In this document: piece after piece, positions 1 through 64,000 of the stretch
Layout of the letters: each line of letters starts with the position of its first letter
Position numbering within the stretch: position 1 is the first letter of the stretch
From: Euzebya sp.
Lineage (GTDB): Bacteria; Actinomycetota; Nitriliruptoria; Euzebyales; Euzebyaceae
Direction: 5' to 3'
NCBI RefSeq assembly: GCF_964222135.1
Contig: NZ_CAXQBR010000003.1
Location: forward strand, 1 to 64,000
DNA: 64,000 bases
The notes under the pieces: model-generated
Database searches by the model: none
The model's input: the letters and a program-made list of their open reading frames with translations, nothing else
Told to the model about the DNA's origin: nothing
Position numbers and translations under genes: made by a program

Positions 1-126
1 AGGGGGTGACCCCGCTCACCACACCCTGACCGGGGAGGTTCTGGTGGCCACCAGCGGGGAGATCTGGTGGCCACCAGCGGGGACAACCCGTGACCGCCCC
101 TGGGGAAGTTCTACTGGCCCTTGACA
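1..126. mobile_element. Terminal end of an IS21-family-like insertion sequence
   Basis: The stretch carries repeated blocks typical of IS21-type multiple terminal repeats. CTGGTGGCCACCAGCGGGGA occurs twice (41-60 and 64-83), and related GGGGAGGTTCT and GGGGAAGTTCT blocks lie at 32 and 102. It ends in CTACTGGCCCTTGACA at 111-126, so the outermost bases read inward as TGTCAAGGGCC, the TGT-type tip of such elements. Immediately beyond base 126 the sequence changes to an interrupted coding region. Known for the family: several terminal repeats act as transposase-binding sites. The istA/istB genes would lie outside the window to the left. Assignment rests on recognising the terminal repeat pattern, since no transposase is visible. 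Confidence 0.6.
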
Positions 127-225
127 CTCGGCGAAGGCGTCGTCACCCCACTCCCGCCAGTCCACCGGGTTGTCGGCGTGCTGGCGGAGGTACGGGCTCG
201 AGCTCGTGGCGAGACGGTTGGCCAT
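127..225 (-). pseudogene. 5' fragment of a DUF255 / thioredoxin-fold (YyaL, SSP411-like) gene cut by the insertion
   Basis: Reading the minus strand from the ATG at 225, the first 33 codons encode [15 protein letters not shown] followed by [18 protein letters not shown]. This is the highly conserved N-terminus of the DUF255 thioredoxin-domain family (about 650-700 residues when complete). After the final Glu codon (127-129) the frame enters the IS21-like terminal sequence and homology stops. The downstream Cys-His-Trp-Cys active-site region is absent. The gene is therefore interrupted by the insertion, and the remainder may survive beyond the element, outside the window. Confidence 0.7.
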
Positions 226-279
226 GTGGTCGACCGTACCCGGCGGCCTCAGCCGCCCGTGCGGGCGACGGCGGACCAC

Positions 280-307
280 GTGACACCTGTCACCTCACAC
301 CGGTGAC
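280..307. promoter_or_regulatory. Two overlapping inverted repeats upstream of the ABC exporter operon
   Basis: A perfect inverted repeat GTGACA-CC-TGTCAC lies at 280-293. It shares bases with a second one, GTCACC (289-294) and GGTGAC (302-307) spaced by 7. They sit 45-70 bases before the ATPase start. Their symmetry suits a dimeric regulator. The operon's own NarL/LuxR-type response regulator (3293-3904) is the obvious candidate, but that link is inference. Confidence 0.45.
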
Positions 308-351
308 GGACGGCGCTACCGCCGCACCGGCGCCGGGCGCACGGTGGGGGC

Positions 352-1335
352 ATGCCCACCACCCCCGACCTCCCGCCGCCGGCGCCGCTGGTGGCCCAGG
401 CCGTCACCCTGACCTACCCGCGTGCCGAGGCGCCCGCGATCGTCGACGTCGACCGCGACGTCCGGCCCGGCGAGTGCGTCGCCCTCCTCGGACCGAACGG
501 TGCCGGCAAGACGACGTTCATCCGCACCGTGACCGGCCTCGCCACCCCCGACACCGGCACCGTCCGCGTCGCCGGCGGCGACCCCCGGGACGCCCCCACG
601 CGCCTGGCCCTCGGCGTGATGCTGCAGGAGACGGCGTTCCCCCGCCACCTGACGGTCCGCGAGCTGGTCACCGGCGCGGCGGTCCGGGCGGGTCGACCCC
701 GCGACGCGGTCGCCGGGTCCCTGGCCGAGGTCGGGCTCAGCGACCTCGCCCACCGGCGGTCGGCCAAGCTGTCCGGCGGGCAGCGCCGCCGCCTGCAGTT
801 GGCCTGCGCCCTCGTCACCGACCCCGCGCTGCTGGTGCTCGACGAGCCGACCGAGGGCCTCGACGCCGAGGCCCGCCAGGCGTTCTGGCAGAACCTCGCC
901 GCACGCCGCGACACCGGCATGGCCATCCTCCTGACCACCCACCTGATCGAGGAGGCCGGCGCGGTCGCGGACCGCGTCGTGGTCATCGCGGACGGACGCG
1001 TCGTGGCCGACGCCGACCCGGCCTCGCTGTCCGACCGGCTCCCGGACCGGCGCATCTCGCTCCGCACCGCCACACCGCTCGAGGAGGTGCGCGGCCGCCC
1101 CGACGTCCTCCACGCCGACGCGGCACCCGCCGCCGACGGCCGCCCACCCCTCCTCCGCATCACGACCCGCCAACCCGAGGCGGTGGTCCGCGACCTGCTC
1201 GTCGCCGACCCCTCCGCCACCGACCTGCGGGTCGAGGGGGCCAGCCTCGAGGAGGCGGTCATGGCCGTCGCCCAGCGCCCCACCCCCGCACCCGTCCCCA
1301 CCCGCACCACCCGCACCAGCGAGGTCTCCCGATGA
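352..1335 (+). CDS. ABC-2-type exporter, ATP-binding subunit (drug/antibiotic export type)
   Basis: This is the cytoplasmic ATPase of a two-component ABC exporter of the DrrA/CcmA-like class. It has a Walker A GPNGAGKTT (about residues 43-51), a signature LSGGQRRR (near 140), Walker B LLVLDEPTEGLD (near 160) and an H-loop TTH. The 327-residue length is normal for this class, including the C-terminal extension after the nucleotide-binding domain. The stop overlaps the start of the permease gene (ATGA), so the two are translationally coupled. A two-component system follows directly, a layout common for exporters induced by the compound they remove. Substrate unknown. Confidence 0.9.
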   Translation: MPTTPDLPPPAPLVAQAVTLTYPRAEAPAIVDVDRDVRPGECVALLGPNGAGKTTFIRTVTGLATPDTGTVRVAGGDPRDAPTRLALGVMLQETAFPRHLTVRELVTGAAVRAGRPRDAVAGSLAEVGLSDLAHRRSAKLSGGQRRRLQLACALVTDPALLVLDEPTEGLDAEARQAFWQNLAARRDTGMAILLTTHLIEEAGAVADRVVVIADGRVVADADPASLSDRLPDRRISLRTATPLEEVRGRPDVLHADAAPAADGRPPLLRITTRQPEAVVRDLLVADPSATDLRVEGASLEEAVMAVAQRPTPAPVPTRTTRTSEVSR

Positions 1336-2108
1336 CCACCACGACCGACGTCCTCCGCCGCCGCCCGCCCCTCCTCCGCCTGCTGCGCACCGAGGTCGCC
1401 GACGAGCTCAAGCAGATCGCCCGCGAACCGGCCGCGCTGTTCTTCAGCGTGCTCATGCCGGTCGGGTTCTTCGCCCTCTTCGTCAGCATGTTCGGCGCGG
1501 AGGGGAGCGACGGCGACCTGCCGGCCGGCACGGTCATGCTGGCCCGCTTCGGCAGCTACGGCGTCATCGGCGCGGTGATGATGAACCCCGGGCTGGCGCT
1601 CGCCGAAGCGCGGGACCGGGGGTGGTTCCAGGCCCAGAAGGTGTCACCGGTCCCGATCCCCGTGACCCTGGCCGCACGGGTGCTCGCCGCCCTGCCGTTC
1701 AGCATCGGCATCCTCATCGCGATGACCGGTGCCGCCGCCGGGTTCGGGGTGCTCGAGGTCACGCCCGCGGAGTGGGTCGCGCTGGTCGCCTCGCTCGTCG
1801 TCGGGTCGCTGCCGTTCGCGCTGGTCGGCCTGGCGATCGGCGTGCTCGCCGCCCCGCAGGCCGCGGCGGCGATCATGAACGCGGTGATCATCCCGCTGGC
1901 GATCGCCGGCGGGCTGTGGTTCCCGCTCGAGGTCATGCCGACGTTCGTCGCCGACCTCGCCCCGGCGCTGCCCACCTACCACCTGGCCCAGCTCGGCATG
2001 GCCGCGCTCACCGGTGAGGCGGCGATGGCGCACTGGGCCTACCTCGTCGCCTTCACGGCGGTCGCCGGCACCCTCGCCGCGATGGCGTACCGTCGAGCAC
2101 CCACATGA
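1332..2108 (+). CDS. ABC-2-type exporter, permease subunit
   Basis: A 258-residue integral membrane protein of the ABC-2 transporter family, partner of the preceding ATPase. After a basic, cytosolic N-terminus it has about six hydrophobic segments, including AALFFSVLMPVGFFALFVSM and the late GGLWFPLEVMPTFVADLAPA region. That region is the conserved ABC-2 LWFP signature before the last helices. The start ATG at 1332 overlaps the ATPase stop. Its own stop overlaps the next ATG at 2105, again as ATGA, making a tightly coupled four-gene operon with the sensor kinase and response regulator. Confidence 0.88.
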   Translation: MTTTTDVLRRRPPLLRLLRTEVADELKQIAREPAALFFSVLMPVGFFALFVSMFGAEGSDGDLPAGTVMLARFGSYGVIGAVMMNPGLALAEARDRGWFQAQKVSPVPIPVTLAARVLAALPFSIGILIAMTGAAAGFGVLEVTPAEWVALVASLVVGSLPFALVGLAIGVLAAPQAAAAIMNAVIIPLAIAGGLWFPLEVMPTFVADLAPALPTYHLAQLGMAALTGEAAMAHWAYLVAFTAVAGTLAAMAYRRAPT

Positions 2109-3296
2109 CCGCGCCGGACCCCGACGACGTCACCCCCGCCCCCTCCCGCGGTGGAGGGGGAGGGGTGCTGCCGCGCTGGTTCCCGCGCACCCACCTGGTC
2201 CACCTGCTGTACGTCGCGAACATGGGGTGGCAGCTCGCGTTCAACCCGGAGTCCCGCTGGGTCGAGTACGCCTTCGCCGTCGCGCTCGCCCTGGCGTTCC
2301 TGCCCCTCTTCGTCCTCAGCTACCACCCCGACACCGACGTGCGCTGGCGGGCCACCCGGGTCACGCCGCTCCTCGGGCTCCTCGGCACGCCGTTCAACGT
2401 CGGCGCGTCGGTGTTCTTCGTCTACGCAGCGGCGATGGGGACCTCGGCGCGGCCCCGACGGGGTGCCCTCCGCTGGATGGTCGTCCAGACCGGCCTGCTG
2501 GTCGTCGCGACCCTGGTCAGCGTCGTGCCGTGGCCCTACCGGATCTACGGCGTCCTGCCGTCCCTCGCGTTCATCTGGATCATCGGCTGGCAGACCATCG
2601 GCGAGGCGGAGCGCGAGCGCGAGGCCGAGCGGCTCCGCATCGAGAACGCCCGCATCGAGGCCCTCAGCGCCGCCGCGGAGCGCGAGCGGATCGCCCGCGA
2701 CCTGCACGACCTGCTCGGGCACAGCCTGACCGGCCTGGTCGTCCGCGCCCAGCTGGTCCAGTCCCTCCTCGCCGCCGACCCCGACCGCGCCGGTGCCGAG
2801 GCCGCCCAGCTCGAGGGGACCGCCCGCCAGGCCCTCGCCCAGCTGCGCGCCGCGGTCAGCGGGCTCAACGCGGTGACCCTGGCCGACGAGCTCGAGACCG
2901 CCCAGCGGACCCTGAGCGCCGCCGGCGTCGCCGTCGATGTCCGGGGCGCCGGACAGGACGTCCCCGACCCGGATGGTCGAGCGGTCCCTCGCGCTGGCGC
3001 TGCGGGAGGCCGTCACCAACGTCGTCCGCCACGCCGAGGCCCGCCGCTGCGAGATCCGCGTGGAGCACCACGACGGCGCCTGGCACCTCCACGTCGTCGA
3101 CGACGGCCGCGGGAGCCTCGGCGCGGTCGAGGGCAACGGCCTTCGCGGCATGCGCGAGCGCATCACCGCGGTCGGCGGTCACGTGGAGCGCGCCGCCGCC
3201 CGCAGCGCCCGCCTGCGCGTCGGCGCGGCCGCGCGGTTGCCCTCCGTTGGCCGGGCCGGTGGCGGCACCCACCTGACCGTCACCGTGCCCGGATGA
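2105..3296 (+). pseudogene. DesK/NarX-type sensor histidine kinase, frameshifted
   Basis: The N-terminal part (from ATG 2105) has about four to five membrane helices. A HisKA_3 dimerisation domain follows with the phospho-acceptor motif RDLHDLLGHSLTG (His201). The HATPase domain (LREAVTNVVRHA, VVDDGRG, GLRGMRERI) is encoded in the next frame, from about 2970 to the TGA at 3294-3296. The switch falls near GACCCGGATGGTCGAG (2967-2982), where removing one G would give the expected continuous Asp-Val-Glu-Arg. As written, translation from 2105 skips the ATPase frame, so the kinase would be inactive. A one-base sequence error is as likely as a true mutation. The 3' end overlaps the regulator start at 3293. 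Confidence 0.8.
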
Positions 3297-3904
3297 CCCG
3301 CCCCGTCCGCGTCGTGCTCGCCGAGGACGAGCAGATGATCCGTGACGCGTTCGGCCAGCTCCTCGACCTCCAACCCGACGTCGAGGTCGTCGCGGGCTGC
3401 CACGACGGCGCCAGCGCGCTCGAGGCCGTGCGCCACCACCGGCCCGACGTGCTGCTGACCGACATCGAGATGCCTGGCATGTCCGGGCTCGAGCTCGCCG
3501 AGGCCGTCGCCGCGGGGGGGCTGGCGGTCCGCGTGGTCATCGTCACGACCTTCGCCCGGCCCGGCTACCTCCGACGCGCGCTCGACGCCGGCGTGGCCGG
3601 GTACGTGCTGAAGGCGGCACCGGTCGCCGACCTCGTGCAGGCGCTGCGGACCGTCCGCGACGGCGGACGGGTGATCGAGCCCGAGCTGGCGCTGATGGCC
3701 TGGGACGCCCCCGTCGCGCTGACCGAGCGGGAGCGCGACGTGCTCAGGCTGGCCGAGGGCGGTCTGCCGAACGCCGACATCGCCGCCCGGCTGCACCTCG
3801 CCGAGGGGACGGTGCGCAACTACCTGTCCGACGCGATCACCAAGCTGCACGCGCGGACCCGCGGTGAGGCGGCGGCGATCGCGCGGAGCCGCGGGCTGCT
3901 GTAG
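3293..3904 (+). CDS. NarL/LuxR-family response regulator (DesR-like)
   Basis: A 203-residue two-domain regulator. The receiver domain (1-125) has acidic residues AEDEQ near residue 10, phospho-acceptor Asp57 in LLTDIEMPG, a Thr in IVTTF and a Lys in YVLKAAP. The C-terminal LuxR-type helix-turn-helix has LTERERDVLRLAEGG and ADIAARLHLAEGTVRNYLS. It is the cognate partner of the upstream kinase and probably controls the exporter genes. The start ATG overlaps the kinase stop. The inverted repeats at 280-307 are a plausible target. Confidence 0.9.
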   Translation: MTRPVRVVLAEDEQMIRDAFGQLLDLQPDVEVVAGCHDGASALEAVRHHRPDVLLTDIEMPGMSGLELAEAVAAGGLAVRVVIVTTFARPGYLRRALDAGVAGYVLKAAPVADLVQALRTVRDGGRVIEPELALMAWDAPVALTERERDVLRLAEGGLPNADIAARLHLAEGTVRNYLSDAITKLHARTRGEAAAIARSRGLL

Positions 3905-3964
3905 CGACCGACGAGCGCGCGGCACCACCCATCCGTTACCGTTGGTATCCATGGTGGAGCCGAG

Positions 3965-6895
3965 ATGGTGGACGTGAGCCCGAACCGCCTGATCTCGACT
4001 GCGATCAGAGCGGGGCAGGCAGCCCAGAACGCCCTCGAGGTCGCCCGGTTCGGCGGTCTCGAGACCGGTGACGAGCCCAGCCCGTTCGACGTCGTCGGGC
4101 GGACCCCCGTCTACCGGCTGCGCCACTACTTCCCCGAGCTCGGCGGCCAGGGCCGCCCGCCCGTGCTGCTGGTCCCGCCGCTGATGCTGACCGCAGAGGT
4201 CTACGACGTCGCCCCGGCCACCAGCGGGGTGGCCGCGCTGAGCGAGATGGGCATCGACCCGTGGGTGGTCGACTTCGGCGCCCCCGAGCGGGAGGAGGGC
4301 GGCCTCGAGCGCGACCTCGCCGACCACGTCCTGGCCGTCGGGGACGCGATCGACCGGGTCGTGCGCGCCACCGGCTCCGACGTCCACCTGGCGGGCTACT
4401 CCCAGGGCGGCATGTTCTGCTACCAGTCCTGCGCGTTCCGCCGCGGCGAGGGCATCACCAGCTTGATCACCTGGGGATCGCCGGTCGACATCCACCTGCT
4501 GTCGCCGGCTGGGCTGCCGGTCGCCCGCCTGGCCGACGCCGCCGCGACGCTGGCCGACGTCGTGCTGTCGCGGACCTCGGTCCCGGCCGGGTTGTCCAAG
4601 CGGATCTTCCAGCTGCTCGACCCGCTGAAGACGGCCCGCCAGCGCCTCCAGTTCATCCTCCAGCTCCACAACCGCGAGGCCCTGCTCGAACGCGAGGGCA
4701 GCCGCCGCTTCCTCGAGGACACCGGCTGGGTGGCCTGGCCCGGCCCCGCGGTCGCTGAGTTCGCGCGGCAGTTCATCAGCCACAACCGGATGATCCAGGG
4801 CGGCTTCGTCATCGACGGGCGGCCGGTCACCGTCGCCGACATCGACACCCCGACCCTCGCGGTCATCGGGACCAGCGACGAGATCGCCGCGGCGCCCGCC
4901 GTCCGCGCCATCCGGCGGGCCGCCCCGCAGGCGGAGATCTGGGAGCTGGCGCTCGACTCCGGTCACATGGGCCTGGTGGTGGGCCACGGAGCCCGCGAGA
5001 GCTCCTGGACGGTCGTCGCGGACTGGGTCCACTGGCAGGAGGGGACCGGCGACCGGCCCGATGCGATCGTCGAGCTCACCGAGCAGCCGGAGGCGCCCGC
5101 CGACCCCTCCGCGGGGGTGCAGGTCGCCACCGACATCGCCGTCGGCGCCGCCCACCTGGTCGCCGGATCGGCGCGCAACGCGACGAAGGCCGTCAGGGGC
5201 GTCCTGTCCGAGGCCGTCGACCAGCTCCCGCGGCTGGCCCGCCTCGAGCGCGTCGACGCGGACACCCGGGTCTCGCTCGCGCTGCTCCTGGACGAGCGCG
5301 CCCGCCGCCACCCCGACGAGACCTTCTTCCTGTTCGGCGGACGTGCGTACAGCTACGCCGACAGCCTCCACCGGATCGACGCGGTCACCCGGGGGCTGGT
5401 CAGCGTCGGGGTCCGCCAGGGCGAGCACGTCGGCGTGCTGATGGCCACCCGCCCGACGGCCCTCGCCGTCCTCGCCGCCCTGAGCCGGCTCGGCGCCGTC
5501 GCAGTGATGCTGCGCCCGGACGGCGACCTCCGCCGCGAGATGCGGCTCGGACAGGTCGGCCGCGTCATCGCCGACCCGGCACACGCGGCGCAGGCGGACG
5601 GGCACGGCGACGCGCCGCTGCTCGTGCTCGGCACCGGCGGGCGGGACGGCGAGCTGCCCGACGGGGCGGTCGACATGGAGCAGATCGACCACGAGGCCGT
5701 GGCGCTGCCCGGCTGGTACGAACCGAACCCCGGGCGGGCCCGCGACCTGGCCCTGGTCTCCTTCACCGGACGCGGCGGGGCGACGCGGGCCAACCGCATC
5801 ACCAACCGGCGCTGGGCCATGTCGGCGTTCGGCACCGCGTCGGCGGCGTCGCTCGGCCTGCGCGACACCGTCTACGCGGTCACGCCGCTGCACCACCCGG
5901 CCACCCTCCTCACCGCGATCGGCGGGGCGGTCGTCAGCGGCGCCCGACTGGCCGTGGCGCCCCGGTTCGACGCCGACACGTTCTGGGAGGAGGTCCGCCG
6001 CTACGGCGTCACCGTCGTCTCCTACACCTGGGCGATGTGCCGCGACCTGCTGCAGGCGCCGCCGACCGCCGCCGAGCGCCACCACCCGATCCGGCTGTTC
6101 ATCGGCTCGGGCATGCCGACGGGTCTGTGGCACCGCGTCCAGGACCGCTTCCGCCCCGCCCGCGTGCTCGAGTTCTACGCACCCACCGAGGGCGACGTCG
6201 TCCTGGCCAACGTCCGCGGCGGCAAGGTCGGCGCGAAGGGTCGGCCGCTGCCCGGCACCGCCCGCGTGGCCCTCGGGGCCTACGACGTGGACCGCGGGGT
6301 GCTCGTCACCGGTGCCGACGGCTTCGTGCAGGAGCCCGCGGTGGGGGAGGTGGGGATGCTCCTCGCCCGGGTCGGGAGGGAGCGCACGTCGGTCCGCGGC
6401 CGGGTGCTCCGCGGCGTGTTCGCCAAGGGGGACGCGTGGCTGTCGACCGGCGACCTGTTCTGCGCCGACGCCGACGGCGATCTCTGGCTCCTCGGCCGCC
6501 CGTCGACCCTGATCCGGACCCGGGACGGGCACGTCCCGCCGTTCGGTGTGGAAGCCGCCCTCGAGAGCGTGGACGCCGTCGACCTGGCCGTCGCCTACGG
6601 CGTGCGACCCGAGGGATCGCGGGACGAGCTCGTGGTCGCCGCGGTCACCGCCCGGGACGGGGAGGGATTGTCGATCGACGCGCTGCTCGCCGGCCTGTCG
6701 GCGGTCGAGGCCTGGCAGTGGCCGTCGGTGATCCGGGTGGTCGACGACGTGCCGCTCTCGTTGCACCACCGGCCGCAGAAGGCCCCGCTGCAGGACGAGG
6801 GGATCCCGTCGGACGCGGAGGGGTGGTGGTGGGACGAGGACGCGGGTCGCTACCGCCCGCTCGACGCCACGGCCGCCGCGACGCTGATGTCCTGA
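3965..6895 (+). CDS. Fusion of an alpha/beta-hydrolase (PHA-synthase-like) and an acyl-CoA synthetase-like (AMP-binding) domain
   Basis: A 976-residue protein. Residues about 1-370 are an alpha/beta-hydrolase of the PhaC-like type with nucleophile motif AGYSQGG and LVPPLMLTAEVYD, plus a late His in LDSGHMG. Residues about 420-976 are an AMP-forming acyl-CoA synthetase-like domain with YAPTEGD, LSTGDLF and a C-terminal RPQKAPL lysine. The phosphate-binding A3 loop is degenerate (LVSFTGRGGATRANR instead of the usual Ser/Thr/Gly-rich TSGTTGxPKG), so adenylation may be weak or altered. Similar two-domain proteins occur in mycolata and related actinobacteria. A role in activating or transferring fatty acyl groups is likely, but no substrate can be read from the sequence. 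The gene stands alone. Confidence 0.8.
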   Translation: MVDVSPNRLISTAIRAGQAAQNALEVARFGGLETGDEPSPFDVVGRTPVYRLRHYFPELGGQGRPPVLLVPPLMLTAEVYDVAPATSGVAALSEMGIDPWVVDFGAPEREEGGLERDLADHVLAVGDAIDRVVRATGSDVHLAGYSQGGMFCYQSCAFRRGEGITSLITWGSPVDIHLLSPAGLPVARLADAAATLADVVLSRTSVPAGLSKRIFQLLDPLKTARQRLQFILQLHNREALLEREGSRRFLEDTGWVAWPGPAVAEFARQFISHNRMIQGGFVIDGRPVTVADIDTPTLAVIGTSDEIAAAPAVRAIRRAAPQAEIWELALDSGHMGLVVGHGARESSWTVVADWVHWQEGTGDRPDAIVELTEQPEAPADPSAGVQVATDIAVGAAHLVAGSARNATKAVRGVLSEAVDQLPRLARLERVDADTRVSLALLLDERARRHPDETFFLFGGRAYSYADSLHRIDAVTRGLVSVGVRQGEHVGVLMATRPTALAVLAALSRLGAVAVMLRPDGDLRREMRLGQVGRVIADPAHAAQADGHGDAPLLVLGTGGRDGELPDGAVDMEQIDHEAVALPGWYEPNPGRARDLALVSFTGRGGATRANRITNRRWAMSAFGTASAASLGLRDTVYAVTPLHHPATLLTAIGGAVVSGARLAVAPRFDADTFWEEVRRYGVTVVSYTWAMCRDLLQAPPTAAERHHPIRLFIGSGMPTGLWHRVQDRFRPARVLEFYAPTEGDVVLANVRGGKVGAKGRPLPGTARVALGAYDVDRGVLVTGADGFVQEPAVGEVGMLLARVGRERTSVRGRVLRGVFAKGDAWLSTGDLFCADADGDLWLLGRPSTLIRTRDGHVPPFGVEAALESVDAVDLAVAYGVRPEGSRDELVVAAVTARDGEGLSIDALLAGLSAVEAWQWPSVIRVVDDVPLSLHHRPQKAPLQDEGIPSDAEGWWWDEDAGRYRPLDATAAATLMS

Positions 6896-6902
6896 CGGTC
6901 GG

Positions 6903-6926
6903 GTTCGTCGCCGGGGGCGGGGGAAT
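6903..6926 (+). promoter_or_regulatory. Possible SigB/SigF-type stress promoter before the csbD-like gene
   Basis: GTTC at 6903-6906 and GGGAAT at 6921-6926 are separated by 14 bases. This resembles the GTTT-N14-GGGTAT pattern of general-stress sigma factors, which commonly drive CsbD genes. The -35 and -10 each deviate by one or two bases, so this is a suggestion only. Confidence 0.35.
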
Positions 6927-6970
6927 GGTGTCCCGGCGAGGGCAACCCATCACGAGCGACAGGAGCAGCC

Positions 6971-7153
6971 ATGCCAGACGACCACCGGGTCGACGAGGCC
7001 AAGGGACGGGTCAAGGAGGCCGCCGGAAGCCTGACCGGCGACGACGAGCTCAAGCGCGAGGGCACGGTCGACCGGGTCACCGCCGACGTGAAGGAGAAGG
7101 CGGCCGGGCTGATCGACAAGGCCCGGGACGCGGTCACCGGAGACGACCGCTAG
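6971..7153 (+). CDS. CsbD-family stress protein
   Basis: A 60-residue hydrophilic protein with the CsbD signature: DEAKGRVKEAAGSLTGDDELK followed by a second helix, DVKEKAAGLIDKARDAVTGDD. Family members are small, abundant four-helix stress proteins of unknown mechanism, often under the general stress sigma factor. The ribosome-binding sequence AGGAGCAGCC directly precedes the ATG. The last 20 bases overlap the 3' end of the convergent gene on the other strand. Confidence 0.88.
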   Translation: MPDDHRVDEAKGRVKEAAGSLTGDDELKREGTVDRVTADVKEKAAGLIDKARDAVTGDDR

Positions 7154-7508
7154 CGACCACCGGACCGGTCGGCGCGGGCGCGGTCCCGGACGGATCCGCC
7201 GGGTCCGCGTCCACGCCGGCGAGCACCCGGTCGGCGAGGGCGACCGCGTCGTCGGCGGCGCGGTGGAGCGCCCACACCGCCAGGCGCTCGACCACCGGCG
7301 CCGGCTCGTTCGGACCGGGCTGCAACCGTCCCGCCCGGTCGGGGTCGGCGCTCGAGGTGAGCACGGCCACCGCGCGTCGGACGTCGCGGTCAGCGGTGAA
7401 CCGGCCGGACAGCCGCCCGGCGATCCGGTCGGCCAGCGCGAAGCGTGGGGCGTCGAGGGGGACGGCGGGGCGGGTGGTGTCCCGGGTGGTGTCCCGAGTG
7501 GTGTCCAT
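7134..7508 (-). CDS. Small hypothetical protein, helical
   Basis: A 124-residue protein starting at the ATG at 7508, preceded on the minus strand by a clear GAGGAG ribosome-binding site. The N-terminus holds a short DTTR repeat (three copies, from the repeated GTGTCCCGAGTG-like DNA). The body is rich in Ala, Asp and Arg with amphipathic helices (LADRIAGRLSGRF, ADDAVALADRVLAGV). No recognised domain. It is divergent from the regulator at 7579, with a 70-base shared control region, and its 3' end overlaps the csbD-like gene by 20 bases. Confidence 0.6.
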   Translation of the reverse strand: MDTTRDTTRDTTRPAVPLDAPRFALADRIAGRLSGRFTADRDVRRAVAVLTSSADPDRAGRLQPGPNEPAPVVERLAVWALHRAADDAVALADRVLAGVDADPADPSGTAPAPTGPVVASGRLR

Positions 7509-7578
7509 GGCGTGGCTCCTCGTCGGAGGGGGGTGGTGTGACCGACGATGCCCTTGTCGGCTCTGACCGAGGAGTGGC

Positions 7579-8718
7579 ATGATCGCCAACATGCGCAATG
7601 TTGCTGCCAATGCGGGTGCTGCCAGCCCGATCGGCGCGGTCCCGTGGGAGCCCGGCGAGGACGTCGTGGACCCGGTCCTGGCCGACGCGATGTCGACGGT
7701 CACCGAGGACCACGTGGTCGCCGTCCTGGCGCCCGAGCCCCTCAGCCCGTTCGAGTTCGCGATCGCCTGCGAGGTGTTCGGGATCCGGCGGAGCGAGGTG
7801 ATCGCGCGGATGGCCCGCCCGCGCTGGTACGACCTGCGCGTCTGCGCGCAGCGGCCCGGCGTCCCGGTCGCCACCTCGATGGGGTTCTCGATCGTCGCCG
7901 AGCACGGGTTGGACGCGGTGGTCGACGCCGACACGGTGATCGTGCCCATGGCGTCCAAGTGGGGCGTCTCCGAGACGCACCGGGCGGGCTGGCGGATGCC
8001 GGCGCTGCCCGACGACGAGGTCCTCCAGGCACTCGTCGACGCCGCCGAGCGGGGTGCGCGGATCGTGAGCTTCTGCTCCGGGGCGTTCACCCTGGCCGAG
8101 GCCGGGTTGCTCGACGGGCGTCGCGCGACGACCCACTGGCTGTTCCTCGACGCGTTCCGCCGCCGCTACCCGACCGTCGAGGTGGTCCCCGACGTGCTCT
8201 ACGTGGACGCCGGGCAGGTGCTGACCTCGGCGGGCTCCGCCGCCGGCCTGGACCTGTCCCTCCACCTGCTGCGGGCCGATCACGGCGCCGACGTCGCGGA
8301 CCTCGTCGCCCGGCGGCTGGTCATCCCGCCGCACCGCGACGGCGGGCAGGCGCAGTACACGACCGTGCCGCCGCCGAGGACCGGCGGGACCCCGTTCGCC
8401 GAGCTGCTCGACTGGCTCGTCGCCAGCCTCCACGAGCCGCTGACCGTGAGCGACATGGCCGCGCGGGCGGCGATGAGCCCTCGCACGTTCGCGCGGCGCT
8501 TCGCCGAGGCCACCGGCACCACGCCGCTGCAGTGGCTGACCACCCAGCGCCTCGCCCGGGCCCGCCAGCTGCTCGAGACCACCGACCTGACGGTCGACGT
8601 CGTGGCGGCGCGCAGCGGTCTCGGCAGCGCGGCGAACCTCCGCAGCCGGCTGCGCGACGCCTGCGGCGTCAGCCCGAGCGCCTACCGGCAGCGGTTCAAG
8701 CGCGACGCGGCGGCGTAG
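7579..8718 (+). CDS. GlxA/FtrA-type transcriptional regulator (DJ-1/PfpI domain plus AraC HTH)
   Basis: A cytoplasmic regulator of up to 379 residues. The DJ-1/PfpI-like sensor domain (about 45-215) begins VVAVLAPEPLSPFEFAIACEVF and contains the Cys elbow IVSFCSGAFTLAEAGLLDGR. The AraC-type DNA-binding domain (about 275-375) has MAARAAMSPRTFARRFAEAT and ends in VSPSAYRQRFK. The start is uncertain. ATG 7579 lies only 4 bases after GAGGAG (7569-7574), ATG 7591 is better spaced, and homology begins near ATG 7690. Family members respond to small nitrogenous or aldehyde metabolites. The target is likely the divergent gene at 7134-7508 or itself. Confidence 0.85.
   Translation: MIANMRNVAANAGAASPIGAVPWEPGEDVVDPVLADAMSTVTEDHVVAVLAPEPLSPFEFAIACEVFGIRRSEVIARMARPRWYDLRVCAQRPGVPVATSMGFSIVAEHGLDAVVDADTVIVPMASKWGVSETHRAGWRMPALPDDEVLQALVDAAERGARIVSFCSGAFTLAEAGLLDGRRATTHWLFLDAFRRRYPTVEVVPDVLYVDAGQVLTSAGSAAGLDLSLHLLRADHGADVADLVARRLVIPPHRDGGQAQYTTVPPPRTGGTPFAELLDWLVASLHEPLTVSDMAARAAMSPRTFARRFAEATGTTPLQWLTTQRLARARQLLETTDLTVDVVAARSGLGSAANLRSRLRDACGVSPSAYRQRFKRDAAA
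7587..7603. promoter_or_regulatory. Palindrome at the start of the GlxA-type regulator gene
   Basis: CAACAT-GCGCA-ATGTTG is a perfect inverted repeat that includes the second candidate start codon (ATG 7591). It could be an autoregulatory operator for the AraC-type protein or its neighbour. The site also encodes residues 3-9 of the longest reading, so coding constraint must be considered. Confidence 0.3.
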
Positions 8719-8742
8719 CCCCCCTCGCGCGGCCGTCCGCCG

Positions 8743-9963
8743 TCAGTCCAGGAACCTGCCCTGTTCGGCGGCGCCGCTGCCCCGCAGCCCGAACGTGGCC
8801 AGGTGGGTGGCGGCGGAACGGAGCCGGTGGGTGAGGGGACGGTCGCGCCACGTGGCCGCGTCGAGGGTGCGGCTGTGCGCGCGGTCGTCGACGAAGTGGG
8901 CGTCGAGGGTCGCGACGACGTCGGGGTCGTGCACCAGCAGGCCGATCTGCTCGTTGAGGGCGAGGGACCGCGCATCGACGTTGGTGGTCCCGACGAAGGC
9001 GACCCGGCGGTCGACCGTCACGACCTTCGCATGGAGCATCGTGGGCTCGTAGGCGTGGATGCGGACCCCGTGGTCGAGCAGCCGGGCGTAGTGGTGCTCG
9101 GCCGCCCAGCGGTAGTGCACCGGCTCGGTGTGGGGGCCGGGGACGAGGACCTCCACGTCCACCCCCCGCCCGGGGGCGTGGCACAGCAGGTCGAGGAAGA
9201 ACGCCGGTGGGCGGAAGTAGGCGCTCGTCACGCGGATGCGGTCGACGGCCACGGTGAGGAGCGCGTGCAGGGCCAGCGCGGAGTCGTTCCACCCCGGCTG
9301 GGACGAGGCCCGGATGACCTGCACCGCCGAGGTGCCGGCCGGTTCGCGGACCCCGAACTCGTCGGACTCGTCGACGAGCGCGTGCGGCGTCTCGATCCAG
9401 TCGCTGCGGAACGCCGCGTGGATGCCGTCGACCGCCGGCCCCTCCACCCGGTAGTGGGTGTCGCGCCAGCAGGTCGGGTCGTCCGCGTCGCCCTCCCACT
9501 CCGCGGCGATGCCGACCCCGCCGGTGAACGCCACGGTCGAGTCGACCACGAGCACCCGGCGGTGGGTCCGCACGTTCCAGCGCCACACCTTCAGCGAGCT
9601 GAACGGCCGGAAGGTCTCCAGCACCACGCCCGCGTCCCGCATCCGGGACCTCGCCCCCGCGGCCATGGTCCGCGCCCCGAAGCCGTCGACCAGGACGCGG
9701 ACCCGCACGCCGGCGCGGGCCCGCTCGGCCAGCGCGTCGGCGAACGCGTCGCTGATGTCCCCGGTCCAGTAGATGAACGTCATCAGGTCGATCGACCGCT
9801 CCGCCGACCGGATCGCCTCCAGCATGGCCGGGAAGATCTCCACGCCGTTGCGGAGGACGTCGACGCGGTTCCCCTCGGTCGCGGGGATGCCGGTGATGGC
9901 CTCGAGCACCTGGCGGTGGGTGGCGGTGGGCGTGGTGGTCTCGGGCGTGGTGGTCTCGGGCAT
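8743..9963 (-). CDS. Phospholipase D-family protein, cardiolipin synthase-like
   Basis: A 406-residue protein with two PLD-type catalytic motifs. The second is canonical (LHAKVVTVDRRVAFVGTTN, HxKxxxxD). The first is HRRVLVVDSTVAFTGG with Arg replacing Lys (HxRxxxxD), a change seen in some bacterial members. Between them are the expected SIDLMTFIYWTGD core and RVRVLVDGFG strands. There is no strong N-terminal membrane segment, unlike ClsA. The likely activity is phosphatidyl transfer between phospholipids or phosphodiester hydrolysis. The N-terminus carries a short ETTTPETTTPT repeat. It is divergent from the radical SAM gene, with about 95 bases between them. Confidence 0.82.
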   Translation of the reverse strand: MPETTTPETTTPTATHRQVLEAITGIPATEGNRVDVLRNGVEIFPAMLEAIRSAERSIDLMTFIYWTGDISDAFADALAERARAGVRVRVLVDGFGARTMAAGARSRMRDAGVVLETFRPFSSLKVWRWNVRTHRRVLVVDSTVAFTGGVGIAAEWEGDADDPTCWRDTHYRVEGPAVDGIHAAFRSDWIETPHALVDESDEFGVREPAGTSAVQVIRASSQPGWNDSALALHALLTVAVDRIRVTSAYFRPPAFFLDLLCHAPGRGVDVEVLVPGPHTEPVHYRWAAEHHYARLLDHGVRIHAYEPTMLHAKVVTVDRRVAFVGTTNVDARSLALNEQIGLLVHDPDVVATLDAHFVDDRAHSRTLDAATWRDRPLTHRLRSAATHLATFGLRGSGAAEQGRFLD

Positions 9964-10030
9964 CGGCGGGCTCCGGCGGTGGGGTGCGGACGCCCTACCT
10001 GCTCACCGCGAGTGCCCAAACCGATCGACC

Positions 10031-10052
10031 CGAACGTGTGTTCGTGTAGTGT
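10031..10052 (+). promoter_or_regulatory. LexA (SOS) box and -10 element of the radical SAM gene
   Basis: CGAACGTGTGTTCG at 10031-10044 is a perfect palindromic match to the Gram-positive/actinobacterial LexA site (CGAAC-N4-GTTCG). TAGTGT at 10047-10052 fits a -10 hexamer and is followed after 8 bases by ATG 10061, so the transcript is probably leaderless. LexA bound here would cover the -35/-10 region. Confidence 0.75.
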
Positions 10053-10060
10053 GGATGCTA

Positions 10061-12178
10061 ATGCGCTCCCTGGCCGACCTGCAGCGCGCCCCGGACGCCC
10101 TCACGGCGCCCCCTGGCCTGACCCTGCCGGTCCTGGCCACGCGCACGTTCGACACCCCCGAGTTCCGGGGCATGACCTTCCTCGAGGTCGAGACCAAGTC
10201 GGTCCTGAACAAGGTCAGCGGCATGCCGTTCGGCTGGTCGATCAACCTGTACCGGGGCTGCCAGCACGCGTGCTCGTACTGCCTGGTCCCCGACACCCCG
10301 ATCCTCATGGCCGATGGCACCCAGAAGGCGCTCGGTGATCTCGCGACCGGGGATGTGGTCTACGGCACGAAGTTGCGGGGACGGTACCGCTCCTTCGTGC
10401 CATCTCGGGTGTCGGACGTGTGGCGAAGCGTCAAGCCGGCGCACCGGATCACGTTGGCCGACGGCACCGCACTGGTGGCGAGCGGGGATCACCGCTTCTT
10501 GACCGAGCGCGGCTGGAAGCACGTCACCGGCGCCGAGCAGGGGGCGGCCCGGCGCCCGCACCTGACGACGAACAACCGGCTCTACGGTCCCGGACAGCTC
10601 CCCACAGGTCCGGCCCAGGACGAGTCCTATCGACGCGGGTACCTGTGCGGCATGGTCCGGGGCGACGGGACGTGGGGCACCTATCGCTACGAACGCGGTG
10701 GTCGGACGACGGAGGTGCACCGCTTCCGGTTGGCGCTCGTCGACGACGAACCCCTCGTGCGCACTGCACGCTACCTGGAGGGCTTCGGGGTCCCGACCGA
10801 TCGCTTCCGCTTCGCGGCCGCGACGGCGACCCGGAAGGAGGTCCAGGCCATCCGGACATCTCGCCGGGCATCGGTCGCGCGCATCGAGGAGCTGATCCGA
10901 TGGCCCGTTCACGAGGCTGACGAGGAGTGGATGCGGGGGTTCCTGGCCGGGATCTTCGACGCAGAGGGCAGCCACGCCGGAACGGTGATGCGCATCTCCA
11001 ACGCCGATGAGGACATCTTGGCGTGGACGTGTCGTTGCATGACCGCGCTCGGGGTCGAGCACGTGCGCGAGCCGGCCCGTGAGAACGGTGTGTCGTGCGT
11101 GCGCGTACGGGGAGGCTTGCCGATGCGGCTGCGCTTCCTGCTCACGACCGCGCCGGCCACGACGCGCAAGCGGCAGATCGACGGCTTGGCGGTGAAGGGG
11201 TGGAACCGCACCGACGTCGTCGCCATCGAGCCGCTGGGGGTGGACCTCCCGATGGTCGACATCTCCACGGAGACCGGGGATTTCATCGCGAACGGGATCG
11301 TCAGCCACAACTGCTTCGCCCGCCCCACGCACGAGTACCTCAACCTCAACGCGACGACGGACTTCGACACGACCGTCGTGGTCAAGGTCAACGCCGTCGA
11401 GGTGCTCCGGCGCGAGCTGGCCAAGCCGTCGTGGAAGGGCGAGCACGTCGCGATCGGGACGAACGTCGACGCCTATCAGCGGGCGGAGGGGCGCTATCAG
11501 CTGATGCGCGGGGTGATCCCGGCACTGGCGCGGTCGCTGACGCCGTTCTCGATCCTCACCAAGGGCACGCTGATCACCCGCGACGTCGACCTGCTGGTCG
11601 CCGCCAGCGAGCGGGTGCCCGTGGCGGCCTCGCTGACGATCGGGATGCTCGACGAGGCGGTGTGGCGGGCGGTCGAGCCGGGCACGCCGTCCCCGCGGGC
11701 TCGGCTGTCGGCGGTGCGGGCGCTGAACGAGGCCGGGATCCCGACCGGGGTGATGCTCGCGCCGATCATGCCGGGGCTGAACGACGGCCTCGACGACCTC
11801 CGGCGGCTGACCGAAGCCGCGGTGGAGGCGGGGGCGACCCACGTCACCCCGATCACCCTGCACCTGCGGCCCGGCGTGAAGGAGGCGTTCTGGCCGTGGC
11901 TCGAGTCGACCCACCCGGACCTGGTCGGGCGCTACGCCGAGCTGTACGGGGCCCCCGGCGGACGCAGGCGGGGCCGGTCCACGCTGCCGCCGGACGTCGC
12001 GGCACCGCTGACCGCGACGGTGCGGCGGGCGCGGGACGCCGCCTGGCGTCGCCGCGGCGGTCCACCGGACCCCGGGCACTGGCCGGATCGGACCCGGCCG
12101 GGCGAGAACGACACCGGCCACCACGTGCGCGCCGGCGGCGGGCGGGCTCCGGAGTCCGAGCAGCTGCGGCTGCTGTGA
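10061..12178 (+). CDS. Rv2578c-family radical SAM protein containing an intein
   Basis: The 705-residue precursor splices to about 361 residues. The N-extein ends ...LYRGCQHACSY, and the C-extein begins CFARPTHEYLNLN. Joined, they restore the radical SAM CxxxCxxC cluster motif (Cys67, Cys71 and the +1 Cys). Further core motifs are KGTLITRD, LTIGMLDEAVWRAVEPGTPSP and GIPTGVMLAPIMPGLND, shared with spore-photoproduct-lyase-like enzymes. The C-terminus is basic. An in-frame ATG at 10055 is an alternative start, but the -10 spacing favours 10061. The SOS box implies DNA-damage induction. From memory, the M. tuberculosis homologue is also in the LexA regulon. The reaction is unknown. Confidence 0.9.
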   Translation: MRSLADLQRAPDALTAPPGLTLPVLATRTFDTPEFRGMTFLEVETKSVLNKVSGMPFGWSINLYRGCQHACSYCLVPDTPILMADGTQKALGDLATGDVVYGTKLRGRYRSFVPSRVSDVWRSVKPAHRITLADGTALVASGDHRFLTERGWKHVTGAEQGAARRPHLTTNNRLYGPGQLPTGPAQDESYRRGYLCGMVRGDGTWGTYRYERGGRTTEVHRFRLALVDDEPLVRTARYLEGFGVPTDRFRFAAATATRKEVQAIRTSRRASVARIEELIRWPVHEADEEWMRGFLAGIFDAEGSHAGTVMRISNADEDILAWTCRCMTALGVEHVREPARENGVSCVRVRGGLPMRLRFLLTTAPATTRKRQIDGLAVKGWNRTDVVAIEPLGVDLPMVDISTETGDFIANGIVSHNCFARPTHEYLNLNATTDFDTTVVVKVNAVEVLRRELAKPSWKGEHVAIGTNVDAYQRAEGRYQLMRGVIPALARSLTPFSILTKGTLITRDVDLLVAASERVPVAASLTIGMLDEAVWRAVEPGTPSPRARLSAVRALNEAGIPTGVMLAPIMPGLNDGLDDLRRLTEAAVEAGATHVTPITLHLRPGVKEAFWPWLESTHPDLVGRYAELYGAPGGRRRGRSTLPPDVAAPLTATVRRARDAAWRRRGGPPDPGHWPDRTRPGENDTGHHVRAGGGRAPESEQLRLL
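10280..11311 (+). other. Intein with LAGLIDADG homing endonuclease (344 residues)
   Basis: It runs from Cys1 (TGC 10280) to the terminal Asn (AAC 11309-11311). Splicing block A is CLVPDTPILMADGTQKALGD. Block B is LVASGDHRFLTERGW with the His. Endonuclease motifs are GYLCGMVRGDG and GFLAGIFDAEG. Blocks F/G read VDISTETGDFIANG then IVSHN, followed by Cys+1. All splicing residues (Cys1, block B His, penultimate His, Asn, Cys+1) are present, and both acidic endonuclease residues are kept, so it looks able to splice and possibly to home. Codon use is less GC3-biased than the exteins (more TTG, AAG, GGT, GAT), which suggests later arrival. Confidence 0.93.
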
Positions 12179-12293
12179 CCGGTGCCACGGCGGCCCCACG
12201 GGGGTCAGACCGTCGGCGTCGGGGAACGGCCCACTAGGATCGACGTCGGCTGCGGCAGGTGGCCGGCTGACGAACCACCCCCGGGAGGCAGGC

Positions 12294-13775
12294 GTGGGAC
12301 GCGACATCGAGAGCATCGAGTTCACCCGCGAGGACCGCCGCCGGTACCGCGAGAAGGTGAAGGTCTGCCTGCAGGTCCTCCGCCAGCTGATGGACGAGGG
12401 GCGGTTCTCGACCGGCCAGCGCACCCTGGGCGTCGAGCTGGAGATCTACCTGACCGACGACCACGCCCAGGTGCTCCCCGTGAACGCCGAGGTGCTGGAC
12501 GCCCTGGCCTCCCCCGAGTTCCAGACCGAGCTCGCCCAGTTCAACATGGAGTTCGCGACCTCCCCGCGGGCGGTGGTCGGGGACTGCTTCACCCACGTGG
12601 AGGACGAGCTCCGCCAGTCCCTCGACCGGGCCAACGAGAAGGCCCGCGACGTCGACGCCCGCGTCATCATGATCGGGATCCTGCCGACCCTCACCGACTT
12701 CGACGTCACCGAGCAGAACCTGTCGGCCAACCCGCGCTACAAGGCGCTGAACGACGCCATCCTGAACGCGCGCGGCGAGGACCTCGTCATCGACATCGCC
12801 GGCGACGAGAACCTGTCCGCGGTCACGAACTCGATCGTCTTCGAGGCCGCGTGCACCTCCATGCAGCTCCACCTGCAGGTCGACCCGGGCGACTTCGCCC
12901 GGTACTGGAACGCGGCGCAGGCCCTGAGCGGCCCGCTGGTCGCCGTGGCCGCGAACTCGCCGTTCTTCCTCGGCAAGCGGCTGCACCACGAGACCCGGAT
13001 CGCGCTGTTCCAGCAGGCCATCGACACCCGGACCGAGGAGCTCGCCGAGCAGGGCGTCCGCCCCCGGGTGTGGTTCGGCGAGCGCTGGCTGACCGACGGC
13101 GTGTTCGAGCTGTTCGAGGAGAACGTCCGCTACTTCCCCTCCCTCCTGCCGATCACCGAGTCGACCGACCCCGAGGGCATGCTCGTCGACGGGCAGCTGC
13201 CCGCCCTCGAGGAGCTCACGCTGCACAACGGGACGATCTACCGCTGGAACCGGCCGGTGTACGACATCGCCGGCGGCGAGCCGCACCTGCGGATCGAGAA
13301 CCGGGTCCTGCCCGCCGGCCCGACGGTCATCGACTGCACGGCCAACATCGCGCTGTACTACGGCCTGCTCGGCGGGTTGGCCGAGGCCTCCGCGCCCGTG
13401 TGGGAGGCGATGAGCTTCCAGGCCGCGGAGTCCAACTTCTTCGAGGCCGCCCGCTACGGGATGGGGTCGCGGCTGTACTGGCCCGGGCTCGGCACGCTGC
13501 CGGCGGCAGAGCTGATGGTGCGCCACCTCCTCCCCCTCGCCCGCAAGGGGTTGGAGGAGTGGGGGGTCGACGCCGCCGACATCGACCGCTACCTCGGCAC
13601 GATCGAGCAGCGCGCCCTGTCCGGCCAGAACGGGGCGGCCTGGCAGATCGCCGCGCACGAGCGGCTCCTGGCCGAGGGGATGGACCGCGCCGAGGCCGCG
13701 ATCACCCTGACCACCCGCTACGCCGACCTGCACGAGTCCGGGGTGCCGGTCCACCAATGGCCGGTGGTCGCCTGA
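12294..13775 (+). CDS. GCS2-family carboxylate-amine ligase (glutamate-cysteine ligase-like)
   Basis: A 493-residue cytoplasmic ATP-dependent ligase of the GCS2 superfamily. It forms an amide between a carboxylate (classically the Glu gamma-carboxyl) and an amine. Visible motifs are GQRTLGVELEIYLTD, the EFATSPRAVVGD region, SMQLHLQVDP and RIENRVLPAGPTVIDC. It starts at GTG 12294 with GGGAGG (12283-12288) as a strong ribosome-binding site. Since the organism makes mycothiol, classical glutathione synthesis is unlikely. An ergothioneine-type EgtA role is possible, but no egt genes are nearby. The next gene overlaps or adjoins and encodes a zinc deacylase, suggesting one pathway. Confidence 0.85.
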   Translation: MGRDIESIEFTREDRRRYREKVKVCLQVLRQLMDEGRFSTGQRTLGVELEIYLTDDHAQVLPVNAEVLDALASPEFQTELAQFNMEFATSPRAVVGDCFTHVEDELRQSLDRANEKARDVDARVIMIGILPTLTDFDVTEQNLSANPRYKALNDAILNARGEDLVIDIAGDENLSAVTNSIVFEAACTSMQLHLQVDPGDFARYWNAAQALSGPLVAVAANSPFFLGKRLHHETRIALFQQAIDTRTEELAEQGVRPRVWFGERWLTDGVFELFEENVRYFPSLLPITESTDPEGMLVDGQLPALEELTLHNGTIYRWNRPVYDIAGGEPHLRIENRVLPAGPTVIDCTANIALYYGLLGGLAEASAPVWEAMSFQAAESNFFEAARYGMGSRLYWPGLGTLPAAELMVRHLLPLARKGLEEWGVDAADIDRYLGTIEQRALSGQNGAAWQIAAHERLLAEGMDRAEAAITLTTRYADLHESGVPVHQWPVVA

Positions 13776-13791
13776 TGGAGCTGGTGGCCCG

Positions 13792-14838
13792 CTGAGCACC
13801 GCCGTCCGCACCGATCCGCTGTACCACCGCCTCGACGGGATGGCGGCGGCCGTCGACCTCGTGGCGGGGTCCGACACCGACGTGCTCACCCGTCTGGGCG
13901 GGAAGCCGGCGCTGATCCACCTGCCAGGACGGGTCGACGCGCCGGCGCGCCTCATCTCCGTGCTGCTCCACGGCAACGAGGACTCCGGCTTCCGGGGGCT
14001 GTGCGCCTGGCTGCGGGACCGGCCGGTCGTCGAGCGGCCGCTGTGGCTGTTCATCGGGAACGTCCGCGCGGCCACGCAGCACGGCTGGTTCGCGCACCGC
14101 TACCTCGCCGACCAGGAGGACTTCAACCGGGTGTGGGGGATCGAGCCGGCCACGACCCGGATGCGGCTGTGCGCGAAGGAGGTGCTCGAGACGGTCACCT
14201 CAGGCCCCCTCGAGGCAGCCCTCGACGTGCACAACAACACCGGCGACAACCCGCTGTACGCGATCGTCCCGCGGCCGGACCCGGCCACGCTGGGCCTCGC
14301 CGCGGCGCTGGCCGACATCGGTCTGGTCTGGGGCACCCAGGAGCACACCCTGATGCAGGCCCTGGAGGGCGTCTGCCCCGCGGTGGCCGTCGAGTGCGGG
14401 ATGGCCGGCGTGCCCGCCCACGCTGACCTCGCCCGCCGGGTGATCGAGTCCTTCGTCGCCGCCGACGGCTTCCCGACGACCGCACGACCTGAGCGGCTGC
14501 TCGAGGTCCGCTACCGCGTCGAGGTCCGGCCCGAGGTCGCCTTCGACTTCGTCCCCCGGCTCGGGGAGTCGCTCGACCTCGCGATCGTCCCCGGGCTCGA
14601 CGCGGAGAACTTCGGGCACCTGCCGCCCGGCACGCTCATCGGCCACACGGTGCCCGGCGGCGCCGCCCCGCTGCTGGTCACCGACGTCGCCGGCGTCGAC
14701 GTGACCGACGCGCTGATCCAGGTCGACGACGAGGGTGCGGTCACCCTCACCCGCGACGTGATCCCCGCGATGATGACCCGCACCGCCGAGCAGACCCGCC
14801 GCGACTGCCTGTTCTACGTGCTCGCCGACCACGGCTGA
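13792..14838 (+). CDS. M14-type zinc deacylase (succinylglutamate desuccinylase/aspartoacylase family)
   Basis: Zinc ligands are seen as HGNEDSG (HxxE) and the later His in LDVHNNTGDN. AVECGMAG follows, consistent with the conserved Glu of the aspartoacylase/AstE family, which hydrolyses N-acyl amino acids. From ATG 13840 the protein has 332 residues, but that ATG lacks a ribosome-binding site. An in-frame CTG at 13792 sits 11 bases after GGAG (13777-13780) and would add 16 residues. The overlapping ATG at 13775 runs into a stop after six codons. It is coupled to the GCS2 ligase, so the pair may make and break the same amide or process one product. Confidence 0.75.
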   Translation: MSTAVRTDPLYHRLDGMAAAVDLVAGSDTDVLTRLGGKPALIHLPGRVDAPARLISVLLHGNEDSGFRGLCAWLRDRPVVERPLWLFIGNVRAATQHGWFAHRYLADQEDFNRVWGIEPATTRMRLCAKEVLETVTSGPLEAALDVHNNTGDNPLYAIVPRPDPATLGLAAALADIGLVWGTQEHTLMQALEGVCPAVAVECGMAGVPAHADLARRVIESFVAADGFPTTARPERLLEVRYRVEVRPEVAFDFVPRLGESLDLAIVPGLDAENFGHLPPGTLIGHTVPGGAAPLLVTDVAGVDVTDALIQVDDEGAVTLTRDVIPAMMTRTAEQTRRDCLFYVLADHG

Positions 14839-14855
14839 GGGTGCCGGCACGACCG

Positions 14856-14958
14856 ACTGCACGTCGTCCCGCTCCCCAGGTCTGCCACCTGCACGTGCTC
14901 CGGCACCCCCCGGGATGTGGTGCGATCAGCGGCGCGTCGTCACCGTGCGACGTGCAGT
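14856..14958. terminator. Long inverted repeat between convergent genes
   Basis: ACTGCACGTCG at 14856-14866 is repeated exactly in reverse complement at 14948-14958, enclosing about 81 bases. It sits between the M14 gene and the convergent galK. It could fold as a bidirectional terminator or be a remnant of a small repeat element. There is no T-tract, so termination is a guess. Confidence 0.35.
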
Positions 14959-14988
14959 TGAGCGGCGACGTCACCCCCGGAGGACGCG

Positions 14989-16096
14989 CTAGGCACCCGT
15001 GAGCAGGCCAGGGGCGCGGGCCGCGGCGCCGTCGCCCGGGCGGGAGACCAGCACCCGCGGGGTCCGGCCCGGTGCGCTCGCGCGGTACGCCTCGGCGACC
15101 GCTCGTCCGACGGCGTCCGGGTCCCCCTCGACCAAGCCGATGACCGCGCCGCCGAAGCCACCGCCGGTCATGCGGGCGGCGACCGCACCGTGGGCCACCA
15201 GCAGGTCGACGAGGTGGTCGGTCTCGGGCACCGTCACCTCGAAGTCGTCCTGGAGGCTCGCGTGGCTGGCCGCGAACAGCCGGCCGACCGCCCCCAGGTC
15301 CCCCGCCGCGAGCGCGTCGACGGTCGCGGTGACCCGGGCGTTCTCGGTGACCACGTGCCGCAGGCGGCGCGCCGGCACGTCGTCGAGCCCCGCCACGCAG
15401 CGCGCCCAGCTCCGCCGGGTCGACGTCGGCGGGACGGCGGCCGCCCAGGACGTGCAGCGACGCGCCCAGCTCCTCGGTCCGGCGGGCGTACCCGGATCCC
15501 TCGAGCTGGCGCTGGACGCCGGAGTCCACCACCACGACCTGCACGCCGTCGGGGAGCGCGACCGGCGTGGCGTGCAGGTCGGCGCAGTCGAGCAGGAGCG
15601 CGGACCCCGCCTGGCCCAGCACCGCAGCGGCCTGGTCGAGGACCCCGGAGGGGACGCCGACGGCGCGGTGCTCGGCGCGGCGGCAGGCGCGGACCACGTC
15701 GATCGCGGGCAGCGACCACTGCGCCGCGTCCAGCAGGGCCACCGCGACCGCGACCTCGAGCGCCGCGGACGACGACAGGCCGATCCCCTGGGGCAGGGTC
15801 GAGCGGATCGTCCCGCGCAGGCCGACCGGGGGTCGGCCGAGCGCGTCCAGCTCGGCCGCCACGGCGGCGACGTAGCGCCCCCACCCCTCCCCGGGTGCCG
15901 CACCCCCCTCGGCCTCGACGTCCACCTCCCCCGCAGCCGCGTCGGAGGCGAGGGAGATCCGCTCGCCGCCGGCCGTCGCGACCACCTCGATGCCGACGTC
16001 GAGGGCCATCGGCAGGGCCAGCCCGTCGGTGTGGTCGGTGTGCTCGCCGATCAGGTTCACCCTGCCGGGAGCCCACGCGCTGATGGTCCGCACCAC
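14989..16096 (-). pseudogene. galK: Galactokinase, frameshifted
   Basis: Galactokinase phosphorylates galactose with ATP (Leloir pathway, GHMP kinase fold). From GTG 16096 (ribosome-binding GGAAGG six bases upstream) the frame gives the galactokinase signature GRVNLIGEHTDHTDG and the GHMP ATP loop LPQGIGLSSSAALEVAV, then VPSGVLDQAAAVLG. Near 15400-15410 the reading moves to another frame. There RCVAGLDDVPARRLRHVVTE and the C-terminal MTGGGFGGAVIGLV motif follow to the TAG at 14989. One extra base, or two missing, around GGGCGCGCTGCGTGGC accounts for it. Without the C-terminal part the enzyme would be dead. It is divergent from the DeoR regulator. Confidence 0.85.
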
Positions 16097-16125
16097 TGCA
16101 GTCCTTCCGTACGGCGGCGTACCGT

Positions 16126-16165
16126 AAGCTTCCGCAACGACGCGCACAACCACTTCGGAAGGCTT
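16126..16165. promoter_or_regulatory. Operator-like inverted repeat between galK and the DeoR regulator
   Basis: AAGCTTCCG (16126-16134) and CGGAAGGCTT (16156-16165) form an inverted repeat with one inserted G, spaced by 21 bases. It lies in the 74-base divergent intergenic region, ending 5 bases before the regulator's GTG. It is a likely binding region for the DeoR-type protein, allowing autoregulation and control of galK. Confidence 0.45.
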
Positions 16166-16170
16166 GCGGG

Positions 16171-17019
16171 GTGCCCACCACGACGACCGGTCACGCGGCT
16201 GACGACCCGATCCCCGCCCGGGTCCGGCGCGACCGCACCATCGACCTGCTCCGCGATCGCGAGTTCGTCCGCGTCACCGACCTGGCGGAGGCGTTCGGGG
16301 TCAGCGAGGTGACCGTCCGCGGCGACCTCGACCACCTCGAGGACCGGGGCCTCCTCAAGCGGGTGCGGGGCGGCGCGGTACCGCGCCACATGGCCGAGCC
16401 GGAGCGGACCTTCGAGGAGACCGCCGCGACCGCGAAGGCGCAGAAGCGGGTCATCGCCCGCCGGGCGGCCGAGCTGGTGCAGCCGGGCGACGCGGTCATC
16501 CTCGACGTGGGGACCACCACGACGGCGATCGCCGGCGAGCTCGCCGCCCGCGCCGACCTCTCCGACGTCAGCGTGTTCACGTCGTCGATCACGATCGCGC
16601 TGGCGCTCGAGGCCGCGCACCCGCGGATCAGCGTGGTGGTGACCGGCGGGACGCTCAGACCGAAGCAGCACTCCCTGGTCGAGCCGATGGCGGGCCTCGT
16701 CTTCAGCCACATCCACGCCCGCCTCGCCTTCATCGGCTGCAACGGCGTCGACGTGGCCGCCGGCATCACCAACGTCAACCTCCCCGAGAGCGACGTGAAG
16801 CGCCTGATGATCCGGGCCGCCGCCACCCGCGTGGTGGTCGCCGACGCCGCCAAGCTCGGCCAGGTGGCCCTCGCCAAGGTCTGCGACCTCGAGGAGGTCG
16901 ACGTGCTGATCACCGACGACGGGGCCGACCCCGAGGCGTTGGCGGACCTCCGCGAGACCGGCCTCGACGTGCAGCTGGCCCCGCTGCGCGGACCCCTGAC
17001 CGCGGAGGGTCGGACGTGA
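16171..17019 (+). CDS. DeoR/GlpR-family sugar-responsive repressor
   Basis: A 282-residue regulator. The N-terminal winged helix (about 15-75) has the DeoR motif FVRVTDLAEAFGVSEVTVRG and DLDHLEDRGLLKRVRGGA. The C-terminal DeoRC sensor domain (about 90-250) has DVGTTTTAIA, VVTGGTLR, FIGCNGVD and VVADAAKLG, a phosphosugar-binding fold. It starts at GTG 16171. It is followed with a GTGA overlap by the alpha-galactosidase gene, so it heads the galactoside operon. The inducer is likely galactose-1-phosphate or a related sugar phosphate. Confidence 0.9.
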   Translation: MPTTTTGHAADDPIPARVRRDRTIDLLRDREFVRVTDLAEAFGVSEVTVRGDLDHLEDRGLLKRVRGGAVPRHMAEPERTFEETAATAKAQKRVIARRAAELVQPGDAVILDVGTTTTAIAGELAARADLSDVSVFTSSITIALALEAAHPRISVVVTGGTLRPKQHSLVEPMAGLVFSHIHARLAFIGCNGVDVAAGITNVNLPESDVKRLMIRAAATRVVVADAAKLGQVALAKVCDLEEVDVLITDDGADPEALADLRETGLDVQLAPLRGPLTAEGRT

Positions 17020-18440
17020 CCGCCGGGACCTTCCACGACGTCGCCGAGATCGCCTGCGACCCCGCCCGGACGCTCGTCTACGAGCACGGCTGGCAGTCCT
17101 GGAGCCCCGCCGGCGTGCACCGCGCGGACCGCACCAGCCCCCGCCCTGCCCGGGACCGCTGGCAGGTGATGGCCTACCGGCCCGAGACGCCGGCGCCGCC
17201 GACCGGCGTGCAGTCCGAGGGGCTCCTCGCCGTGCAGGCCGACGGGGTCGGTCCGACCACGCTGGTGGCCACCCCCGACCCGCACCGGGCGGTCCCCTCG
17301 ATCCGGACGACCGCGCTCGCCGACCGGGTCGTGGTCAGCGCCGACGGGCCCGTCGACGTCCGCACCGTCGACGAGCCGATCCCCGCCGCGCTGGCCGCCT
17401 GGGCGGACGAGATCGCGGCCCGGCTGGGGATCTCCACCGCGCCCCAGCCGCCGGGCTGGTGCTCGTGGTACTGCCACGGCCCGCGGGTCACCGCGGCCGA
17501 CGTGGCGGCTGCCGTGGACACCGCCGTCGCCGCGGACCTGCCGATCGAGGTCGTGCAGGTCGACGACGGCTACCAGGCCGAGATCGGCGACTGGCTCGAC
17601 CGGCGCACCCCCGCCTTCGACGAGCCGCTCCACACCCTCACCGCCCGCATCGCCGCCGCCGGCATGCAGTCGGGCATCTGGACCGCGCCGCTGTGCGTCG
17701 GGACCGGGTCGGCGCTCGCGCGGGCACACCCGGACGGGCTGGTCGGCGGCGCGCGCGCGAGCGACCCCCCGTGGGGGCAGCCCATCCGGGGGCGCGACGT
17801 CACGCACCCCGCCGCGGCGGCCCACCTGGTCGAGGTCTTCGCGACCCTGCGCCGCTGGGGGTTCAGCTACCACAAGATCGACTTCATCTACGCCGGCGCC
17901 CTGCCGGGCCGTCGCCACGCCGACTGCACACCCCTCGACGCCTACGCCGAGGCGCTCCGGCTGATCCGCCACGGGCTCGAGGAGGGCGGTGGCGCCGCGA
18001 CCCTCCTCGGCTGCGGTGCCCCGCTGCTGCCGAGCATCGGCGCCGTCGACGCCATGCGCGTCTCCCCGGACGTCGACCCGCGCTGGGACCCGCCCGACGG
18101 GGACGTGTCCCAGCCCTCCATGCACGGGGCGCTGCTCGCCGGTCGGGCGCGGGCGTGGCAGCACGGCCGGCTGTGGGTCAACGACCCCGACTGCATCCTC
18201 GTGCGGCCCGAGGTCGCGCACCGGGAGGCCTGGGCCGGCTACCTCGACGCCCTCGACGGCCTCGCGGTGTCGAGCGACGCGCTCGACGCCCTCGACGACC
18301 GCGGCCTCGCGCTGACCCGTCGGCTGCTGCGCCCCTCAGGTCCCGGTCCCGCACCGACCTGGCGACCCGATCCCGATGACGCCGCCGGTGGCCGCCTGGA
18401 CGGCGAGCCCGCCGCGCCCGCCGGCAGCGGGACGCCCTGA
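17016..18440 (+). CDS. Alpha-galactosidase, GH36/GH-D type
   Basis: A 474-residue intracellular glycoside hydrolase without signal peptide. It has YEHGWQSWSP near the N-terminus and PPGWCSWYCHGPRVTAADV at the start of the TIM barrel. EVVQVDDGYQ follows, then the nucleophile Asp in YHKIDFIYAG and the acid/base Asp in MRVSPDVDPRW. WVNDPDCILVR follows. These are GH36-type signatures, indicating release of terminal alpha-galactose from melibiose- or raffinose-like sugars. It is shorter than the usual 700-residue GH36 because the N-terminal beta-sandwich is reduced. The GTG start overlaps the regulator stop, and its TGA overlaps the next ATG. Confidence 0.87.
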   Translation: MTAGTFHDVAEIACDPARTLVYEHGWQSWSPAGVHRADRTSPRPARDRWQVMAYRPETPAPPTGVQSEGLLAVQADGVGPTTLVATPDPHRAVPSIRTTALADRVVVSADGPVDVRTVDEPIPAALAAWADEIAARLGISTAPQPPGWCSWYCHGPRVTAADVAAAVDTAVAADLPIEVVQVDDGYQAEIGDWLDRRTPAFDEPLHTLTARIAAAGMQSGIWTAPLCVGTGSALARAHPDGLVGGARASDPPWGQPIRGRDVTHPAAAAHLVEVFATLRRWGFSYHKIDFIYAGALPGRRHADCTPLDAYAEALRLIRHGLEEGGGAATLLGCGAPLLPSIGAVDAMRVSPDVDPRWDPPDGDVSQPSMHGALLAGRARAWQHGRLWVNDPDCILVRPEVAHREAWAGYLDALDGLAVSSDALDALDDRGLALTRRLLRPSGPGPAPTWRPDPDDAAGGRLDGEPAAPAGSGTP

Positions 18441-20236
18441 TGCGCCTCGGCGTCTGCTGGTACCCCGAGCAGTGGCCCGAGACGGACTGGGCGGACGACG
18501 TCGCCCGCATGGCCGAGCTCGGGCTCGAGCTGGTCCGCGTCGGCGAGTTCGCCTGGTCGCGGATGGAGCCGCGACGCGGCGCCTGGGACCTCGGGTGGCT
18601 CGACCGGGCCATCGCCCTCGTCGCCGACGCCGGCATGCGCGTCGTCCTCGGCATCCCCACCGCCACCCCGCCGGTGTGGCTGCTCCGCGAGCGCCCCGAC
18701 ATCCGCCTCGTCGGCCCCGACGGGCGGGTCCGCCCCTACGGCAGCCGGCGCCACACCTGCCCGACCAGCCCCGCCTACCGCGAGGAGTCCGCCCGCGTGG
18801 CCGAGGTCCTCGCCGACCGGTACGCGGGCCACCCCGCGGTCGAGGCCTGGCAGATCGACAACGAGCCCGGCAACCACGACTCCGCCCGCTGCTGGTGCGA
18901 CGGCTGCCAGGACGCCTTCCGCGGGTGGCTGGCCGACCGCCACGGCGACGTCGAGGACATCAACGCGGCGTGGGGCACGGCCTTCTGGTCGATGACGTAC
19001 CCGGACCTCGACGCCGTCGAGCTGCCCGCGCCCACCATGACCGCCCACAACCCCTCCCTCGAGGTGGCGCACCGCCGCTTCGCCTCCGCCCAGGTCGTCG
19101 ACGGGCTCGCGGCCCTGCGCGACGTCGTGCTCGCCGTGGACCCGATGGCGGTGACGTTCACGAACCTCTACATGGGCGACCTCGACATCGACGCCCAGGC
19201 CGTCCACCGCCTCCACGGGCTCGGGGCCATCGACAGCTACCCCCACGGCGTCGCCGGCCCCGAGGAGGTCGCCTTCGGCCTCGACCTGGCCCGCGGGGCG
19301 GCCCTGCCGCCCGACGCCGGCGCAGCCCACCGCGGCGGGCGCGCGTGGGTGGTCGAGCAGCAACCCGGGGCCATCAACTGGACCGGCGACAACCCCGCGG
19401 TCGCGCCCGGTCAGGTGGGGGACTGGATCGCCCAGGCCGCTCGGCACGGCATCGAGGCGCTGCTGGTGTTCCGCTGGCGGATGGCCCGTGCCGGACAGGA
19501 GCAGCACCACGCGGCCCTGCTGACCCACGACCGTCGCGACACCCCCGCCTGCGCGGAGGTGCGGGCGGCCGCGCAGGCCCTCGCCGCCGACCCGCCCGGG
19601 CGGCCCCCCGCCACCGCCGCGGTGGTGGTCGACTACGGCGACGCCTGGATCCTCGACGTCGTCCCCCAGGTCACCGGTGCGGACCACCGGCGCCTCGCCG
19701 TCGCCGCCCACGCGGCACTGCGGGCGGCAGGCCACGTGGTCGACGTGGTCCCGGCCGATGCGGACCTGACCGGCTACGCCGTGGTGGCGCTCCCGGCCCT
19801 CCACCAGGTGACCGCGGACCGGCTCCGGCGCGTCGAGGCCGCCCTGGACGCCGGGGTGCTCGTGCTGGTGGGCGCCCGCTCGCTGGTCCGCGACCCCGAG
19901 GTCGTGTGGGTCGACGTCCCGACGCCGGCGGGTCTCACCGACCGGCTCGGCGCCCACGTCGTCCACGCCGGCAGCCCGGGCGGCTGGCCGCGCGGAGGAC
20001 CGCCGTCCGCCGTCGCCGTCCGCGGCGAGGTGGTGCCGGCCGGTCCGTGGATCGAGGCGCTGGCGCTCGACGACCCCGCGCCGGGCCGCACGGGACCGGA
20101 GGTGGTCGGCGTCGCCGTCGGCGGCCCGCTGGACGGCGCCCCGGTCGCGGTGCGCCGCGGGGGACTGGTGCACGTCGGGGCCACCTCGGTCGAGGCGTGG
20201 ACGGCGGTGCTGCGACACGTCGGGGCAGCCCGTTGA
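18440..20236 (+). CDS. Beta-galactosidase, GH42
   Basis: A 598-residue cytoplasmic enzyme hydrolysing terminal beta-galactosides. It has the GH42 N-terminus RLGVCWYPEQWPE, an acid/base Glu in WQIDNEPGNHD and a nucleophile Glu in AWVVEQQPGAINW. The structural zinc cysteines are RRHTCPTS and RCWCDGCQ. The C-terminal trimerisation and beta domains (about 390-598) are of normal length. It is translationally coupled to the alpha-galactosidase (TGATG overlap), so alpha- and beta-linked galactosides are handled together. Confidence 0.92.
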   Translation: MRLGVCWYPEQWPETDWADDVARMAELGLELVRVGEFAWSRMEPRRGAWDLGWLDRAIALVADAGMRVVLGIPTATPPVWLLRERPDIRLVGPDGRVRPYGSRRHTCPTSPAYREESARVAEVLADRYAGHPAVEAWQIDNEPGNHDSARCWCDGCQDAFRGWLADRHGDVEDINAAWGTAFWSMTYPDLDAVELPAPTMTAHNPSLEVAHRRFASAQVVDGLAALRDVVLAVDPMAVTFTNLYMGDLDIDAQAVHRLHGLGAIDSYPHGVAGPEEVAFGLDLARGAALPPDAGAAHRGGRAWVVEQQPGAINWTGDNPAVAPGQVGDWIAQAARHGIEALLVFRWRMARAGQEQHHAALLTHDRRDTPACAEVRAAAQALAADPPGRPPATAAVVVDYGDAWILDVVPQVTGADHRRLAVAAHAALRAAGHVVDVVPADADLTGYAVVALPALHQVTADRLRRVEAALDAGVLVLVGARSLVRDPEVVWVDVPTPAGLTDRLGAHVVHAGSPGGWPRGGPPSAVAVRGEVVPAGPWIEALALDDPAPGRTGPEVVGVAVGGPLDGAPVAVRRGGLVHVGATSVEAWTAVLRHVGAAR

Positions 20237-20256
20237 CACGGTGAGTCACACATGGA

Positions 20257-20314
20257 CTTTCGTAGTCCTCTGGTCCGAAAGTTCTTGACAAGTTTCCGAA
20301 ACCTCCGGTAGATC
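20257..20314 (+). promoter_or_regulatory. Promoter and operators of the galT-transporter operon
   Basis: TTGACA (20285-20290) and TAGATC (20309-20314) are spaced by 18, giving a clear sigma-70-type promoter. The predicted start is a few bases before the galT ATG (20325). The spacer contains a perfect palindrome GTTTC-C-GAAAC (20292-20302), and just upstream CTTTCG (20257-20262) and CGAAAG (20276-20281) form a second inverted repeat. Repressor binding there would block polymerase. The DeoR-type protein upstream is the likely regulator. Confidence 0.65.
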
Positions 20315-20324
20315 TTCACCGCAG

Positions 20325-21518
20325 ATGGAGGAGAACGTCGCGCGGCACGACCTGCGCCACACGGACGGCCGGTGGCTGCGGGTCTACGGGACCCCGCCGC
20401 CACCTGACGTCGACATCGACGCCGCGCTCGCGCACCACGTCCCCGCCGCCGCCTCCGGCATCCACCAGCGCTACAACGCACTCCGCGACACCTGGGTGGC
20501 GGTGTCCCCCGCACGCAACGAGCGGCCGCACGCACCCGCCGTCGATCCGCTCCCCGCCGGCTGCCCGCTCTGCCCCGGCGGGCCGGAGGTCCCCTTCGAC
20601 TACGACGCCGCGGTCTTCGACAACCGCTTCCCCTCGTTCTCGGTCGCGCCCCCGACCCCGCCCTCCGCGCCGGCCATCCCGGGCATCGGGTCGCTCGCCG
20701 ACGCCGCCCGCGGGCGCTGCGAGGTCGTGCTCTACACCTCGCGGCACGAGGGCTCCCTCGCCACGCTCACCGACGCGGAGCTCGCCCGGGTGATCGCCAT
20801 CTGGGCGGACCGGTCCGATGAGCTGTGGGCGGATCCCACCCACCGGGTCGTGATGATCTTCGAGAACCGCGGTGAGGCCGTCGGCGCCACCCTCAGCCAC
20901 CCGCACGGCCAGATCTACGCCCTGGACCGCATCCCGCCGGCCGTGGCCCAGCGGACCGCCGCGCTCCGGGCGCACCGGACGCGGACCGGGTCGTCGCTGT
21001 CCCAGGCGGTCGTCGACGCCGACGTGGGCAGCGACCGGTGCCTCTACGTCGACGACGACTTCGTGGCCGCCGTCCCCTACGCGCCGGACTGGCCGTTCGA
21101 GGTGCACGTCCGCGCCCGCCGCGAGGGGGTCCGGCGGCTGGGTGACCTGACGGCGGAGGAGCAGGTCAGCCTCGCCCTGGCGCTCCGCGCCGTCGTGACC
21201 GCCTACGACCAGGTCCACGACCGGCCGATGGCGTACCTGATGGCGTGCCACGAGGCACCGGCCGACCCGACCGGCGCGCCCGTCGCCGACCACCGGCTCG
21301 CCATCGAGTTCCTGCCCCCGCACCGCTCGGCGGAGAAGCTCAAGGTCCGCGCGAGCGTCGAGACCGCCCTCGGCGTCTTCATCAACGACACGTCGCCGGA
21401 GGACTCCGCCGCGCTGCTCCGCACCGCCGCACCGCGCCTCACCGATGCCGACCGCGCCGCGATCCCGCGCGTGCGCCTGACCACCCCCGCACCCGAGCAG
21501 CCGATCAACCGGGCCTGA
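20325..21518 (+). CDS. galT: Galactose-1-phosphate uridylyltransferase
   Basis: A 397-residue HIT-superfamily enzyme that exchanges UMP between UDP-glucose and galactose-1-phosphate. The active-site motif is [13 protein letters not shown], with the catalytic His in HPHGQ. Metal-binding cysteines are in CPLC, and FDNRFPSFS and the late [20 protein letters not shown] are also typical. It heads a new transcription unit with its own promoter. The -10 lies so close to the ATG that the mRNA is nearly leaderless. galE is not in the window. Confidence 0.94.
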
Positions 21519-21564
21519 GGGCCTGCGCCGGTCCGGACGGGCCGGCGGACGAGGAGGGAGACAG

Positions 21565-22968
21565 ATGAGCCGATACCGCACCGCCGCAGCGCTGCTGCTG
21601 GCACTGGTCGTGCTGGCCGCCGCGTGCGGCCAGGAGGTCGAGGACCCGCCCGAGGACGCCGCCGCAGGCGCATCCGAGGACGCCGCGGGTGACGAGGCCG
21701 CGGGTGACGAGCCCACCGAGGAGGACGAGGCCGACGCGGCTCCCGACGCGGGCGGGGACGGCGAGGAGATCACACTCCGTTGGCGGACCCGACCGGACAA
21801 CCAGGCCGAGATCGACGTGTACTCCGAGGTGAGCCAGACCATCGACGAGGGATGGGACGCGGCGACCCTGGAGTACGAGCCGGGCGGGTCGGAGACGTCG
21901 TCCTACCAGGACGTGCTCCGCACCGAGCTCGCCGCCGGCACCGCCCCGGACGTGTTCTGGATCCCCGGCACCGACATCGCCGACTTCGCCACCCGCGGAC
22001 TGATCATGGACCTGCGGGACCTGGCCGGTTCGAGCGACGCCTACGCCGGCGACGACGCGTACTCCGCCGAGGTGATGGAGCTCCTGACGGTCAACCCCGA
22101 CGGCGGCGACGCGGCCCTCTGGGGGCTGCCGCGCGACGTGTCCACCTTCGCGCTGTACCTGAACCTGGACCTGATCGCCGAGGCCGGCGCGGATGACCCC
22201 CGCGAGCTGGCCGAGGCCGGTGAGTGGGACTGGACGGCCTTCCGGGAGGTGGCCGAGGCGGTCACGGCCCTCGACGACCAGATCTACGGGTTCGGCATGA
22301 ACAACTGGTGGGCCAACCCGGGCTACTGGATCAACGCCGCCGGCGGGTCCTTCTTCACCGAGGACCGCACGGCCTGCGCCGTCGACTCGCCCGAGGCCGT
22401 CGAGGGGCTCGAGTTCATGACGCAGCTCTACCAGGACGGGTTGGCGGTCCCCTACGGCGAGGACGCCGAGCCGCCGTTCCTCGCCGGCCAGGTCGGCATG
22501 TTCATGAACGGCCGGTGGGCGACGCCGGGGACCCGGTCGTCGGCGACGTTCGACTGGGACGTCGTCAAGCTGCCCGACGGGCCCGGCGGCCCCTCCAACT
22601 GGCTGTTCTGGGGCGCGTACGTCGTCAACGCCGACACCGAGCACCCCGACGAGGCCTTCGAGCTGGTCACCCGCCTGACCTCCCCGGAGGTGCAGGGGAC
22701 GATCGCCGAGCTCGGCGCCAACATCCCCTCGCGCACCGACGACCCGGAGGTCATCGACACCTTCCTGACCTTCACGCCGCCGGAGAACAACCAGGCGTTC
22801 ATCGACGGCATCAGCGAGGACCCCGTCGCCGAGGGACCGCTGTGGGACGGCGACTGGCCCGCGTTCGACGCCGCACTGGCCCCCCAGATCGAGGCGCTGG
22901 TCGCCGGGGACCTGTCGCTCGAGGAGTTCCAGGCGACCGCCTGCGACCCGCTCGATGCGACCTTCTAG
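21565..22968 (+). CDS. Sugar ABC transporter, substrate-binding lipoprotein
   Basis: A 467-residue family-1 extracellular solute-binding protein. The signal peptide ends in the lipobox LAAAC (Cys21). An acidic Glu/Asp/Ala linker (about 25-65) follows, then the binding domain with TAPDVFWIPGTDIADF, GLPRDVSTFALYLNLDL and MFMNGRWATPG. It delivers a sugar, most likely a galactoside given the neighbours, to the two permeases that follow. The ribosome-binding site is GGAGGGAGAC just before the ATG. Confidence 0.9.
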   Translation: MSRYRTAAALLLALVVLAAACGQEVEDPPEDAAAGASEDAAGDEAAGDEPTEEDEADAAPDAGGDGEEITLRWRTRPDNQAEIDVYSEVSQTIDEGWDAATLEYEPGGSETSSYQDVLRTELAAGTAPDVFWIPGTDIADFATRGLIMDLRDLAGSSDAYAGDDAYSAEVMELLTVNPDGGDAALWGLPRDVSTFALYLNLDLIAEAGADDPRELAEAGEWDWTAFREVAEAVTALDDQIYGFGMNNWWANPGYWINAAGGSFFTEDRTACAVDSPEAVEGLEFMTQLYQDGLAVPYGEDAEPPFLAGQVGMFMNGRWATPGTRSSATFDWDVVKLPDGPGGPSNWLFWGAYVVNADTEHPDEAFELVTRLTSPEVQGTIAELGANIPSRTDDPEVIDTFLTFTPPENNQAFIDGISEDPVAEGPLWDGDWPAFDAALAPQIEALVAGDLSLEEFQATACDPLDATF

Positions 22969-22995
22969 CCTCCACGACGACCCACCCGGACGTCC

Positions 22996-24636
22996 ATGAC
23001 CGCCACGACCGCGTCGCAGGTGCTGGCCCGAACCCTGCCAGCGCCGCGCTGGGTGGCCATCCTCATCGGATGGCACCTCGCGCACGGCGTCGCGGCCGTG
23101 GCGGCCGCGGTGGCGGTCACCGCCGGGTCGACCGTCACGGGCGGCCCGGCGGCAGGCGTGCTGACCGCCCTGTCGGCCGTCGTCATCGGCGACCTGGTCG
23201 CGGTGATCGGCCTGGCGCGCCGCCGCCAGGCCGGGATGGTCGCCGCGGTGGTCGTCGACTACCTCACCTTCGTCGCGGCGACGGCTGCCCTGCTGCAGGT
23301 CACCGACGTGCTCACCGGGCTCGACGCGCTCGGCGGGTCCTTCGCCCGCGGCGTGCCGTTCGGCGCGCTGGCCGTCGTCGCGTACGCGGCCACCACCTGG
23401 GAGCGGACGCGCGCCGTCGCGCGCTGGGTCGCCGTGACGGCGGTCGGCGCGATGCTCATCGCGGTCGGGGCGCTCCCCGGCCTCGTGACCTTCGCCGGGC
23501 GGGTGGCGACCCCGACGGGCCTCGGCCTCCTCACCCTGGCGGCGGTCAGCGCCCTGGCGGCGGTGCGGACCCGGCACGCCGACGTCGCCCGGCACCTCGG
23601 CGCCACGACGCGGGGCGACGACGCCCTGGCGGGGCTGCTGTTCGTCAGCCCGAACCTGCTCGGGTTCCTCGCGTTCTTCGCAGGTCCCCTGCTGTTCAGC
23701 CTGTGGATGAGCCTGAACGAGTGGGACGCGTTCGCCGAACCGGTGTTCCTCGGGCTCGACAACTACGTCCGCATCGTGTCGCTGACCGTGGCCACGGTGG
23801 GGGAGGGGCAGCGGGCCGCCGACGTCCTGCTCGACGGGTACGCCGAGGTTCTCCGGATCGGCGACATCGTCGTCGGCGCCCAGGACCCCCTGTTCTGGAC
23901 GTCGATCCGGAACATCCTCGTCTTCGCCGCCCTCGCACTGCCGCTGTCGGTGATCCCCGCCCTCTTCCTCGCCAGCCTGCTCAACTCCGACGCGCCGGGC
24001 ATCAAGGCCTTCCGCGCCCTGTACTTCGTGCCGTCCATCGCCGGCGTGGTGGCCGTCGCGTTGATCTGGCGGCAGCTGTTCAACGCGACGGTGGGCTGGG
24101 TCAACCACCTGCTCGACGTCGCCGCGCGGGCGTGGAGCGCCATCCCGCTGCTCCCCGACGTGGCGGCCGGCCAGCCGCAGTGGCTGAGCGACGACGGGCT
24201 GGCCATGATCAGCCTCGTCATCGTCTTCGCGTGGCAGTACACCGGCTTCAACACCGTGCTGTTCCTCGCCGGGCTGCAGTCGATCGACCGGACCCTGCAC
24301 GAGGCGGCGATGATCGACGGCGCCACCCGCTGGCAGCGGTTCCGCCACATCACCCTGCCCCAGCTCGCACCCACCACCTTCTTCGTGGTGGCCTCGACCG
24401 GCATCCTCGCGCTGCAGCTCTTCGGCGAGGCGGTCGTGCTGTTCCCGACCTACACCCCGATCGGGGCCGGGCCGCAGAACGCGACCCTGACACCGGTCGT
24501 CTACCTCTACGACCAGGGCTTCCGACGGTTCAGCCAGGGCTACGCCTCCGCGGTCGCCTGGGTGCTGTTCCTGCTGATCTTCGCGTTCACGTTCGTGCAG
24601 TTCCGCCGTCAGCGCGCCGACGTGGAGGGTGCGTGA
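22996..24636 (+). CDS. Sugar ABC transporter permease (MalF-like) with an unusual N-terminal membrane extension
   Basis: A 546-residue integral membrane protein. The last 330 residues are a typical MalF/UgpA-type permease with LLFVSPNLLGFLAFFAGPLL and the ATPase-docking EAA loop EAAMIDGATRWQRFRHITLP. The first about 205 residues add roughly five or six extra hydrophobic segments ending at VRTRHADVARHLGATTRGDD, a module not found in ordinary 300-residue permeases of this family. The function of the extension is unknown. The stop overlaps the next start (TGATG). Confidence 0.88.
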   Translation: MTATTASQVLARTLPAPRWVAILIGWHLAHGVAAVAAAVAVTAGSTVTGGPAAGVLTALSAVVIGDLVAVIGLARRRQAGMVAAVVVDYLTFVAATAALLQVTDVLTGLDALGGSFARGVPFGALAVVAYAATTWERTRAVARWVAVTAVGAMLIAVGALPGLVTFAGRVATPTGLGLLTLAAVSALAAVRTRHADVARHLGATTRGDDALAGLLFVSPNLLGFLAFFAGPLLFSLWMSLNEWDAFAEPVFLGLDNYVRIVSLTVATVGEGQRAADVLLDGYAEVLRIGDIVVGAQDPLFWTSIRNILVFAALALPLSVIPALFLASLLNSDAPGIKAFRALYFVPSIAGVVAVALIWRQLFNATVGWVNHLLDVAARAWSAIPLLPDVAAGQPQWLSDDGLAMISLVIVFAWQYTGFNTVLFLAGLQSIDRTLHEAAMIDGATRWQRFRHITLPQLAPTTFFVVASTGILALQLFGEAVVLFPTYTPIGAGPQNATLTPVVYLYDQGFRRFSQGYASAVAWVLFLLIFAFTFVQFRRQRADVEGA

Positions 24637-25640
24637 TGCGGCCCGTCAGCGGCTGGCGCCGCATCGGCCTGTACGTCGTGCTGACCCTCGTCGGGCTGGT
24701 GATGCTGTTCCCGTTCGCCGTGGTCGCGGGGTCGTCGCTGAAGGCGCGCGACGACATCTTCCGCTACCCCCCGCGGATCCTGCCGCACGCCCAGGCCACG
24801 GCCGAGGTCGGCGGTGATGAGGTCCCGCTGTTCCGCATCGACGGCGAGGTCCGCGGGCTGGTGGAGGGGATCGGCGGCGGCGAGGGGCGCTTCGCGCTCC
24901 CCGACGACCCGGCGGACACCGTCACCGCGACGATCCGCACCGCCGAGGAGGTGGAGGACGTGACCGCGCGGCCGGCCAACTACACCGAGGTCCTCGACCA
25001 GCAGGCGCTCGGCCGGTCGCTGTCGAACACGGTGCTGGTCACCGTCCTCGTGGTCGTGGGGACGGTGCTGACGTCCCTGCTGGGCGGCTACGCGTTCGCG
25101 CGGATCCGCTTCCCCGGCCGCGACGCGCTGTTCCTCGTCTACATCGGCTCGATCATGGTGCCGTTCGTGATCCTGATCGTGCCGCTGTACCAGGTGATGG
25201 TGGCGCTCGGCTGGGTGGACTCGCTGGCGGCCCTCGTCTTCCCGTTCGTGTTCAACGCCTACGGGACGTTCCTGATCCGGCAGTTCTTCGTCTCCATCCC
25301 GGTGGAGCTCGAGGAGGCGGCGGTCATCGACGGGGCCAGCCGCTGGACGATCCTCTGGCGCATCTTCGTGCCGCTGTCCACCCCGGCGATCGCGACGCTC
25401 GCCACGTTCATGTTCCTCTACGCCTGGAACAGCTTCGTGTGGCCGTTCATCGTCATCAACGCCGGCAACACCGAGAACCACGTGCTGACCCTGTCCCTCC
25501 AGCAGCTCGGCGGCCGCGCGGCGGACACGCCGAACCTGATCTTCGCGGGCGTCATGATCGCCATCGCGGTGCCCGTCACCGTGTTCGTGCTGGCCCAGCG
25601 CTACTTCGTGGAGAACGTCGCCACCAGCGGCATCAAGTGA
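24636..25640 (+). CDS. Sugar ABC transporter permease (MalG-like)
   Basis: A 334-residue MalG/UgpE-type permease with the EAA loop LEEAAVIDGASRWTILWRIF and the C-terminal RYFVENVATSGIK ending. Between helix 1 and helix 2 it carries an insert of about 80 residues (about 45-125), probably outside the membrane, absent from short MalG proteins. It completes the importer together with the two preceding genes. No ATPase gene follows, so a shared MsiK-type ATPase encoded elsewhere is presumably used. Confidence 0.9.
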   Translation: MRPVSGWRRIGLYVVLTLVGLVMLFPFAVVAGSSLKARDDIFRYPPRILPHAQATAEVGGDEVPLFRIDGEVRGLVEGIGGGEGRFALPDDPADTVTATIRTAEEVEDVTARPANYTEVLDQQALGRSLSNTVLVTVLVVVGTVLTSLLGGYAFARIRFPGRDALFLVYIGSIMVPFVILIVPLYQVMVALGWVDSLAALVFPFVFNAYGTFLIRQFFVSIPVELEEAAVIDGASRWTILWRIFVPLSTPAIATLATFMFLYAWNSFVWPFIVINAGNTENHVLTLSLQQLGGRAADTPNLIFAGVMIAIAVPVTVFVLAQRYFVENVATSGIK

Positions 25641-25659
25641 CGCCCGGACCGCGGCCCGG

Positions 25660-26544
25660 TCACAGCCCGGCGAACAGGTCCGACTCGGGCTTGGCGGTCC
25701 AGACCTCCGAGTAGGCGAGCTGGAAGTCCTCGTAGGGGTAGACCTCCCGGACGACGTCGTCGGGGATCGAGAACCACAGCCCGTCGGGGTCGACCTGGGT
25801 GCGGTGGGCGATCAGCGCGGCGCTCCGCGCGCCCAGGTGGTCGGCCACGTGGATCGAGGTGGAGATGCGCTCCGGCTTGGTCGGGTCCCAGCGGTCCAGC
25901 CACTCGCGGTAGGGCGTCTCGATCCCCCGCTCCTCGGCGACCTCGAGCAGCCGGGACAGCCGCCGGTAGGTGAAGGTCAGGTGGTAGTAGACCTTCGAGG
26001 CCCGCCACGCCGGCCCCGCGTCGGGCATGACGGCCGGGTCGGCCGCGGCCTGCCACGCCCGCATCGTGGCGGTGTGGGTCCGCACGTGGTCCGGGTGGGG
26101 GTAGCCGCCCTTCTCGTCGTACGTCACCAGCACCTGCGGCCGGGTCTCGCGGATGATCGGCACCAGGCGCTGGACGACCTCGTCGAGGGAGACGTTGTAG
26201 AAGCAGTCGGCGGGCAGGTCCGCGGACGGCGACCAGCCGTCGCCGGAGAACTCCTCGACGTAGCCCGAGTCGGGGAAGCCGAGGTCGAAGTGGTCGGTCA
26301 CCCCGATCACGCCGAGCGCCTCGGCGAGCTCCTTCTTGCGGATCTCGACCATGTTCTCGCGGATGCCCGGCTCGTCCGCGAGCGCCGGGTTGAGGATGTC
26401 GCCCTGCCCGCCGTCGGTGAAGGTGACGACGCTGACGCGGGCACCCTCCTCGGCGTAGCGGGCCATCGTCGCCGCACCCTTCGACGACTCGTCGTCGGGG
26501 TGGGCGTGGAGGAACATCGCGTGACGGTCAGGAGCGCCGGCCAT
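25660..26544 (-). CDS. mca: Mycothiol S-conjugate amidase
   Basis: A 294-residue zinc amidase of the LmbE/PIG-L fold that cleaves mycothiol conjugates, releasing mercapturic acids for export. It has zinc residues AHPDDES and PHPDH. The SSKGAA lysine is characteristic of Mca rather than of the deacetylase MshB. YDEKGGYPHPDH and FYNVSLDEVVQRLVPIIRE also match Mca. It shows, with the mshC-like gene at 40582, that this organism uses mycothiol. The stop is 20 bases from the convergent permease gene. Confidence 0.9.
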   Translation of the reverse strand: MAGAPDRHAMFLHAHPDDESSKGAATMARYAEEGARVSVVTFTDGGQGDILNPALADEPGIRENMVEIRKKELAEALGVIGVTDHFDLGFPDSGYVEEFSGDGWSPSADLPADCFYNVSLDEVVQRLVPIIRETRPQVLVTYDEKGGYPHPDHVRTHTATMRAWQAAADPAVMPDAGPAWRASKVYYHLTFTYRRLSRLLEVAEERGIETPYREWLDRWDPTKPERISTSIHVADHLGARSAALIAHRTQVDPDGLWFSIPDDVVREVYPYEDFQLAYSEVWTAKPESDLFAGL

Positions 26545-26615
26545 GGTCGGCCAGGCTACCCAGGCGGTGTGACGACGCCCGGTCGGATCACCCCGGTCGG
26601 ATCACCCCGGTCGGG

Positions 26616-27446
26616 TCACCCGGTCCAGCGCGCGGCCCAGGCCTCGCGCAGCCGGGTGGAGCTCGGGTCCCCCTCCAGCGCCGCCAGGTGGTCGCGGACC
26701 AGGTCGGCGGCCGCCTCCACCCGCGGGCGGGCGCCCTTCAACCGGACGGTGCACGGGTTGCCGGGGTACGAGCCGAGGTGCACGTCGTCGAACTCCTCGA
26801 CCAGGCGGTCGAACAGGGGGTTCAGGGTCGACTCGGGGTACGGGTGGGTCAGCTCGACCACGTGCTGGGGCGACCCGAGGCCGGTGAGCAGCTCGGCGGC
26901 GACGCCGGTGTCGAAGATGCGCCGCAGCTCACCCGGGATGCCCGGCAGGATCACGATCGTGGCGCCGCCGCCGGCTAGGCCGCCGTCCACGTCGACGGCG
27001 ACCCCCGGCGCGACGCCGCGGGCGCCGGCCAGCAGGTACGCGCCGGCCGGCACCTCGGCCATGCGCCGCATCGCCCGCTCGTGCGCGTCGGTCACCGCCA
27101 CGCCCTGGGCGGCGGTCCACTCGAGCGCGCGGGTGATGGCGGCGTCGATGTCGTCGTCGACCTCGAGGCCCACGCCCAGGGTGGCGGCCACGCCCGCCAT
27201 CGTCACGTCGTCCGGCGTCGACCCGATCCCCCCCGACGTCATGATCAGGCGCGGGCGGCTGCGGGCCAGCTCGAGGCGCAGCGCCTCGTCGATCGCCGCC
27301 AGGGTGTCCGGCACCGTCTGCACCCGGTCGAGCGGGATGCCGAGGTCCTGGAGCCGGCCGGCCAGCCAGTGGGAGTTCGTGTCGTGGACGAACCCCCCGA
27401 GGATCTCGTCGCCGATCACGACGATGGAGGCGCTGGCCTGGCTCAT
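26616..27446 (-). CDS. CinA-type molybdopterin-binding-fold protein
   Basis: A 276-residue protein with the MoCF-biosynthesis/CinA N-terminal fold: VVIGDEILGGFVHDTNSHWLA, VPDTLAAI and MTSGGIGSTPDDVT. ILPGIPGELRRIFD follows. The C-terminal CinA deamidase domain is lacking, so it is the single-domain competence/damage-inducible-A type. Such proteins are linked to nucleotide or NAD pyrophosphate recycling (ADP-ribose pyrophosphatase-like activity), but this member's reaction cannot be fixed from sequence. Confidence 0.85.
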   Translation of the reverse strand: MSQASASIVVIGDEILGGFVHDTNSHWLAGRLQDLGIPLDRVQTVPDTLAAIDEALRLELARSRPRLIMTSGGIGSTPDDVTMAGVAATLGVGLEVDDDIDAAITRALEWTAAQGVAVTDAHERAMRRMAEVPAGAYLLAGARGVAPGVAVDVDGGLAGGGATIVILPGIPGELRRIFDTGVAAELLTGLGSPQHVVELTHPYPESTLNPLFDRLVEEFDDVHLGSYPGNPCTVRLKGARPRVEAAADLVRDHLAALEGDPSSTRLREAWAARWTG

Positions 27447-27515
27447 GGGTCCAGCATCGCACGCGGCACCGCACGCGCTCTGGCGCCGGGACGCGCAGGT
27501 ACGCTCCCCGACGAC

Positions 27516-28379
27516 ATGTACCTCTCTGCCGAGGACGCCCGGAGCGACTTCTTCCTGGCGGCCGCCCTATACGTCATCGGACCCGCGCTGGTCAACCTGC
27601 TCGTCGAGGCGCTGCCCACGCTGTTCGCGAACACCGTGATGTCGTGGGTGCTGATCCTGATCGTCAACGGGGTGCTGATCGCCGGCATGCCGCTGTTCCT
27701 GATGCGCTACCGGGGCGAGGCGCTCTCGGGTCTGCTCACCGGTGGGGTGGGGGCCCTCGCGCTCGGCTTCGGGATCGCCGCGGTCTTCGCCGGCGCGGTC
27801 GCGGTCGGCGAGGTCGTCGGCGGCGGCCGGGTCGACCTCCTCGTGGAGGTCATCCCCGCGCGCGCGGTCGTCGGGTTCCTGCTGCGCTGGGCGTCGCTGG
27901 CGGTCCTGGCGATCTTCCTCGTCCGCCGAGCGGAGTACGCCTTCCGCCCGATCAGCGAGCTCCAGCCGACCCTGGTCCGCCAGGCGGGCATCGCCTGCGT
28001 CGGCACCGGCGTCGTCGCCACCGTCCTGCTCCTGCTGACCGGGACCTCCGTCGCGTCGCTCATCCCCGCCGCCGGCCTGGCCGGCATGTTCGCGCTGGCC
28101 AGCCAGCAGCTCCCGCAGGCGGGGATGGGGGAGCGGTGGTGGGTCTTCGCACCCGTCATCACCCTGGCGCTCGGGCCGCTCGAGATCTTCTCCTTCCTCT
28201 TCGCCGGCCAGAACTTCCTGCTGTCCGCCCAGCAGGCGGCGGTCGTGGCCCTGTTCGGCCTGGTGGTCGTGATGGCGCTGCACGCACGGCGGGGCGGGCT
28301 CGTGGCCGTCGGCATGGCCGCCGCGATCGTGATCGCGGACCTGCTGACGCTGGCCGGGGGCACCGCGTTCGCCATCTGA
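27516..28379 (+). CDS. Hypothetical multi-pass membrane protein
   Basis: A 287-residue protein with about eight hydrophobic segments, for example FFLAAALYVIGPALVNLLVE, VLILIVNGVLIAGMPLFLM and the C-terminal GLVAVGMAAAIVIADLLTLA. There is only a short charged N-terminus (MYLSAEDARSD). No family motif recognised. It is divergent from the CinA-type gene, with 69 bases between them. Confidence 0.7.
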   Translation: MYLSAEDARSDFFLAAALYVIGPALVNLLVEALPTLFANTVMSWVLILIVNGVLIAGMPLFLMRYRGEALSGLLTGGVGALALGFGIAAVFAGAVAVGEVVGGGRVDLLVEVIPARAVVGFLLRWASLAVLAIFLVRRAEYAFRPISELQPTLVRQAGIACVGTGVVATVLLLLTGTSVASLIPAAGLAGMFALASQQLPQAGMGERWWVFAPVITLALGPLEIFSFLFAGQNFLLSAQQAAVVALFGLVVVMALHARRGGLVAVGMAAAIVIADLLTLAGGTAFAI

Positions 28380-28426
28380 GCCGACCGGCGTCGGCGTCCC
28401 CCACGGCGGCGCCGTACAGTCAGGAG

Positions 28427-29419
28427 ATGGCAGGTGGCGCGGAGCCTGATCGTGCGGGCGGACGTCCCCGCTGGCTGACCGCCGTCGTGCTGGTCGCGCT
28501 GGTCCTCGCCAGCAGCGGTGCCGGTGTCCAGCGCCTCGTGGAGGACCCCATCGCGCCCGCGTCGGTCGACCCGCTGCACAAGGCGGCGGACGTGGCCGCC
28601 GCCCACGCCGCCTCGGAAGCCGGCAAGGTCACCCCCGACGTGCTCCAGCCGTTCCGCGGGCTGTCGCCGTGGCTCGACACCTACGACACCGAGCTCACCG
28701 CCGACCAGCAGGTCGGCATCGCCGCCGCCGAGGGCGTGGACACCCTCTTCGTCCAGACCGCGCGGGAGTCGACCGAGGGGCTGGTCCACGACCCCGCCCG
28801 CATCGCCCGGACCATCGAGCTGGCCCACGACCACGGGATGCAGGTCGTGCTGTGGACGATCCCGGACTTCGAGGACCTGGACCGCGATCGGGCACGGGCC
28901 ATCGCGGCGATCGAGTTCACCACCCCGCGCGGCGACCGGGCGGACGCGTTCGGGCTGGACATCGAGGTGGAGGACGTGGCCTTCCACATGGCCCGCACCC
29001 GCCGGTTGCTGCAGCTGTCCGAGGAGCTCCGCGCCCACGCGGGGTGGGGGTACCCCATGGCCGCCATCGTCCTGCCGCCCCTGCAGCTCGAGATCAACCC
29101 GCGGTGGTGGCGGGACTTCCCCTACGCCGAGCTGGCGGCGACCTACGACGTCACCGTGCCCATGAGCTACTCGAGCTACCGGGGCAGCGACGCGGCGATC
29201 ACCCTGCAGTGGAACCGGGACAACGTCACGCGGGTCCGCGAGCTGATCGGCGACCCCGACCACCCCGTGCACCTGGCCGGCGGCATCGCGAACGCCCTGC
29301 CGGAGGTGGAGTCGTTCGTCCGGGCGGTGCAGGAGTCGGGTGCGATCGGCGGCGGCCTGTACGACCTGCACACCACCCCACCCGAGGCCTGGGCACCGCT
29401 GCGGGCGCTGGCTCGCTGA
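28427..29419 (+). CDS. Secreted TIM-barrel protein, putative glycoside hydrolase-like
   Basis: A 330-residue protein with an N-terminal membrane anchor or signal (WLTAVVLVALVLASSGAG). The body looks like a TIM barrel with GVDTLFVQTARE, VVLWTIPDFEDLD, FGLDIEVEDVAFH, MAAIVLPPLQLEINP and VPMSYSSYRG on successive strands. FGLDIEVED carries acidic residues at a position where catalytic acids sit in GH-type barrels. No exact family recognised. It may act on cell-surface or exported glycans. Confidence 0.65.
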   Translation: MAGGAEPDRAGGRPRWLTAVVLVALVLASSGAGVQRLVEDPIAPASVDPLHKAADVAAAHAASEAGKVTPDVLQPFRGLSPWLDTYDTELTADQQVGIAAAEGVDTLFVQTARESTEGLVHDPARIARTIELAHDHGMQVVLWTIPDFEDLDRDRARAIAAIEFTTPRGDRADAFGLDIEVEDVAFHMARTRRLLQLSEELRAHAGWGYPMAAIVLPPLQLEINPRWWRDFPYAELAATYDVTVPMSYSSYRGSDAAITLQWNRDNVTRVRELIGDPDHPVHLAGGIANALPEVESFVRAVQESGAIGGGLYDLHTTPPEAWAPLRALAR

Positions 29420-29435
29420 CCGCACCGTGCCCGGC

Positions 29436-29966
29436 TCAGGCGCGGCTCTCGAGGTGGGGGCGCTCGACGTGCGTCCGGGTGAACGTCCGCCGGAGGACCC
29501 AGGCGAGCAGCTCGACGAGCCAGAACAGCACGATCCAGAGCTGCACGACCAGGGCGGGGACGGCCAGGAACACGACGGCGGGCGGAGCCACCAGGGCGAA
29601 CCAGCCGACCTCCTGCGGCGACGCGCCCCGCAGGTGCGACGCGGCCCGGACCGCAGCCCACATCATCCAGCGCCGCACGACCGACACCCCGAGCTCGCGC
29701 ATCATGCGGCGGAACAGCCCGTCGGCGTCCGCGCGGCTGACCACGCCGGTGTCGCAGAACCAGTCGTGGAGGATCGCGGCTCGGGTGTAGGTCCCGTAGC
29801 GGGGGAGCAGCCAGGTGAACACCCGCGGCACCGACGCGAAGTCGGTGACGAAGCCGGCGGGGACCTCGAAGGTCTCCTCCCGCCCCTGGTAGACGACGGT
29901 CTCGACCAGCTCCCAGGTGGAGCTGGTCAGCTGCTTGACGACGACGTCGCCGCTGACGAACGGCAC
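29436..29966 (-). CDS. DUF1353-containing protein with C-terminal membrane segments
   Basis: A 176-residue protein. The first about 110 residues match DUF1353: AGFVTDFASVPRVFTWLLPR, AILHDWFCDTG and DADGLFRRMM. The segment after residue 120 has hydrophobic helices (FALVAPPAVVFLAVPALVVQ, LWIVLFWLVELLAWVL). DUF1353 is often found in phage or mobile contexts, but nothing else here is phage-like. Function unknown. Confidence 0.75.
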   Translation of the reverse strand: MPFVSGDVVVKQLTSSTWELVETVVYQGREETFEVPAGFVTDFASVPRVFTWLLPRYGTYTRAAILHDWFCDTGVVSRADADGLFRRMMRELGVSVVRRWMMWAAVRAASHLRGASPQEVGWFALVAPPAVVFLAVPALVVQLWIVLFWLVELLAWVLRRTFTRTHVERPHLESRA

Positions 29967-30057
29967 GGTCGGACCTCCTCGGGGCGGTGGGGCGTTTGAC
30001 CTCCTGCGGCGGGTGCAACAGGATCATGGCAGGCGACTTGACACCGGAGGACCGGAC

Positions 30058-30498
30058 ATGAGGAAGACCGCTTCCATCGCATCCATCGTGCTCGGCGCGC
30101 TGATGATCGTCGGAGGGATCGCCACGATGATCCTGGTCAGCAGCACGCTCCGCGAGCAGAACATCGTCACCCCCGACGACGCGTGCCTGCCCGGCAACAC
30201 CGTCGCCGGGCCGTTCACCGCGTACTGCCAGGCCGAGATCATCCAGGAGCACACCCTCGAGTCCACCGGCGGGCTGACCTACGCCGAGCTCGACCGGGAG
30301 GACCCCCTCCGCGAGGTGGCGCAGAACTCCGCGTTCCTGCAGTCGTCGCTGTTCACCTCGATCGTCGCCTACGGGGTCGCCGCGATGGCGATCGCCGTCG
30401 GGCTGCTGTTCATCCTGATCGGGATGGGCATCCGCGACGTCGCCCAGCACGTCACCACGACCGCGCCCCCCGCGAGCGACCCGGTCACGACCGCGTAG
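30058..30498 (+). CDS. Small hypothetical membrane protein (two helices)
   Basis: A 146-residue protein with one helix near each end: [20 protein letters not shown] and [20 protein letters not shown]. They flank an extracytoplasmic domain with two cysteines (DDACLPG and TAYCQAE) that could form a disulfide. The C-terminal tail is Thr/Pro-rich. It has a good ribosome-binding site (CGGAGGACCGGAC before the ATG). No known function. Confidence 0.7.
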
Positions 30499-30538
30499 CC
30501 ACTGCTCATCGCGTGCACGACCCATAGCCTTGGCCGCC

Positions 30539-32216
<1,678 letters not shown>

Positions 32217-32218
<2 letters not shown>

Positions 32219-32283
32219 TCGCGCCGCGACGAGGTTCGGCGCGATCGGGGCCTCCCTCGCCTGACGGCGAGGATCGGCGCGAT
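32217..32283. terminator. Bidirectional hairpin terminators between ettA and the CWB2 cluster
   Basis: GATCGCGCC (32217-32225) pairs with GGCGCGATC (32238-32246). The same arm recurs at 32275-32283, giving two alternative stems. Between them CCTCGCC (32255-32261) and GGCGAGG (32266-32272) form a tight 7-bp stem with a 4-base loop. The first arm begins inside the ettA stop codon. The position between convergent genes fits termination in both directions. Confidence 0.6.
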
Positions 32284-32302
32284 CGTCCCCGACCGGTGCG
32301 GC

Positions 32303-34243
32303 TCAGCACGCCCCGGAGCTGTCCAGCTGGGTCGCAGCGGCGTCGCTGAGCACGCCGAGCCCGCCGGCCAGCAGCAGGTCGACGTCCGCCGGCGAGCACG
32401 CCATCTCGAGGGTCGCGGGTGGGACCGGGTCCTGGGCGAGGGCGATCGCGGCGCCGGCGTCGGCGGCCAGCCCGGCCGCGGGGAGGCCGAAGAGCCACCC
32501 GTCGGCCCGGTAGCCGTTGATGACCACGAGCTGGCGGTTGCCGTCGTCCGTTGATCCCAGCAGCTCGTCGGCGATCGCCTGAGCGGTCGCGTCGCGGCTG
32601 TCACCGGCGATCCGCTGGGGGCCGGGGACCTCGTCCTCGACGGCCTGCGACAGGGCGGCGGTGCCGCCGAGCAGGACGGTCGCCGACGGGCCGGTGGCGT
32701 CGAGGAACGCCGCGACCGCGGGGTGCAGCGACGCGGTGTCGGTCACCACCGTCGGGATGGCCCGCAGCGCGGTCCACGCGCCGGCCGACACGCTGTCGGC
32801 CCATGCGGCGGTGGGGTTGTCAGCGGGTCCACCGGCTCTCGCGAGCGCCACGGTGTCGCCGTCGGCCCCGAGGGCGATGACCTCCTCGGCGACGCGCACC
32901 GAGGTCTCCACGCGTGAGGGGCCGGCCAGGCGGCGCACCTCGAAGGCGGTCAGCTGGTCCTCGACGGCTTGGCTGATGGCGCTGGTGCCGCCGAGGAGGT
33001 AGATCGGGTCGCCGTCGTCGAGCAGTCGCTGGATCTCGTCGGCGGTCGTGTCCGGCAGGGTGTCGGTCTCGGTGAACAGCAGCGGCCCACGTCCGGTGAG
33101 GGCGGCACCGACGAGGGAGTCGGCGAAGGCGTCGTCGCGGGACAGCACGACGTGGGCGGCGCCGTCGCTGCCGTCGCAGTCGAAGCGGGCCTGGCTGACC
33201 GCGACCGCGTAGGCGATCGGGTCGGTGAAGTCCGCCCGCTCCGTCGTCGCCGGGTCGCCGTCGAACCCGCCACAGGCGATCGGCGCCTCGGTGGGCGGTG
33301 GTGGCGGCTCCTCCAGCGGCGTCGGCGGGGTCTCGGGTGCGCGGCCCCAGGACGTGGCCGCGCCGTCGGAGGAGATCTGGCGGAGGTCGCCGCCGGAGAG
33401 GTCCGTGGACCACATGTCGGCGGCGCTGAAGTCCGGTCGCTCCATGGAGAACGCGACGCGGGTGCCGTCCGGCGAGAACAGCGGGTCGCGCTGGAACCGG
33501 TCGTCCGGGGAGATGACCTGCCGCAACCCGCCGTCGGTCCCGAGGATGCAGGTGCTCGGGTCCGACGTGTCGGTGTCGACGTAGCAGGCGACGACGAGGC
33601 TGGCGCCGTCGGGGGAGGAGTCGAGTCCGAAGTCCTCGAGGATCTGCACGCCCTCGACACCGATCTCCGTCGCGGTGCCCGTCGCGGGGTCGATCCGGAC
33701 GATCCGGCGCCCCTCGGCCTGGTAGGCGAACCCGTCGGTGGACCAGGTGATGTCGTGGGCGCCCGCGCTCGTCGCCGGGTTCAGCGGCCGCGCACCGGTG
33801 CCGTCGATCCCGATGACGCTCCACCCGGCCTGGAGGTCGAGGTAGATCACCTGGCTGCCGTCGGGTGACCAGGCGCCCTGGTGGGCCGCCCGGCCCGCGG
33901 GCACCACCTCGATGACCGGACCGCCGGCGGTCGAGATGCGGCTGAGCCCGTCCCCGGGCGTCCTGATGAGCAGCTCCCGGCCGTCCGGGGACACCTCGGG
34001 GCTGAAGCCCGGCCCGGGCTCGGCCCCGATGGCCCGCTCCGCACCTCCGGGGGTCACGGCGATCAGCCCCGGGGTGGTCGCCCCGTTGCCGTCGGTGTCA
34101 CGGGTCAGGAACAGCTCGCCGTTCGGCCCCGGGTTCGCGGCGCCCGCGACGTCGGGGAGCACGAGCAGGACGAGCACCAGCGCGCCGAGGAGCGCACCGG
34201 CACGCCGGAGTGCGATCGCCGGGGCGGGCGTCATGCCGCGCAC
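32303..34243 (-). CDS. Secreted CWB2 protein with beta-propeller-like N-terminus (paralogue 4)
   Basis: A 646-residue exported protein with signal peptide ALLGALVLVLLVLPDVAGAA. Residues about 40-310 hold repeated PD40/TolB-like strands (WSPDGSQVIYLD, FSPDGTRVAFSM), suggesting a beta-propeller. A Pro-rich linker (PPTPLEEPPPPPTEAP) leads to three cell-wall-binding repeat 2 modules. Their signatures are IYLLGGTSAISQAVEDQL, RLAGPSRVETSVRVAEE, TVLLGGTAALSQAVE and RIAGDSRDATAQAIADE. Cys pairs (IACGGFD, RFDCDGS) flank the first module. It is last in the four-gene tandem. Its start overlaps the stop of the preceding paralogue by 13 bases. It is presumably held non-covalently in the cell wall. Confidence 0.88.
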   Translation of the reverse strand: MRGMTPAPAIALRRAGALLGALVLVLLVLPDVAGAANPGPNGELFLTRDTDGNGATTPGLIAVTPGGAERAIGAEPGPGFSPEVSPDGRELLIRTPGDGLSRISTAGGPVIEVVPAGRAAHQGAWSPDGSQVIYLDLQAGWSVIGIDGTGARPLNPATSAGAHDITWSTDGFAYQAEGRRIVRIDPATGTATEIGVEGVQILEDFGLDSSPDGASLVVACYVDTDTSDPSTCILGTDGGLRQVISPDDRFQRDPLFSPDGTRVAFSMERPDFSAADMWSTDLSGGDLRQISSDGAATSWGRAPETPPTPLEEPPPPPTEAPIACGGFDGDPATTERADFTDPIAYAVAVSQARFDCDGSDGAAHVVLSRDDAFADSLVGAALTGRGPLLFTETDTLPDTTADEIQRLLDDGDPIYLLGGTSAISQAVEDQLTAFEVRRLAGPSRVETSVRVAEEVIALGADGDTVALARAGGPADNPTAAWADSVSAGAWTALRAIPTVVTDTASLHPAVAAFLDATGPSATVLLGGTAALSQAVEDEVPGPQRIAGDSRDATAQAIADELLGSTDDGNRQLVVINGYRADGWLFGLPAAGLAADAGAAIALAQDPVPPATLEMACSPADVDLLLAGGLGVLSDAAATQLDSSGAC

Positions 34244-36162
34244 CCGGGGGCGGCGTCGAGCTGGTCGGTGACGGCGTCGGGGAGGGCGTCGAGTCCGCCG
34301 GCGAGGAGGATGTCGATGGTGTCGGGGCTGCAGGCCATGGTGGTGGTCTCCGGGGGGAGGGGGTCTTGGGCGAGGGCGATGGGGGCGTGGGTGTCTGCGG
34401 CGAGGCCGGCGGCGGGGAGGCCGAAGAGCCAGCCGTCCTCGCGGAAGCCGTTGATGACGACGAGCTCGCGGGTGTCGTCGTCGGGCGGGCCGATCTGCTG
34501 GGTGGCGATGGCCTGGGCGGTGCCGGCGCGGCTGGCGCCGGCGATGCGGGTGGGGTTGGGGACGGCGTCGGCGACGGCGGGGGAGAGGGCGGCCTCGCCG
34601 CCGAGGAGGAAGGTCTTGTCGGGTTGGGCGTCGGCGATGAAGTCGGCGACGGCGGGGTGGAGCGAGGCGGTGTCGGTGACGACGGTCGGGACGGCGTCGG
34701 CTGCGGTCCAGGCGCCGGCGGTGACGGAGTCGGCCCAGGCGGCGGTGGGGTTGTCGGTGGGGCCGCCGGCGCGGGCGATGGCGAGGATGCCGGCGTCGTC
34801 GCCGAGGGTGCGGACCTCGGTGGCGACGGCGACGGAGGTCTCGACGCGTGACGGGCCGGCGAGGCGCTGGACGTCGTGGCCGGCGTCGGTCAGCTGGTCG
34901 GCGACGGCTTGGCTGATCGCTGCGGTGCCGCCGAGGAGGTAGATGGTGCCGCCGTCGTCGAGGAGCCGGTCGATCTCGGTGGCGGTGGCGTCGGGGAGGG
35001 TGTCGGTGCGCGTGAACAGGAGGGGGCCGTCGCCGGTGAGGGCGGCGCCGACGAGGGAGTCGGCGAAGGCGTCGTCGCGGGAGAGCACGACGTGGGCGGC
35101 GGCGCGGCTGCCGTCGCAGTCGAAGCGGGCCTGGCTGACCGCGACGGCGTAGGCGATCGGGTCAGCGAAGTCCGCCCGCTCGGTGGTCGTCGGGTCGCCG
35201 TCGAATCCGCCGCAGGCCAGCGGCTCCTCCGACGCCGGCGGCGGCGGTGGCGTGCCCCCGCCGGCCACGGCCCACTCCGGGCTGATCCCCAGCCCACCGA
35301 CGGCGCCGAGCGCCTGCGTCCCGGCCCCGGCGATCGGGGTCACGTACAGCATCGCGTCGTCCGCCCGGGCGGGACCGATGAACGCGACCTGGGTGCCGTC
35401 GGGCGAGAACGCCGGGTGTGCCGGCTCGACATCGACATCGCTCAGGTCGACCGTGCGCTGCACGACCATGTCGAGCCCGGTGATGCACAGCCGCAGGCTG
35501 AACGAGTTGTCGTCCGGTTGCACGCACGCGAACACCAGCTGCGACCCGTCGGGGCTGGCGTCCACGCCCAGCCCTTGGGCGTTGGGGGACTCCTCCGGGT
35601 CCACGATCCGGGACTCCCCCGTGGCCGCATCGATGATGAGCATCGCCGACAGCTCGATGGCCACGATCTGGTCCTGCGACGTCCAGGTCACCGACTGGTA
35701 CGTGAACTGGCCACCGGATTGCCGGTTCGGGGCGAGCACCCGGGGCGCGCTGCCGTCCACCGGGTGCGCGGTGAAGGTCTCGCCGTCGACCACCAGGATC
35801 TCGCTGCCGTCCGGCGACCACTCCAGGGCGTAGGTGGCGGCGTCGAGCTGGACGAGCAACTCGCGGTCGTCGGTCGTCCCGCCCAGCGGCTGGACGTACA
35901 GGTTCCGCTGCAACGTGTAGGCGACGGCCGTCCCGTCAGGCGAGACCGCCACCGAGTCGATGATGTTCGGCGGGACCAGTTCACGGCGGTCCCCGGTCGC
36001 CGGGTCCACGGCGACCACGGTCTGGAAGCGCGAGTCGGCGGGGTCCTGGGCCAGGACGACGATCTCACCGTTCTCACCGGGCGCGACCGCGGCGGCGGGG
36101 GCGACCGGCAGGGTGAGCAGCAGGCAGGTCAGGACGATCAGCAGCGGACGGGGGCGGGTCAT
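34231..36162 (-). CDS. Secreted CWB2 protein with beta-propeller-like N-terminus (paralogue 3)
   Basis: A 643-residue exported protein starting at ATG 36162, with GGAG nine bases upstream. The signal peptide is LLIVLTCLLLTLPVAPAAA. The propeller part has VSPDGTAVAYTL, WSPDGSEILVVDG and FSPDGTQVAFIG. A GGGTPPPPPASEE linker precedes three CWB2 modules (IYLLGGTAAISQAVADQL, RLAGPSRVETSVAVATE, FLLGGEAALSPAVADAV, RIAGASRAGTAQAIATQ). The DNA of the CWB2 part is nearly identical over long stretches to the neighbouring paralogue, for instance 33112-33240 against 35050-35178. That indicates recent duplication or gene conversion. Confidence 0.88.
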   Translation of the reverse strand: MTRPRPLLIVLTCLLLTLPVAPAAAVAPGENGEIVVLAQDPADSRFQTVVAVDPATGDRRELVPPNIIDSVAVSPDGTAVAYTLQRNLYVQPLGGTTDDRELLVQLDAATYALEWSPDGSEILVVDGETFTAHPVDGSAPRVLAPNRQSGGQFTYQSVTWTSQDQIVAIELSAMLIIDAATGESRIVDPEESPNAQGLGVDASPDGSQLVFACVQPDDNSFSLRLCITGLDMVVQRTVDLSDVDVEPAHPAFSPDGTQVAFIGPARADDAMLYVTPIAGAGTQALGAVGGLGISPEWAVAGGGTPPPPPASEEPLACGGFDGDPTTTERADFADPIAYAVAVSQARFDCDGSRAAAHVVLSRDDAFADSLVGAALTGDGPLLFTRTDTLPDATATEIDRLLDDGGTIYLLGGTAAISQAVADQLTDAGHDVQRLAGPSRVETSVAVATEVRTLGDDAGILAIARAGGPTDNPTAAWADSVTAGAWTAADAVPTVVTDTASLHPAVADFIADAQPDKTFLLGGEAALSPAVADAVPNPTRIAGASRAGTAQAIATQQIGPPDDDTRELVVINGFREDGWLFGLPAAGLAADTHAPIALAQDPLPPETTTMACSPDTIDILLAGGLDALPDAVTDQLDAAPGCAA

Positions 36163-36179
36163 GTCGTTCTCCAGGGAGG

Positions 36180-38561
36180 TCAGCACGGGGATGCCAGGGC
36201 GTCGCGGACGGGTTGGGTCACCAGCCGCAGGGGGCCGATCACCTCGTGGCGCTGTCGGGTGCCGGTCGCGCACAGGGCGGCGTCGGTCTCGGGGGGCAGG
36301 GAGGTGACGGTGGTCAGCAGCAGGGGTGCGTCGGCGTCGGCGGACAGGCCGGCGGCGGCGAGGGCGTAGTTCCACGCATCCCCCTCCGTGCCGTTGGCGA
36401 CCAGGCGCTCCGGCCCGGGGGCCTGCCACAGCTGCGCGGCGATCTGCGCCGCCGTGTCGAACCTGGTCTGTCCGCCGACGCGGGTCGCCTCGATCGAGTC
36501 GGCGATCGCGGGGCTGACCGCGGCGTCGCCGCCGAGGACGACGGCCGCGTCGTGATCGGACCGGTCGAGGAAGGCCTGCACAGGCTCGGGGAGGGCATCG
36601 GCGTCACCGGGCACGAGCAGGATCGGGTTCTGCGTGTCGGCCGCCCACCCGCCTGCGGCCACCGAGTCGACCCACGCCGCGGTCGGGTTGCCCTCCGGGC
36701 CGAACGCACGCGCGACCCCCACCGTGGTCCCGCCACCGCGGGCGACGGCCTCGTCGGCGATCGCGACCGCGGTCTCGATCCGCGTCGGGCCGCTCAGGCG
36801 TCGTGGGCTGAGGCCGAGGTCGGCCACGGCCTGCTCGACGGCACCGCTGAGCGCCGCCTCGCCGCCCAGCAGGTAGACGGTGGCACCGGGGGTCAGGGTC
36901 CGCTGGAGCTGCGCCGCCGCGGCGGGTGCGAGCGCGTCCTGCGCGGTGAACAGCATGGGCGCGTCGCCCGTCAGCACCGACCCGGTGAGGGCGTCGGCGA
37001 AGACGTCGACGCGGGCCAGGACGGCCCCGGCGGCCCGCTGGCGACCCGCACCCGCGAACGTCCCGTCTGCGTCCTCGAACCGCGCGAGCGCGAGCTGCGC
37101 GGCGTACTCGATCGCCTCCTCGCGCGACGTCCTCGCGTCGGCGATCGTCACCGTCGCCTGCCGCGGGTCGCCGATGATGTACCCGTCGCCATCGGTGATC
37201 TCGACGACGACGGTCTCCGCGGGTTCGTCGACGTCGTCGGGGATCGGCGCGACGATCAGGTTCACCAGGTTCGTGCCGTCCGGGATCGTCACCGACGTGG
37301 GCAGTGCGACGTAGTCCTCACCCGCCACCGCGGTGCTCTCCGGGGAGACGCGGATCGAGACCTCGAGGTCGCCGTCGGTCACCCCCGTCCGCTCGATCGT
37401 GAAGTTCCCCCCGTTCGTGCCCGACGTGCCGACCTCGCCGGCGTCGGGATCGAGCGCCTCGATCCGGACGCTCTCCGCGCCGGGGATGACCGAGCGCCAG
37501 TCCGTCTCGTCCACGCGCTCGGTGGCGAGCACGAGCTCGGGGGAGGAGCCGTCGGCGCGCATCCGCCACAGCGAGTGGACCCCGCCGTCCCGCGGCGTGT
37601 TCCGGTCCGAGGCGAAGGCGATCCACTCCCCATCGGGTGAGAAGGAGGGGTTCAGGTCCGCCGGGGCCGTCGGGAACTCGCCGCCGATCCACTCCGCGCC
37701 CTCGGTGAGGTTGGTGATCGCCCCGCCGCCCTCGGACACGACCAGGACGTCGGTGTCGTCCTCCTCGGGGTCGTTGCCGCTGACGCAGCTGCCGAAGTTG
37801 CTGCCGTCGTTCGGGTCGAACTCGCGGGTCTCGAAGGAGCCGAAGAAGACGATCTCGCCACCCGGTCCCCAGTCGGGATCGCTCAGGCCCTCGTACCAGG
37901 CGTACTCCTCACCGACGGACGTCGAGGGCTGCACGAGCCACGAGGACCCGAGGGTCGCGGGCGATCCGGCGCCGAGGTTCGACGGGACGTCGGCGACCCG
38001 CAGGCCGTGGGGGTTGAAGTCGTCGGTGGTCCGGTTCTCGGGGTTGCGGGTGTCGCCCGGACATCCCCGGGTGAACTCCTCACGGCTGGCGAACGCGATC
38101 TGCGTGCCGTCTGGGGACCAGGTCGGCTGCCGCCCGGCCGGCTCAACCCGGGCCAGGAGGTTGCCCTGGGTGTCGATGATGTGGACGACGTCCTCTTGGG
38201 TGTCGGCGTCGAACGCGGTGTGGGCGATCATGCTGCCGTCGGGAGACAGCTCGGGGCCGCCGCCGACGCCGTCGATCGGGAACGTCGCGCCGTCCGGGTT
38301 CTGCAGGACCGTGGTCCCGCCGTCGACGTACACCAGGTACAGGCCGTCGGGGGTCCAGTCGAAGTCGCCACCGCGGGCCGGCCCCTGCTGCACCGAGTCC
38401 GTGCCGTCCGGGTTGACGAGGTGGTGGCTGCCGAAGTCGCTCCAGCCGATCTGGAACCCGAGGGGGACCTGCGCCTCGGACGGGGCGACCGCCGCCGCCG
38501 TCATCACCAGCACCCCCACGAGGATCGTCGCGGTCCGGCGGCGGGCCGTCGTCGTGCGCAT
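36180..38561 (-). CDS. Secreted CWB2 protein with propeller and Calx-beta-like domain (paralogue 2)
   Basis: The largest of the four, 793 residues. The signal peptide is TILVGVLVMTAAAVAPSEA. Propeller-like repeats (TWSPDGTQIAFAS, SFSPDGEWIAFASDRN) occupy about 30-400. A Calx-beta-like domain follows (about 415-525: FTIERTGVTDGDLEVSI, TAVAGEDYVALPTSVTIPDG, DEPAETVVVEITDGDGYIIG). Three CWB2 modules end the protein (VYLLGGEAALSGAVEQAV, RLSGPTRIETAVAIADEA, VVLGGDAAVSPAIADSI). Calx-beta domains are calcium-binding beta sandwiches of adhesins. The CWB2 part is more divergent than in the other three and lacks the CGGFDGD segment. Confidence 0.87.
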   Translation of the reverse strand: MRTTTARRRTATILVGVLVMTAAAVAPSEAQVPLGFQIGWSDFGSHHLVNPDGTDSVQQGPARGGDFDWTPDGLYLVYVDGGTTVLQNPDGATFPIDGVGGGPELSPDGSMIAHTAFDADTQEDVVHIIDTQGNLLARVEPAGRQPTWSPDGTQIAFASREEFTRGCPGDTRNPENRTTDDFNPHGLRVADVPSNLGAGSPATLGSSWLVQPSTSVGEEYAWYEGLSDPDWGPGGEIVFFGSFETREFDPNDGSNFGSCVSGNDPEEDDTDVLVVSEGGGAITNLTEGAEWIGGEFPTAPADLNPSFSPDGEWIAFASDRNTPRDGGVHSLWRMRADGSSPELVLATERVDETDWRSVIPGAESVRIEALDPDAGEVGTSGTNGGNFTIERTGVTDGDLEVSIRVSPESTAVAGEDYVALPTSVTIPDGTNLVNLIVAPIPDDVDEPAETVVVEITDGDGYIIGDPRQATVTIADARTSREEAIEYAAQLALARFEDADGTFAGAGRQRAAGAVLARVDVFADALTGSVLTGDAPMLFTAQDALAPAAAAQLQRTLTPGATVYLLGGEAALSGAVEQAVADLGLSPRRLSGPTRIETAVAIADEAVARGGGTTVGVARAFGPEGNPTAAWVDSVAAGGWAADTQNPILLVPGDADALPEPVQAFLDRSDHDAAVVLGGDAAVSPAIADSIEATRVGGQTRFDTAAQIAAQLWQAPGPERLVANGTEGDAWNYALAAAGLSADADAPLLLTTVTSLPPETDAALCATGTRQRHEVIGPLRLVTQPVRDALASPC

Positions 38562-38565
38562 CACG

Positions 38566-40548
38566 TCAGCACCCGGGGGCGTCGTCGAGCTGCGCGGCGA
38601 CCGCCTCGGTGAGGACGCCGAGGCCACCGGCGAGCAGGAGGTCCACGTCCGCTGGTGCGCACGCCATCTCGAGGGTCGCGGGTGGCACCGGGTCCTGCGC
38701 CAGCGCGATCGCGGCATCCGCGTCGGCGGCCAGGCCGGCCGCCGGCAGGCCGAAGGTCCAGCCGTCCGCGCGGTAGCCGTTGATGACGACCAGCTGGCGG
38801 GTGCCGTCCTCGGCGTCGCCGATCAGCTCGGCGCCGATCGCCTGGGCGGTGGCGTCGCGGCTGTCCCCGGCGATGCGCACTGGGTTCGGGACCGCGTCGG
38901 CGACGGCGGCGGACAGCGCCGCCTCACCGCCGAGCAGCACGGTGCGCTCGAGGTCGTCGAGCCCCTCGATGAAGTCTGCGACCGCGGGGTGCAGCGACGC
39001 GGTGTCGGTCACGACGGTGGGGATGGCGTCCGCGGCCGTCCACGCCCCGGCCGACACGCTGTCGGCCCAGGCGGCGGTCGGGTTGTCGGCCGGGCCGCCG
39101 GCCCGGGCGATCGCGATGGTGGTGACGTCGGTCCCGCGGGCCGGGGCGGTCCCGACGGCCAGCTCGGCCACCTCGACGGAGGTCTCGACCCGGGAGGGGC
39201 CCTCGAGGCGGGCGACGACGTAGTCGAGGTCGAGCTCCTCCTCGATCGCGTCGGAGATCGCGGCGTTCCCTCCCAGGATGTAGACGGTGTCACCGGGGTC
39301 GAGCAGCCGGTCGATCTCCGTGCGGGTCTCCGACGGCAGGGTGTCGGTCTGGGTGAACAGCAGCGGCCGGTCGCCGGTCAGGGCCGCCCCGACGAGTGAG
39401 TCGGCGAAGTTGTCGTCGCGGGACAGCACCACGGCGTTGGGCAGGTCGCTGCCGTCGCAGCCGAACCGCGCCTGGCTGACCGCCACCGCGTACGCGACCG
39501 GATCGGTGAAGTCCGCCCGCTCGGTCGTCGCCGGGTCGCCGTCGAACCCACCGCAGGCCAGCGGGGCGTTCGTCGGCGGGGGCGGTGGATCCTCGAGCGG
39601 GGTGGGTGGCGTGTCCGGCACCCTGGCCCAGGACTGCAACGTCGCGACGTTGCCCTGGAACCGGGAGTCGGGCGGCAGGTCCGCGACCTGCTGGACCCCG
39701 GTGCCCTCGGGGGTGGCGGTGTACAGCCGCGCCACGTCGGCGGCGAAGTCCACCCCGACGAAGGCGGTACGCGTGCCGTCGGGGCTCCAGACCGGCTTGT
39801 CGATGCGCGGCACCCCGGCCACGGAGGGCGGGATGTAGCGGATGACGCCGAGGTCGCGCCCCAGGATGCACACGCCCACGACGGCGTCCGCCGAATCGTC
39901 GGTGCAGGTGATCGCCAGCTGCTGGCCGTCCGGCGAGCTGTCGACGCCGTACTGGGTGTCGAAGCGCAGCTCGGTGGGGCTCTCGAGCGCGGTGACCGCG
40001 CCGGTGGCGGCGTCGATGCGGACACCCTCCTCGCGGAAGCGCTCGAGGACGAAGATCTCGTCGAGCCGGGTCCACAGCACCGCATCGATGTCGGTGCTGA
40101 ACGTCGGGTCGCCCGCGGCGTCGTACAGCACCTGCGGGTTGGTGCCGTCGGCGTCGTAGACCGTGAGGACGCTGCCGTCAGCGACCGCGATGCGGGAGCC
40201 ATCCGGTGACCAGCTGACGTCGGGTCGACCGCCGGCCCCACCGCGCGGCACCAGGACCTGCGTGGGACCCCCGGCCAGCGACACGATGCTGATGTCCCGG
40301 CTGTCGGTCGTGCCGGTGTGCAGCACGGTCCTGCCGTCGGGTGAGATCTCGGCGTGGATCGCGGACCCCTCGGTCAGCTCCGTGATCGTGCCGTCCGCGC
40401 CCACGGTGGCGATGCCCGTCGTGTCGGTGCTGGAGAACAGGAACGGACCGTTGGACCCCGGGGACGTCGCCTGGCTCGGCAGGGCCGAGCAGAGGAGCCC
40501 CACCAGGAGGAGGGCCGTGGTGGTCGGTGCACGGGTGCCGCGTCGCAT
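38566..40548 (-). CDS. Secreted CWB2 protein with beta-propeller-like N-terminus (paralogue 1)
   Basis: A 660-residue exported protein. The signal peptide is TTALLLVGLLCSALPSQA. The propeller part contains SWSPDGSRIAVADGS and VWSPDGTRTAFVGVD. The linker is PPTPLEDPPPPPTNAP. CWB2 signatures are VYILGGNAAISDAIEEEL, RLEGPSRVETSVEVAEL, VLLGGEAALSAAVADAV and RIAGDSRDATAQAIGAE. It is the first gene of the tandem, 33 bases after the mshC-like gene on the same strand. No Shine-Dalgarno sequence precedes the ATG. A 21-base hairpin abuts it instead. Confidence 0.88.
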   Translation of the reverse strand: MRRGTRAPTTTALLLVGLLCSALPSQATSPGSNGPFLFSSTDTTGIATVGADGTITELTEGSAIHAEISPDGRTVLHTGTTDSRDISIVSLAGGPTQVLVPRGGAGGRPDVSWSPDGSRIAVADGSVLTVYDADGTNPQVLYDAAGDPTFSTDIDAVLWTRLDEIFVLERFREEGVRIDAATGAVTALESPTELRFDTQYGVDSSPDGQQLAITCTDDSADAVVGVCILGRDLGVIRYIPPSVAGVPRIDKPVWSPDGTRTAFVGVDFAADVARLYTATPEGTGVQQVADLPPDSRFQGNVATLQSWARVPDTPPTPLEDPPPPPTNAPLACGGFDGDPATTERADFTDPVAYAVAVSQARFGCDGSDLPNAVVLSRDDNFADSLVGAALTGDRPLLFTQTDTLPSETRTEIDRLLDPGDTVYILGGNAAISDAIEEELDLDYVVARLEGPSRVETSVEVAELAVGTAPARGTDVTTIAIARAGGPADNPTAAWADSVSAGAWTAADAIPTVVTDTASLHPAVADFIEGLDDLERTVLLGGEAALSAAVADAVPNPVRIAGDSRDATAQAIGAELIGDAEDGTRQLVVINGYRADGWTFGLPAAGLAADADAAIALAQDPVPPATLEMACAPADVDLLLAGGLGVLTEAVAAQLDDAPGC

Positions 40549-40569
40549 GCCGGCACCGTACGGGCCGGC
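40549..40569 (-). promoter_or_regulatory. Hairpin directly before the first CWB2 gene
   Basis: GCCGGC (40549-40554) and GCCGGC (40564-40569) enclose the palindrome CCGTACGG, giving an almost continuous 20-base stem structure ending one base from the start codon. It could attenuate read-through from the mshC-like gene, control translation, or be an operator. Two GTTAG repeats (around 40570-40585) lie just upstream. Confidence 0.4.
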
Positions 40570-40581
40570 TCTAACGGACGG

Positions 40582-41751
40582 CTAACGGTCGGCGCCCACC
40601 CGGCCCGCGCCACCGCCGCCGAAGCCCAGGCTGGCCGCCGCCGCGCGTGCGGCCCACCCCTCACCATCGCCCGCCGCGGCGTCGATCAGCGCGAGCGCGC
40701 CGGGGGCGTCGAGGTCGTCGTCGAGCCGTGCGCCGACCGCGGCGAGCAGGTCCTCGGCCGCCGCGGGGTCGCCGTCGGGCGCGGCGTCCCAGCCCTTCAC
40801 CGCCGCAGCTGCGAGCTCCATCTCGTCCTCGGTGTAGTCCCACTCGCTGCGGTAGTGGTGGCTGAGCAGCAGGTAGCGGACCGCGTCGGCGTCATGGCGG
40901 TCGAGCAGGTCGCCCAGGAAGACGAGGTTGCCGAGGCTCTTCGACATCTTGGTCCCGTCCAGCCCGACCATGCCGACGTGCATCCACACACGGGCGAACG
41001 GCGCCTGGCCGGTCAACCCCTCGGCCTGGAGGATCTCCGCCTCGTGGTGGGGGAACACCAGGTCGCTGCCGCCGCCGTGGATGTCGATCACGGGGCCGAG
41101 GTGCTCGGTCGCCATCACCGAGCACTCGAGGTGCCATCCCGGTCGGCCCCGGCCCCACGGCGCCTCCCACGACGGCTCGTCGGGCAACGACGGCTGCCAC
41201 AGCAGGAAGTCGAGCGCGTCCCGCTTGCCCTCGGCCTCGGGATCACCGCCCTTCTCGGCGAACTGCCGCAGCGCCTCGTCGCGGTCCAGGCGGGAGAAGC
41301 TGAGGAAGCCGTCCATCGCCCCGGTGTCGGCGTACACGCGACCGTCGCCGAGGGCGTAGGCGAGTCCGCGGTCGAGCAGCCCGCCGACCGTCGTCACCAT
41401 CGCCGGGACGGTCTCGGTGGCGTAGGGGATCACGTCGGCCTCACGCAGCCCGAGGCGGCGGAGGTTGACGTCGAAGGCCGCGGCCTCCGAGCGCGCGAGG
41501 ACCTCGAAGTTGACATCCCGCTCGCGAGCGGTCCGGAGGATGTCGTCGTCGACGTCGGTGACGTTGCGCACGTAGACGACCCGGTGCCCGCGGGCCTCCA
41601 GGCGGCGGATGAGCACGTCGAAGGTCGTGTACACGAACGCGTGACCCAGGTGCGCTGAGTCGTACGGCGTGATGCCGCAGACGTACAGCCGGACCGTGGC
41701 CGCGGCGATGAAGGTGTCCACGGCGCGGGTCCGGGTGTCGTACAGGCGCAT
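40582..41751 (-). CDS. mshC: Mycothiol ligase MshC-like (cysteinyl-tRNA synthetase homologue)
   Basis: A 389-residue class-I synthetase fold that would join cysteine to glucosaminyl-inositol in mycothiol synthesis. VCGITPYDSAHLGHA resembles MshC (GITPYD, HLGHA) rather than CysS (GPTVYD, HIGNA). The length lacks the C-terminal anticodon-binding domain of CysS. Zinc residues Cys (CGI), Cys (HLECSVM) and His (FPHHE) and the KMSKS loop GLDGTKMSKSLGN are intact. A bona fide CysS cannot be fully excluded. mca at 25660 supports the pathway. It starts at ATG 41751. The CWB2 genes follow on the same strand. Confidence 0.75.
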   Translation of the reverse strand: MRLYDTRTRAVDTFIAAATVRLYVCGITPYDSAHLGHAFVYTTFDVLIRRLEARGHRVVYVRNVTDVDDDILRTARERDVNFEVLARSEAAAFDVNLRRLGLREADVIPYATETVPAMVTTVGGLLDRGLAYALGDGRVYADTGAMDGFLSFSRLDRDEALRQFAEKGGDPEAEGKRDALDFLLWQPSLPDEPSWEAPWGRGRPGWHLECSVMATEHLGPVIDIHGGGSDLVFPHHEAEILQAEGLTGQAPFARVWMHVGMVGLDGTKMSKSLGNLVFLGDLLDRHDADAVRYLLLSHHYRSEWDYTEDEMELAAAAVKGWDAAPDGDPAAAEDLLAAVGARLDDDLDAPGALALIDAAAGDGEGWAARAAAASLGFGGGGAGRVGADR

Positions 41752-41851
41752 CGACGTCGTCCTCGTCACAGGTGCTGAACCCGGCGATGGTAGACGGGGT
41801 GGATCCTTCCCGGACCTAGTCATTTCGGGCGGACCCGGGCAGAAAGGGAGA

Positions 41852-41888
41852 AGCCCGGCGGAGAGCGCAGTCAACTCTCCGCCGGGCT
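41852..41888 (-). terminator. Strong intrinsic terminator downstream of rnhB
   Basis: AGCCCGGCGGAGAG (41852-41865) and CTCTCCGCCGGGCT (41875-41888) form a perfect 14-bp stem with a 9-base loop. On the minus strand it is followed by TTCTCCCTTTCT, a pyrimidine tract. It lies about 100 bases beyond the rnhB stop, so it probably ends the rnhB transcript. Confidence 0.75.
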
Positions 41889-41900
41889 GGTCGGGGCGCC

Positions 41901-41993
41901 CTGGGGCCCCGGATGCCCCAGTGTGCCGTCAGCAGCAAGGGGTGCCAACACCGAGTCCGAGCAATTCGTGATCAGTCAATCCTGACTAGTCAC
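41901..41993. repeat. Two further hairpins between mshC and rnhB
   Basis: CTGGGGC (41901-41907) pairs with GCCCCAG (41915-41921). GTGATCAGTCA (41968-41978) and TGACTAGTCAC (41983-41993) form an imperfect stem that overlaps the rnhB stop codon (41986-41988). They may help terminate transcription or protect the 3' end. The rest of 41752-41985 holds nothing coding. Confidence 0.45.
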
Positions 41994-42687
41994 GGGTGTC
42001 GGTGGTGCCGCTGAGGATGCGCCGGATCGGCTCCCAGGACCGGCGGTGCAGCGCGCAAGGTCCCAGGTCGGCCAGAGCCGCCCGGTGGGAGGGGGAGGGG
42101 TAGCCCTTGTTCGAGCAGAAGTCGTACCCCGGGTGGGCTGTGTCGGCTGCGCTCGCCATGTGGGCGTCGCGGGTGACCTTCGCGACGATGGACGCGGCGG
42201 CGATCGAGGCGGACCGGGCGTCCCCGTGCACGATGCGCTCGTTGTGGGTGCGCCACCCGGACATGAAGTCCCAGTTCCCGTCGAGGAGCAGCACGTCGGG
42301 CTCGACGCAGAGCCCCGCCACCGCCCGGCGGGCGGCCAGACGCATCGCCGCGCTCATCCCCAGGGCGTCGATCTCGGCGTTGCTGGCCTCGCCGAGGCTT
42401 ACCGCCAAGGCGAACGTCCGGATCCGCGCCGCGAGCTCCTCGCGGCGGGCCGGGTCCAGCTGCTTCGAGTCCCGCAGCTTGTACATCCGCCGGTCCGACG
42501 GGAGCACCACCGCGCAGTAGGTGACCGGTCCCGCCCAGGCGCCGCGACCGACCTCGTCGACACCCGCGACGACCAGGTCCTGGTCCCACCAGCGCCGCTC
42601 GTGCGTGATCCCCGGGACGTCGGGCAGCCGGATCCGCTTCCCACGCCGGTACGTGACGTTCTTCCGGTTGCTGGCTGGCAGTCCCAC
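41986..42687 (-). CDS. rnhB: Ribonuclease HII
   Basis: A 233-residue enzyme that cleaves RNA in RNA-DNA hybrids and removes single ribonucleotides from DNA. Catalytic motifs are VAGVDEVGRGAWAGPV (Asp-Glu), KQLDPARREELAARI, LLLDGNWDF (Asp) and ASIVAKVTRDAHM. The chosen start is GTG 42687, preceded by TACCCT as a possible -10 of a leaderless transcript. A longer reading extends upstream in the same frame but is non-conserved and overlaps the divergent promoter region. Confidence 0.9.
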   Translation of the reverse strand: MGLPASNRKNVTYRRGKRIRLPDVPGITHERRWWDQDLVVAGVDEVGRGAWAGPVTYCAVVLPSDRRMYKLRDSKQLDPARREELAARIRTFALAVSLGEASNAEIDALGMSAAMRLAARRAVAGLCVEPDVLLLDGNWDFMSGWRTHNERIVHGDARSASIAAASIVAKVTRDAHMASAADTAHPGYDFCSNKGYPSPSHRAALADLGPCALHRRSWEPIRRILSGTTDTRD

Positions 42688-42697
42688 GTCCGTGGGA
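42682..42697. promoter_or_regulatory. Perfect palindrome over the rnhB start codon
   Basis: TCCCACG-TC-CGTGGGA is a perfect 7+7 inverted repeat that contains the GTG start. If the transcript is leaderless it would lie at the +1 site, an effective repressor position. No candidate regulator is adjacent. Confidence 0.35.
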
Positions 42698-43372
42698 GGG
42701 TAGCGCGGGGCTCGCGGTCGACCACCACCTCCGGTGCTCAAGTCCGCCGCGGCGGTGCCGATCACTCCGGGTGAGCAGACCCACGGAACGGGCACTCGGC
42801 GGGCACCGGACGCCCCTTCTCGCCGTGCGAGGGCACGGTCCCAGGTGGTGTGCCATGACGTTCTCCTCCCCGACGATCCCGCTGGTGGGCGCCGTGTCGC
42901 TGTGCGCCACGATCGAGGCGATCCGCGCCGAGACCGCCGCCGCGCACCAGATGGGTGTGCTGTCCGTCGACGCCGACGAGCTGCTCGCCGCCGCCGGGGC
43001 ATCGCTCGGCTGGCTGGCAGCCCTGCGCGCCTCCGCGGACGTGGCGGACGACCTCGCCGTGTCAGCGGCGGGCGTGCCCGAGGTGGCCCTGCCGGACGTC
43101 GCCGACTGGGAGCTCGGCGGGGTGGTCTACGGGATCTCGGCGGTCCTGGTGTGGGCGGACGACCTGCGCCGCGAGGGTCTGCTCAGCACCGACCTCCCCG
43201 CGTCGGCGCTCGCCGCCTGGGACGTCGTCGAGGGCCTGGCCGGCCAGCCCGGGCGCACCGCGGCGGTGCTGGCGCTGGCGCCGAGCGACGAGCGCGTCGT
43301 GGTGCTGCCGGCGGAGCAGGTCCGCCCCCGGCCGGCCACCGGACAGGTGACCCGGTGGGCCACGGTCGCGGC

Positions 43373-44788
<1,416 letters not shown>

Positions 44789-44813
44789 GTTCGCTCCTAG
44801 AGGTGGGTCGCTC

Positions 44814-45209
44814 CTAGAGGTACAGCCCGGTGCTGCCGGCCTCGCGCTCGGCCGACGCGATCGCGTGGACGTCGCGCTCGCGGACGATCAGGTAGCCGGT
44901 GCCGTTGACGTCGACCTCGATCGCGCTGTCCGGCAGGAACAGCACCTTGTCCCCGGTCGAGGTGGTCCGGACGAGCGGGCCGACCTCCATCACCTCGGCC
45001 CAGACGCCGTGTCGGTCCTTCGACGCCGCGGTGGCGGGGATCAGGATCCCGCCGCGCGACCGCCGCTCCCCGCCGTCGTCGATCCCGCAGAGGATCCGGT
45101 CGGCGGTGACCCGCACCGCCATGCCGGAGGTGTCGGAGCCCCCGGTCCTCGGTGCGCCGGTCGTCGGTGTGCCGGTCGTCGGTGTGTCGGAGTCGGTGTC
45201 GTCGCCCAT
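44814..45209 (-). CDS. GroES-like co-chaperonin protein, standalone
   Basis: A 131-residue protein. Residues about 30-131 match the Cpn10 fold: VTADRILCGIDD, SRGGILIPATAASKDRHGVW, VMEVGP, GDKVLFLPDSAIEVDVNG and YLIVRERDVHAI. The first 29 residues are a Thr/Pro/Gly repeat (TPTTGTPTTGAPRTGG) from tandem GGTGTGCCGGTCGTC-type DNA. ATG 45122 is an alternative start that would exclude it. No groEL is in the window. Such isolated GroES-like proteins occur in actinobacteria, role unclear. Confidence 0.75.
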   Translation of the reverse strand: MGDDTDSDTPTTGTPTTGAPRTGGSDTSGMAVRVTADRILCGIDDGGERRSRGGILIPATAASKDRHGVWAEVMEVGPLVRTTSTGDKVLFLPDSAIEVDVNGTGYLIVRERDVHAIASAEREAGSTGLYL

Positions 45210-45302
45210 GCCGGGCCGCAGGATAGCGGGGTGGCGTCCGGGGGCGGTCGTCCGGGGACGGGGGTAGCGTGGCGACCACCGCTCGAGCACCGAGGTGACC
45301 GC

Positions 45303-45776
45303 ATGCGCAAGACCGTCCGCCTCCACGCGACCGTCGGGCCGGAGGCCCGCCTCGCCAGCGCCATCGCCGACCTGCCGCCGGCGGCCCAGCGGGCGCTCGC
45401 CGAGATCGCCGATCGCGAGGACCTGCCGCTCGTCGCGGGGTCCTGGGAGGACGGGCCCGGCGGGTGCCTGGTCGCCAACGTGGTACGGGCCTACGCGGTC
45501 GACGACGGGTCGGATGCGCGGACCGTCGACCTCCGGGTGCTCGAGCTCCTGCCCGAGCTGTCGTCCCGCGACCTCAACCACCTGATCGTCGCGTGGGACG
45601 AGGCCGCGGCGCAGGAGGGGAAGGGGTCCGACCCTGCGCTCCGCCGCCTGCTGCGGGGAGCACTGGTCCGCGCCGGCGTCCCGCCGACGGCGGAGGCGTT
45701 CGCCGACGAGGTCGTGGATCTGGCCGGCGTGGTGGATCGGGCCGTGGACGACGGGGTCGCGACGACCAGGTCGTAG
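45303..45776 (+). CDS. Hypothetical helical protein
   Basis: A 157-residue soluble protein starting at ATG 45303. It is rich in Leu, Ala, Arg and Asp with helical stretches (ARLASAIADLPPAAQRALAE, LRVLELLPELSSRDLNHLIV, DPALRRLLRGALVRAGV). It is divergent from the GroES-like gene with 93 bases between. No known domain identified. Confidence 0.6.
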   Translation: MRKTVRLHATVGPEARLASAIADLPPAAQRALAEIADREDLPLVAGSWEDGPGGCLVANVVRAYAVDDGSDARTVDLRVLELLPELSSRDLNHLIVAWDEAAAQEGKGSDPALRRLLRGALVRAGVPPTAEAFADEVVDLAGVVDRAVDDGVATTRS

Positions 45777-46133
45777 GAGGCGGGTCGTAGGAGGGAACAC
45801 CCCAGGGCACAGATCGACTCCGCGTTCCCACACATCGACTCCGTCGCGGGCTCGGTGGTGGTCCTGACCAGGGCGGACGCGCACGGATCGACTCCACCAC
45901 GTGGACTGACCCCGCTCTACGGAGTCGATTCGTGCCCGGGGTGCCCGTGGTCCGTGCCCGGGGACCGTGCCCGGGGGCCGTGGTCCGCCCTGGACCGCGG
46001 ACCGTGGACCGTGCCCGGGGGGGGGGGCCGTGGACCGCGCGCCCGTGGACCGGGCCCGGACAGCACGAGGCCGGCGCCCACGGGGGGAGGGGCGCCGGCC
46101 GGTGCGTCGGGGTGGTCTAGTCGTTCATGTCGT
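45777..46133. repeat. Non-coding repeat-rich region between convergent genes
   Basis: It contains ATCGACTCC three times directly (45813, 45834, 45887) and once inverted (CGGAGTCGAT at 45920-45929). CCGTGCCCGGGG then occurs in several degenerate copies (45931, 45952, 45965, 46009). The last runs into an 11-base G tract at 46017-46027, mixed with GGACCGTGG and GGTCCG units. I see no coding signal. It resembles a REP-like or termination region. The G tract is a likely trouble spot for sequencing. Confidence 0.6.
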
Positions 46134-47657
46134 CTAGTCGTTCGTCCGGACGCCGTCGAGGGTGGCCTCGACGTCACGCGGCTCGCCGTCGGCGCCGACG
46201 ACCTCGAGGACGACCACGTCACCGGGGTCGCGCCCGCGGATCTCGGCGGCGAGGTCGCCGAAGTCCCCGATCGCCTCGTCATCGATGGCGATGATGATGT
46301 CGCCGTCGACGATGCCGGCCTGGTCGGCGCTCGAGCCGGGGTTGACCTGCCCGACGAGCGCGCCCGACGGGGTGTCCAGCCCCCGCTGCTCGGCCAGCTG
46401 GGGGGTCACGCCGGTGCTGCTCGCGCCGACGCCCAGCTGCGCGTACTCCACGAACCCCTGGTCGATGAGCTGCTCGGCCGCTCTGACGACGCTCGACGTG
46501 GGGACCGCGAAGCCGACGCCGTCGTTCGTGCCGCCGCCGACGATCGCGGTGTTGATGCCGATCACCTGGCCCGCGGCGTTGACCAGCGCACCGCCGGAGT
46601 TGCCCGGGTTGATGGCCGCGTCGGTCTGCACCAGGTCGGTCAGCGGGTTGCCGCTCGCCGGGTCCACGAGCTGGCGGCCCAGCGCCGACACGATCCCCGA
46701 CGTCACGGTCGACCCGAACCCGAACGGCGCGCCGATCGCGATGGCGGTCTCGCCGACCCGCGGGTCGTCCTCGGCGTAGCCCGGGACGATCAGGTCGGTC
46801 GCCTCGATCTGCAGCACGGCGAGGTCGAAGGTGGCGGCGGTGCCGACGACCTCGGCGGGGAACACCCGGCCGTCGTAGAGCTGCACCGAGATCTGGTTGG
46901 CCCCGTCGACGACGTGGTTGTTCGTCACCAGGTAGCCGTCCTCGCGGAACACCACCGCCGACCCGGCGCCCTGGCCCTGCGCGGACGCGGTCTCGACGAC
47001 CGCGACGGAGGGCAGGACGGCCTCGGCGACCTCGGCGATCGTGTCCGACGTCATGGACGACGCCGGCGCGTTCGGCTGGACCGGGCCGTCCTCATCGCCG
47101 GGGGCGTCCTCGTCATCCGGCTGGGCGGGCAGGGCCACCGGGGTGACCTGGGCGGTCTGCGCCTCGGGGTCGTCCGCCAGCCGCAGGGTCAGGGGTACCG
47201 CCACCGCGGCGGCGACGACCGCCGACACCAGCGCCGAGATCAGCACGGCCTTCAGCGTCCCACCGCGCCGGCCGCCGCCCTCGTCCGCCGTGGGCGGCGT
47301 GCTGGGTGGCGGGGGCGCGTCGCCGGTCCAGGGCTCGGGATCCCAGATGGGGAGCGCGCCGTCGTCGCGCGCGGCGGACGGCTGCGGCGCGGTCTGCGTC
47401 GGCCCCCACCCCGCGGTGGGTGCGCCCCACCCGGGCGCCTCCCAGGCGCCGCCGTCGGCGGCCCGCTGGGGCGCCCAGGCCTCATCGCGTCGGGGCGGGG
47501 CCGGCGTCGACGGGGGTGTCCGGTCCGCCGGCAGCTTCGGCCCACCGGTCCACTCGTCGCTGTCGAGCCACGACGAGCCCCGATCGGACGACGTCGGGCT
47601 CGTGGCGCGGGGGGCGCCGTGCGAGCTCTCGGAGCCGGCAGGCGGGAGGGCGCTCAC
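46134..47657 (-). CDS. HtrA/DegP-type serine protease with PDZ domain
   Basis: A 507-residue membrane-anchored protease. A long Pro/Ala-rich cytosolic N-terminus (1-150) precedes one transmembrane helix (LISALVSAVVAAAVAVPLTL). A trypsin-like domain follows with His in LVTNNHVVDG (about 245), Asp in TFDLAVLQI (about 277) and Ser in NPGNSGGAL (about 353). The C-terminal PDZ contains VNPGSSADQAGIVDGDIIIA. It starts at GTG 47657 with AGAGGA upstream. It degrades or refolds damaged exported proteins. It is divergent from a two-component system, as in mycobacterial MprAB-PepD, which suggests envelope-stress control. Confidence 0.9.
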   Translation of the reverse strand: MSALPPAGSESSHGAPRATSPTSSDRGSSWLDSDEWTGGPKLPADRTPPSTPAPPRRDEAWAPQRAADGGAWEAPGWGAPTAGWGPTQTAPQPSAARDDGALPIWDPEPWTGDAPPPPSTPPTADEGGGRRGGTLKAVLISALVSAVVAAAVAVPLTLRLADDPEAQTAQVTPVALPAQPDDEDAPGDEDGPVQPNAPASSMTSDTIAEVAEAVLPSVAVVETASAQGQGAGSAVVFREDGYLVTNNHVVDGANQISVQLYDGRVFPAEVVGTAATFDLAVLQIEATDLIVPGYAEDDPRVGETAIAIGAPFGFGSTVTSGIVSALGRQLVDPASGNPLTDLVQTDAAINPGNSGGALVNAAGQVIGINTAIVGGGTNDGVGFAVPTSSVVRAAEQLIDQGFVEYAQLGVGASSTGVTPQLAEQRGLDTPSGALVGQVNPGSSADQAGIVDGDIIIAIDDEAIGDFGDLAAEIRGRDPGDVVVLEVVGADGEPRDVEATLDGVRTND

Positions 47658-47796
47658 GCAGGGTCCTCTCTTCTCTGTTGGGGCGGTGCGGTGGTGCCGC
47701 GCAGTCCTACCCGTCAGGGCGGCACGGCCACCGGCCGGGCGGCTGCGGATCGATCCAGACGGTAGGTGGGGACCGGTCGAGCACGGTGCGCGACCC

Positions 47797-47814
47797 GGCA
47801 AAGAATGGGCAAAG
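47797..47814 (+). promoter_or_regulatory. Direct repeat typical of an OmpR-type response regulator site
   Basis: GGCAAAG (47797-47803) is repeated exactly at 47808-47814, an 11-base period that places both half-sites on one helix face, as OmpR/PhoB-type regulators require. It lies between the divergent protease and regulator genes. Confidence 0.5.
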
Positions 47815-47890
47815 GGCCCCCGCTCCCGCGACCGCCGCGGGGGTGCAGGCATGCTTGGGTGGCGACCGACGGCAGTGTGGAGACGACGTG

Positions 47891-48607
<717 letters not shown>

Positions 48608-48613
48608 TAACCC

Positions 48614-49983
48614 GTGCGGCATCGCCTCGTCCTGGCCACGGTCGGCACGGTCGCCGTCGGCGTCGTGCTGCTCGGCCTGCCGTTGGCGATCGCGATCGAC
48701 GGGGTGCTGACGGGCCAGGCGCTCGACACCCTGCAGCGCCAGGCCGAGCAGGTGCAGGTGCTGATCAACACCGACCGGATGACCCCGCGGCAGCTCTCGG
48801 ACCCGCTGGCGGACCGGACCGCCGAGCGCGACATCCGCTTCCAGCTGCTCGAGCAGCGCGGACCGCTGCGGATCACCATCGACACCGGCGGCCCGCCGGC
48901 GGTGCCCGAGGGCCTCGAAACCGACGTCGCCAGCGCCGCCGAGGGTGAGGTCGGCCGCGCACGCGACCACGGGGTCCTGGCCGTGGCGCTCCCGCTCCGG
49001 GTCAGCGGGGTCAGCCAGATCCTCCGCGCGGTCTCCCCCGACTCGGGGCTGAAGAGCGAGCTGACCGGCGCGTGGCTGGCCATCGCCGGGCTCGGCGTCA
49101 CCGCGCTCGGCCTCGCCGGGCTGGTCGGCCTGGGCGTGGCGCGACGCCTGGCCATCCCGCTCGAGTCGCGCGGGGCGGCCGGGGCGTGGCGCGCCGCCGG
49201 GCCCGCCCGCTCGAGTCGCTCGCGGCGGCCGCCGCGCCGCTGGGGGAGGGGGACTTCACCGCGCGGGCGCCGCGCAGCGGCATCCCGGAGTCAGACCAGG
49301 TGGCCCGCGCACTCGACATCACCGCCGAGCGGCTCGGGACGATGGTCGAGCGGAGCCGGTCCTTCGGGGCCGACGCCAGCCACCAGCTCCGCACGCCGCT
49401 GACGGCGCTCCGCCTGGACCTCGAGGCGCTGGAGGCGTCCGGTGCCGACGAGGCGCTGCTGCACGCCGCGTTCGCCGAGGCCGACCGGCTGGAGGCGACG
49501 ATCGAGGAGCTGCTCGCCCTGGCGGACGTGCCGATGGGCGACGAGCACATCCAGCTCGGCGCGCTGGTCGAGGCCCGCATCGACTCGTGGCGGTCCCTGG
49601 CGCAGGCGGCCGGCCGCGAGGTGACCGTCGACGTCGACCCGGTGCCGCTGGTGCGCGCCCGGGCCGCGGCGATCGGGCAGTGCCTCCAGGTGCTGCTCGA
49701 CAACGCCCTGGAGCACGGCGAGGGCACCATCACGGTGTCCGTCGCGAGCGTCCCGGCGACCACGGCCGTCAGCCGCGGGTGGGTGCGGCTCTGCGTCTCC
49801 GACCAGGGGCCGGGCTTCGACGAGGCCTCCACGCCCGGGCGCGGCCTGCGCCTCGCCAAGTCGCTGATCCAGGCCGAGGGCGGGCGCATCCGGGTCGAGC
49901 GGGACGCCACCGTCTGCCTGCTCCTGCCGACCGCACCGGTCGAGGGGACCCCCTTGGTGCCGCCCCCGAAGGTGCCCGCGTGA
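48614..49983 (+). pseudogene. Sensor histidine kinase disrupted by a 50-bp tandem duplication
   Basis: From GTG 48614 the frame gives helix 1 (LATVGTVAVGVVLLGLPLAI), an extracytoplasmic sensor region, helix 2 (AIAGLGVTALGLAGLVGLGV) and the beginning of HAMP (ARRLAIPLES). A 50-bp imperfect repeat then shifts the frame. From about 49183 the second copy leads in the proper frame into RPLESLAAAAAPLGEGDF, the HisKA motif GADASHQLRTPLTALR, LLDNALEHGEG, DQGPGFDE and GRGLRLAKSLIQ, ending at 49983. Excising one repeat unit restores a single kinase of about 440 residues. The TGA overlaps the next GTG. Confidence 0.82.
49133..49231 (+). repeat. 50-bp imperfect tandem duplication inside the kinase gene
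   Basis: The unit starting GGCGTGGCGCG at 49133 recurs at 49183. Both copies contain CCGCTCGAGTCGC and end in GCGGCCG, with several substitutions between them. Because 50 is not a multiple of three, the reading frame is lost. The differences between copies are more than expected of a fresh duplication, so an assembly chimera is possible. Confidence 0.8.
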
Positions 49984-50705
49984 GACCTCGCCACCCGACG
50001 GTCCGCGGCAGGATCACCCGCGCGGTCGCCGCCGCCGTCGCGCTGGCCCTCGGGCTGGCGGGCTGTCAGCTGACCGACCCGTCCGCCACCGTCGACCCCG
50101 ACGGCGCCGCGGTGACCGAGGCGGCGGACGTCGAGGTGCTGGGCCGCCCCGAGGACGACTGGCCCCGGACGATCGCTGAGCTGCGCACCATCGCCCGGCC
50201 CGAGGCGCAGAGCTGGCAGGACGACCCGGTCCTCGCCGACCTGACGGTGTGGCTGGCGGGGGAGGGGGCGGCCGACGCCGTGGCCTGGGCGAGGGTGCGG
50301 CTGACCTACGTCGCCGCGGATGCCGAGCGGATGCTGACCTACCGGGCCACGCCGGACGACCTTCGCGTCGAGCGGCCGCTGCTGAGCGGCCTCGAGCTGA
50401 TGCCGTTGCCGGCGGCGGCCGTGGAGGCGATGGAGCCCTTCCCCGACGACGCACTCGAACCCCGTGACCTGGCGGCGGCGTCCGCCCGGGCCCTCGCGGA
50501 CTGCGGTGCCGACGCCGCCGAGGTGGGCGCGGTGCTGTATGCGACCGGCGCGCCGGCGGCGTGGGACGGGACGGAGTGGACCCGCACGCCCACGTGGCGC
50601 GCGACCGTCGTCGCCCCCGATGCCGGCGTCGTCGTCGACCCCTCCACCGGCCAGGCCTTCGCCCCCCTCACCTGCGTCGACCCGTTGCTGCTCGACGCCT
50701 CCTGA
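49980..50705 (+). CDS. Hypothetical lipoprotein
   Basis: A 241-residue protein starting at GTG 49980, overlapping the kinase stop. The signal peptide AVAAAVALALGLAGC ends in a lipobox (Cys29). The mature part has DDWPRTIAELRTIARPEAQS, DAVAWARVRLTYVAADAERM and two cysteines (ALADCGAD, APLTCVD). No family recognised. Coupling to the kinase gene suggests it belongs to the envelope-stress system as a sensor accessory or target. Confidence 0.7.
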   Translation: MRPRHPTVRGRITRAVAAAVALALGLAGCQLTDPSATVDPDGAAVTEAADVEVLGRPEDDWPRTIAELRTIARPEAQSWQDDPVLADLTVWLAGEGAADAVAWARVRLTYVAADAERMLTYRATPDDLRVERPLLSGLELMPLPAAAVEAMEPFPDDALEPRDLAAASARALADCGADAAEVGAVLYATGAPAAWDGTEWTRTPTWRATVVAPDAGVVVDPSTGQAFAPLTCVDPLLLDAS

Positions 50706-50726
50706 CGACCCCCGCGGGCTGGGGTC

Positions 50727-52076
50727 CTACTGCAGCGCCTTCCAGGCCGTCAGATCGTCGATGAAGCGCTCGCGCTTGGCCGCGTCGGCGACGCCCTGGC
50801 CCTCCTCGGTGGCGTTGACCAGCACACCGAGCTTCCCGGCGTGGGCGTTGGTGTGCATCGCCCAGGCGGCGTCCGCGACCTCGTCCAGGGCGTAGGTCCG
50901 CGTCAGGATCGGGTGGATCATGCCGAGATCGACCAGGCGGTTGGCCTCCCACGCCTCCTTGTAGTTGGCGAAGTGGCTGCCGATGATCGACTTCAGGTTC
51001 ATCCACAGGTAGCGGTTGTCGTACTCGTGGACGTACCCCGACGTCGAGGCGCACGTGACGATCTTGCCGCCCTTCTTCGTGACGAAGACGCTGGCGCCGA
51101 TCGTCGCGCGGCCCGGGTGCTCGAAGACGATGTCGACGTCGTCGCCGCCGGTCAGCTCGCGGATCTTCTTGCCGAAGCGACGCCACTCCGCCGGGTTCTG
51201 GGTGTCGCCGTCCCAGAACGCGTAGCCCTCCGCCTTGCGGTCGATGACCCGCTCGATGCCGAGGGAGTGGAGGTGGTCGACCTTCTCCTGGGAGGACACC
51301 ACGCAGACCGGGATCCCGCCGCCGTTCTTGACGAGCTGGGCCGCGAAGCCGCCGAGGCCGCCGGTCGCGCCCCAGATCAGCACGACGTCACCCTGCTTCA
51401 TGCCGCCGGCGTTGGGGCTGACGAGCATCCGGTAGGACGTGGCCAGGGTCAGCCCGAGGCAAGCGGCCTCCTCCCAGGTGAGGTGGCTCGGCATCGGCAT
51501 GAGCTGGTTGGCCTTGACCATGCTGATCTCGGCCATGCCGCCGAAGTTGGTCTCGAAGCCCCAGATCCGCTGGCGGGCGTCGATCATGGAGTCGTCGTGG
51601 CCCTCGGGCCCCTCCATGTCGACGTAGTTGCAGTGCACCGTCACCCGGTCACCGGGGCTCCAGCGGGTGACGCCCGGGCCGGTCCGCAGCACCACCGCGG
51701 CCGCGTCGGAGCCGACGATGTGGTACGGCAGGTCGTGGCGCGCGCCGAGCTCGCCCTCGCGGGCGAAGCGCTGCAGGAACCCGAACGTGGAGAGCGGCTC
51801 GAAGATCGACGTCCACACCGTGTTGAAGTTGAGGGCGGACGCCATCGGGGCGATCAGGACCTCGTTCGGGCCGAGGGGTGGGATCGGCACCTCGTCGACG
51901 TGGAGGGACTTGCGCGGGTCCTTCTCCTCCGAGGGGAGTCCCTCGAACATCTCGACCTCGGACGCGCGGACCACGGCGGCGCGCATCGACTCGGGCAGCG
52001 GCGTGTTCGCCACGTCCTCGGGGGTGGCGTCGATGGCCAGGGCGACGTCCAGCAGTGACTGCAGCTCGCTCGACAT
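50727..52076 (-). CDS. ccrA: Crotonyl-CoA carboxylase/reductase
   Basis: A 449-residue NADPH-dependent MDR enzyme that converts crotonyl-CoA and CO2 to ethylmalonyl-CoA, the key step of the ethylmalonyl-CoA pathway and a source of extender units. Signatures are ASALNFNTVWTSIFEPLSTF, VTVHCNYVDMEGPEGHDD, QRIWGFETNFGGMAEISMVK and the cofactor loop IWGATGGLGGFAAQLVKNGG. EHPGRATIGASVFVTKKGG also matches. GAGGAG precedes the ATG. A TAATCT -10 is visible on the minus strand (52108-52113). No other pathway genes are nearby. Confidence 0.94.
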   Translation of the reverse strand: MSSELQSLLDVALAIDATPEDVANTPLPESMRAAVVRASEVEMFEGLPSEEKDPRKSLHVDEVPIPPLGPNEVLIAPMASALNFNTVWTSIFEPLSTFGFLQRFAREGELGARHDLPYHIVGSDAAAVVLRTGPGVTRWSPGDRVTVHCNYVDMEGPEGHDDSMIDARQRIWGFETNFGGMAEISMVKANQLMPMPSHLTWEEAACLGLTLATSYRMLVSPNAGGMKQGDVVLIWGATGGLGGFAAQLVKNGGGIPVCVVSSQEKVDHLHSLGIERVIDRKAEGYAFWDGDTQNPAEWRRFGKKIRELTGGDDVDIVFEHPGRATIGASVFVTKKGGKIVTCASTSGYVHEYDNRYLWMNLKSIIGSHFANYKEAWEANRLVDLGMIHPILTRTYALDEVADAAWAMHTNAHAGKLGVLVNATEEGQGVADAAKRERFIDDLTAWKALQ

Positions 52077-52281
52077 GTGTGGGGCTCCTCGGGGCTCGCG
52101 TGGCGGCAGATTACCGGCCAGTAGCTTGCGCAGGCCAAATCGAGTACCCGTCGGACGTCCCGGTCATGCGGACGGGGAATGCGGACGGCCCTGAGGTGCC
52201 TGGACCTTCGCACTCCCTTCCCCTTGGAGCGCGACGCCCGGCGCTGCCTCAGGGCCGCTCGCGTCGGCACACGGTAGGGCG

Positions 52282-52308
52282 CAACCCTCGAGTAGTCAAC
52301 GAGGGTTG
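52282..52308. terminator. Perfect inverted repeat upstream of ccrA
   Basis: CAACCCTCG (52282-52290) and CGAGGGTTG (52300-52308) are separated by 9 bases. It lies about 205 bases upstream of the ccrA start and 230 bases downstream of the metalloprotease-like gene, both on the minus strand. It may be the terminator of the latter or an operator of ccrA. Confidence 0.45.
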
Positions 52309-52470
52309 TCCACATCCCCCTGACCGGCCGACCAGTCGAACGGCGCTGACCTGCCCCGATGCGCGGCGCTCACGTGTGGGTAACGTGCCCGATCTGGGGA
52401 CAACTCCGCGGTGCCATGCCGCTGACCTGCGGTTTCGCGGTGTGGACGAAAAATCTCGACCTGTGGATTT
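52306..52470. promoter_or_regulatory. Cluster of DnaA-box-like 9-mers
   Basis: TTGTCCACA at 52306-52314 matches the actinobacterial DnaA-box consensus exactly. On the other strand TGTGGGTAA (52375-52383), TGGGGACAA (52395-52403) and TGTGGACGA (52441-52449) are each one base or so from consensus. TGTGGATTT (52462-52470) is two off. The GAAAAATC stretch is AT-rich for this genome. dnaA, dnaN and gyrB are not present, so this is not obviously oriC. The rest of 52077-52539 holds the ccrA promoter and no recognisable gene. Confidence 0.45.
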
Positions 52471-52539
52471 CTTCGGGCCTCACGAGGGCTCGACCTCAGG
52501 TGGAGGGTTCGGGTGCGACCACCCGGCGTACGGGGCTGA

Positions 52540-53838
52540 TCACGCGCCGTCCAGGCCGCCGAGGTCGTCGGGGATCTCCACATCGGCGGGCGGCAGGTCG
52601 TCCAGCGCGGGCGCCACACCCGTCTCGGCCTCCTCCGCTGCCAGGCGGATCAGCCAGCGGCTGGGCTCGGCGATCTCAGCGGGCGTGGGGAGGTGGGCGG
52701 CGTCGCGCCAGATGACATCGAGCCCGTTCGGGCCGCGGGCCGCGAGCACGGCCTCGCAGAACGCCTCGCCGGCGCGGACGTCCGACGGGCGCAGGTCCAG
52801 ACCGATCAGCTGGGCGAGGAACTGCTCACCCGGTCCCTGCTCCCCGCGGCGGCGCACCGTGACCTCCTCGATGCGGGCGAGGTTGGTCAGCTTCCCCGCT
52901 CCGGCACGGCGCACCATCACGTCGGCGTAGCCGGCCACCAGCGACACGAGCGCCTGGAGGCGGGCGAGGATCGCGCGCTGCTCCTCCGACGGCTCCATCC
53001 CGCCGCCGGCCTCCTCAGCCAGCCGCTGCAGGGCCTCGGGGTCGCTGAGGAGGTCGGGGGTCAGCCCGCCGAGGCCGCCCATCCGCTCCGCGAGGGCCGA
53101 CGGGTCGACGTCCATCGCGCCGGCGAAGCGCCCCATCTCCGAGGTCAGGTGGCCCATCAGCCAGTCGACGCCCGCGAAGACCCGCCGGTGCACGCACTCG
53201 CGCAGCGCGAGCCAGAAGCGCACCTCGTCCGCAGACAGCCCGTGGTCGCGGGCCAGCCGCGCGGCGGAGTCCCCGACCGTGGCCACGACCTCCGGCGCGA
53301 GCGTGGGCACGCCCAGGTCGTAGGAGCCCATCAGCTGGCCGGCGAGGTGACCGGCGATCGTGCCGACCTGCATGCCGGTCAGCATGGCGGTGATCGGCGT
53401 CATCGCGCCCGCCAGGCCCTCGAGCCCGCCCATCCCACCGGGCAGCTGGTCGGCCAGGCCCTTGCCCATCGCCTCCTGCATGCCGGTCGCGATCGGCTCG
53501 ACGTACCGGGCGATGCCGCCCTGGTCGGCCGCGCGCGCGACCCACTCCTGGGCCGTCAGCGCGAGGGCGGGGCCGTCCACGGCCTCGAGGGTCGTGTGCG
53601 CGTCGAGCCACATCTCGGTGACCCGGACCGCGTCGGCCCAGGCAGCCTGGTCGGCGTCCACGCCGATCGCGAGCTGCGGCTCACCCGCGATCCCGGCGGC
53701 CATCTGCTTGGCGAGGTCCCAGTTGACCGGGCCGCCCTGCCAGGACATCAGCTTGCCCAGCTCGCGGAAGAGGGGGATGTTGGACAACCCCTCCGGATCG
53801 AACCCGAAGCCGCCGAACCCGAAGTCGTCCTGTGCCAT
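52540..53838 (-). CDS. DUF2342-type (F420-associated) zinc-metalloprotease-like protein
   Basis: A 432-residue protein of the family described as coenzyme F420 biosynthesis-associated / zincin-like (TIGR03624-type). It has NWDLAKQMAAGIAG, VRVTEMWLDAHTTLE, PITAMLTGMQVGTIAGHLAG and FWLALRECVHRRVFAGVDWL. The zincin helix, HExxH in other members, reads REcvH here, so the first metal-binding His is missing. A late GPNGLDVIWRDAAHLPTPAEI matches the family. It may be structural or catalytically altered. It starts at ATG 53838, 49 bases from the divergent epimerase gene. Confidence 0.75.
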   Translation of the reverse strand: MAQDDFGFGGFGFDPEGLSNIPLFRELGKLMSWQGGPVNWDLAKQMAAGIAGEPQLAIGVDADQAAWADAVRVTEMWLDAHTTLEAVDGPALALTAQEWVARAADQGGIARYVEPIATGMQEAMGKGLADQLPGGMGGLEGLAGAMTPITAMLTGMQVGTIAGHLAGQLMGSYDLGVPTLAPEVVATVGDSAARLARDHGLSADEVRFWLALRECVHRRVFAGVDWLMGHLTSEMGRFAGAMDVDPSALAERMGGLGGLTPDLLSDPEALQRLAEEAGGGMEPSEEQRAILARLQALVSLVAGYADVMVRRAGAGKLTNLARIEEVTVRRRGEQGPGEQFLAQLIGLDLRPSDVRAGEAFCEAVLAARGPNGLDVIWRDAAHLPTPAEIAEPSRWLIRLAAEEAETGVAPALDDLPPADVEIPDDLGGLDGA

Positions 53839-53886
53839 GGACCCATGGTAATGATGTCTGCGGCCCGCCCCGATCGGAGTTCAGCC

Positions 53887-54960
53887 ATGTCCACCACCGC
53901 CGTCCTCGGCGTCACGACGCCGATCGGACGTGCCGTCCTGCGGCGCCTGTCCGCGGACGACGGCGTGTCGCGGCTGCTGGCGGTGGACGCGACGACGCCG
54001 TCCATGCCGCCGCCGCGGGTCGAGGTGCGGACCATGGACCCGCGGGACCGGTTGCTGGCCCTCGCCCTGGACGGCGTCGACGTCCTGGTCCACTGCGCGT
54101 TCACCGACGACATGTCGGCCAGCCCGGACTCGCTGTACGGCGCGAACGTCGGCGGGACCCGCAACGTGCTGGCGGCTGCCGACGCCGCGGGGGTGGGCCA
54201 CGTGGTCGTCATGTCCACGGCGATGGCGTACGGCGCGCACCACGACAACCCGCTGCCGCTCGACGAGACCTGCCCGCTGCGGGCCAACCCCGGCTTCGCC
54301 TACGGCTACCAGCGGCAGCTGGTCGAGGAGGCGGTGGCCGACTGGGCCGACGCGCACCCCTCGGTGACCGTCACGCGGCTGCGCCTGGCCCCCGTCCTCG
54401 GCGGCGGGGTGTCGGGGGCGCTGGTCCAGCGCCTGACCGCACCCCGGCTCATCGTCCCCTCCGGCCTCGGCGCCCCCTGGCAGCTGGTCGACCTCGACGA
54501 CGTCGCCGCGGCGGTCGCGCGCGTGGTCGACCAGCGCATCGGGGGGGTCCTGAACGTGGCGGCCGACGGCTGGCTGTCGGCGTCGGAGGTCGCGGGCTAC
54601 CTCGGACGGCCGCTGGTCGAGGTCGGGCAGTCCACGCTGGCCGAGGTGCTGCGACGCGGGACCGACCTCGGCATCTCACCCGCGCCCGCGGAGGTCATGC
54701 CCTACCTCCTGCACCCCTGGGTGGTGGACACCGCGCGGCTGCGCGGGCACGGCTGGCAGCCGACCGCGTCGAACCGCGACATCCTGACGACCTTCGCGGC
54801 CGACCACGCCGACGACATCGCCGTCGGGCAGCTGACGGTGAGCCGGACCGACGTCCGCCGGGCGGGCCTCGCCGTGGGCGGCCTGGCTGCCCTGGGCGGC
54901 TGGCGGCTGTGGCGGCGCGGCCGGCGCAGGACCGCCCGGAGGGAGGCGCGACGTGGCTAG
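53887..54960 (+). CDS. NAD-dependent epimerase/dehydratase (extended SDR)
   Basis: A 357-residue Rossmann-fold protein. The N-terminal nucleotide loop is VLGVTTPIGRAVLRRL, in which TxxxGxxG varies from GxxGxxG. VLVHCAFTDDMS, VVVMSTAMAYG, the Tyr-x(3)-Lys-like YGYQRQL (Lys replaced by Arg) and RLRLAPVLGGG follow. A single hydrophobic segment and basic tail (AGLAVGGLAALGGW, RRGRRRTARREARRG) end it. The start ATG 53887 is chosen by homology and GGAG at 53876-53879. ATG 53848/53851 would add 12-13 residues. It overlaps moaE by 8 bases. Confidence 0.8.
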   Translation: MSTTAVLGVTTPIGRAVLRRLSADDGVSRLLAVDATTPSMPPPRVEVRTMDPRDRLLALALDGVDVLVHCAFTDDMSASPDSLYGANVGGTRNVLAAADAAGVGHVVVMSTAMAYGAHHDNPLPLDETCPLRANPGFAYGYQRQLVEEAVADWADAHPSVTVTRLRLAPVLGGGVSGALVQRLTAPRLIVPSGLGAPWQLVDLDDVAAAVARVVDQRIGGVLNVAADGWLSASEVAGYLGRPLVEVGQSTLAEVLRRGTDLGISPAPAEVMPYLLHPWVVDTARLRGHGWQPTASNRDILTTFAADHADDIAVGQLTVSRTDVRRAGLAVGGLAALGGWRLWRRGRRRTARREARRG

Positions 54961-55408
54961 CACCCGCTGGCGCACCGGCATCTCCGCCGAGCCGCTGTCC
55001 CTCGACGACGCGCAGGCCTTCGTCGCCGACCCGGCCGCCGGGGCGACGGTCACCTTCACCGGCGTGGTGCGCGACCACGCCCGCGACGAGGCCGACGAGG
55101 CCCAGCCGGTCCGCGCCGTGACCGGACTCGACTACGAGGCCTACACCGAGGTCGCCGAGCGCCGCCTGGCCGAGCTCGCCGAGGAGGTCGGCGCCCGGTG
55201 GCCCGACCTGTGCGCCGGCTGGGCGGTCCACCGGGTCGGCAACCTGGCCGTGGGGGACGTCGCGGTCGTCGTCGCGGTGTCGAGCCCGCACCGCCACACC
55301 GCCTTCGATGCCGGCCGGTACCTGATCGACACCCTCAAGGCGACGGTCCCGATCTGGAAGAAGGAGCACTGGGCCGACGGCGGCCACCACTGGCCGGGCA
55401 CCGACTAG
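54953..55408 (+). CDS. moaE: Molybdopterin synthase catalytic subunit
   Basis: A 151-residue MoaE, which with MoaD converts cPMP to molybdopterin. Motifs are VTFTGVVRDHARD, LDYEAYTEVAERRLAEL, VHRVGNLAVGDVAVVVAVSS, HRHTAFDAGRYLIDTLKATV and PIWKKEHW (catalytic Lys pair). It starts at GTG 54953 within the previous gene's end. Other moa genes are not in the window. Confidence 0.93.
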   Translation: MASTRWRTGISAEPLSLDDAQAFVADPAAGATVTFTGVVRDHARDEADEAQPVRAVTGLDYEAYTEVAERRLAELAEEVGARWPDLCAGWAVHRVGNLAVGDVAVVVAVSSPHRHTAFDAGRYLIDTLKATVPIWKKEHWADGGHHWPGTD

Positions 55409-55498
55409 CCCTTCGGGCTCACAGCCTCCGGGTCGGCAGGGAGGACCTCCAGACGAGGGGTCCGGAGGGGACCGGCTGGACGGGGTGCCTCCCTCGAC

Positions 55499-55822
55499 AT
55501 GGCCGGGAGTGGAGATAGCCTCTCGACCGATGAGCGTGAGCGTGCGAACGATCAGCGGACAGGCCGGGGGGCGACCCCGGCGCGCCAGCGACGGGGCCGG
55601 GCTGTGACCGCGGTCCTCGCCCTCCTCGTGCTGGCCGGCGCCGCCTGGTTCGTCCTGGCGAGCGCCGGTGCGCCGGTCCGCGGCCGGTCAGGTGACTCCG
55701 TCGACGAGTTCGCCCGGGCGATGCACGCCCTGGACCCCACCGCCACCCGTCCCGTGCCCGCGCCGCGTGCGGCCGTGCGGGGCGCCGGACCCGCGTCCCG
55801 CCGACCGGTCCGCCGCCACTAG
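55499..55822 (+). CDS. Small hypothetical membrane protein
   Basis: The reading gives 107 residues with one central helix (TAVLALLVLAGAAWFVLASA), a basic N-terminal side (RATPARQRRGRA) and a Pro/Arg-rich tail. The start is uncertain. ATG 55499 is the longest. GTG 55604 starts right at the helix. A different frame from ATG 55530 gives 25 codons ending exactly at that GTG (GTGA), so a frameshift is possible. It lies 66 bases before mreB. No family recognised. Confidence 0.4.
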   Translation: MAGSGDSLSTDERERANDQRTGRGATPARQRRGRAVTAVLALLVLAGAAWFVLASAGAPVRGRSGDSVDEFARAMHALDPTATRPVPAPRAAVRGAGPASRRPVRRH

Positions 55823-55888
55823 CCGCCGACCCCGCGGCGTCCGCACCGGTCGGAGCCGACTGAGGCGGACGAGTACCGTTCGTCAGCG

Positions 55889-56884
<996 letters not shown>

Positions 56885-56927
56885 AGGTCCCGGCTGCGCG
56901 TGCCGATGCGTGGGTGATGAGGTCACC

Positions 56928-57284
56928 ATGGAACACCTGATCCGCTTCACGACCGCGGAGGGCATCGACGGCACCCACATGGCCGCGACCCTCGATGAGG
57001 CCGTCGCGTTCGCCGAGCGCATCCGCAACACCGAGGGGGCGACCGAGGTCCGCCTCCACCGGCTGACCGAGGTGCCGATCGAGTTCAAGCCGTACTACCG
57101 CATCGAGGTCGGGGCCGTGGACGCCGGCGAGCACCACCAGCCGAGCCCGCCCGCGCACCTGCCCGCCGCGCACGGTCCGCTGGCCCCGTCCGCACTCGAC
57201 CACGAGGGCCACAGCGGTGACGTCCACGCCGACGGAGACCCGCAGGGCACCAACGGGCGCCGCCTCTTCAGCCGCGTGACCTGA
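56928..57284 (+). CDS. Small hypothetical protein
   Basis: A 118-residue protein with ATG 56928 preceded by GATGAGG. The first 65 residues look folded (alternating strands and a helix: HLIRFTTAEGIDGTHMAATL, DEAVAFAERIRNTEGATEVR, IEFKPYYRIEVG). The rest is a His/Pro/Gly-rich tail (EHHQPSPPAHLPAAHGP). It lies between mreB and a sensor kinase gene. Function unknown. Confidence 0.65.
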   Translation: MEHLIRFTTAEGIDGTHMAATLDEAVAFAERIRNTEGATEVRLHRLTEVPIEFKPYYRIEVGAVDAGEHHQPSPPAHLPAAHGPLAPSALDHEGHSGDVHADGDPQGTNGRRLFSRVT

Positions 57285-57316
57285 CCCGCGCGACCACGGG
57301 CCTACACTCGCCCGAC

Positions 57317-60076
57317 ATGGTCGCAGTCCCATCAGCCCTCCACCTGGCGGCCGGACTGCTGGCGATCGCCGCCTCGACCGGGGTGGCGCTCGCGCTGGCC
57401 GGCGGTGGACGGCGTCCCGTCGATGGTGCGCGCACGCCCACCGGACCGTCAGGCGCGCTCCGGCGCGTCGGGGTGGCCGGCGCGCTCGCGTACGCCATCG
57501 GGCAGCTGCTGGGCGGGGCGCTGCTCGGCCCCGAGGCCGTCTGGGCCTGGTTGCAGGTGGCGGGCCTGGCCGGGCTCGCCGCGGGGCTCGGGCCTGCCAG
57601 CCTCGCCGGGCTGCCGGGGGCGGGACTGCCGGGCGCCGGGCTCCTCGTCCCCCTCGCCCCCACGGTCCCCGCCTACGCGGCAGCGGCCATGGCGGCCGTC
57701 GCGGCCACGCGCGCGGCCTGGGCCGGCCGCCTCGCCCTGCCCCTCGCACTCGGGCTCGCCGTCCTCGGCGTGGGCCACGCACTCGAGCCGACCCAGCCGG
57801 TCTGGGCCGAGTGGGCTGTCGTCGTCGGCGCCCTCCTGATCGGTGCCTGGCTGTGGACGATCTCGAGCCGGCGGATCCTGGCGAAGCTCCTGACCGCCTT
57901 CGTGTCCGCGCTCCTCGCCATGGCCATCCTGACCGCGGCGGTGCTGTCGACGGTGTCGTCCGCCGAGCTGACCGCCGACGAGCTGGACCGGTTGGGGCGC
58001 TTGGCCGACCAGCTCGCCGGCGCCGTCCGCTCCTGGCCCGCGGACGCCGTCGCCGACGCCCAGCCACTGTCGCGCTCCGCCACGTCGCTCGTCGGCGCGG
58101 TGCTGAGCCCGCAGGACGCTGCCGACGTCTACGACCTGAGCCTCTCGGGCCAGGACTTCTTCCTCACCGTCGACCGCGCCGGCGACGTCGTCAACAGCCA
58201 CCCCCCCGGCCTGGCCGCCTCCGTGCGCCTGGCGCTGCTGGGCGACCCCGTCGTCGCCGACCTGCGACAGGGGGGCGCGACCGCGGAGGCCGGCGGGCTG
58301 TTGTCGACGGGTGGGACGCTGGTGGGCTTCGGCGCCGTCGCGCTCCGGGACCCCTCCACCCGTCCGGAGGACCCCCCCGCCGGGGTGCTGGTCACCGGCC
58401 GCCTGCTGGACGACCTCTGGGCGGCCCAGCAGGCCACCGCCCTGGACGTGGGGGTCATCGGCGCGATCGCCGGCGAGCCGGCCGTGACGTCCGACGGCGC
58501 GGGCGACGACGCCGTCGCGGTCCTGGACGGGCTGGGCGAGGCGACCCGGGCGGACCTCGCCGTGGCCGGCCAGGTGGTGTTCGCCGCGAGCGCGCCGCTC
58601 GCGGACCCCGAGCGCGGCGACGAGCTCGGCCGGCTGGTGGTGACGTCCACGCCGGAGGTCATCGCCGCGCTCGAGCGAGGACAGAACCAGCGGGTGTTCC
58701 TGGCCGCGATCGTCGGCGCGGCGCTGGCGCTCCTCGTCGCGGTCGTGGTGATCCGCCGCCTGACCCGTCCGATCCTCCAGCTGACCGACGTGGCGCGCCG
58801 CATCGGCGAGGGGGATCTCACGACACGATCGGGTCTGACCAGCGCCGACGAGGTGGGCGTGCTCGCCGCCACGGTTGACGAGATGGCGGTCTCCCTCGAC
58901 GCCCAGCGCCGCGACCTGACCGACTCCGCCGACCGCGAGGCACGCCTCCGCGGCCGGCTCGAGTCGGTCACCACGTCGATGGGCGACGGGCTGGTCGCCG
59001 TCGACGTCGACGGGCGGATCATCACGTTCAACCCGGCCGCCGAGGTGCTCACGGGTCGCCGGGCCGCCGACGCCGTCGGCCGGCCACTCGAGGACGTGCT
59101 GGTCGCCCAGGTGCTGGGGGACACCGGGGTCGCCGACCCCGTCACCGACCCCGTCACCGACCCCGTCGCCGATCACGTCGCCGATCACGTCGGGTCCGCC
59201 CGCCTCCTCCTCCTCCGCGCCGACGGCAGCCGGATCCCCGTGGCGGCGACGACCGCGCCGGTCCGCACGGGCGAGGGAGCCGTGCTCGGCCGGGTGCTGG
59301 TGCTCCGCGACATCAGCCGCGAGCTCGAGGTCGAGCAGATGAAGACCGAGTTCCTCTCCAACGTCTCCCACGAGCTGCGGACCCCCCTCACCCCCATCAA
59401 GGGGTACGCGCAGGTGCTCGCCCGGCGGGAGCTCGACCCCGACCGGACCCGGCAGTTCGCCGCGCAGATCCTGGATGCCACCGACCGGCTCGAGCGGATC
59501 GTCGGCATGATCGTCGACTTCGCCGCCCTGGACAGCGGCCGCGTCCGCCAGGACGTCCGCGCCGTCGACCTCGCCCAGGTCGTCGAGGAGGCGGTGGCGG
59601 CCTGGCGCGCGGCCCTCCCCGAGCGGGAGTTCGCCCTGCGCGTCCACCCGCCCCTCCCCCCGGTGTCCGCCGACCCGGCCTACCTGCGCCGCTGCCTCGA
59701 CGAGCTGGTGGACAACGCCGTCAAGTTCTCCCCCGACGGCGAGCCGGTCGAGGTGTGCGCCCGCCACGACGGCAGCGAGGTCGAGCTGCAGGTCCTGGAC
59801 CACGGCGTCGGCATCGACGGTGGGGCGACCGGCCGGCTGTTCGGCGACTTCGTCCAGGTCGACGGCACCGAGACGCGCCACTACGGCGGGTTGGGCCTCG
59901 GGTTGGGGCTCGTCAAGCGCATCCTCGACGGCATCGGCGCGACGGCCGACGTCCGCTCGTCACCGGGCCGGGGGACGACGGTCACCGTGCGCCTCCTGCC
60001 CGCGGGCCCCGTGCCGGTCCCGCCGCTGCCGGAGGTCGTCCCCGACGTCGTCGTGCCGCCACCACCGCCCGCGTAG
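57317..60076 (+). CDS. Large membrane sensor histidine kinase (7TM-like, HAMP, PAS)
   Basis: A 919-residue kinase. Residues 1-185 hold about six or seven membrane helices. A further helix (AKLLTAFVSALLAMAILTAA) precedes an extracytoplasmic sensor region (about 215-455), then a helix (FLAAIVGAALALLVAVVVI) and HAMP (LTRPILQLTDVARRIGEGDL). A PAS domain (about 545-670), HisKA with SNVSHELRTPLTPIKGYAQ (His685) and HATPase (ELVDNAVKFSPDGE, DHGVGID, GLGLGLGLVKRIL) complete it. Tandem 12-base repeats within the PAS region add DPVTDPVTDPVADHVADHV. The tail is Pro-rich. No cognate regulator is adjacent. Confidence 0.88.
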   Translation: MVAVPSALHLAAGLLAIAASTGVALALAGGGRRPVDGARTPTGPSGALRRVGVAGALAYAIGQLLGGALLGPEAVWAWLQVAGLAGLAAGLGPASLAGLPGAGLPGAGLLVPLAPTVPAYAAAAMAAVAATRAAWAGRLALPLALGLAVLGVGHALEPTQPVWAEWAVVVGALLIGAWLWTISSRRILAKLLTAFVSALLAMAILTAAVLSTVSSAELTADELDRLGRLADQLAGAVRSWPADAVADAQPLSRSATSLVGAVLSPQDAADVYDLSLSGQDFFLTVDRAGDVVNSHPPGLAASVRLALLGDPVVADLRQGGATAEAGGLLSTGGTLVGFGAVALRDPSTRPEDPPAGVLVTGRLLDDLWAAQQATALDVGVIGAIAGEPAVTSDGAGDDAVAVLDGLGEATRADLAVAGQVVFAASAPLADPERGDELGRLVVTSTPEVIAALERGQNQRVFLAAIVGAALALLVAVVVIRRLTRPILQLTDVARRIGEGDLTTRSGLTSADEVGVLAATVDEMAVSLDAQRRDLTDSADREARLRGRLESVTTSMGDGLVAVDVDGRIITFNPAAEVLTGRRAADAVGRPLEDVLVAQVLGDTGVADPVTDPVTDPVADHVADHVGSARLLLLRADGSRIPVAATTAPVRTGEGAVLGRVLVLRDISRELEVEQMKTEFLSNVSHELRTPLTPIKGYAQVLARRELDPDRTRQFAAQILDATDRLERIVGMIVDFAALDSGRVRQDVRAVDLAQVVEEAVAAWRAALPEREFALRVHPPLPPVSADPAYLRRCLDELVDNAVKFSPDGEPVEVCARHDGSEVELQVLDHGVGIDGGATGRLFGDFVQVDGTETRHYGGLGLGLGLVKRILDGIGATADVRSSPGRGTTVTVRLLPAGPVPVPPLPEVVPDVVVPPPPPA
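59132..59191 (+). repeat. Five tandem 12-bp repeats in the kinase PAS domain
   Basis: Units are GCCGACCCCGTC, ACCGACCCCGTC (twice) and GCCGATCACGTC (twice), in frame, each encoding four residues of the type (A/T)DPV or ADHV. Copy-number change would lengthen a surface loop without breaking the frame. Confidence 0.85.
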
Positions 60077-60095
60077 TCCGGCGGTGGCACACTCG

Positions 60096-61295
60096 ATGGC
60101 GATGCGCCGCACCGCAGTCCTGTGGCTGGTCGTCGCGATGGTCGTGCCGGCCTGCTCGGCCTTCGGTGGCGACGCGGCGGAGATGCGCGTCGCCTCGGGT
60201 GCCGTGGAGCGTCGCGCGGACGGCGGCTGGGCGGCGGTGGACGCCGTCGCGGTCGGCGACCGGGTGCGCGCCGTCGCCGACAGCACGCTGCAAGGGGACG
60301 GGACGGTCGTGCGGGCTCTCCCGGGGACCGAGCTCGAGGTGCGCGACGACGGGGTGGTCGTGCGGCTCGGCGACGTGCTGGTCGAGGGGGAGGGGCTGGT
60401 CGTGGCCCTCGACGACGTCGAGGTGGAGGGGGTCGGCGCCTACCGGGTGTCGGCCGGCGTCGCGCCGCGGGTGGCGGTGTACCGCGGCGAGGTCGACGTG
60501 CGGCGGCCGGGGGAGCGCGGCCAGCTCCCCGCGCTCCGCGAGCTGCCGCTGTCGGCCCGCCGCCTGGCCGGTGCCGACCGCCCGCTGGCCTACGCCGCCG
60601 CCGACCCGATCGACGCCCAGCAGCTGGGCGCGGCGCTGGCGTTCGACGCGCAGGTCGCCGGCCTGGTGGCCGGGTTGGACGCGACGTACGGCGCCGAGCC
60701 GCGGCCGCCGTCGTTCTACACCGCGTTCGCGGCGGTGGCCGAGGAGGACGTCGTGGTGCTGACCGGGTCGACGGCATCCGGCGGCCCCGATGGCCGCATC
60801 GGACCGCCGGCGGACGCCCTGGTCGCGCTGCTCCTCGCCCGCGCGGCGGCCGACGTGACCGGTGCGGACGTCGTGGAGGCGGCCGAGCGCATCGCCGCGC
60901 TCCGCGACGAGGGGGCTCGGTGGGGCCTCGTGGCCCTCGCCCTCGACGTCACCGGCGTCGACCTGGCGGGCATCGTCGACGCCGCAGTCACCGCCACCGC
61001 AGCGCCGGTCGAGGTCGCCGACGCCCCGACCGCCCCCGCACCGCCCGCGCCGCCACCTGGGACCGCGGCGCAGTCCCCGGGCGACGCGTCCCGACCCGCC
61101 TCGGCCCCCGCGCCCGCCCCGGCCCCCGCGCCCGCTCCGTCCCCTGCGCCCGCCCCCGCACCGGCGCCGGCGCCCCCGGCCCCCGAGGTCCCCTCCGCGA
61201 GCGGTGGCGGAGACGGCGGTGGGATCGTCGGCGAGCTGCTCGAGGACGTCGTCGACCTCGTCGACGTCCCCCTCGGCGGCCTGCTCGGGGGATGA
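60096..61295 (+). CDS. FecR-like lipoprotein with Pro/Ala-rich spacer
   Basis: A 399-residue exported protein. The signal peptide ends in a lipobox MVVPAC (Cys20). Residues 28-150 resemble a FecR-type domain (VASGAVERRADGGWAAVDAV, VGDRVRAVADSTLQGDGTVV, LPGTELEVRDDGVVVRLGDV, GVAPRVAVYRGEVDVRR). A helical middle part is followed by a Pro-Ala repeat (APAPAPAPAPAPSPAPAPAP) that could span the peptidoglycan. A Gly-rich tail with GELLEDVVDLVDVPLGGLL ends it. ATG 60102 is an alternative start. Role unknown. Confidence 0.72.
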   Translation: MAMRRTAVLWLVVAMVVPACSAFGGDAAEMRVASGAVERRADGGWAAVDAVAVGDRVRAVADSTLQGDGTVVRALPGTELEVRDDGVVVRLGDVLVEGEGLVVALDDVEVEGVGAYRVSAGVAPRVAVYRGEVDVRRPGERGQLPALRELPLSARRLAGADRPLAYAAADPIDAQQLGAALAFDAQVAGLVAGLDATYGAEPRPPSFYTAFAAVAEEDVVVLTGSTASGGPDGRIGPPADALVALLLARAAADVTGADVVEAAERIAALRDEGARWGLVALALDVTGVDLAGIVDAAVTATAAPVEVADAPTAPAPPAPPPGTAAQSPGDASRPASAPAPAPAPAPAPSPAPAPAPAPAPPAPEVPSASGGGDGGGIVGELLEDVVDLVDVPLGGLLGG

Positions 61296-61392
61296 CCGGC
61301 GGGGTCGGGCGGGGTGCCGGTGCGCCACACCGCCGTCGCCCCGCGCAGGCCGTAGACTCCCGCAAACCGACGAGACGGAAGAGGTGTACGGG

Positions 61393-62109
61393 GTGCTGAC
61401 TCCAGAGGAGATCCAATCCCGCGAGTTCCTGGTGTCCCTGCGCGGCTACGACCGCGACGAGGTGCACGCCTTCCTCGACGAGGTGGCCGAGGCCTTCGCC
61501 CAGCTGCTGTCCGAGGACGGCGCGGAGCGGGGGGACGTCACGGAACCCGCGGCAGAGGCAGCGCCCGCGCCGGCGCAACCGGCCGCGCCGGCTGCGGCGG
61601 AGCAGTCGCCGTTCGCCGCGATCGGCGCGGAGACCCAGCGCATCCTCGAGGCGGCGCAGGCGGCGGGTGACGAGATCCGACGCCGGGCGCAGGCCGAAGC
61701 CGACCAGGCGCGGGAGGAGGCGCTCGCCCAGGCCCGCCAGGAGGTCGACAACCTGCGCCAGCAGGCCGTCGCGACCCAACAGCAGATCGAGCTGCTCGAG
61801 CAGCGCCGCGGGGAGCTGTCCGACCGCCTGCGCGAGGCTCGCGAGCGCGTGGACGTGGCGCTCGCCGAGCTCGACGACACCACCCCGGAGGTGGCACCGG
61901 CGGACGCGACCAACTCGGTGCTCGCCAGCGAGGCCGTGGCGACGGACGTGGAGGTCGTCGCGCCGGACGAGCCGGACCCCGTCGGCGCCGACGCGCGGCC
62001 GGCCGCGGCCACCCCCAAGTCCCGGGCCAGCGCCGACGAGCTGCCGCTCGGCGACGTCGACGACGAGGCCGCAGACGACGAGGTCGTGGACGCCGACGAA
62101 GAGGGCTAG
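61393..62109 (+). CDS. DivIVA-domain coiled-coil protein
   Basis: A 238-residue cytoplasmic protein. The N-terminus TPEEIQSREFLVSLRGYDRD and EVHAFLDEVAEAF is the DivIVA membrane-binding domain. An Ala/Pro linker, a coiled coil (EEALAQARQEVDNLRQQAVA, QIELLEQRRGELSDRL) and an acidic C-terminus follow. Such proteins mark curved membrane and recruit polar growth or division factors. The chosen start is GTG 61393, 8 bases after GGAAGAGG. GTG 61384 is in frame but overlaps that site. TAGACT at 61353-61358 may be the -10. Confidence 0.85.
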   Translation: MLTPEEIQSREFLVSLRGYDRDEVHAFLDEVAEAFAQLLSEDGAERGDVTEPAAEAAPAPAQPAAPAAAEQSPFAAIGAETQRILEAAQAAGDEIRRRAQAEADQAREEALAQARQEVDNLRQQAVATQQQIELLEQRRGELSDRLREARERVDVALAELDDTTPEVAPADATNSVLASEAVATDVEVVAPDEPDPVGADARPAAATPKSRASADELPLGDVDDEAADDEVVDADEEG

Positions 62110-62120
62110 CGCCGCCGCAC

Positions 62121-62141
62121 CCACCCCGGCGTCCGGGGTGG
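62121..62141 (+). terminator. Hairpin terminator after the DivIVA-like gene
   Basis: CCACCCCGG (62121-62129) and CCGGGGTGG (62133-62141) form a perfect 9-bp stem with a 3-base loop, 12 bases after the stop. No T-tract follows. TAGGTT at 62149-62154 next to it is a candidate -10 for the downstream gene. Confidence 0.55.
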
Positions 62142-62166
62142 GACGCGTTAGGTTGGGCGGTCAACC

Positions 62167-64000
62167 ATGAACCTCCTCACTGAGCTGCGCCGACGGTGGC
62201 TCCTCGTCCTCATCGGTGTGGTCGTCCTGGCGGCCCTCGTGGGGCCGCGGGTCGCGACCTTCTACACCGACGTCCTGTGGTTCCGGTCCGTCGGGTACAC
62301 CGAGCGGTTCTTCAGCCTCCTGTACACCCGCTTCGGGCTGGGGATCGCCGCCGGCATCGTGATGGCCGTCCTGATCGGGGTGAACCTCTGGCTCGCCCGG
62401 CGCGCGGCACCGGACTTCCGCCTGCCGACCGAGGCCGAGGAGGTCATCGAGCGGTACCGACGGGCGGTCGAGCCGTTCACGCGGGTCGCCATCATCGTCC
62501 TGGCCATCGCCGTCGGGATCGTCGGCGGCGCCGCGCTGGTGGGGGAGTGGCGGACCTACCTGCTGTGGGCCAACGGCGGCTCGTTCGGGATCGACGACCC
62601 GCAGTTCGGGCTGGACCTCGGGTTCTTCGTCTTCGACCTGCCGTTCTGGACCATGGTCAACGGCTGGCTGTTCGGCGCGGTCGCGGTGACGATCGTCGCC
62701 ACCGCCGCGGCGCACTACCTGTTCGGCGGCATCCGCCCGCAGTCGCCGGGCCAGAAGATCACCGGTGGGGCGAACATCCACCTCTCGGTGCTGCTCGCGG
62801 CCCTCGTCGCGGTCCGCGCGTGGGGGTTCTGGCTGGACCGGTTCCACCTCAGCTACTCCGAGCGCGGGCTGGTCACCGGGCTCAGCTACACCGACGTCAA
62901 CGCCGAGCTGCGCGCGTTCACCCTGCTGACGGTGATCGCCGCGGTCTGCGTGCTGCTGTTCCTCGCGAACATCCGGTTCCGCGGCTGGGTGCTGCCGAGC
63001 GCCGGCGTCGGGATCCTGCTCGTCGCGTCCCTGGTGCTCGGCGGCGCCTACCCCGCCGCCATCCAGGCGCTGCGCGTCAACCCCCAGGAGCTGCCCCGCG
63101 AGCGGCCCTTCATCGAGCGCAACCTCCAGATGACCCGGTACGCGTTCGGGGTCGCAACCGACGAGCAGGCCCTCGACGGGGACGGCGACGTCGTCTACGA
63201 GGAGTTCGGGGCGACCACCAACCTCGAGCGCGACGACATCATCGACAACTCCACCACCCTCGAGGCGATCCGCCTGTGGGACCCCGCCACCCTGCAGAAC
63301 ACCTACAACCAGCTGCAGGAGCTGCGCCCCTACTACGACTTCCGCGACGTCGACGTCGACCGCTACGACATCGCCGGTGACCCCCAGCAGGTGATGATCA
63401 GCGCCCGCGAGCTGAACATCAACGACCTGACCGAGCCGTCGTGGCAGAACCAGGCCCTCATCTTCACCCACGGCTACGGGGTCGTGTCCTCGACGGTGTC
63501 GACGGCCGCCGCGAACGGCCAGCCGGAGTTCGTGTCACGCGACATCCCGAACGAGGGCGTGGAGGAGCTCGACCTCGAGCAACCGCGCATCTACTTCGGC
63601 GAGGTGTCCCCGCCCTACTCGATCGTCGGGACCGAGGAGGACGAGTTCGACTTCGAGACCGACGTCGAGCAGGTGTTCAACCGCTACGACGGCGCGGACG
63701 GGGTCAACGTCGGCGGCCTCCTCAACCGCATCGCCTTCGCCATCCGCTACGCCGAGCCGAACATCCTGCTGTCGGGGCTGATCGACGGCGACTCGCGCAT
63801 CCTCTTCAACCGGCGCATCCGCGACCGGGTCAGCGAGATCGCCCCGTTCCTGCAGCTCGACCACGACGCGTACCCGATCGTGGTCGACGGCCGGGTCAAG
63901 TGGGTCCAGGATGCGTACACGATCAGCGACATGGTCCCGTACTCCCAGCGGATCGACCTCGCTGCGGCGACCCAGAACATCGAGCGCGAGACCGTGCTGG
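62167..64000 (+). CDS. UPF0182 family membrane protein (5' part, runs off the window)
   Basis: The open frame from ATG 62167 continues to the window end (611 codons visible; the family is usually 900-1000). About seven membrane helices lie in the first 300 residues (LLVLIGVVVLAALVGPRVAT, VATFYTDVLWFRSVGYTERF, FVFDLPFWTMVNGWLFGAVA). The large extracytoplasmic domain then has ERPFIERNLQMTRYAFGV, TYNQLQELRPYYDFRDVDVD and RIYFGEVSPPYSIVG. These are characteristic of UPF0182/COG1615, conserved in actinobacteria but without assigned function. Confidence 0.93.
   Translation, partial: MNLLTELRRRWLLVLIGVVVLAALVGPRVATFYTDVLWFRSVGYTERFFSLLYTRFGLGIAAGIVMAVLIGVNLWLARRAAPDFRLPTEAEEVIERYRRAVEPFTRVAIIVLAIAVGIVGGAALVGEWRTYLLWANGGSFGIDDPQFGLDLGFFVFDLPFWTMVNGWLFGAVAVTIVATAAAHYLFGGIRPQSPGQKITGGANIHLSVLLAALVAVRAWGFWLDRFHLSYSERGLVTGLSYTDVNAELRAFTLLTVIAAVCVLLFLANIRFRGWVLPSAGVGILLVASLVLGGAYPAAIQALRVNPQELPRERPFIERNLQMTRYAFGVATDEQALDGDGDVVYEEFGATTNLERDDIIDNSTTLEAIRLWDPATLQNTYNQLQELRPYYDFRDVDVDRYDIAGDPQQVMISARELNINDLTEPSWQNQALIFTHGYGVVSSTVSTAAANGQPEFVSRDIPNEGVEELDLEQPRIYFGEVSPPYSIVGTEEDEFDFETDVEQVFNRYDGADGVNVGGLLNRIAFAIRYAEPNILLSGLIDGDSRILFNRRIRDRVSEIAPFLQLDHDAYPIVVDGRVKWVQDAYTISDMVPYSQRIDLAAATQNIERETVL

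What the first reader, a model, noticed from the sequence alone, without database searches (positions are those of the whole stretch)
10061..12178. Intein placed exactly at the third Fe-S cysteine of an SOS-linked radical SAM enzyme
The C-extein +1 Cys is both the splicing nucleophile and the last Cys of CxxxCxxC, so the cluster cannot form until splicing occurs. Coupled with the LexA box, enzyme activation could be gated at two levels: induction by DNA damage and splicing sensitive to redox or metal state. The intein keeps both LAGLIDADG motifs and differs in codon use, suggesting an active homing element. The intein-bearing family is known; conditional splicing here is the untested idea.
Basis: partly seen in the sequence, partly recalled or inferred. 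Interest (0 to 1): 0.72.

Follow-up and report, generated by a model that had tools for sequence, protein, structure and literature searches.

The report
Intein at radical-SAM enzyme's cluster cysteine
A self-splicing mobile element sits exactly at the third iron-sulphur cysteine of a DNA-damage-inducible, probably DNA-repair-related enzyme; the arrangement is real and recurs in dozens of relatives, it copies the anatomy of a known redox-switched intein, but nothing in the genomes shows that this one is used as a switch.

Summary
ORF 10061-12178 is an Rv2578c-family radical-SAM protein with a class-1, LAGLIDADG-bearing intein (10280-11311). Its C+1 is the third Cys of CxxxCxxC, and an exact LexA box lies at 10031-10044. 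NCBIfam already names the arrangement (NF038136, 696.6 bits, just under its cutoff of 700).

(1) Intein Cys1 itself occupies the third-Cys position, so the precursor already reads CxxxCxxC in 50 of 50 inteins. The motif is not absent before splicing; C1 is a potential ligand, and a ligand or disulfide state would block splicing. (2) LexA control belongs to the host gene: boxes occur equally in intein-bearing and intein-free orthologues (34/38 vs 61/72). (3) Presence is sporadic, 2 of 4 in the sampled genus. Intein and extein histories are decoupled and the endonuclease is under purifying selection: a homing element.

Redox-gated splicing through Cys(-3)-Cys1 is published for the P. abyssi MoaA intein, also a radical-SAM enzyme. 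It is plausible here but untested.

New here: related inteins (~32% identity) sit at the equivalent third Cys of a different family, DUF5131, so this residue is a recurrent intein niche; and the same genome's SOS-regulated recA carries two more inteins.

The parts
10031..10044 (.). LexA (SOS) box CGAACGTGTGTTCG
   Evidence: Exact palindrome; 15 sites in the genome vs 0 control; the same box precedes lexA, recA and dnaE2 here; conserved in 95 of 110 actinobacterial orthologues at <=1 mismatch.
10047..10052 (+). -10-like TAGTGT just downstream of the box; the start codon follows within 3-9 nt, so a leaderless transcript is likely (inference)
   Evidence: Sequence; TANNNT lies within 12 nt downstream in 31 of 100 boxed genes vs 3.8% by shuffling.
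10061..12178 (+). Rv2578c-family radical-SAM gene with intein, 705 aa precursor (an in-frame alternative ATG lies at 10055)
   Evidence: NF038136 3e-209 and NF038135 1.8e-121; single copy in the genome.
10061..10279 (+). N-extein (73 aa), ending GCQHACSY; carries cluster Cys -7 (10259-10261) and -3 (10271-10273)
   Evidence: C-7 and C-3 invariant in 50/50 intein-bearing relatives.
10280..11311 (+). Intein, 344 aa, class 1: C1, block B S68-G-D-H71, D327, terminal His343-Asn344
   Evidence: TIGR01445 over cutoff; C1, H71, D327 and HN 50/50 invariant; AF2 model matches PI-PfuI and TliVMA inteins.
10481..10492 (+). Block B motif SGDH (Ser in place of the usual Thr of TxxH)
   Evidence: S68 46/50, H71 50/50.
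10628..11179 (+). Homing endonuclease domain, monomeric double-LAGLIDADG, I-DmoI-like fold
   Evidence: Foldseek I-DmoI TMt 0.67-0.78; PF14528; omega 0.13-0.33 in relatives; absent from 9 of 50 mini-inteins.
10640..10669 (+). LAGLIDADG motif 1, YLCGMVRGDG (catalytic-position Asp129)
   Evidence: Asp at this position in 37 of 41.
10940..10969 (+). LAGLIDADG motif 2, FLAGIFDAEG (catalytic-position Glu229)
   Evidence: Glu at this position in 36 of 41.
11258..11311 (+). Intein C-terminal blocks F/G, DISTETGDFIANGIVSHN
   Evidence: D327, H343, N344 invariant.
11312..12178 (+). C-extein, C+1 FARPTHEY...; completes CxxxCxxC after ligation; SPL-like radical-SAM barrel

Best explanation
This is a mobile intein with a probably active LAGLIDADG homing endonuclease. 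It has colonised the most conserved DNA and protein spot of an SOS-regulated, SPL-like radical-SAM gene: the codon of the third cluster cysteine. After LexA is inactivated the gene is transcribed from a LexA-overlapped, probably leaderless promoter. The 705-aa precursor splices autocatalytically: C1 thioester, transesterification by C+1, Asn344 cyclisation. Ligation places C+1 as the third [4Fe-4S] ligand. Splicing is therefore obligatory for enzyme activity, but is most simply constitutive. The site is explained by conservation (a conserved homing target, a ready Cys nucleophile, and low tolerance of imprecise deletion) and not by regulation. Redox or metal sensitivity of C1, which lies two residues from the cluster Cys(-3), is a chemically plausible side effect. 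Shown here: anatomy, conservation, distribution, mobility signatures, LexA box. Inferred: splicing competence, endonuclease activity, constitutive splicing.
For: All splicing residues are invariant in 50 inteins. Presence is sporadic: 27 changes on a 133-leaf extein tree (shuffled mean 39.7), and in the window's genus G000 and G002 carry it while G001 and G003 lack it. Extein and intein distances are nearly uncorrelated (rho 0.12). L102/L104 have near-identical hosts (0.10) but unrelated inteins (1.25). The intein also occurs in MAG contigs labelled Gammaproteobacteria and Myxococcales and in the PA0069-like branch. Endonuclease omega is 0.13-0.33, and the fold is I-DmoI-like. Full-length inteins have lower GC3 than their hosts (78.3 vs 89.4, p=1e-11), mini-inteins do not. 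Intein-free orthologues keep the LexA box and the enzyme. No internal Cys other than C1 is conserved, and several mini-inteins contain only C1.
Against: No splicing or cleavage was measured. All four sampled species of one genus (g20) keep mini-inteins that cannot home, so something (cost of removal, or function) retains them. The same Cys(-3)/Cys1 geometry is a demonstrated redox trap in P. abyssi MoaA (PMC10663303).
Confidence: 0.72

Rival explanations
1. Redox-gated activation, MoaA-type: under oxidising conditions Cys(-3), the second cluster Cys, forms a disulfide with intein C1 and blocks the first splicing step; on reduction the intein splices and the oxygen-labile radical-SAM enzyme is released only when its cluster can survive.
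For: Identical spacing, C(-3)-x-x-C1, in 50/50 family members. Direct precedent in another radical-SAM enzyme, P. abyssi MoaA, with a Cys-3/Cys1 disulfide controlling splicing (PMC3922620, PMC10663303). Catalytic-Cys redox switching shown for a mycobacterial DnaB intein (PMC6195587).
Against: Cys(-3) is dictated by the cluster motif, so its conservation says nothing about regulation. The intein is absent from many close orthologues under the same promoter. The bacterial cytoplasm is reducing. Redox sensitivity is not universal among class-1 inteins (PMC6195587).
Confidence: 0.15
2. Metal or cluster-gated splicing: C-7, C-3 and intein C1 together bind Fe, Zn or a cluster in the precursor, so that C1 is either a ligand or a nucleophile, never both; splicing reports the state of the cluster site.
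For: The precursor has the complete linear CxxxCxxC through C1. Zn and Cu bind Cys1 or the catalytic Cys and block splicing of RecA, DnaB and Prp8 inteins (reviewed in PMC8529194).
Against: The AF2 precursor has low confidence at the motif loop (block means about 52 around C-7..C1 and 46-52 after C+1, vs 93-96 in an intein-free orthologue), consistent with no preformed site; this is weak evidence. C1 duplicating the host Cys is expected for any Cys-type intein inserted before a Cys codon.
Confidence: 0.06
3. Two-level SOS gate: DNA damage both induces the gene and triggers splicing, so the intein was recruited into SOS control.
For: An exact LexA box lies at the gene. RecA in the same genome also carries two inteins, and all three inteins detected by TIGR01445 in this genome are in LexA-boxed genes. 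ssDNA/DNA-damage-responsive splicing is known for P. horikoshii RadA (PMC10663303).
Against: The box is independent of the intein (Fisher p=0.57). Intein-bearing PA0069-type genes have no such box. Other genomes of the order carry inteins in many non-SOS contexts, so three of three is a small-number observation.
Confidence: 0.04

Closest known systems
NCBIfam NF038136, intein-containing Rv2578c family radical SAM protein (parent NF038135)
   Same: Same host family, same insertion point, aligned over residues 11-631 at 696.6 bits.
   Different: Scores 3.4 bits under the curated cutoff (700), as a divergent member; otherwise the same thing.
Pyrococcus abyssi MoaA intein (Callahan et al. 2011, as described in PMC3922620 and PMC10663303)
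   Same: Intein in a radical-SAM enzyme with Cys(-3) and Cys1 two residues apart; published disulfide control of splicing.
   Different: Archaeal hyperthermophile, another enzyme family; sequence not compared here (record not held). Redox control shown there, untested here.
Inteins in DUF5131/PF07505 three-Cys proteins (Streptomyces plasmid NZ_CP129127.1; genome G258)
   Same: About 32% identical over the full intein (plasmid copy); inserted at the third Cys (GC-x6-C-D-N | C1 ... HN | C+1-YA) with Cys(-3) kept.
   Different: Different host family and motif spacing; only weak profile similarity between the hosts (hhalign probability 32.5%).
Mycobacterial SufB and DnaB (DnaBi1) inteins
   Same: Inteins proposed as oxidative/metal sensors; SufB is also Fe-S-related (PMC8529194, PMC6195587).
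   Different: SufB is a cluster-assembly protein and has no radical-SAM motif; DnaBi1 is class 3 with an internal disulfide.
Spore photoproduct lyase (PDB 4FHC and others)
   Same: Closest solved fold of the mature enzyme, TMq 0.64-0.67, E 4e-9, and closest by profile, E 2.5e-4; SplB homologues are predicted SOS-regulated in other bacteria (PMC3323433).
   Different: About 15% identity; only the three cluster Cys are invariant in the family, so the SPL H-donor Cys is not conserved and the substrate is unknown.

Membership tests
Rv2578c-family radical-SAM protein | Profile match NF038135/NF038136 | tested here: inconclusive
   Full-length alignment, E 3e-209 and 1.8e-121, but 696.6 vs cutoff 700 and 405 vs 430. 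Orthologues of the whole class score below the cutoff, so the cutoff excludes a subclade, not homology.
Rv2578c-family radical-SAM protein | CxxxCxxC in the N-terminal part, radical-SAM barrel | tested here: met
   GCQHACSYC after splicing; PF04055; AF2/Foldseek SPL-like barrel in orthologue L138.
Class 1 intein | C1 (or S1), block B [ST]xxH, block F Asp, terminal HN, C/S/T+1 | tested here: met
   C1, S68xxH71, D327, H343-N344, C+1; Ser instead of Thr in block B.
Class 1 intein | Autocatalytic excision and extein ligation | not testable with these tools
   Needs expression.
LAGLIDADG homing endonuclease | Two LAGLIDADG motifs with acidic catalytic positions, monomeric fold | tested here: met
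   D129/E229; I-DmoI TMt up to 0.78.
LAGLIDADG homing endonuclease | Cleavage of the intein-free allele and homing | not testable with these tools
   Indirect support only: sporadic distribution, HGT, omega below 1.
LexA/SOS regulon | LexA box in the promoter, shared with lexA and recA | tested here: met
LexA/SOS regulon | Induction by DNA damage | not tested
   No expression data; a radical-SAM protein is listed in the core Gram-positive SOS regulon (PMC7739468).
Redox-trap intein (P. abyssi MoaA type) | Cys(-3) two residues before Cys1 | tested here: met
   50/50; forced by the cluster motif.
Redox-trap intein (P. abyssi MoaA type) | Cys(-3)-Cys1 disulfide that reversibly blocks splicing | not testable with these tools
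   Needs biochemistry.
Spore photoproduct lyase | Conserved H-atom-donor Cys beyond the three cluster ligands | tested here: not met
   Only C56, C60, C63 are invariant Cys in 39 intein-free orthologues. SPL-like fold, not filed as SPL.

The most novel reading that the evidence does not exclude
The third radical-SAM cysteine is a recurrent intein niche across separate families (Rv2578c/PA0069, DUF5131, archaeal MoaA), where intein C1 stands in for the missing ligand. Disulfide or metal/cluster occupancy of C-7/C-3/C1 holds the precursor inactive and its release triggers splicing. In this organism that would stack on a RecA with two inteins of its own, so both the SOS inducer and one of its effectors would be splicing-gated.
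Probability: 0.1. Interest if true: 0.75.

Novelty: new member of a known kind. Interest (0 to 1): 0.42.

Why it matters
Whether inteins are ever more than parasites is an open question, and radical-SAM enzymes are good test cases because the catalytic nucleophile and a cluster ligand fall on the same residue. This family offers a natural panel: intein-bearing, mini-intein and intein-free alleles of one SOS-regulated enzyme, some within one genus, with the LexA box constant. Redox or metal effects on splicing could be measured in a mesophile. The recurrence of the same insertion residue in DUF5131 suggests a general rule about where inteins settle in cluster-binding proteins.

Tried and rejected
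(1) 'Cluster impossible before splicing': rejected as stated, since C1 restores the linear motif. (2) LexA box as an intein-linked trait: rejected, Fisher p=0.57. (3) Conserved extra cysteines in the intein as a redox sensor: rejected; the Cys in LAGLIDADG motif 1 (position 123) is in 32 of 41 full-length inteins but not in minis nor in the sister intein G002, and no other column is conserved. (4) G001's unique CL-ARPTH as a scar of intein loss: not established; TGT-TTT-GCT also occurs in unrelated intein-free alleles and G001/G002 are similar along the whole gene. (5) Co-conversion footprint: the His(-5) codon is CAT in 36/50 intein-bearing vs 25/76 empty alleles (p=2e-5), but this falls away with phylogenetically independent pairs (median p 0.38), so suggestive only. 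(6) Phage 'radical SAM protein-like' hit Rctr197k: its host is a helicase-like protein (by eye) and the annotation probably follows the intein. (8) Literature search for Rv2578c plus intein gave nothing on its splicing.

Full report
**What is there.** The ORF at 10061-12178 (705 aa; an in-frame ATG also lies at 10055) matches NCBIfam NF038136, 'intein-containing Rv2578c family radical SAM protein', over residues 11-631 at 696.6 bits (cutoff 700), and the intein-free parent model NF038135 at 405 bits. The whole class of genomes around this one scores just under the parent cutoff, so this is a subclade effect. It is the only copy in the genome; there is no intein-free paralogue. C+1 becomes the third Cys of CxxxCxxC.

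**A correction to the reasoning.** C1 of the intein also stands at that position, so the unspliced protein already reads C-QHA-C-SY-C. This holds for 50 of 50 non-redundant inteins collected here, with C-7, C-3, C1, HN and C+1 all invariant. 'The cluster cannot form until splicing' is therefore not a consequence of the sequence. A correct statement is that C1 can be a ligand or a nucleophile but not both, and that the C-extein half of the barrel is 344 residues away. AlphaFold models fit loss of the ordered motif loop in the precursor (mean pLDDT about 52 for the ten residues with C-7, C-3 and C1, and 46-52 after C+1) against 93-96 in an intein-free orthologue. This is weak evidence, as pLDDT around junctions is often low.

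**Splicing and endonuclease parts.** Splicing residues are those of a class-1 intein, with Ser for Thr in block B (S68-G-D-H71), D327 and H343-N344. The insert between the splicing blocks is a double-LAGLIDADG domain whose model matches I-DmoI (TMt up to 0.78), and the whole intein matches PI-PfuI and TliVMA. Asp129 and Glu229 occupy the catalytic positions. In nine pairs of relatives the endonuclease evolves under purifying selection wherever omega could be computed (0.13-0.33, seven pairs; two saturated). Nine of 50 relatives have mini-inteins of 150-168 aa without the endonuclease, and five more are shortened to 288-312 aa, while splicing residues stay intact: the usual homing cycle.

**Codon use.** GC3 is 88.4% in the intein against 96.1% in the exteins, and 96-99% in three neighbours. 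Across 41 full-length inteins the mean is 78.3 vs 89.4 (Wilcoxon p=1e-11); for nine minis there is no difference. This agrees with mobility but does not prove it.

**Distribution and mobility.** In the window's genus, G002 carries the intein; G001 and G003 have an uninterrupted CSYC-LARPTH / CVYC-FARPTH. On an extein tree of 133 sequences presence changes at least 27 times (shuffled labels 39.7), so it is clustered but labile. Intein and extein distances are nearly uncorrelated (rho 0.12). Two almost identical hosts (L102, L104; distance 0.10) carry unrelated inteins (1.25). The intein is also in the PA0069-like branch and in MAG contigs labelled Gammaproteobacteria and Myxococcales. One genus (g20) has mini-inteins in all four sampled species: the best place to look for domestication.

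**SOS link.** The box CGAACGTGTGTTCG at 10031-10044 is exact. The motif occurs 15 times in the genome, 0 for the reversed control, including upstream of lexA, recA and dnaE2. A -10-like TAGTGT follows at 10047-10052, placing the box over the promoter and suggesting a leaderless mRNA (inference; 31 of 100 boxed relatives have TANNNT there vs 3.8% by chance). Boxes at <=1 mismatch are found in 34/38 intein-bearing and 61/72 intein-free actinobacterial orthologues (Fisher p=0.57), while intein-bearing PA0069-type genes lack them. SOS control is therefore an old property of the host gene. The literature lists a radical-SAM protein in the core Gram-positive SOS regulon (PMC7739468) and predicts SOS-regulated splB in proteobacteria (PMC3323433).

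**Host enzyme.** The model of the intein-free orthologue L138 (pLDDT 94) is closest to spore photoproduct lyase (E 4e-9, TMq 0.65), also by profile. Only the three cluster cysteines are invariant, so the substrate may differ from SPL's.

**Recurrence at the same residue.** The best relative of this intein in the plasmid collection (29.7% identity, full length; 32% in the multiple alignment) sits in a DUF5131 (PF07505) protein of a Streptomyces plasmid, next to TcmP, and again exactly at the third Cys with Cys(-3) preserved: GCDN|CLAPETLV...THN|CYA. A second case is G258 (read). DUF5131 resembles a TIGR04471 'radical SAM mobile pair protein A' profile but is only weakly similar to the Rv2578c profile. 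With the published MoaA case this makes three separate families. The site DNA is similar (TGC-TCG-TAC|TGC-TTC-GCC vs TGC-GAC-AAC|TGC-TAC-GCC), which may explain ectopic jumps.

**Mechanism and verdict.** The parsimonious reading is a homing parasite in a conserved active-site codon, obligatory but constitutive splicing, with a LexA promoter that predates it. Redox gating by Cys(-3)-Cys1 has a direct precedent in P. abyssi MoaA (PMC10663303, PMC3922620) and metal inhibition at Cys1 in other inteins (PMC8529194), so conditional splicing is plausible but not evidenced here: there is no conserved sensor residue beyond those forced by the cluster motif, and sister species do without the intein under the same promoter.

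Noticed in passing
L173 (G000:C16:14500-20000, minus strand), LexA box at C16:18981-18994: recA of the same genome carries two inteins, one in the P-loop (GPESSGK|C...HN|TT) and one before SPETTPGG. All three inteins found by TIGR01445 in this genome are in LexA-boxed genes. RecA inteins are common in the order.
   Followed up: partly
L219 2001-3005 (NZ_CP129127.1 81504-82508) and L248 (G258:C135): DUF5131 three-Cys proteins with an intein at the third Cys, homologous to the window's intein; the stretch is unannotated in the plasmid record.
   Followed up: yes
L019 2375-3571 and L020 about 244-1386 (Actinomadura): Free-standing ORFs homologous to this intein, with intact LAGLIDADG motifs but no usable Cys1 or HN-C and no extein, between unrelated genes: an intein apparently turned into a free-standing endonuclease.
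   Followed up: partly
KX853510.1 (L218), phage Rctr197k: A 1089-aa protein annotated 'radical SAM protein-like' looks like a helicase (by eye) with an intein distantly related to this one; the annotation probably follows the intein.
   Followed up: partly
L021 (Solirubrobacterales MAG): An intein-bearing rSAM gene in which the frame breaks within the intein and the C-extein start is missing: a degenerate allele or assembly error.
   Followed up: no
L136 (G001) site: The only empty allele with Leu at +2 (CLARPTH); its sister G002 has the intein, whose second residue is Leu. Possible scar of loss, not resolved.
   Followed up: partly
window 12294-13775: The gene just downstream, same strand, is a divergent GCS2-type glutamate-cysteine-ligase-like protein far below family cutoffs.
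   Followed up: no

Follow-up and report, generated by a model that had tools for sequence, protein, structure and literature searches.

What history gives a run of neighbouring genes encoding surface proteins that resemble each other closely in one half and far less in the other? The question is raised by four consecutive minus-strand genes, here A, B, C and D, in a genome of the genus Euzebya; they lie in a window of 64,000 nt, the whole stretch of DNA that was analysed. The preliminary description saw in them a tandem quartet of exported proteins with a common order of propeller-like repeats, Pro-rich linker and three CWB2 modules, and suggested that the display module is homogenised while the binding head diversifies, as in antigenic or ligand-recognition families. 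As detailed below, this observation is real but was over-read: the locus holds three related propeller–CWB2 genes plus a different one, within a very large repertoire.

The four genes are confirmed between two synteny anchors. One is an EttA-like ABC-F gene (30530..32218, plus strand), the convergent neighbour of the cluster, 85–87% identical in three congeners; the other, identified by tblastn synteny and ORF listing, is a CysS/MshC-like gene (40582..41874, minus strand) upstream of A, whose stop codon precedes the start of A by approximately 33 bp. Gene A (38566..40548, minus strand, 660 aa), characterized by Pfam (PD40 and CW_binding_2), AlphaFold2, Foldseek and synteny, encodes a signal-like N-terminus, a PD40 propeller head, a Pro-rich linker and three CWB2 modules (at approximately residues 31–312, 313–331 and 344–656, respectively). 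Gene B (36180..38561, minus strand, 793 aa) has, according to Pfam, a larger, different PD40 propeller, and a Calx-beta domain (residues 388–478) in place of the Pro-rich linker; its three CWB2 modules belong to another subgroup than those of A, C and D. Genes C (34231..36162) and D (32303..34234), both on the minus strand and of 643 aa, encode a PD40 propeller, a Pro-rich linker and three CWB2 modules (Pfam, MaxChi and per-repeat identities). The common domain order thus stands for the propeller and the anchor in all four genes, and for the linker in A, C and D only.

Genes A and B are separated by 4 bp and B and C by approximately 17 bp, while C and D overlap, the stop codon of the former and the start codon of the latter sharing an ATGA sequence (34231..34234, minus strand). 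As the gaps do not exceed 17 bp and C and D overlap, the four genes are probably cotranscribed as a single, operon-like transcript. A scan for promoter consensus, uninformative at such GC content, yielded none, and two weak terminator-like sites were found. In B and C the program-listed open reading frames start too early, and with the later starts adopted on inspection both proteins begin with a signal-like sequence; judged by inspection, the N-termini of all four proteins are basic, hydrophobic, rich in small residues and signal-like.

PD40 (WD40-like) repeats and CW_binding_2 exceed the curated Pfam cut-offs in all four genes, each of which also contains three CWB2 repeats according to our own repeat model. 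For A, AlphaFold2 predicted, from an alignment of seven sequences and with a mean pLDDT of 77 and a pTM of 0.53, an all-beta propeller followed by a low-confidence linker and a CWB2 trimer of three alpha/beta units. The modelled head contains six beta-strand groups from approximately residue 33 to 309, and our reading of the strand list is that the propeller would have six blades. Foldseek matches of the head are many propellers, the TolB structures 1crz and 7mx5 among them, while the best matches of the anchor are the Clostridioides difficile Cwp8, Cwp6 and SlpA heavy subunits (5j6q, 5j72, 7acy, 7acz), the predicted pseudo-trimer fold agreeing with 7acy/7acz at TM (target) of 0.64–0.71. With PD40 above the cut-off in A–D and the fold modelled for A, the heads classify as PD40/TolB-like propellers.

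The contrast between divergent heads and similar anchors is confined to A, C and D, which form one family with B outside it. In these three, protein identity is 31–36% in the heads and 72–77% in the CWB2 parts (A–D 77%, A–C 72%), while the CWB2 part of B is just 41–45% identical to theirs. The near-identity of the CWB2 halves at the DNA level, claimed in the preliminary description for some places, holds to a limited extent: overall DNA identity is 77–78%, reaching 94% in a patch between C and D, and the longest exact match, also between C and D, is 39 nt. Fourfold sites in shared codons agree at 53–62% in CWB2 and at 37–50% in the heads. As synonymous sites are near saturation, any homogenisation must, on the sequence evidence, be old, and the anchors are not recent copies. 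The comparison of synonymous sites between the paralogs was dropped because of saturation and the confounding effect of codon bias; an odd base composition is common to C and the gene found at the same locus in the congener G002 (see below).

Copy number at the locus differs between species. Three congeners were compared, with one genome per species, and the number of propeller–CWB2 genes is four here, one in the sister species G002, and zero in G001 and G003; hence we see no fixed set of single orthologs, the finding that the preliminary description named as speaking against it. One of the three, G003, ties the group to the genus Euzebya: its second contig has a CWB2 site that coincides in coordinates with one on the Euzebya pacifica plasmid NZ_CP031166. 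The single G002 gene (L097:9889-11838) is convergent to EttA, CysS not being adjacent there. In G001 and G003 the EttA–CysS interval lacks a CWB2 gene and is filled by an MMPL transporter gene (L106:12384-14654 and L107:12553-14853), and since this gene replaces the propeller–CWB2 genes in two congeners, the spot turns over between species. G017, which belongs to the same order, has EttA and CysS side by side. By identity and position, the head of A is orthologous to the single G002 gene; for the head of B, a search with its first 474 residues yielded no ortholog in any of the three congeners. The first wide scan of named genomes yielded no relative, and in a further one the matches, from one Euzebyaceae MAG and two actinobacterial MAGs besides, did not go beyond the CWB2 level.

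The G002 gene shows that the two halves of A have different affinities. In the head, A is 52% identical to the G002 gene and 31–36% to C and D; in CWB2, its identity to the G002 gene is 63%, below that to D and C. The head tree groups A with the G002 gene (support 100/99), and an A+C+D clade excluding the latter is rejected (AU p = 0.008). Among residues where A matches just one of G002 and D, the counts are 76:28 in the head and 11:53 in CWB2 (Fisher p = 7.6e-13), while in control ortholog pairs (G003/G001 and C94a/G002_b) the halves are concordant, with p = 0.21–0.65 in four comparisons and 0.058 in the fifth. Whichever of three outgroups is used, four-taxon AU tests prefer A+G002 for the heads and A+D for CWB2; p for the opposite tree is 0.008–0.079 in the heads and 0.007–0.094 in the anchors, so that two of three tests are only near 0.05–0.09. 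In larger trees, A+G002 is not rejected for the CWB2 half (13-taxon protein AU p = 0.13; 9-taxon DNA AU p = 0.14), and hence the topology evidence for anchor discordance is moderate.

These data could be accounted for with no exchange at all, if binding to the wall polymer constrains the anchor and makes it evolve more slowly, A, C and D being plain old tandem duplicates. Heads are indeed faster in true orthologs as well (dN of 0.093 in the head against 0.046 in the anchor for the G001–G003 pair), A and the G002 gene differ by 48% in the head and 37% in the anchor, and the many-taxon AU tests do not reject a common topology for the CWB2 half. But a difference in rate cannot place A nearer to G002 in the head and nearer to D in the anchor, nor is a fast G002 anchor the explanation, since outgroup distances are similar for the anchors of A and the G002 gene, and the control pairs show no such discordance. 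Mosaic structure inside CWB2 also speaks against it: repeat 1 of D is nearest to C (84%) and its repeat 3 to A (83%), the first repeat of C is nearest to D, and MaxChi identifies both anchors as mosaic, the best triplets having p of 2e-5 to 8e-5, which is under the Bonferroni limit for the 210 tests screened. The other gene-conversion test, based on run length, found no convincing recent tract, because synonymous sites are near saturation. We thus regard the constraint-only explanation as unlikely. Anchor exchange between copies is supported by the sequence comparisons, and the proposed homogenisation of the display module is fairly well backed when restated as an old exchange of anchors, with the reservation that the large AU tests are not significant.

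Could the heads be diversifying, as the second half of the same proposal holds? An antigenic-variation or ligand-recognition system, with diversifying selection on the heads and a homogenised display module, would agree with heads diverged while anchors are alike, and with the copy number varying between species. The suggested dN/dS comparison is possible for one ortholog pair, G001–G003, the only pair with usable dS (0.58–0.60), the values for other pairs being too high to interpret. The head of this pair has a dN/dS of 0.16 and the CWB2 part one of 0.077; both are under purifying selection, the head less strongly. When the heads of A and the G002 gene are compared, strands are 50% identical and loops 53%; changes are spread evenly, loops are not enriched in them, and this loop test gives no sign of hypervariable binding loops. 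The cluster showed no convincing sign of long invertible repeats, tandem repeats or a diversity-generating retroelement, and such inverted repeats as were listed are GC-rich matches that are either short or imperfect. The only long reverse-transcriptase match on the contig is a domain (G000:C3:223452-224114, L217) in a 463-aa frame approximately 183 kb from the cluster. Euzebya is a free-living marine lineage that is not known to be under pressure from host immunity. An antigen-like role of the heads is thus very improbable.

The cluster is a small part of the CWB2 complement of this genome. We identified 135 non-redundant frames with CWB2 repeats in 5.06 Mb, a few of them cut by contig ends; 119 have three repeats, approximately four times the 29 CWB2 proteins reported for C. 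difficile (PMC5817068). The genes are scattered over the genome, so that the cluster comprises four of approximately 120, most of which carry other heads. Candidate numbers are similar in the three congeners, and the family is uneven across the wider order. PD40 is present in 12 of 123 other heads scanned; the remaining ones include subtilases, trypsins, penicillin amidases, M23 and M14 peptidases, as well as FG-GAP, DUF11, lectin-like and multicopper oxidase domains. By domain content, the heads of the repertoire are mostly predicted secreted enzymes and binding domains. In one more group (L196, L203, also L178) the order is inverted, with CWB2 preceding the PD40 propeller; the anchors of L196 and L203 are 74% identical and their heads, 37%.

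Such company bears on what the heads of A–D may bind. The propellers might be partners or scaffolds of other wall-anchored enzymes, recruiting, for example, CWB2-anchored peptidases, which departs from the explanation that we prefer solely in the ligand of the heads. Subtilase, trypsin and other hydrolase heads occur in the same repertoire, propellers commonly serve as protein-interaction scaffolds, and TolB is among the fold matches; against this, such an enzyme gene is not recognised beside the cluster, as judged by gene starts. We consider such a scaffold role to be unlikely.

In the repertoire as a whole, the nearest other anchor bears a detectably homologous head in just 25 of 119 cases, although the number lacking one is inflated by heads that are short or fragmentary. 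Most anchor pairs are only approximately 36% alike, but L148 (Laminin_G_3, lectin-like) and L186 (DUF11) have unrelated heads on anchors that are 67.5% identical. This pattern hints at repeated re-pairing of heads and anchors. A further-reaching possibility, offered tentatively, is that the CWB2 anchor acts as an exchangeable socket throughout the Euzebya surface proteome, its segments recombining among more than 100 genes, re-pairing propellers, lectins and proteases and driving surface innovation.

For the locus itself, we hold it probable that A–D are an operon-like set of wall-anchored propellers with non-catalytic binding heads on anciently exchanged anchors. The proteins would be exported via the signal-like sequence that inspection suggests at the N-terminus. 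In C. difficile, CWB2 modules are described as tying proteins non-covalently to PSII, an anionic secondary wall polymer (PMC8881574, PMC5817068); by analogy, the three modules here would fold as a pseudo-trimer and probably bind an equivalent anionic polymer. The propeller, carried in A, C and D by the short Pro-rich linker, would project outward and most likely present a non-catalytic surface that binds proteins, peptides or glycans. The heads of A, C and D appear to belong to lineages that were already distinct when this species and its nearest sister species diverged; after that divergence, segmental recombination, presumably gene conversion or unequal crossing over, would have swapped CWB2-coding halves among the copies, either in this genome or in that of G002, and it is because of this exchange that the anchors would be more alike than the heads. 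The exchange seems to be old, rather than an ongoing switching of sequences.

The locus and its genomic context show how extensive the set of CWB2 surface proteins is in an actinobacterial genus that has received little study, and for which titles and abstracts of the literature yielded nothing on surface proteins, and provide a worked case of separable histories for the anchor and the head of a bacterial surface protein. The wall polymer used by the anchors and the ligands of the propellers become concrete questions for the bench.

The cluster can be compared with several known systems. As in TolB and other PD40 propellers (PF07676), the heads have SPDG repeat motifs and a predicted propeller fold; unlike TolB, they are joined to a CWB2 wall anchor, and Tol-Pal neighbours are not recognised around the cluster. 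The C. difficile S-layer cassette (slpA-secA2-cwp2-cwp66) is likewise a cluster of CWB2 genes whose make-up varies from genome to genome (PMC5270738), but this 10 kb cassette is reported to vary between strains of one species, while here, with one genome per species, the data point to an old exchange of anchor segments between paralogs and give no evidence of strain-level switching. A further system of this kind is the C. difficile Cwp family. Differences from it are the propeller heads, absent from what we consulted of the Cwp literature, and the number and arrangement of genes, approximately 120 proteins compared to 29 (PMC5817068), encoded by scattered genes and with no evidence of an S-layer here. 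At the same time, SlpA, Cwp6 and Cwp8 (PF04122) have three tandem CWB2 modules with the same trimer fold as predicted here, the Cwp anchors are described as common to proteins with distinct accessory domains (PMC8881574), and SlpA, as a conserved anchor combined with a highly variable partner region (PMC5270738), in both respects similar to the cluster.
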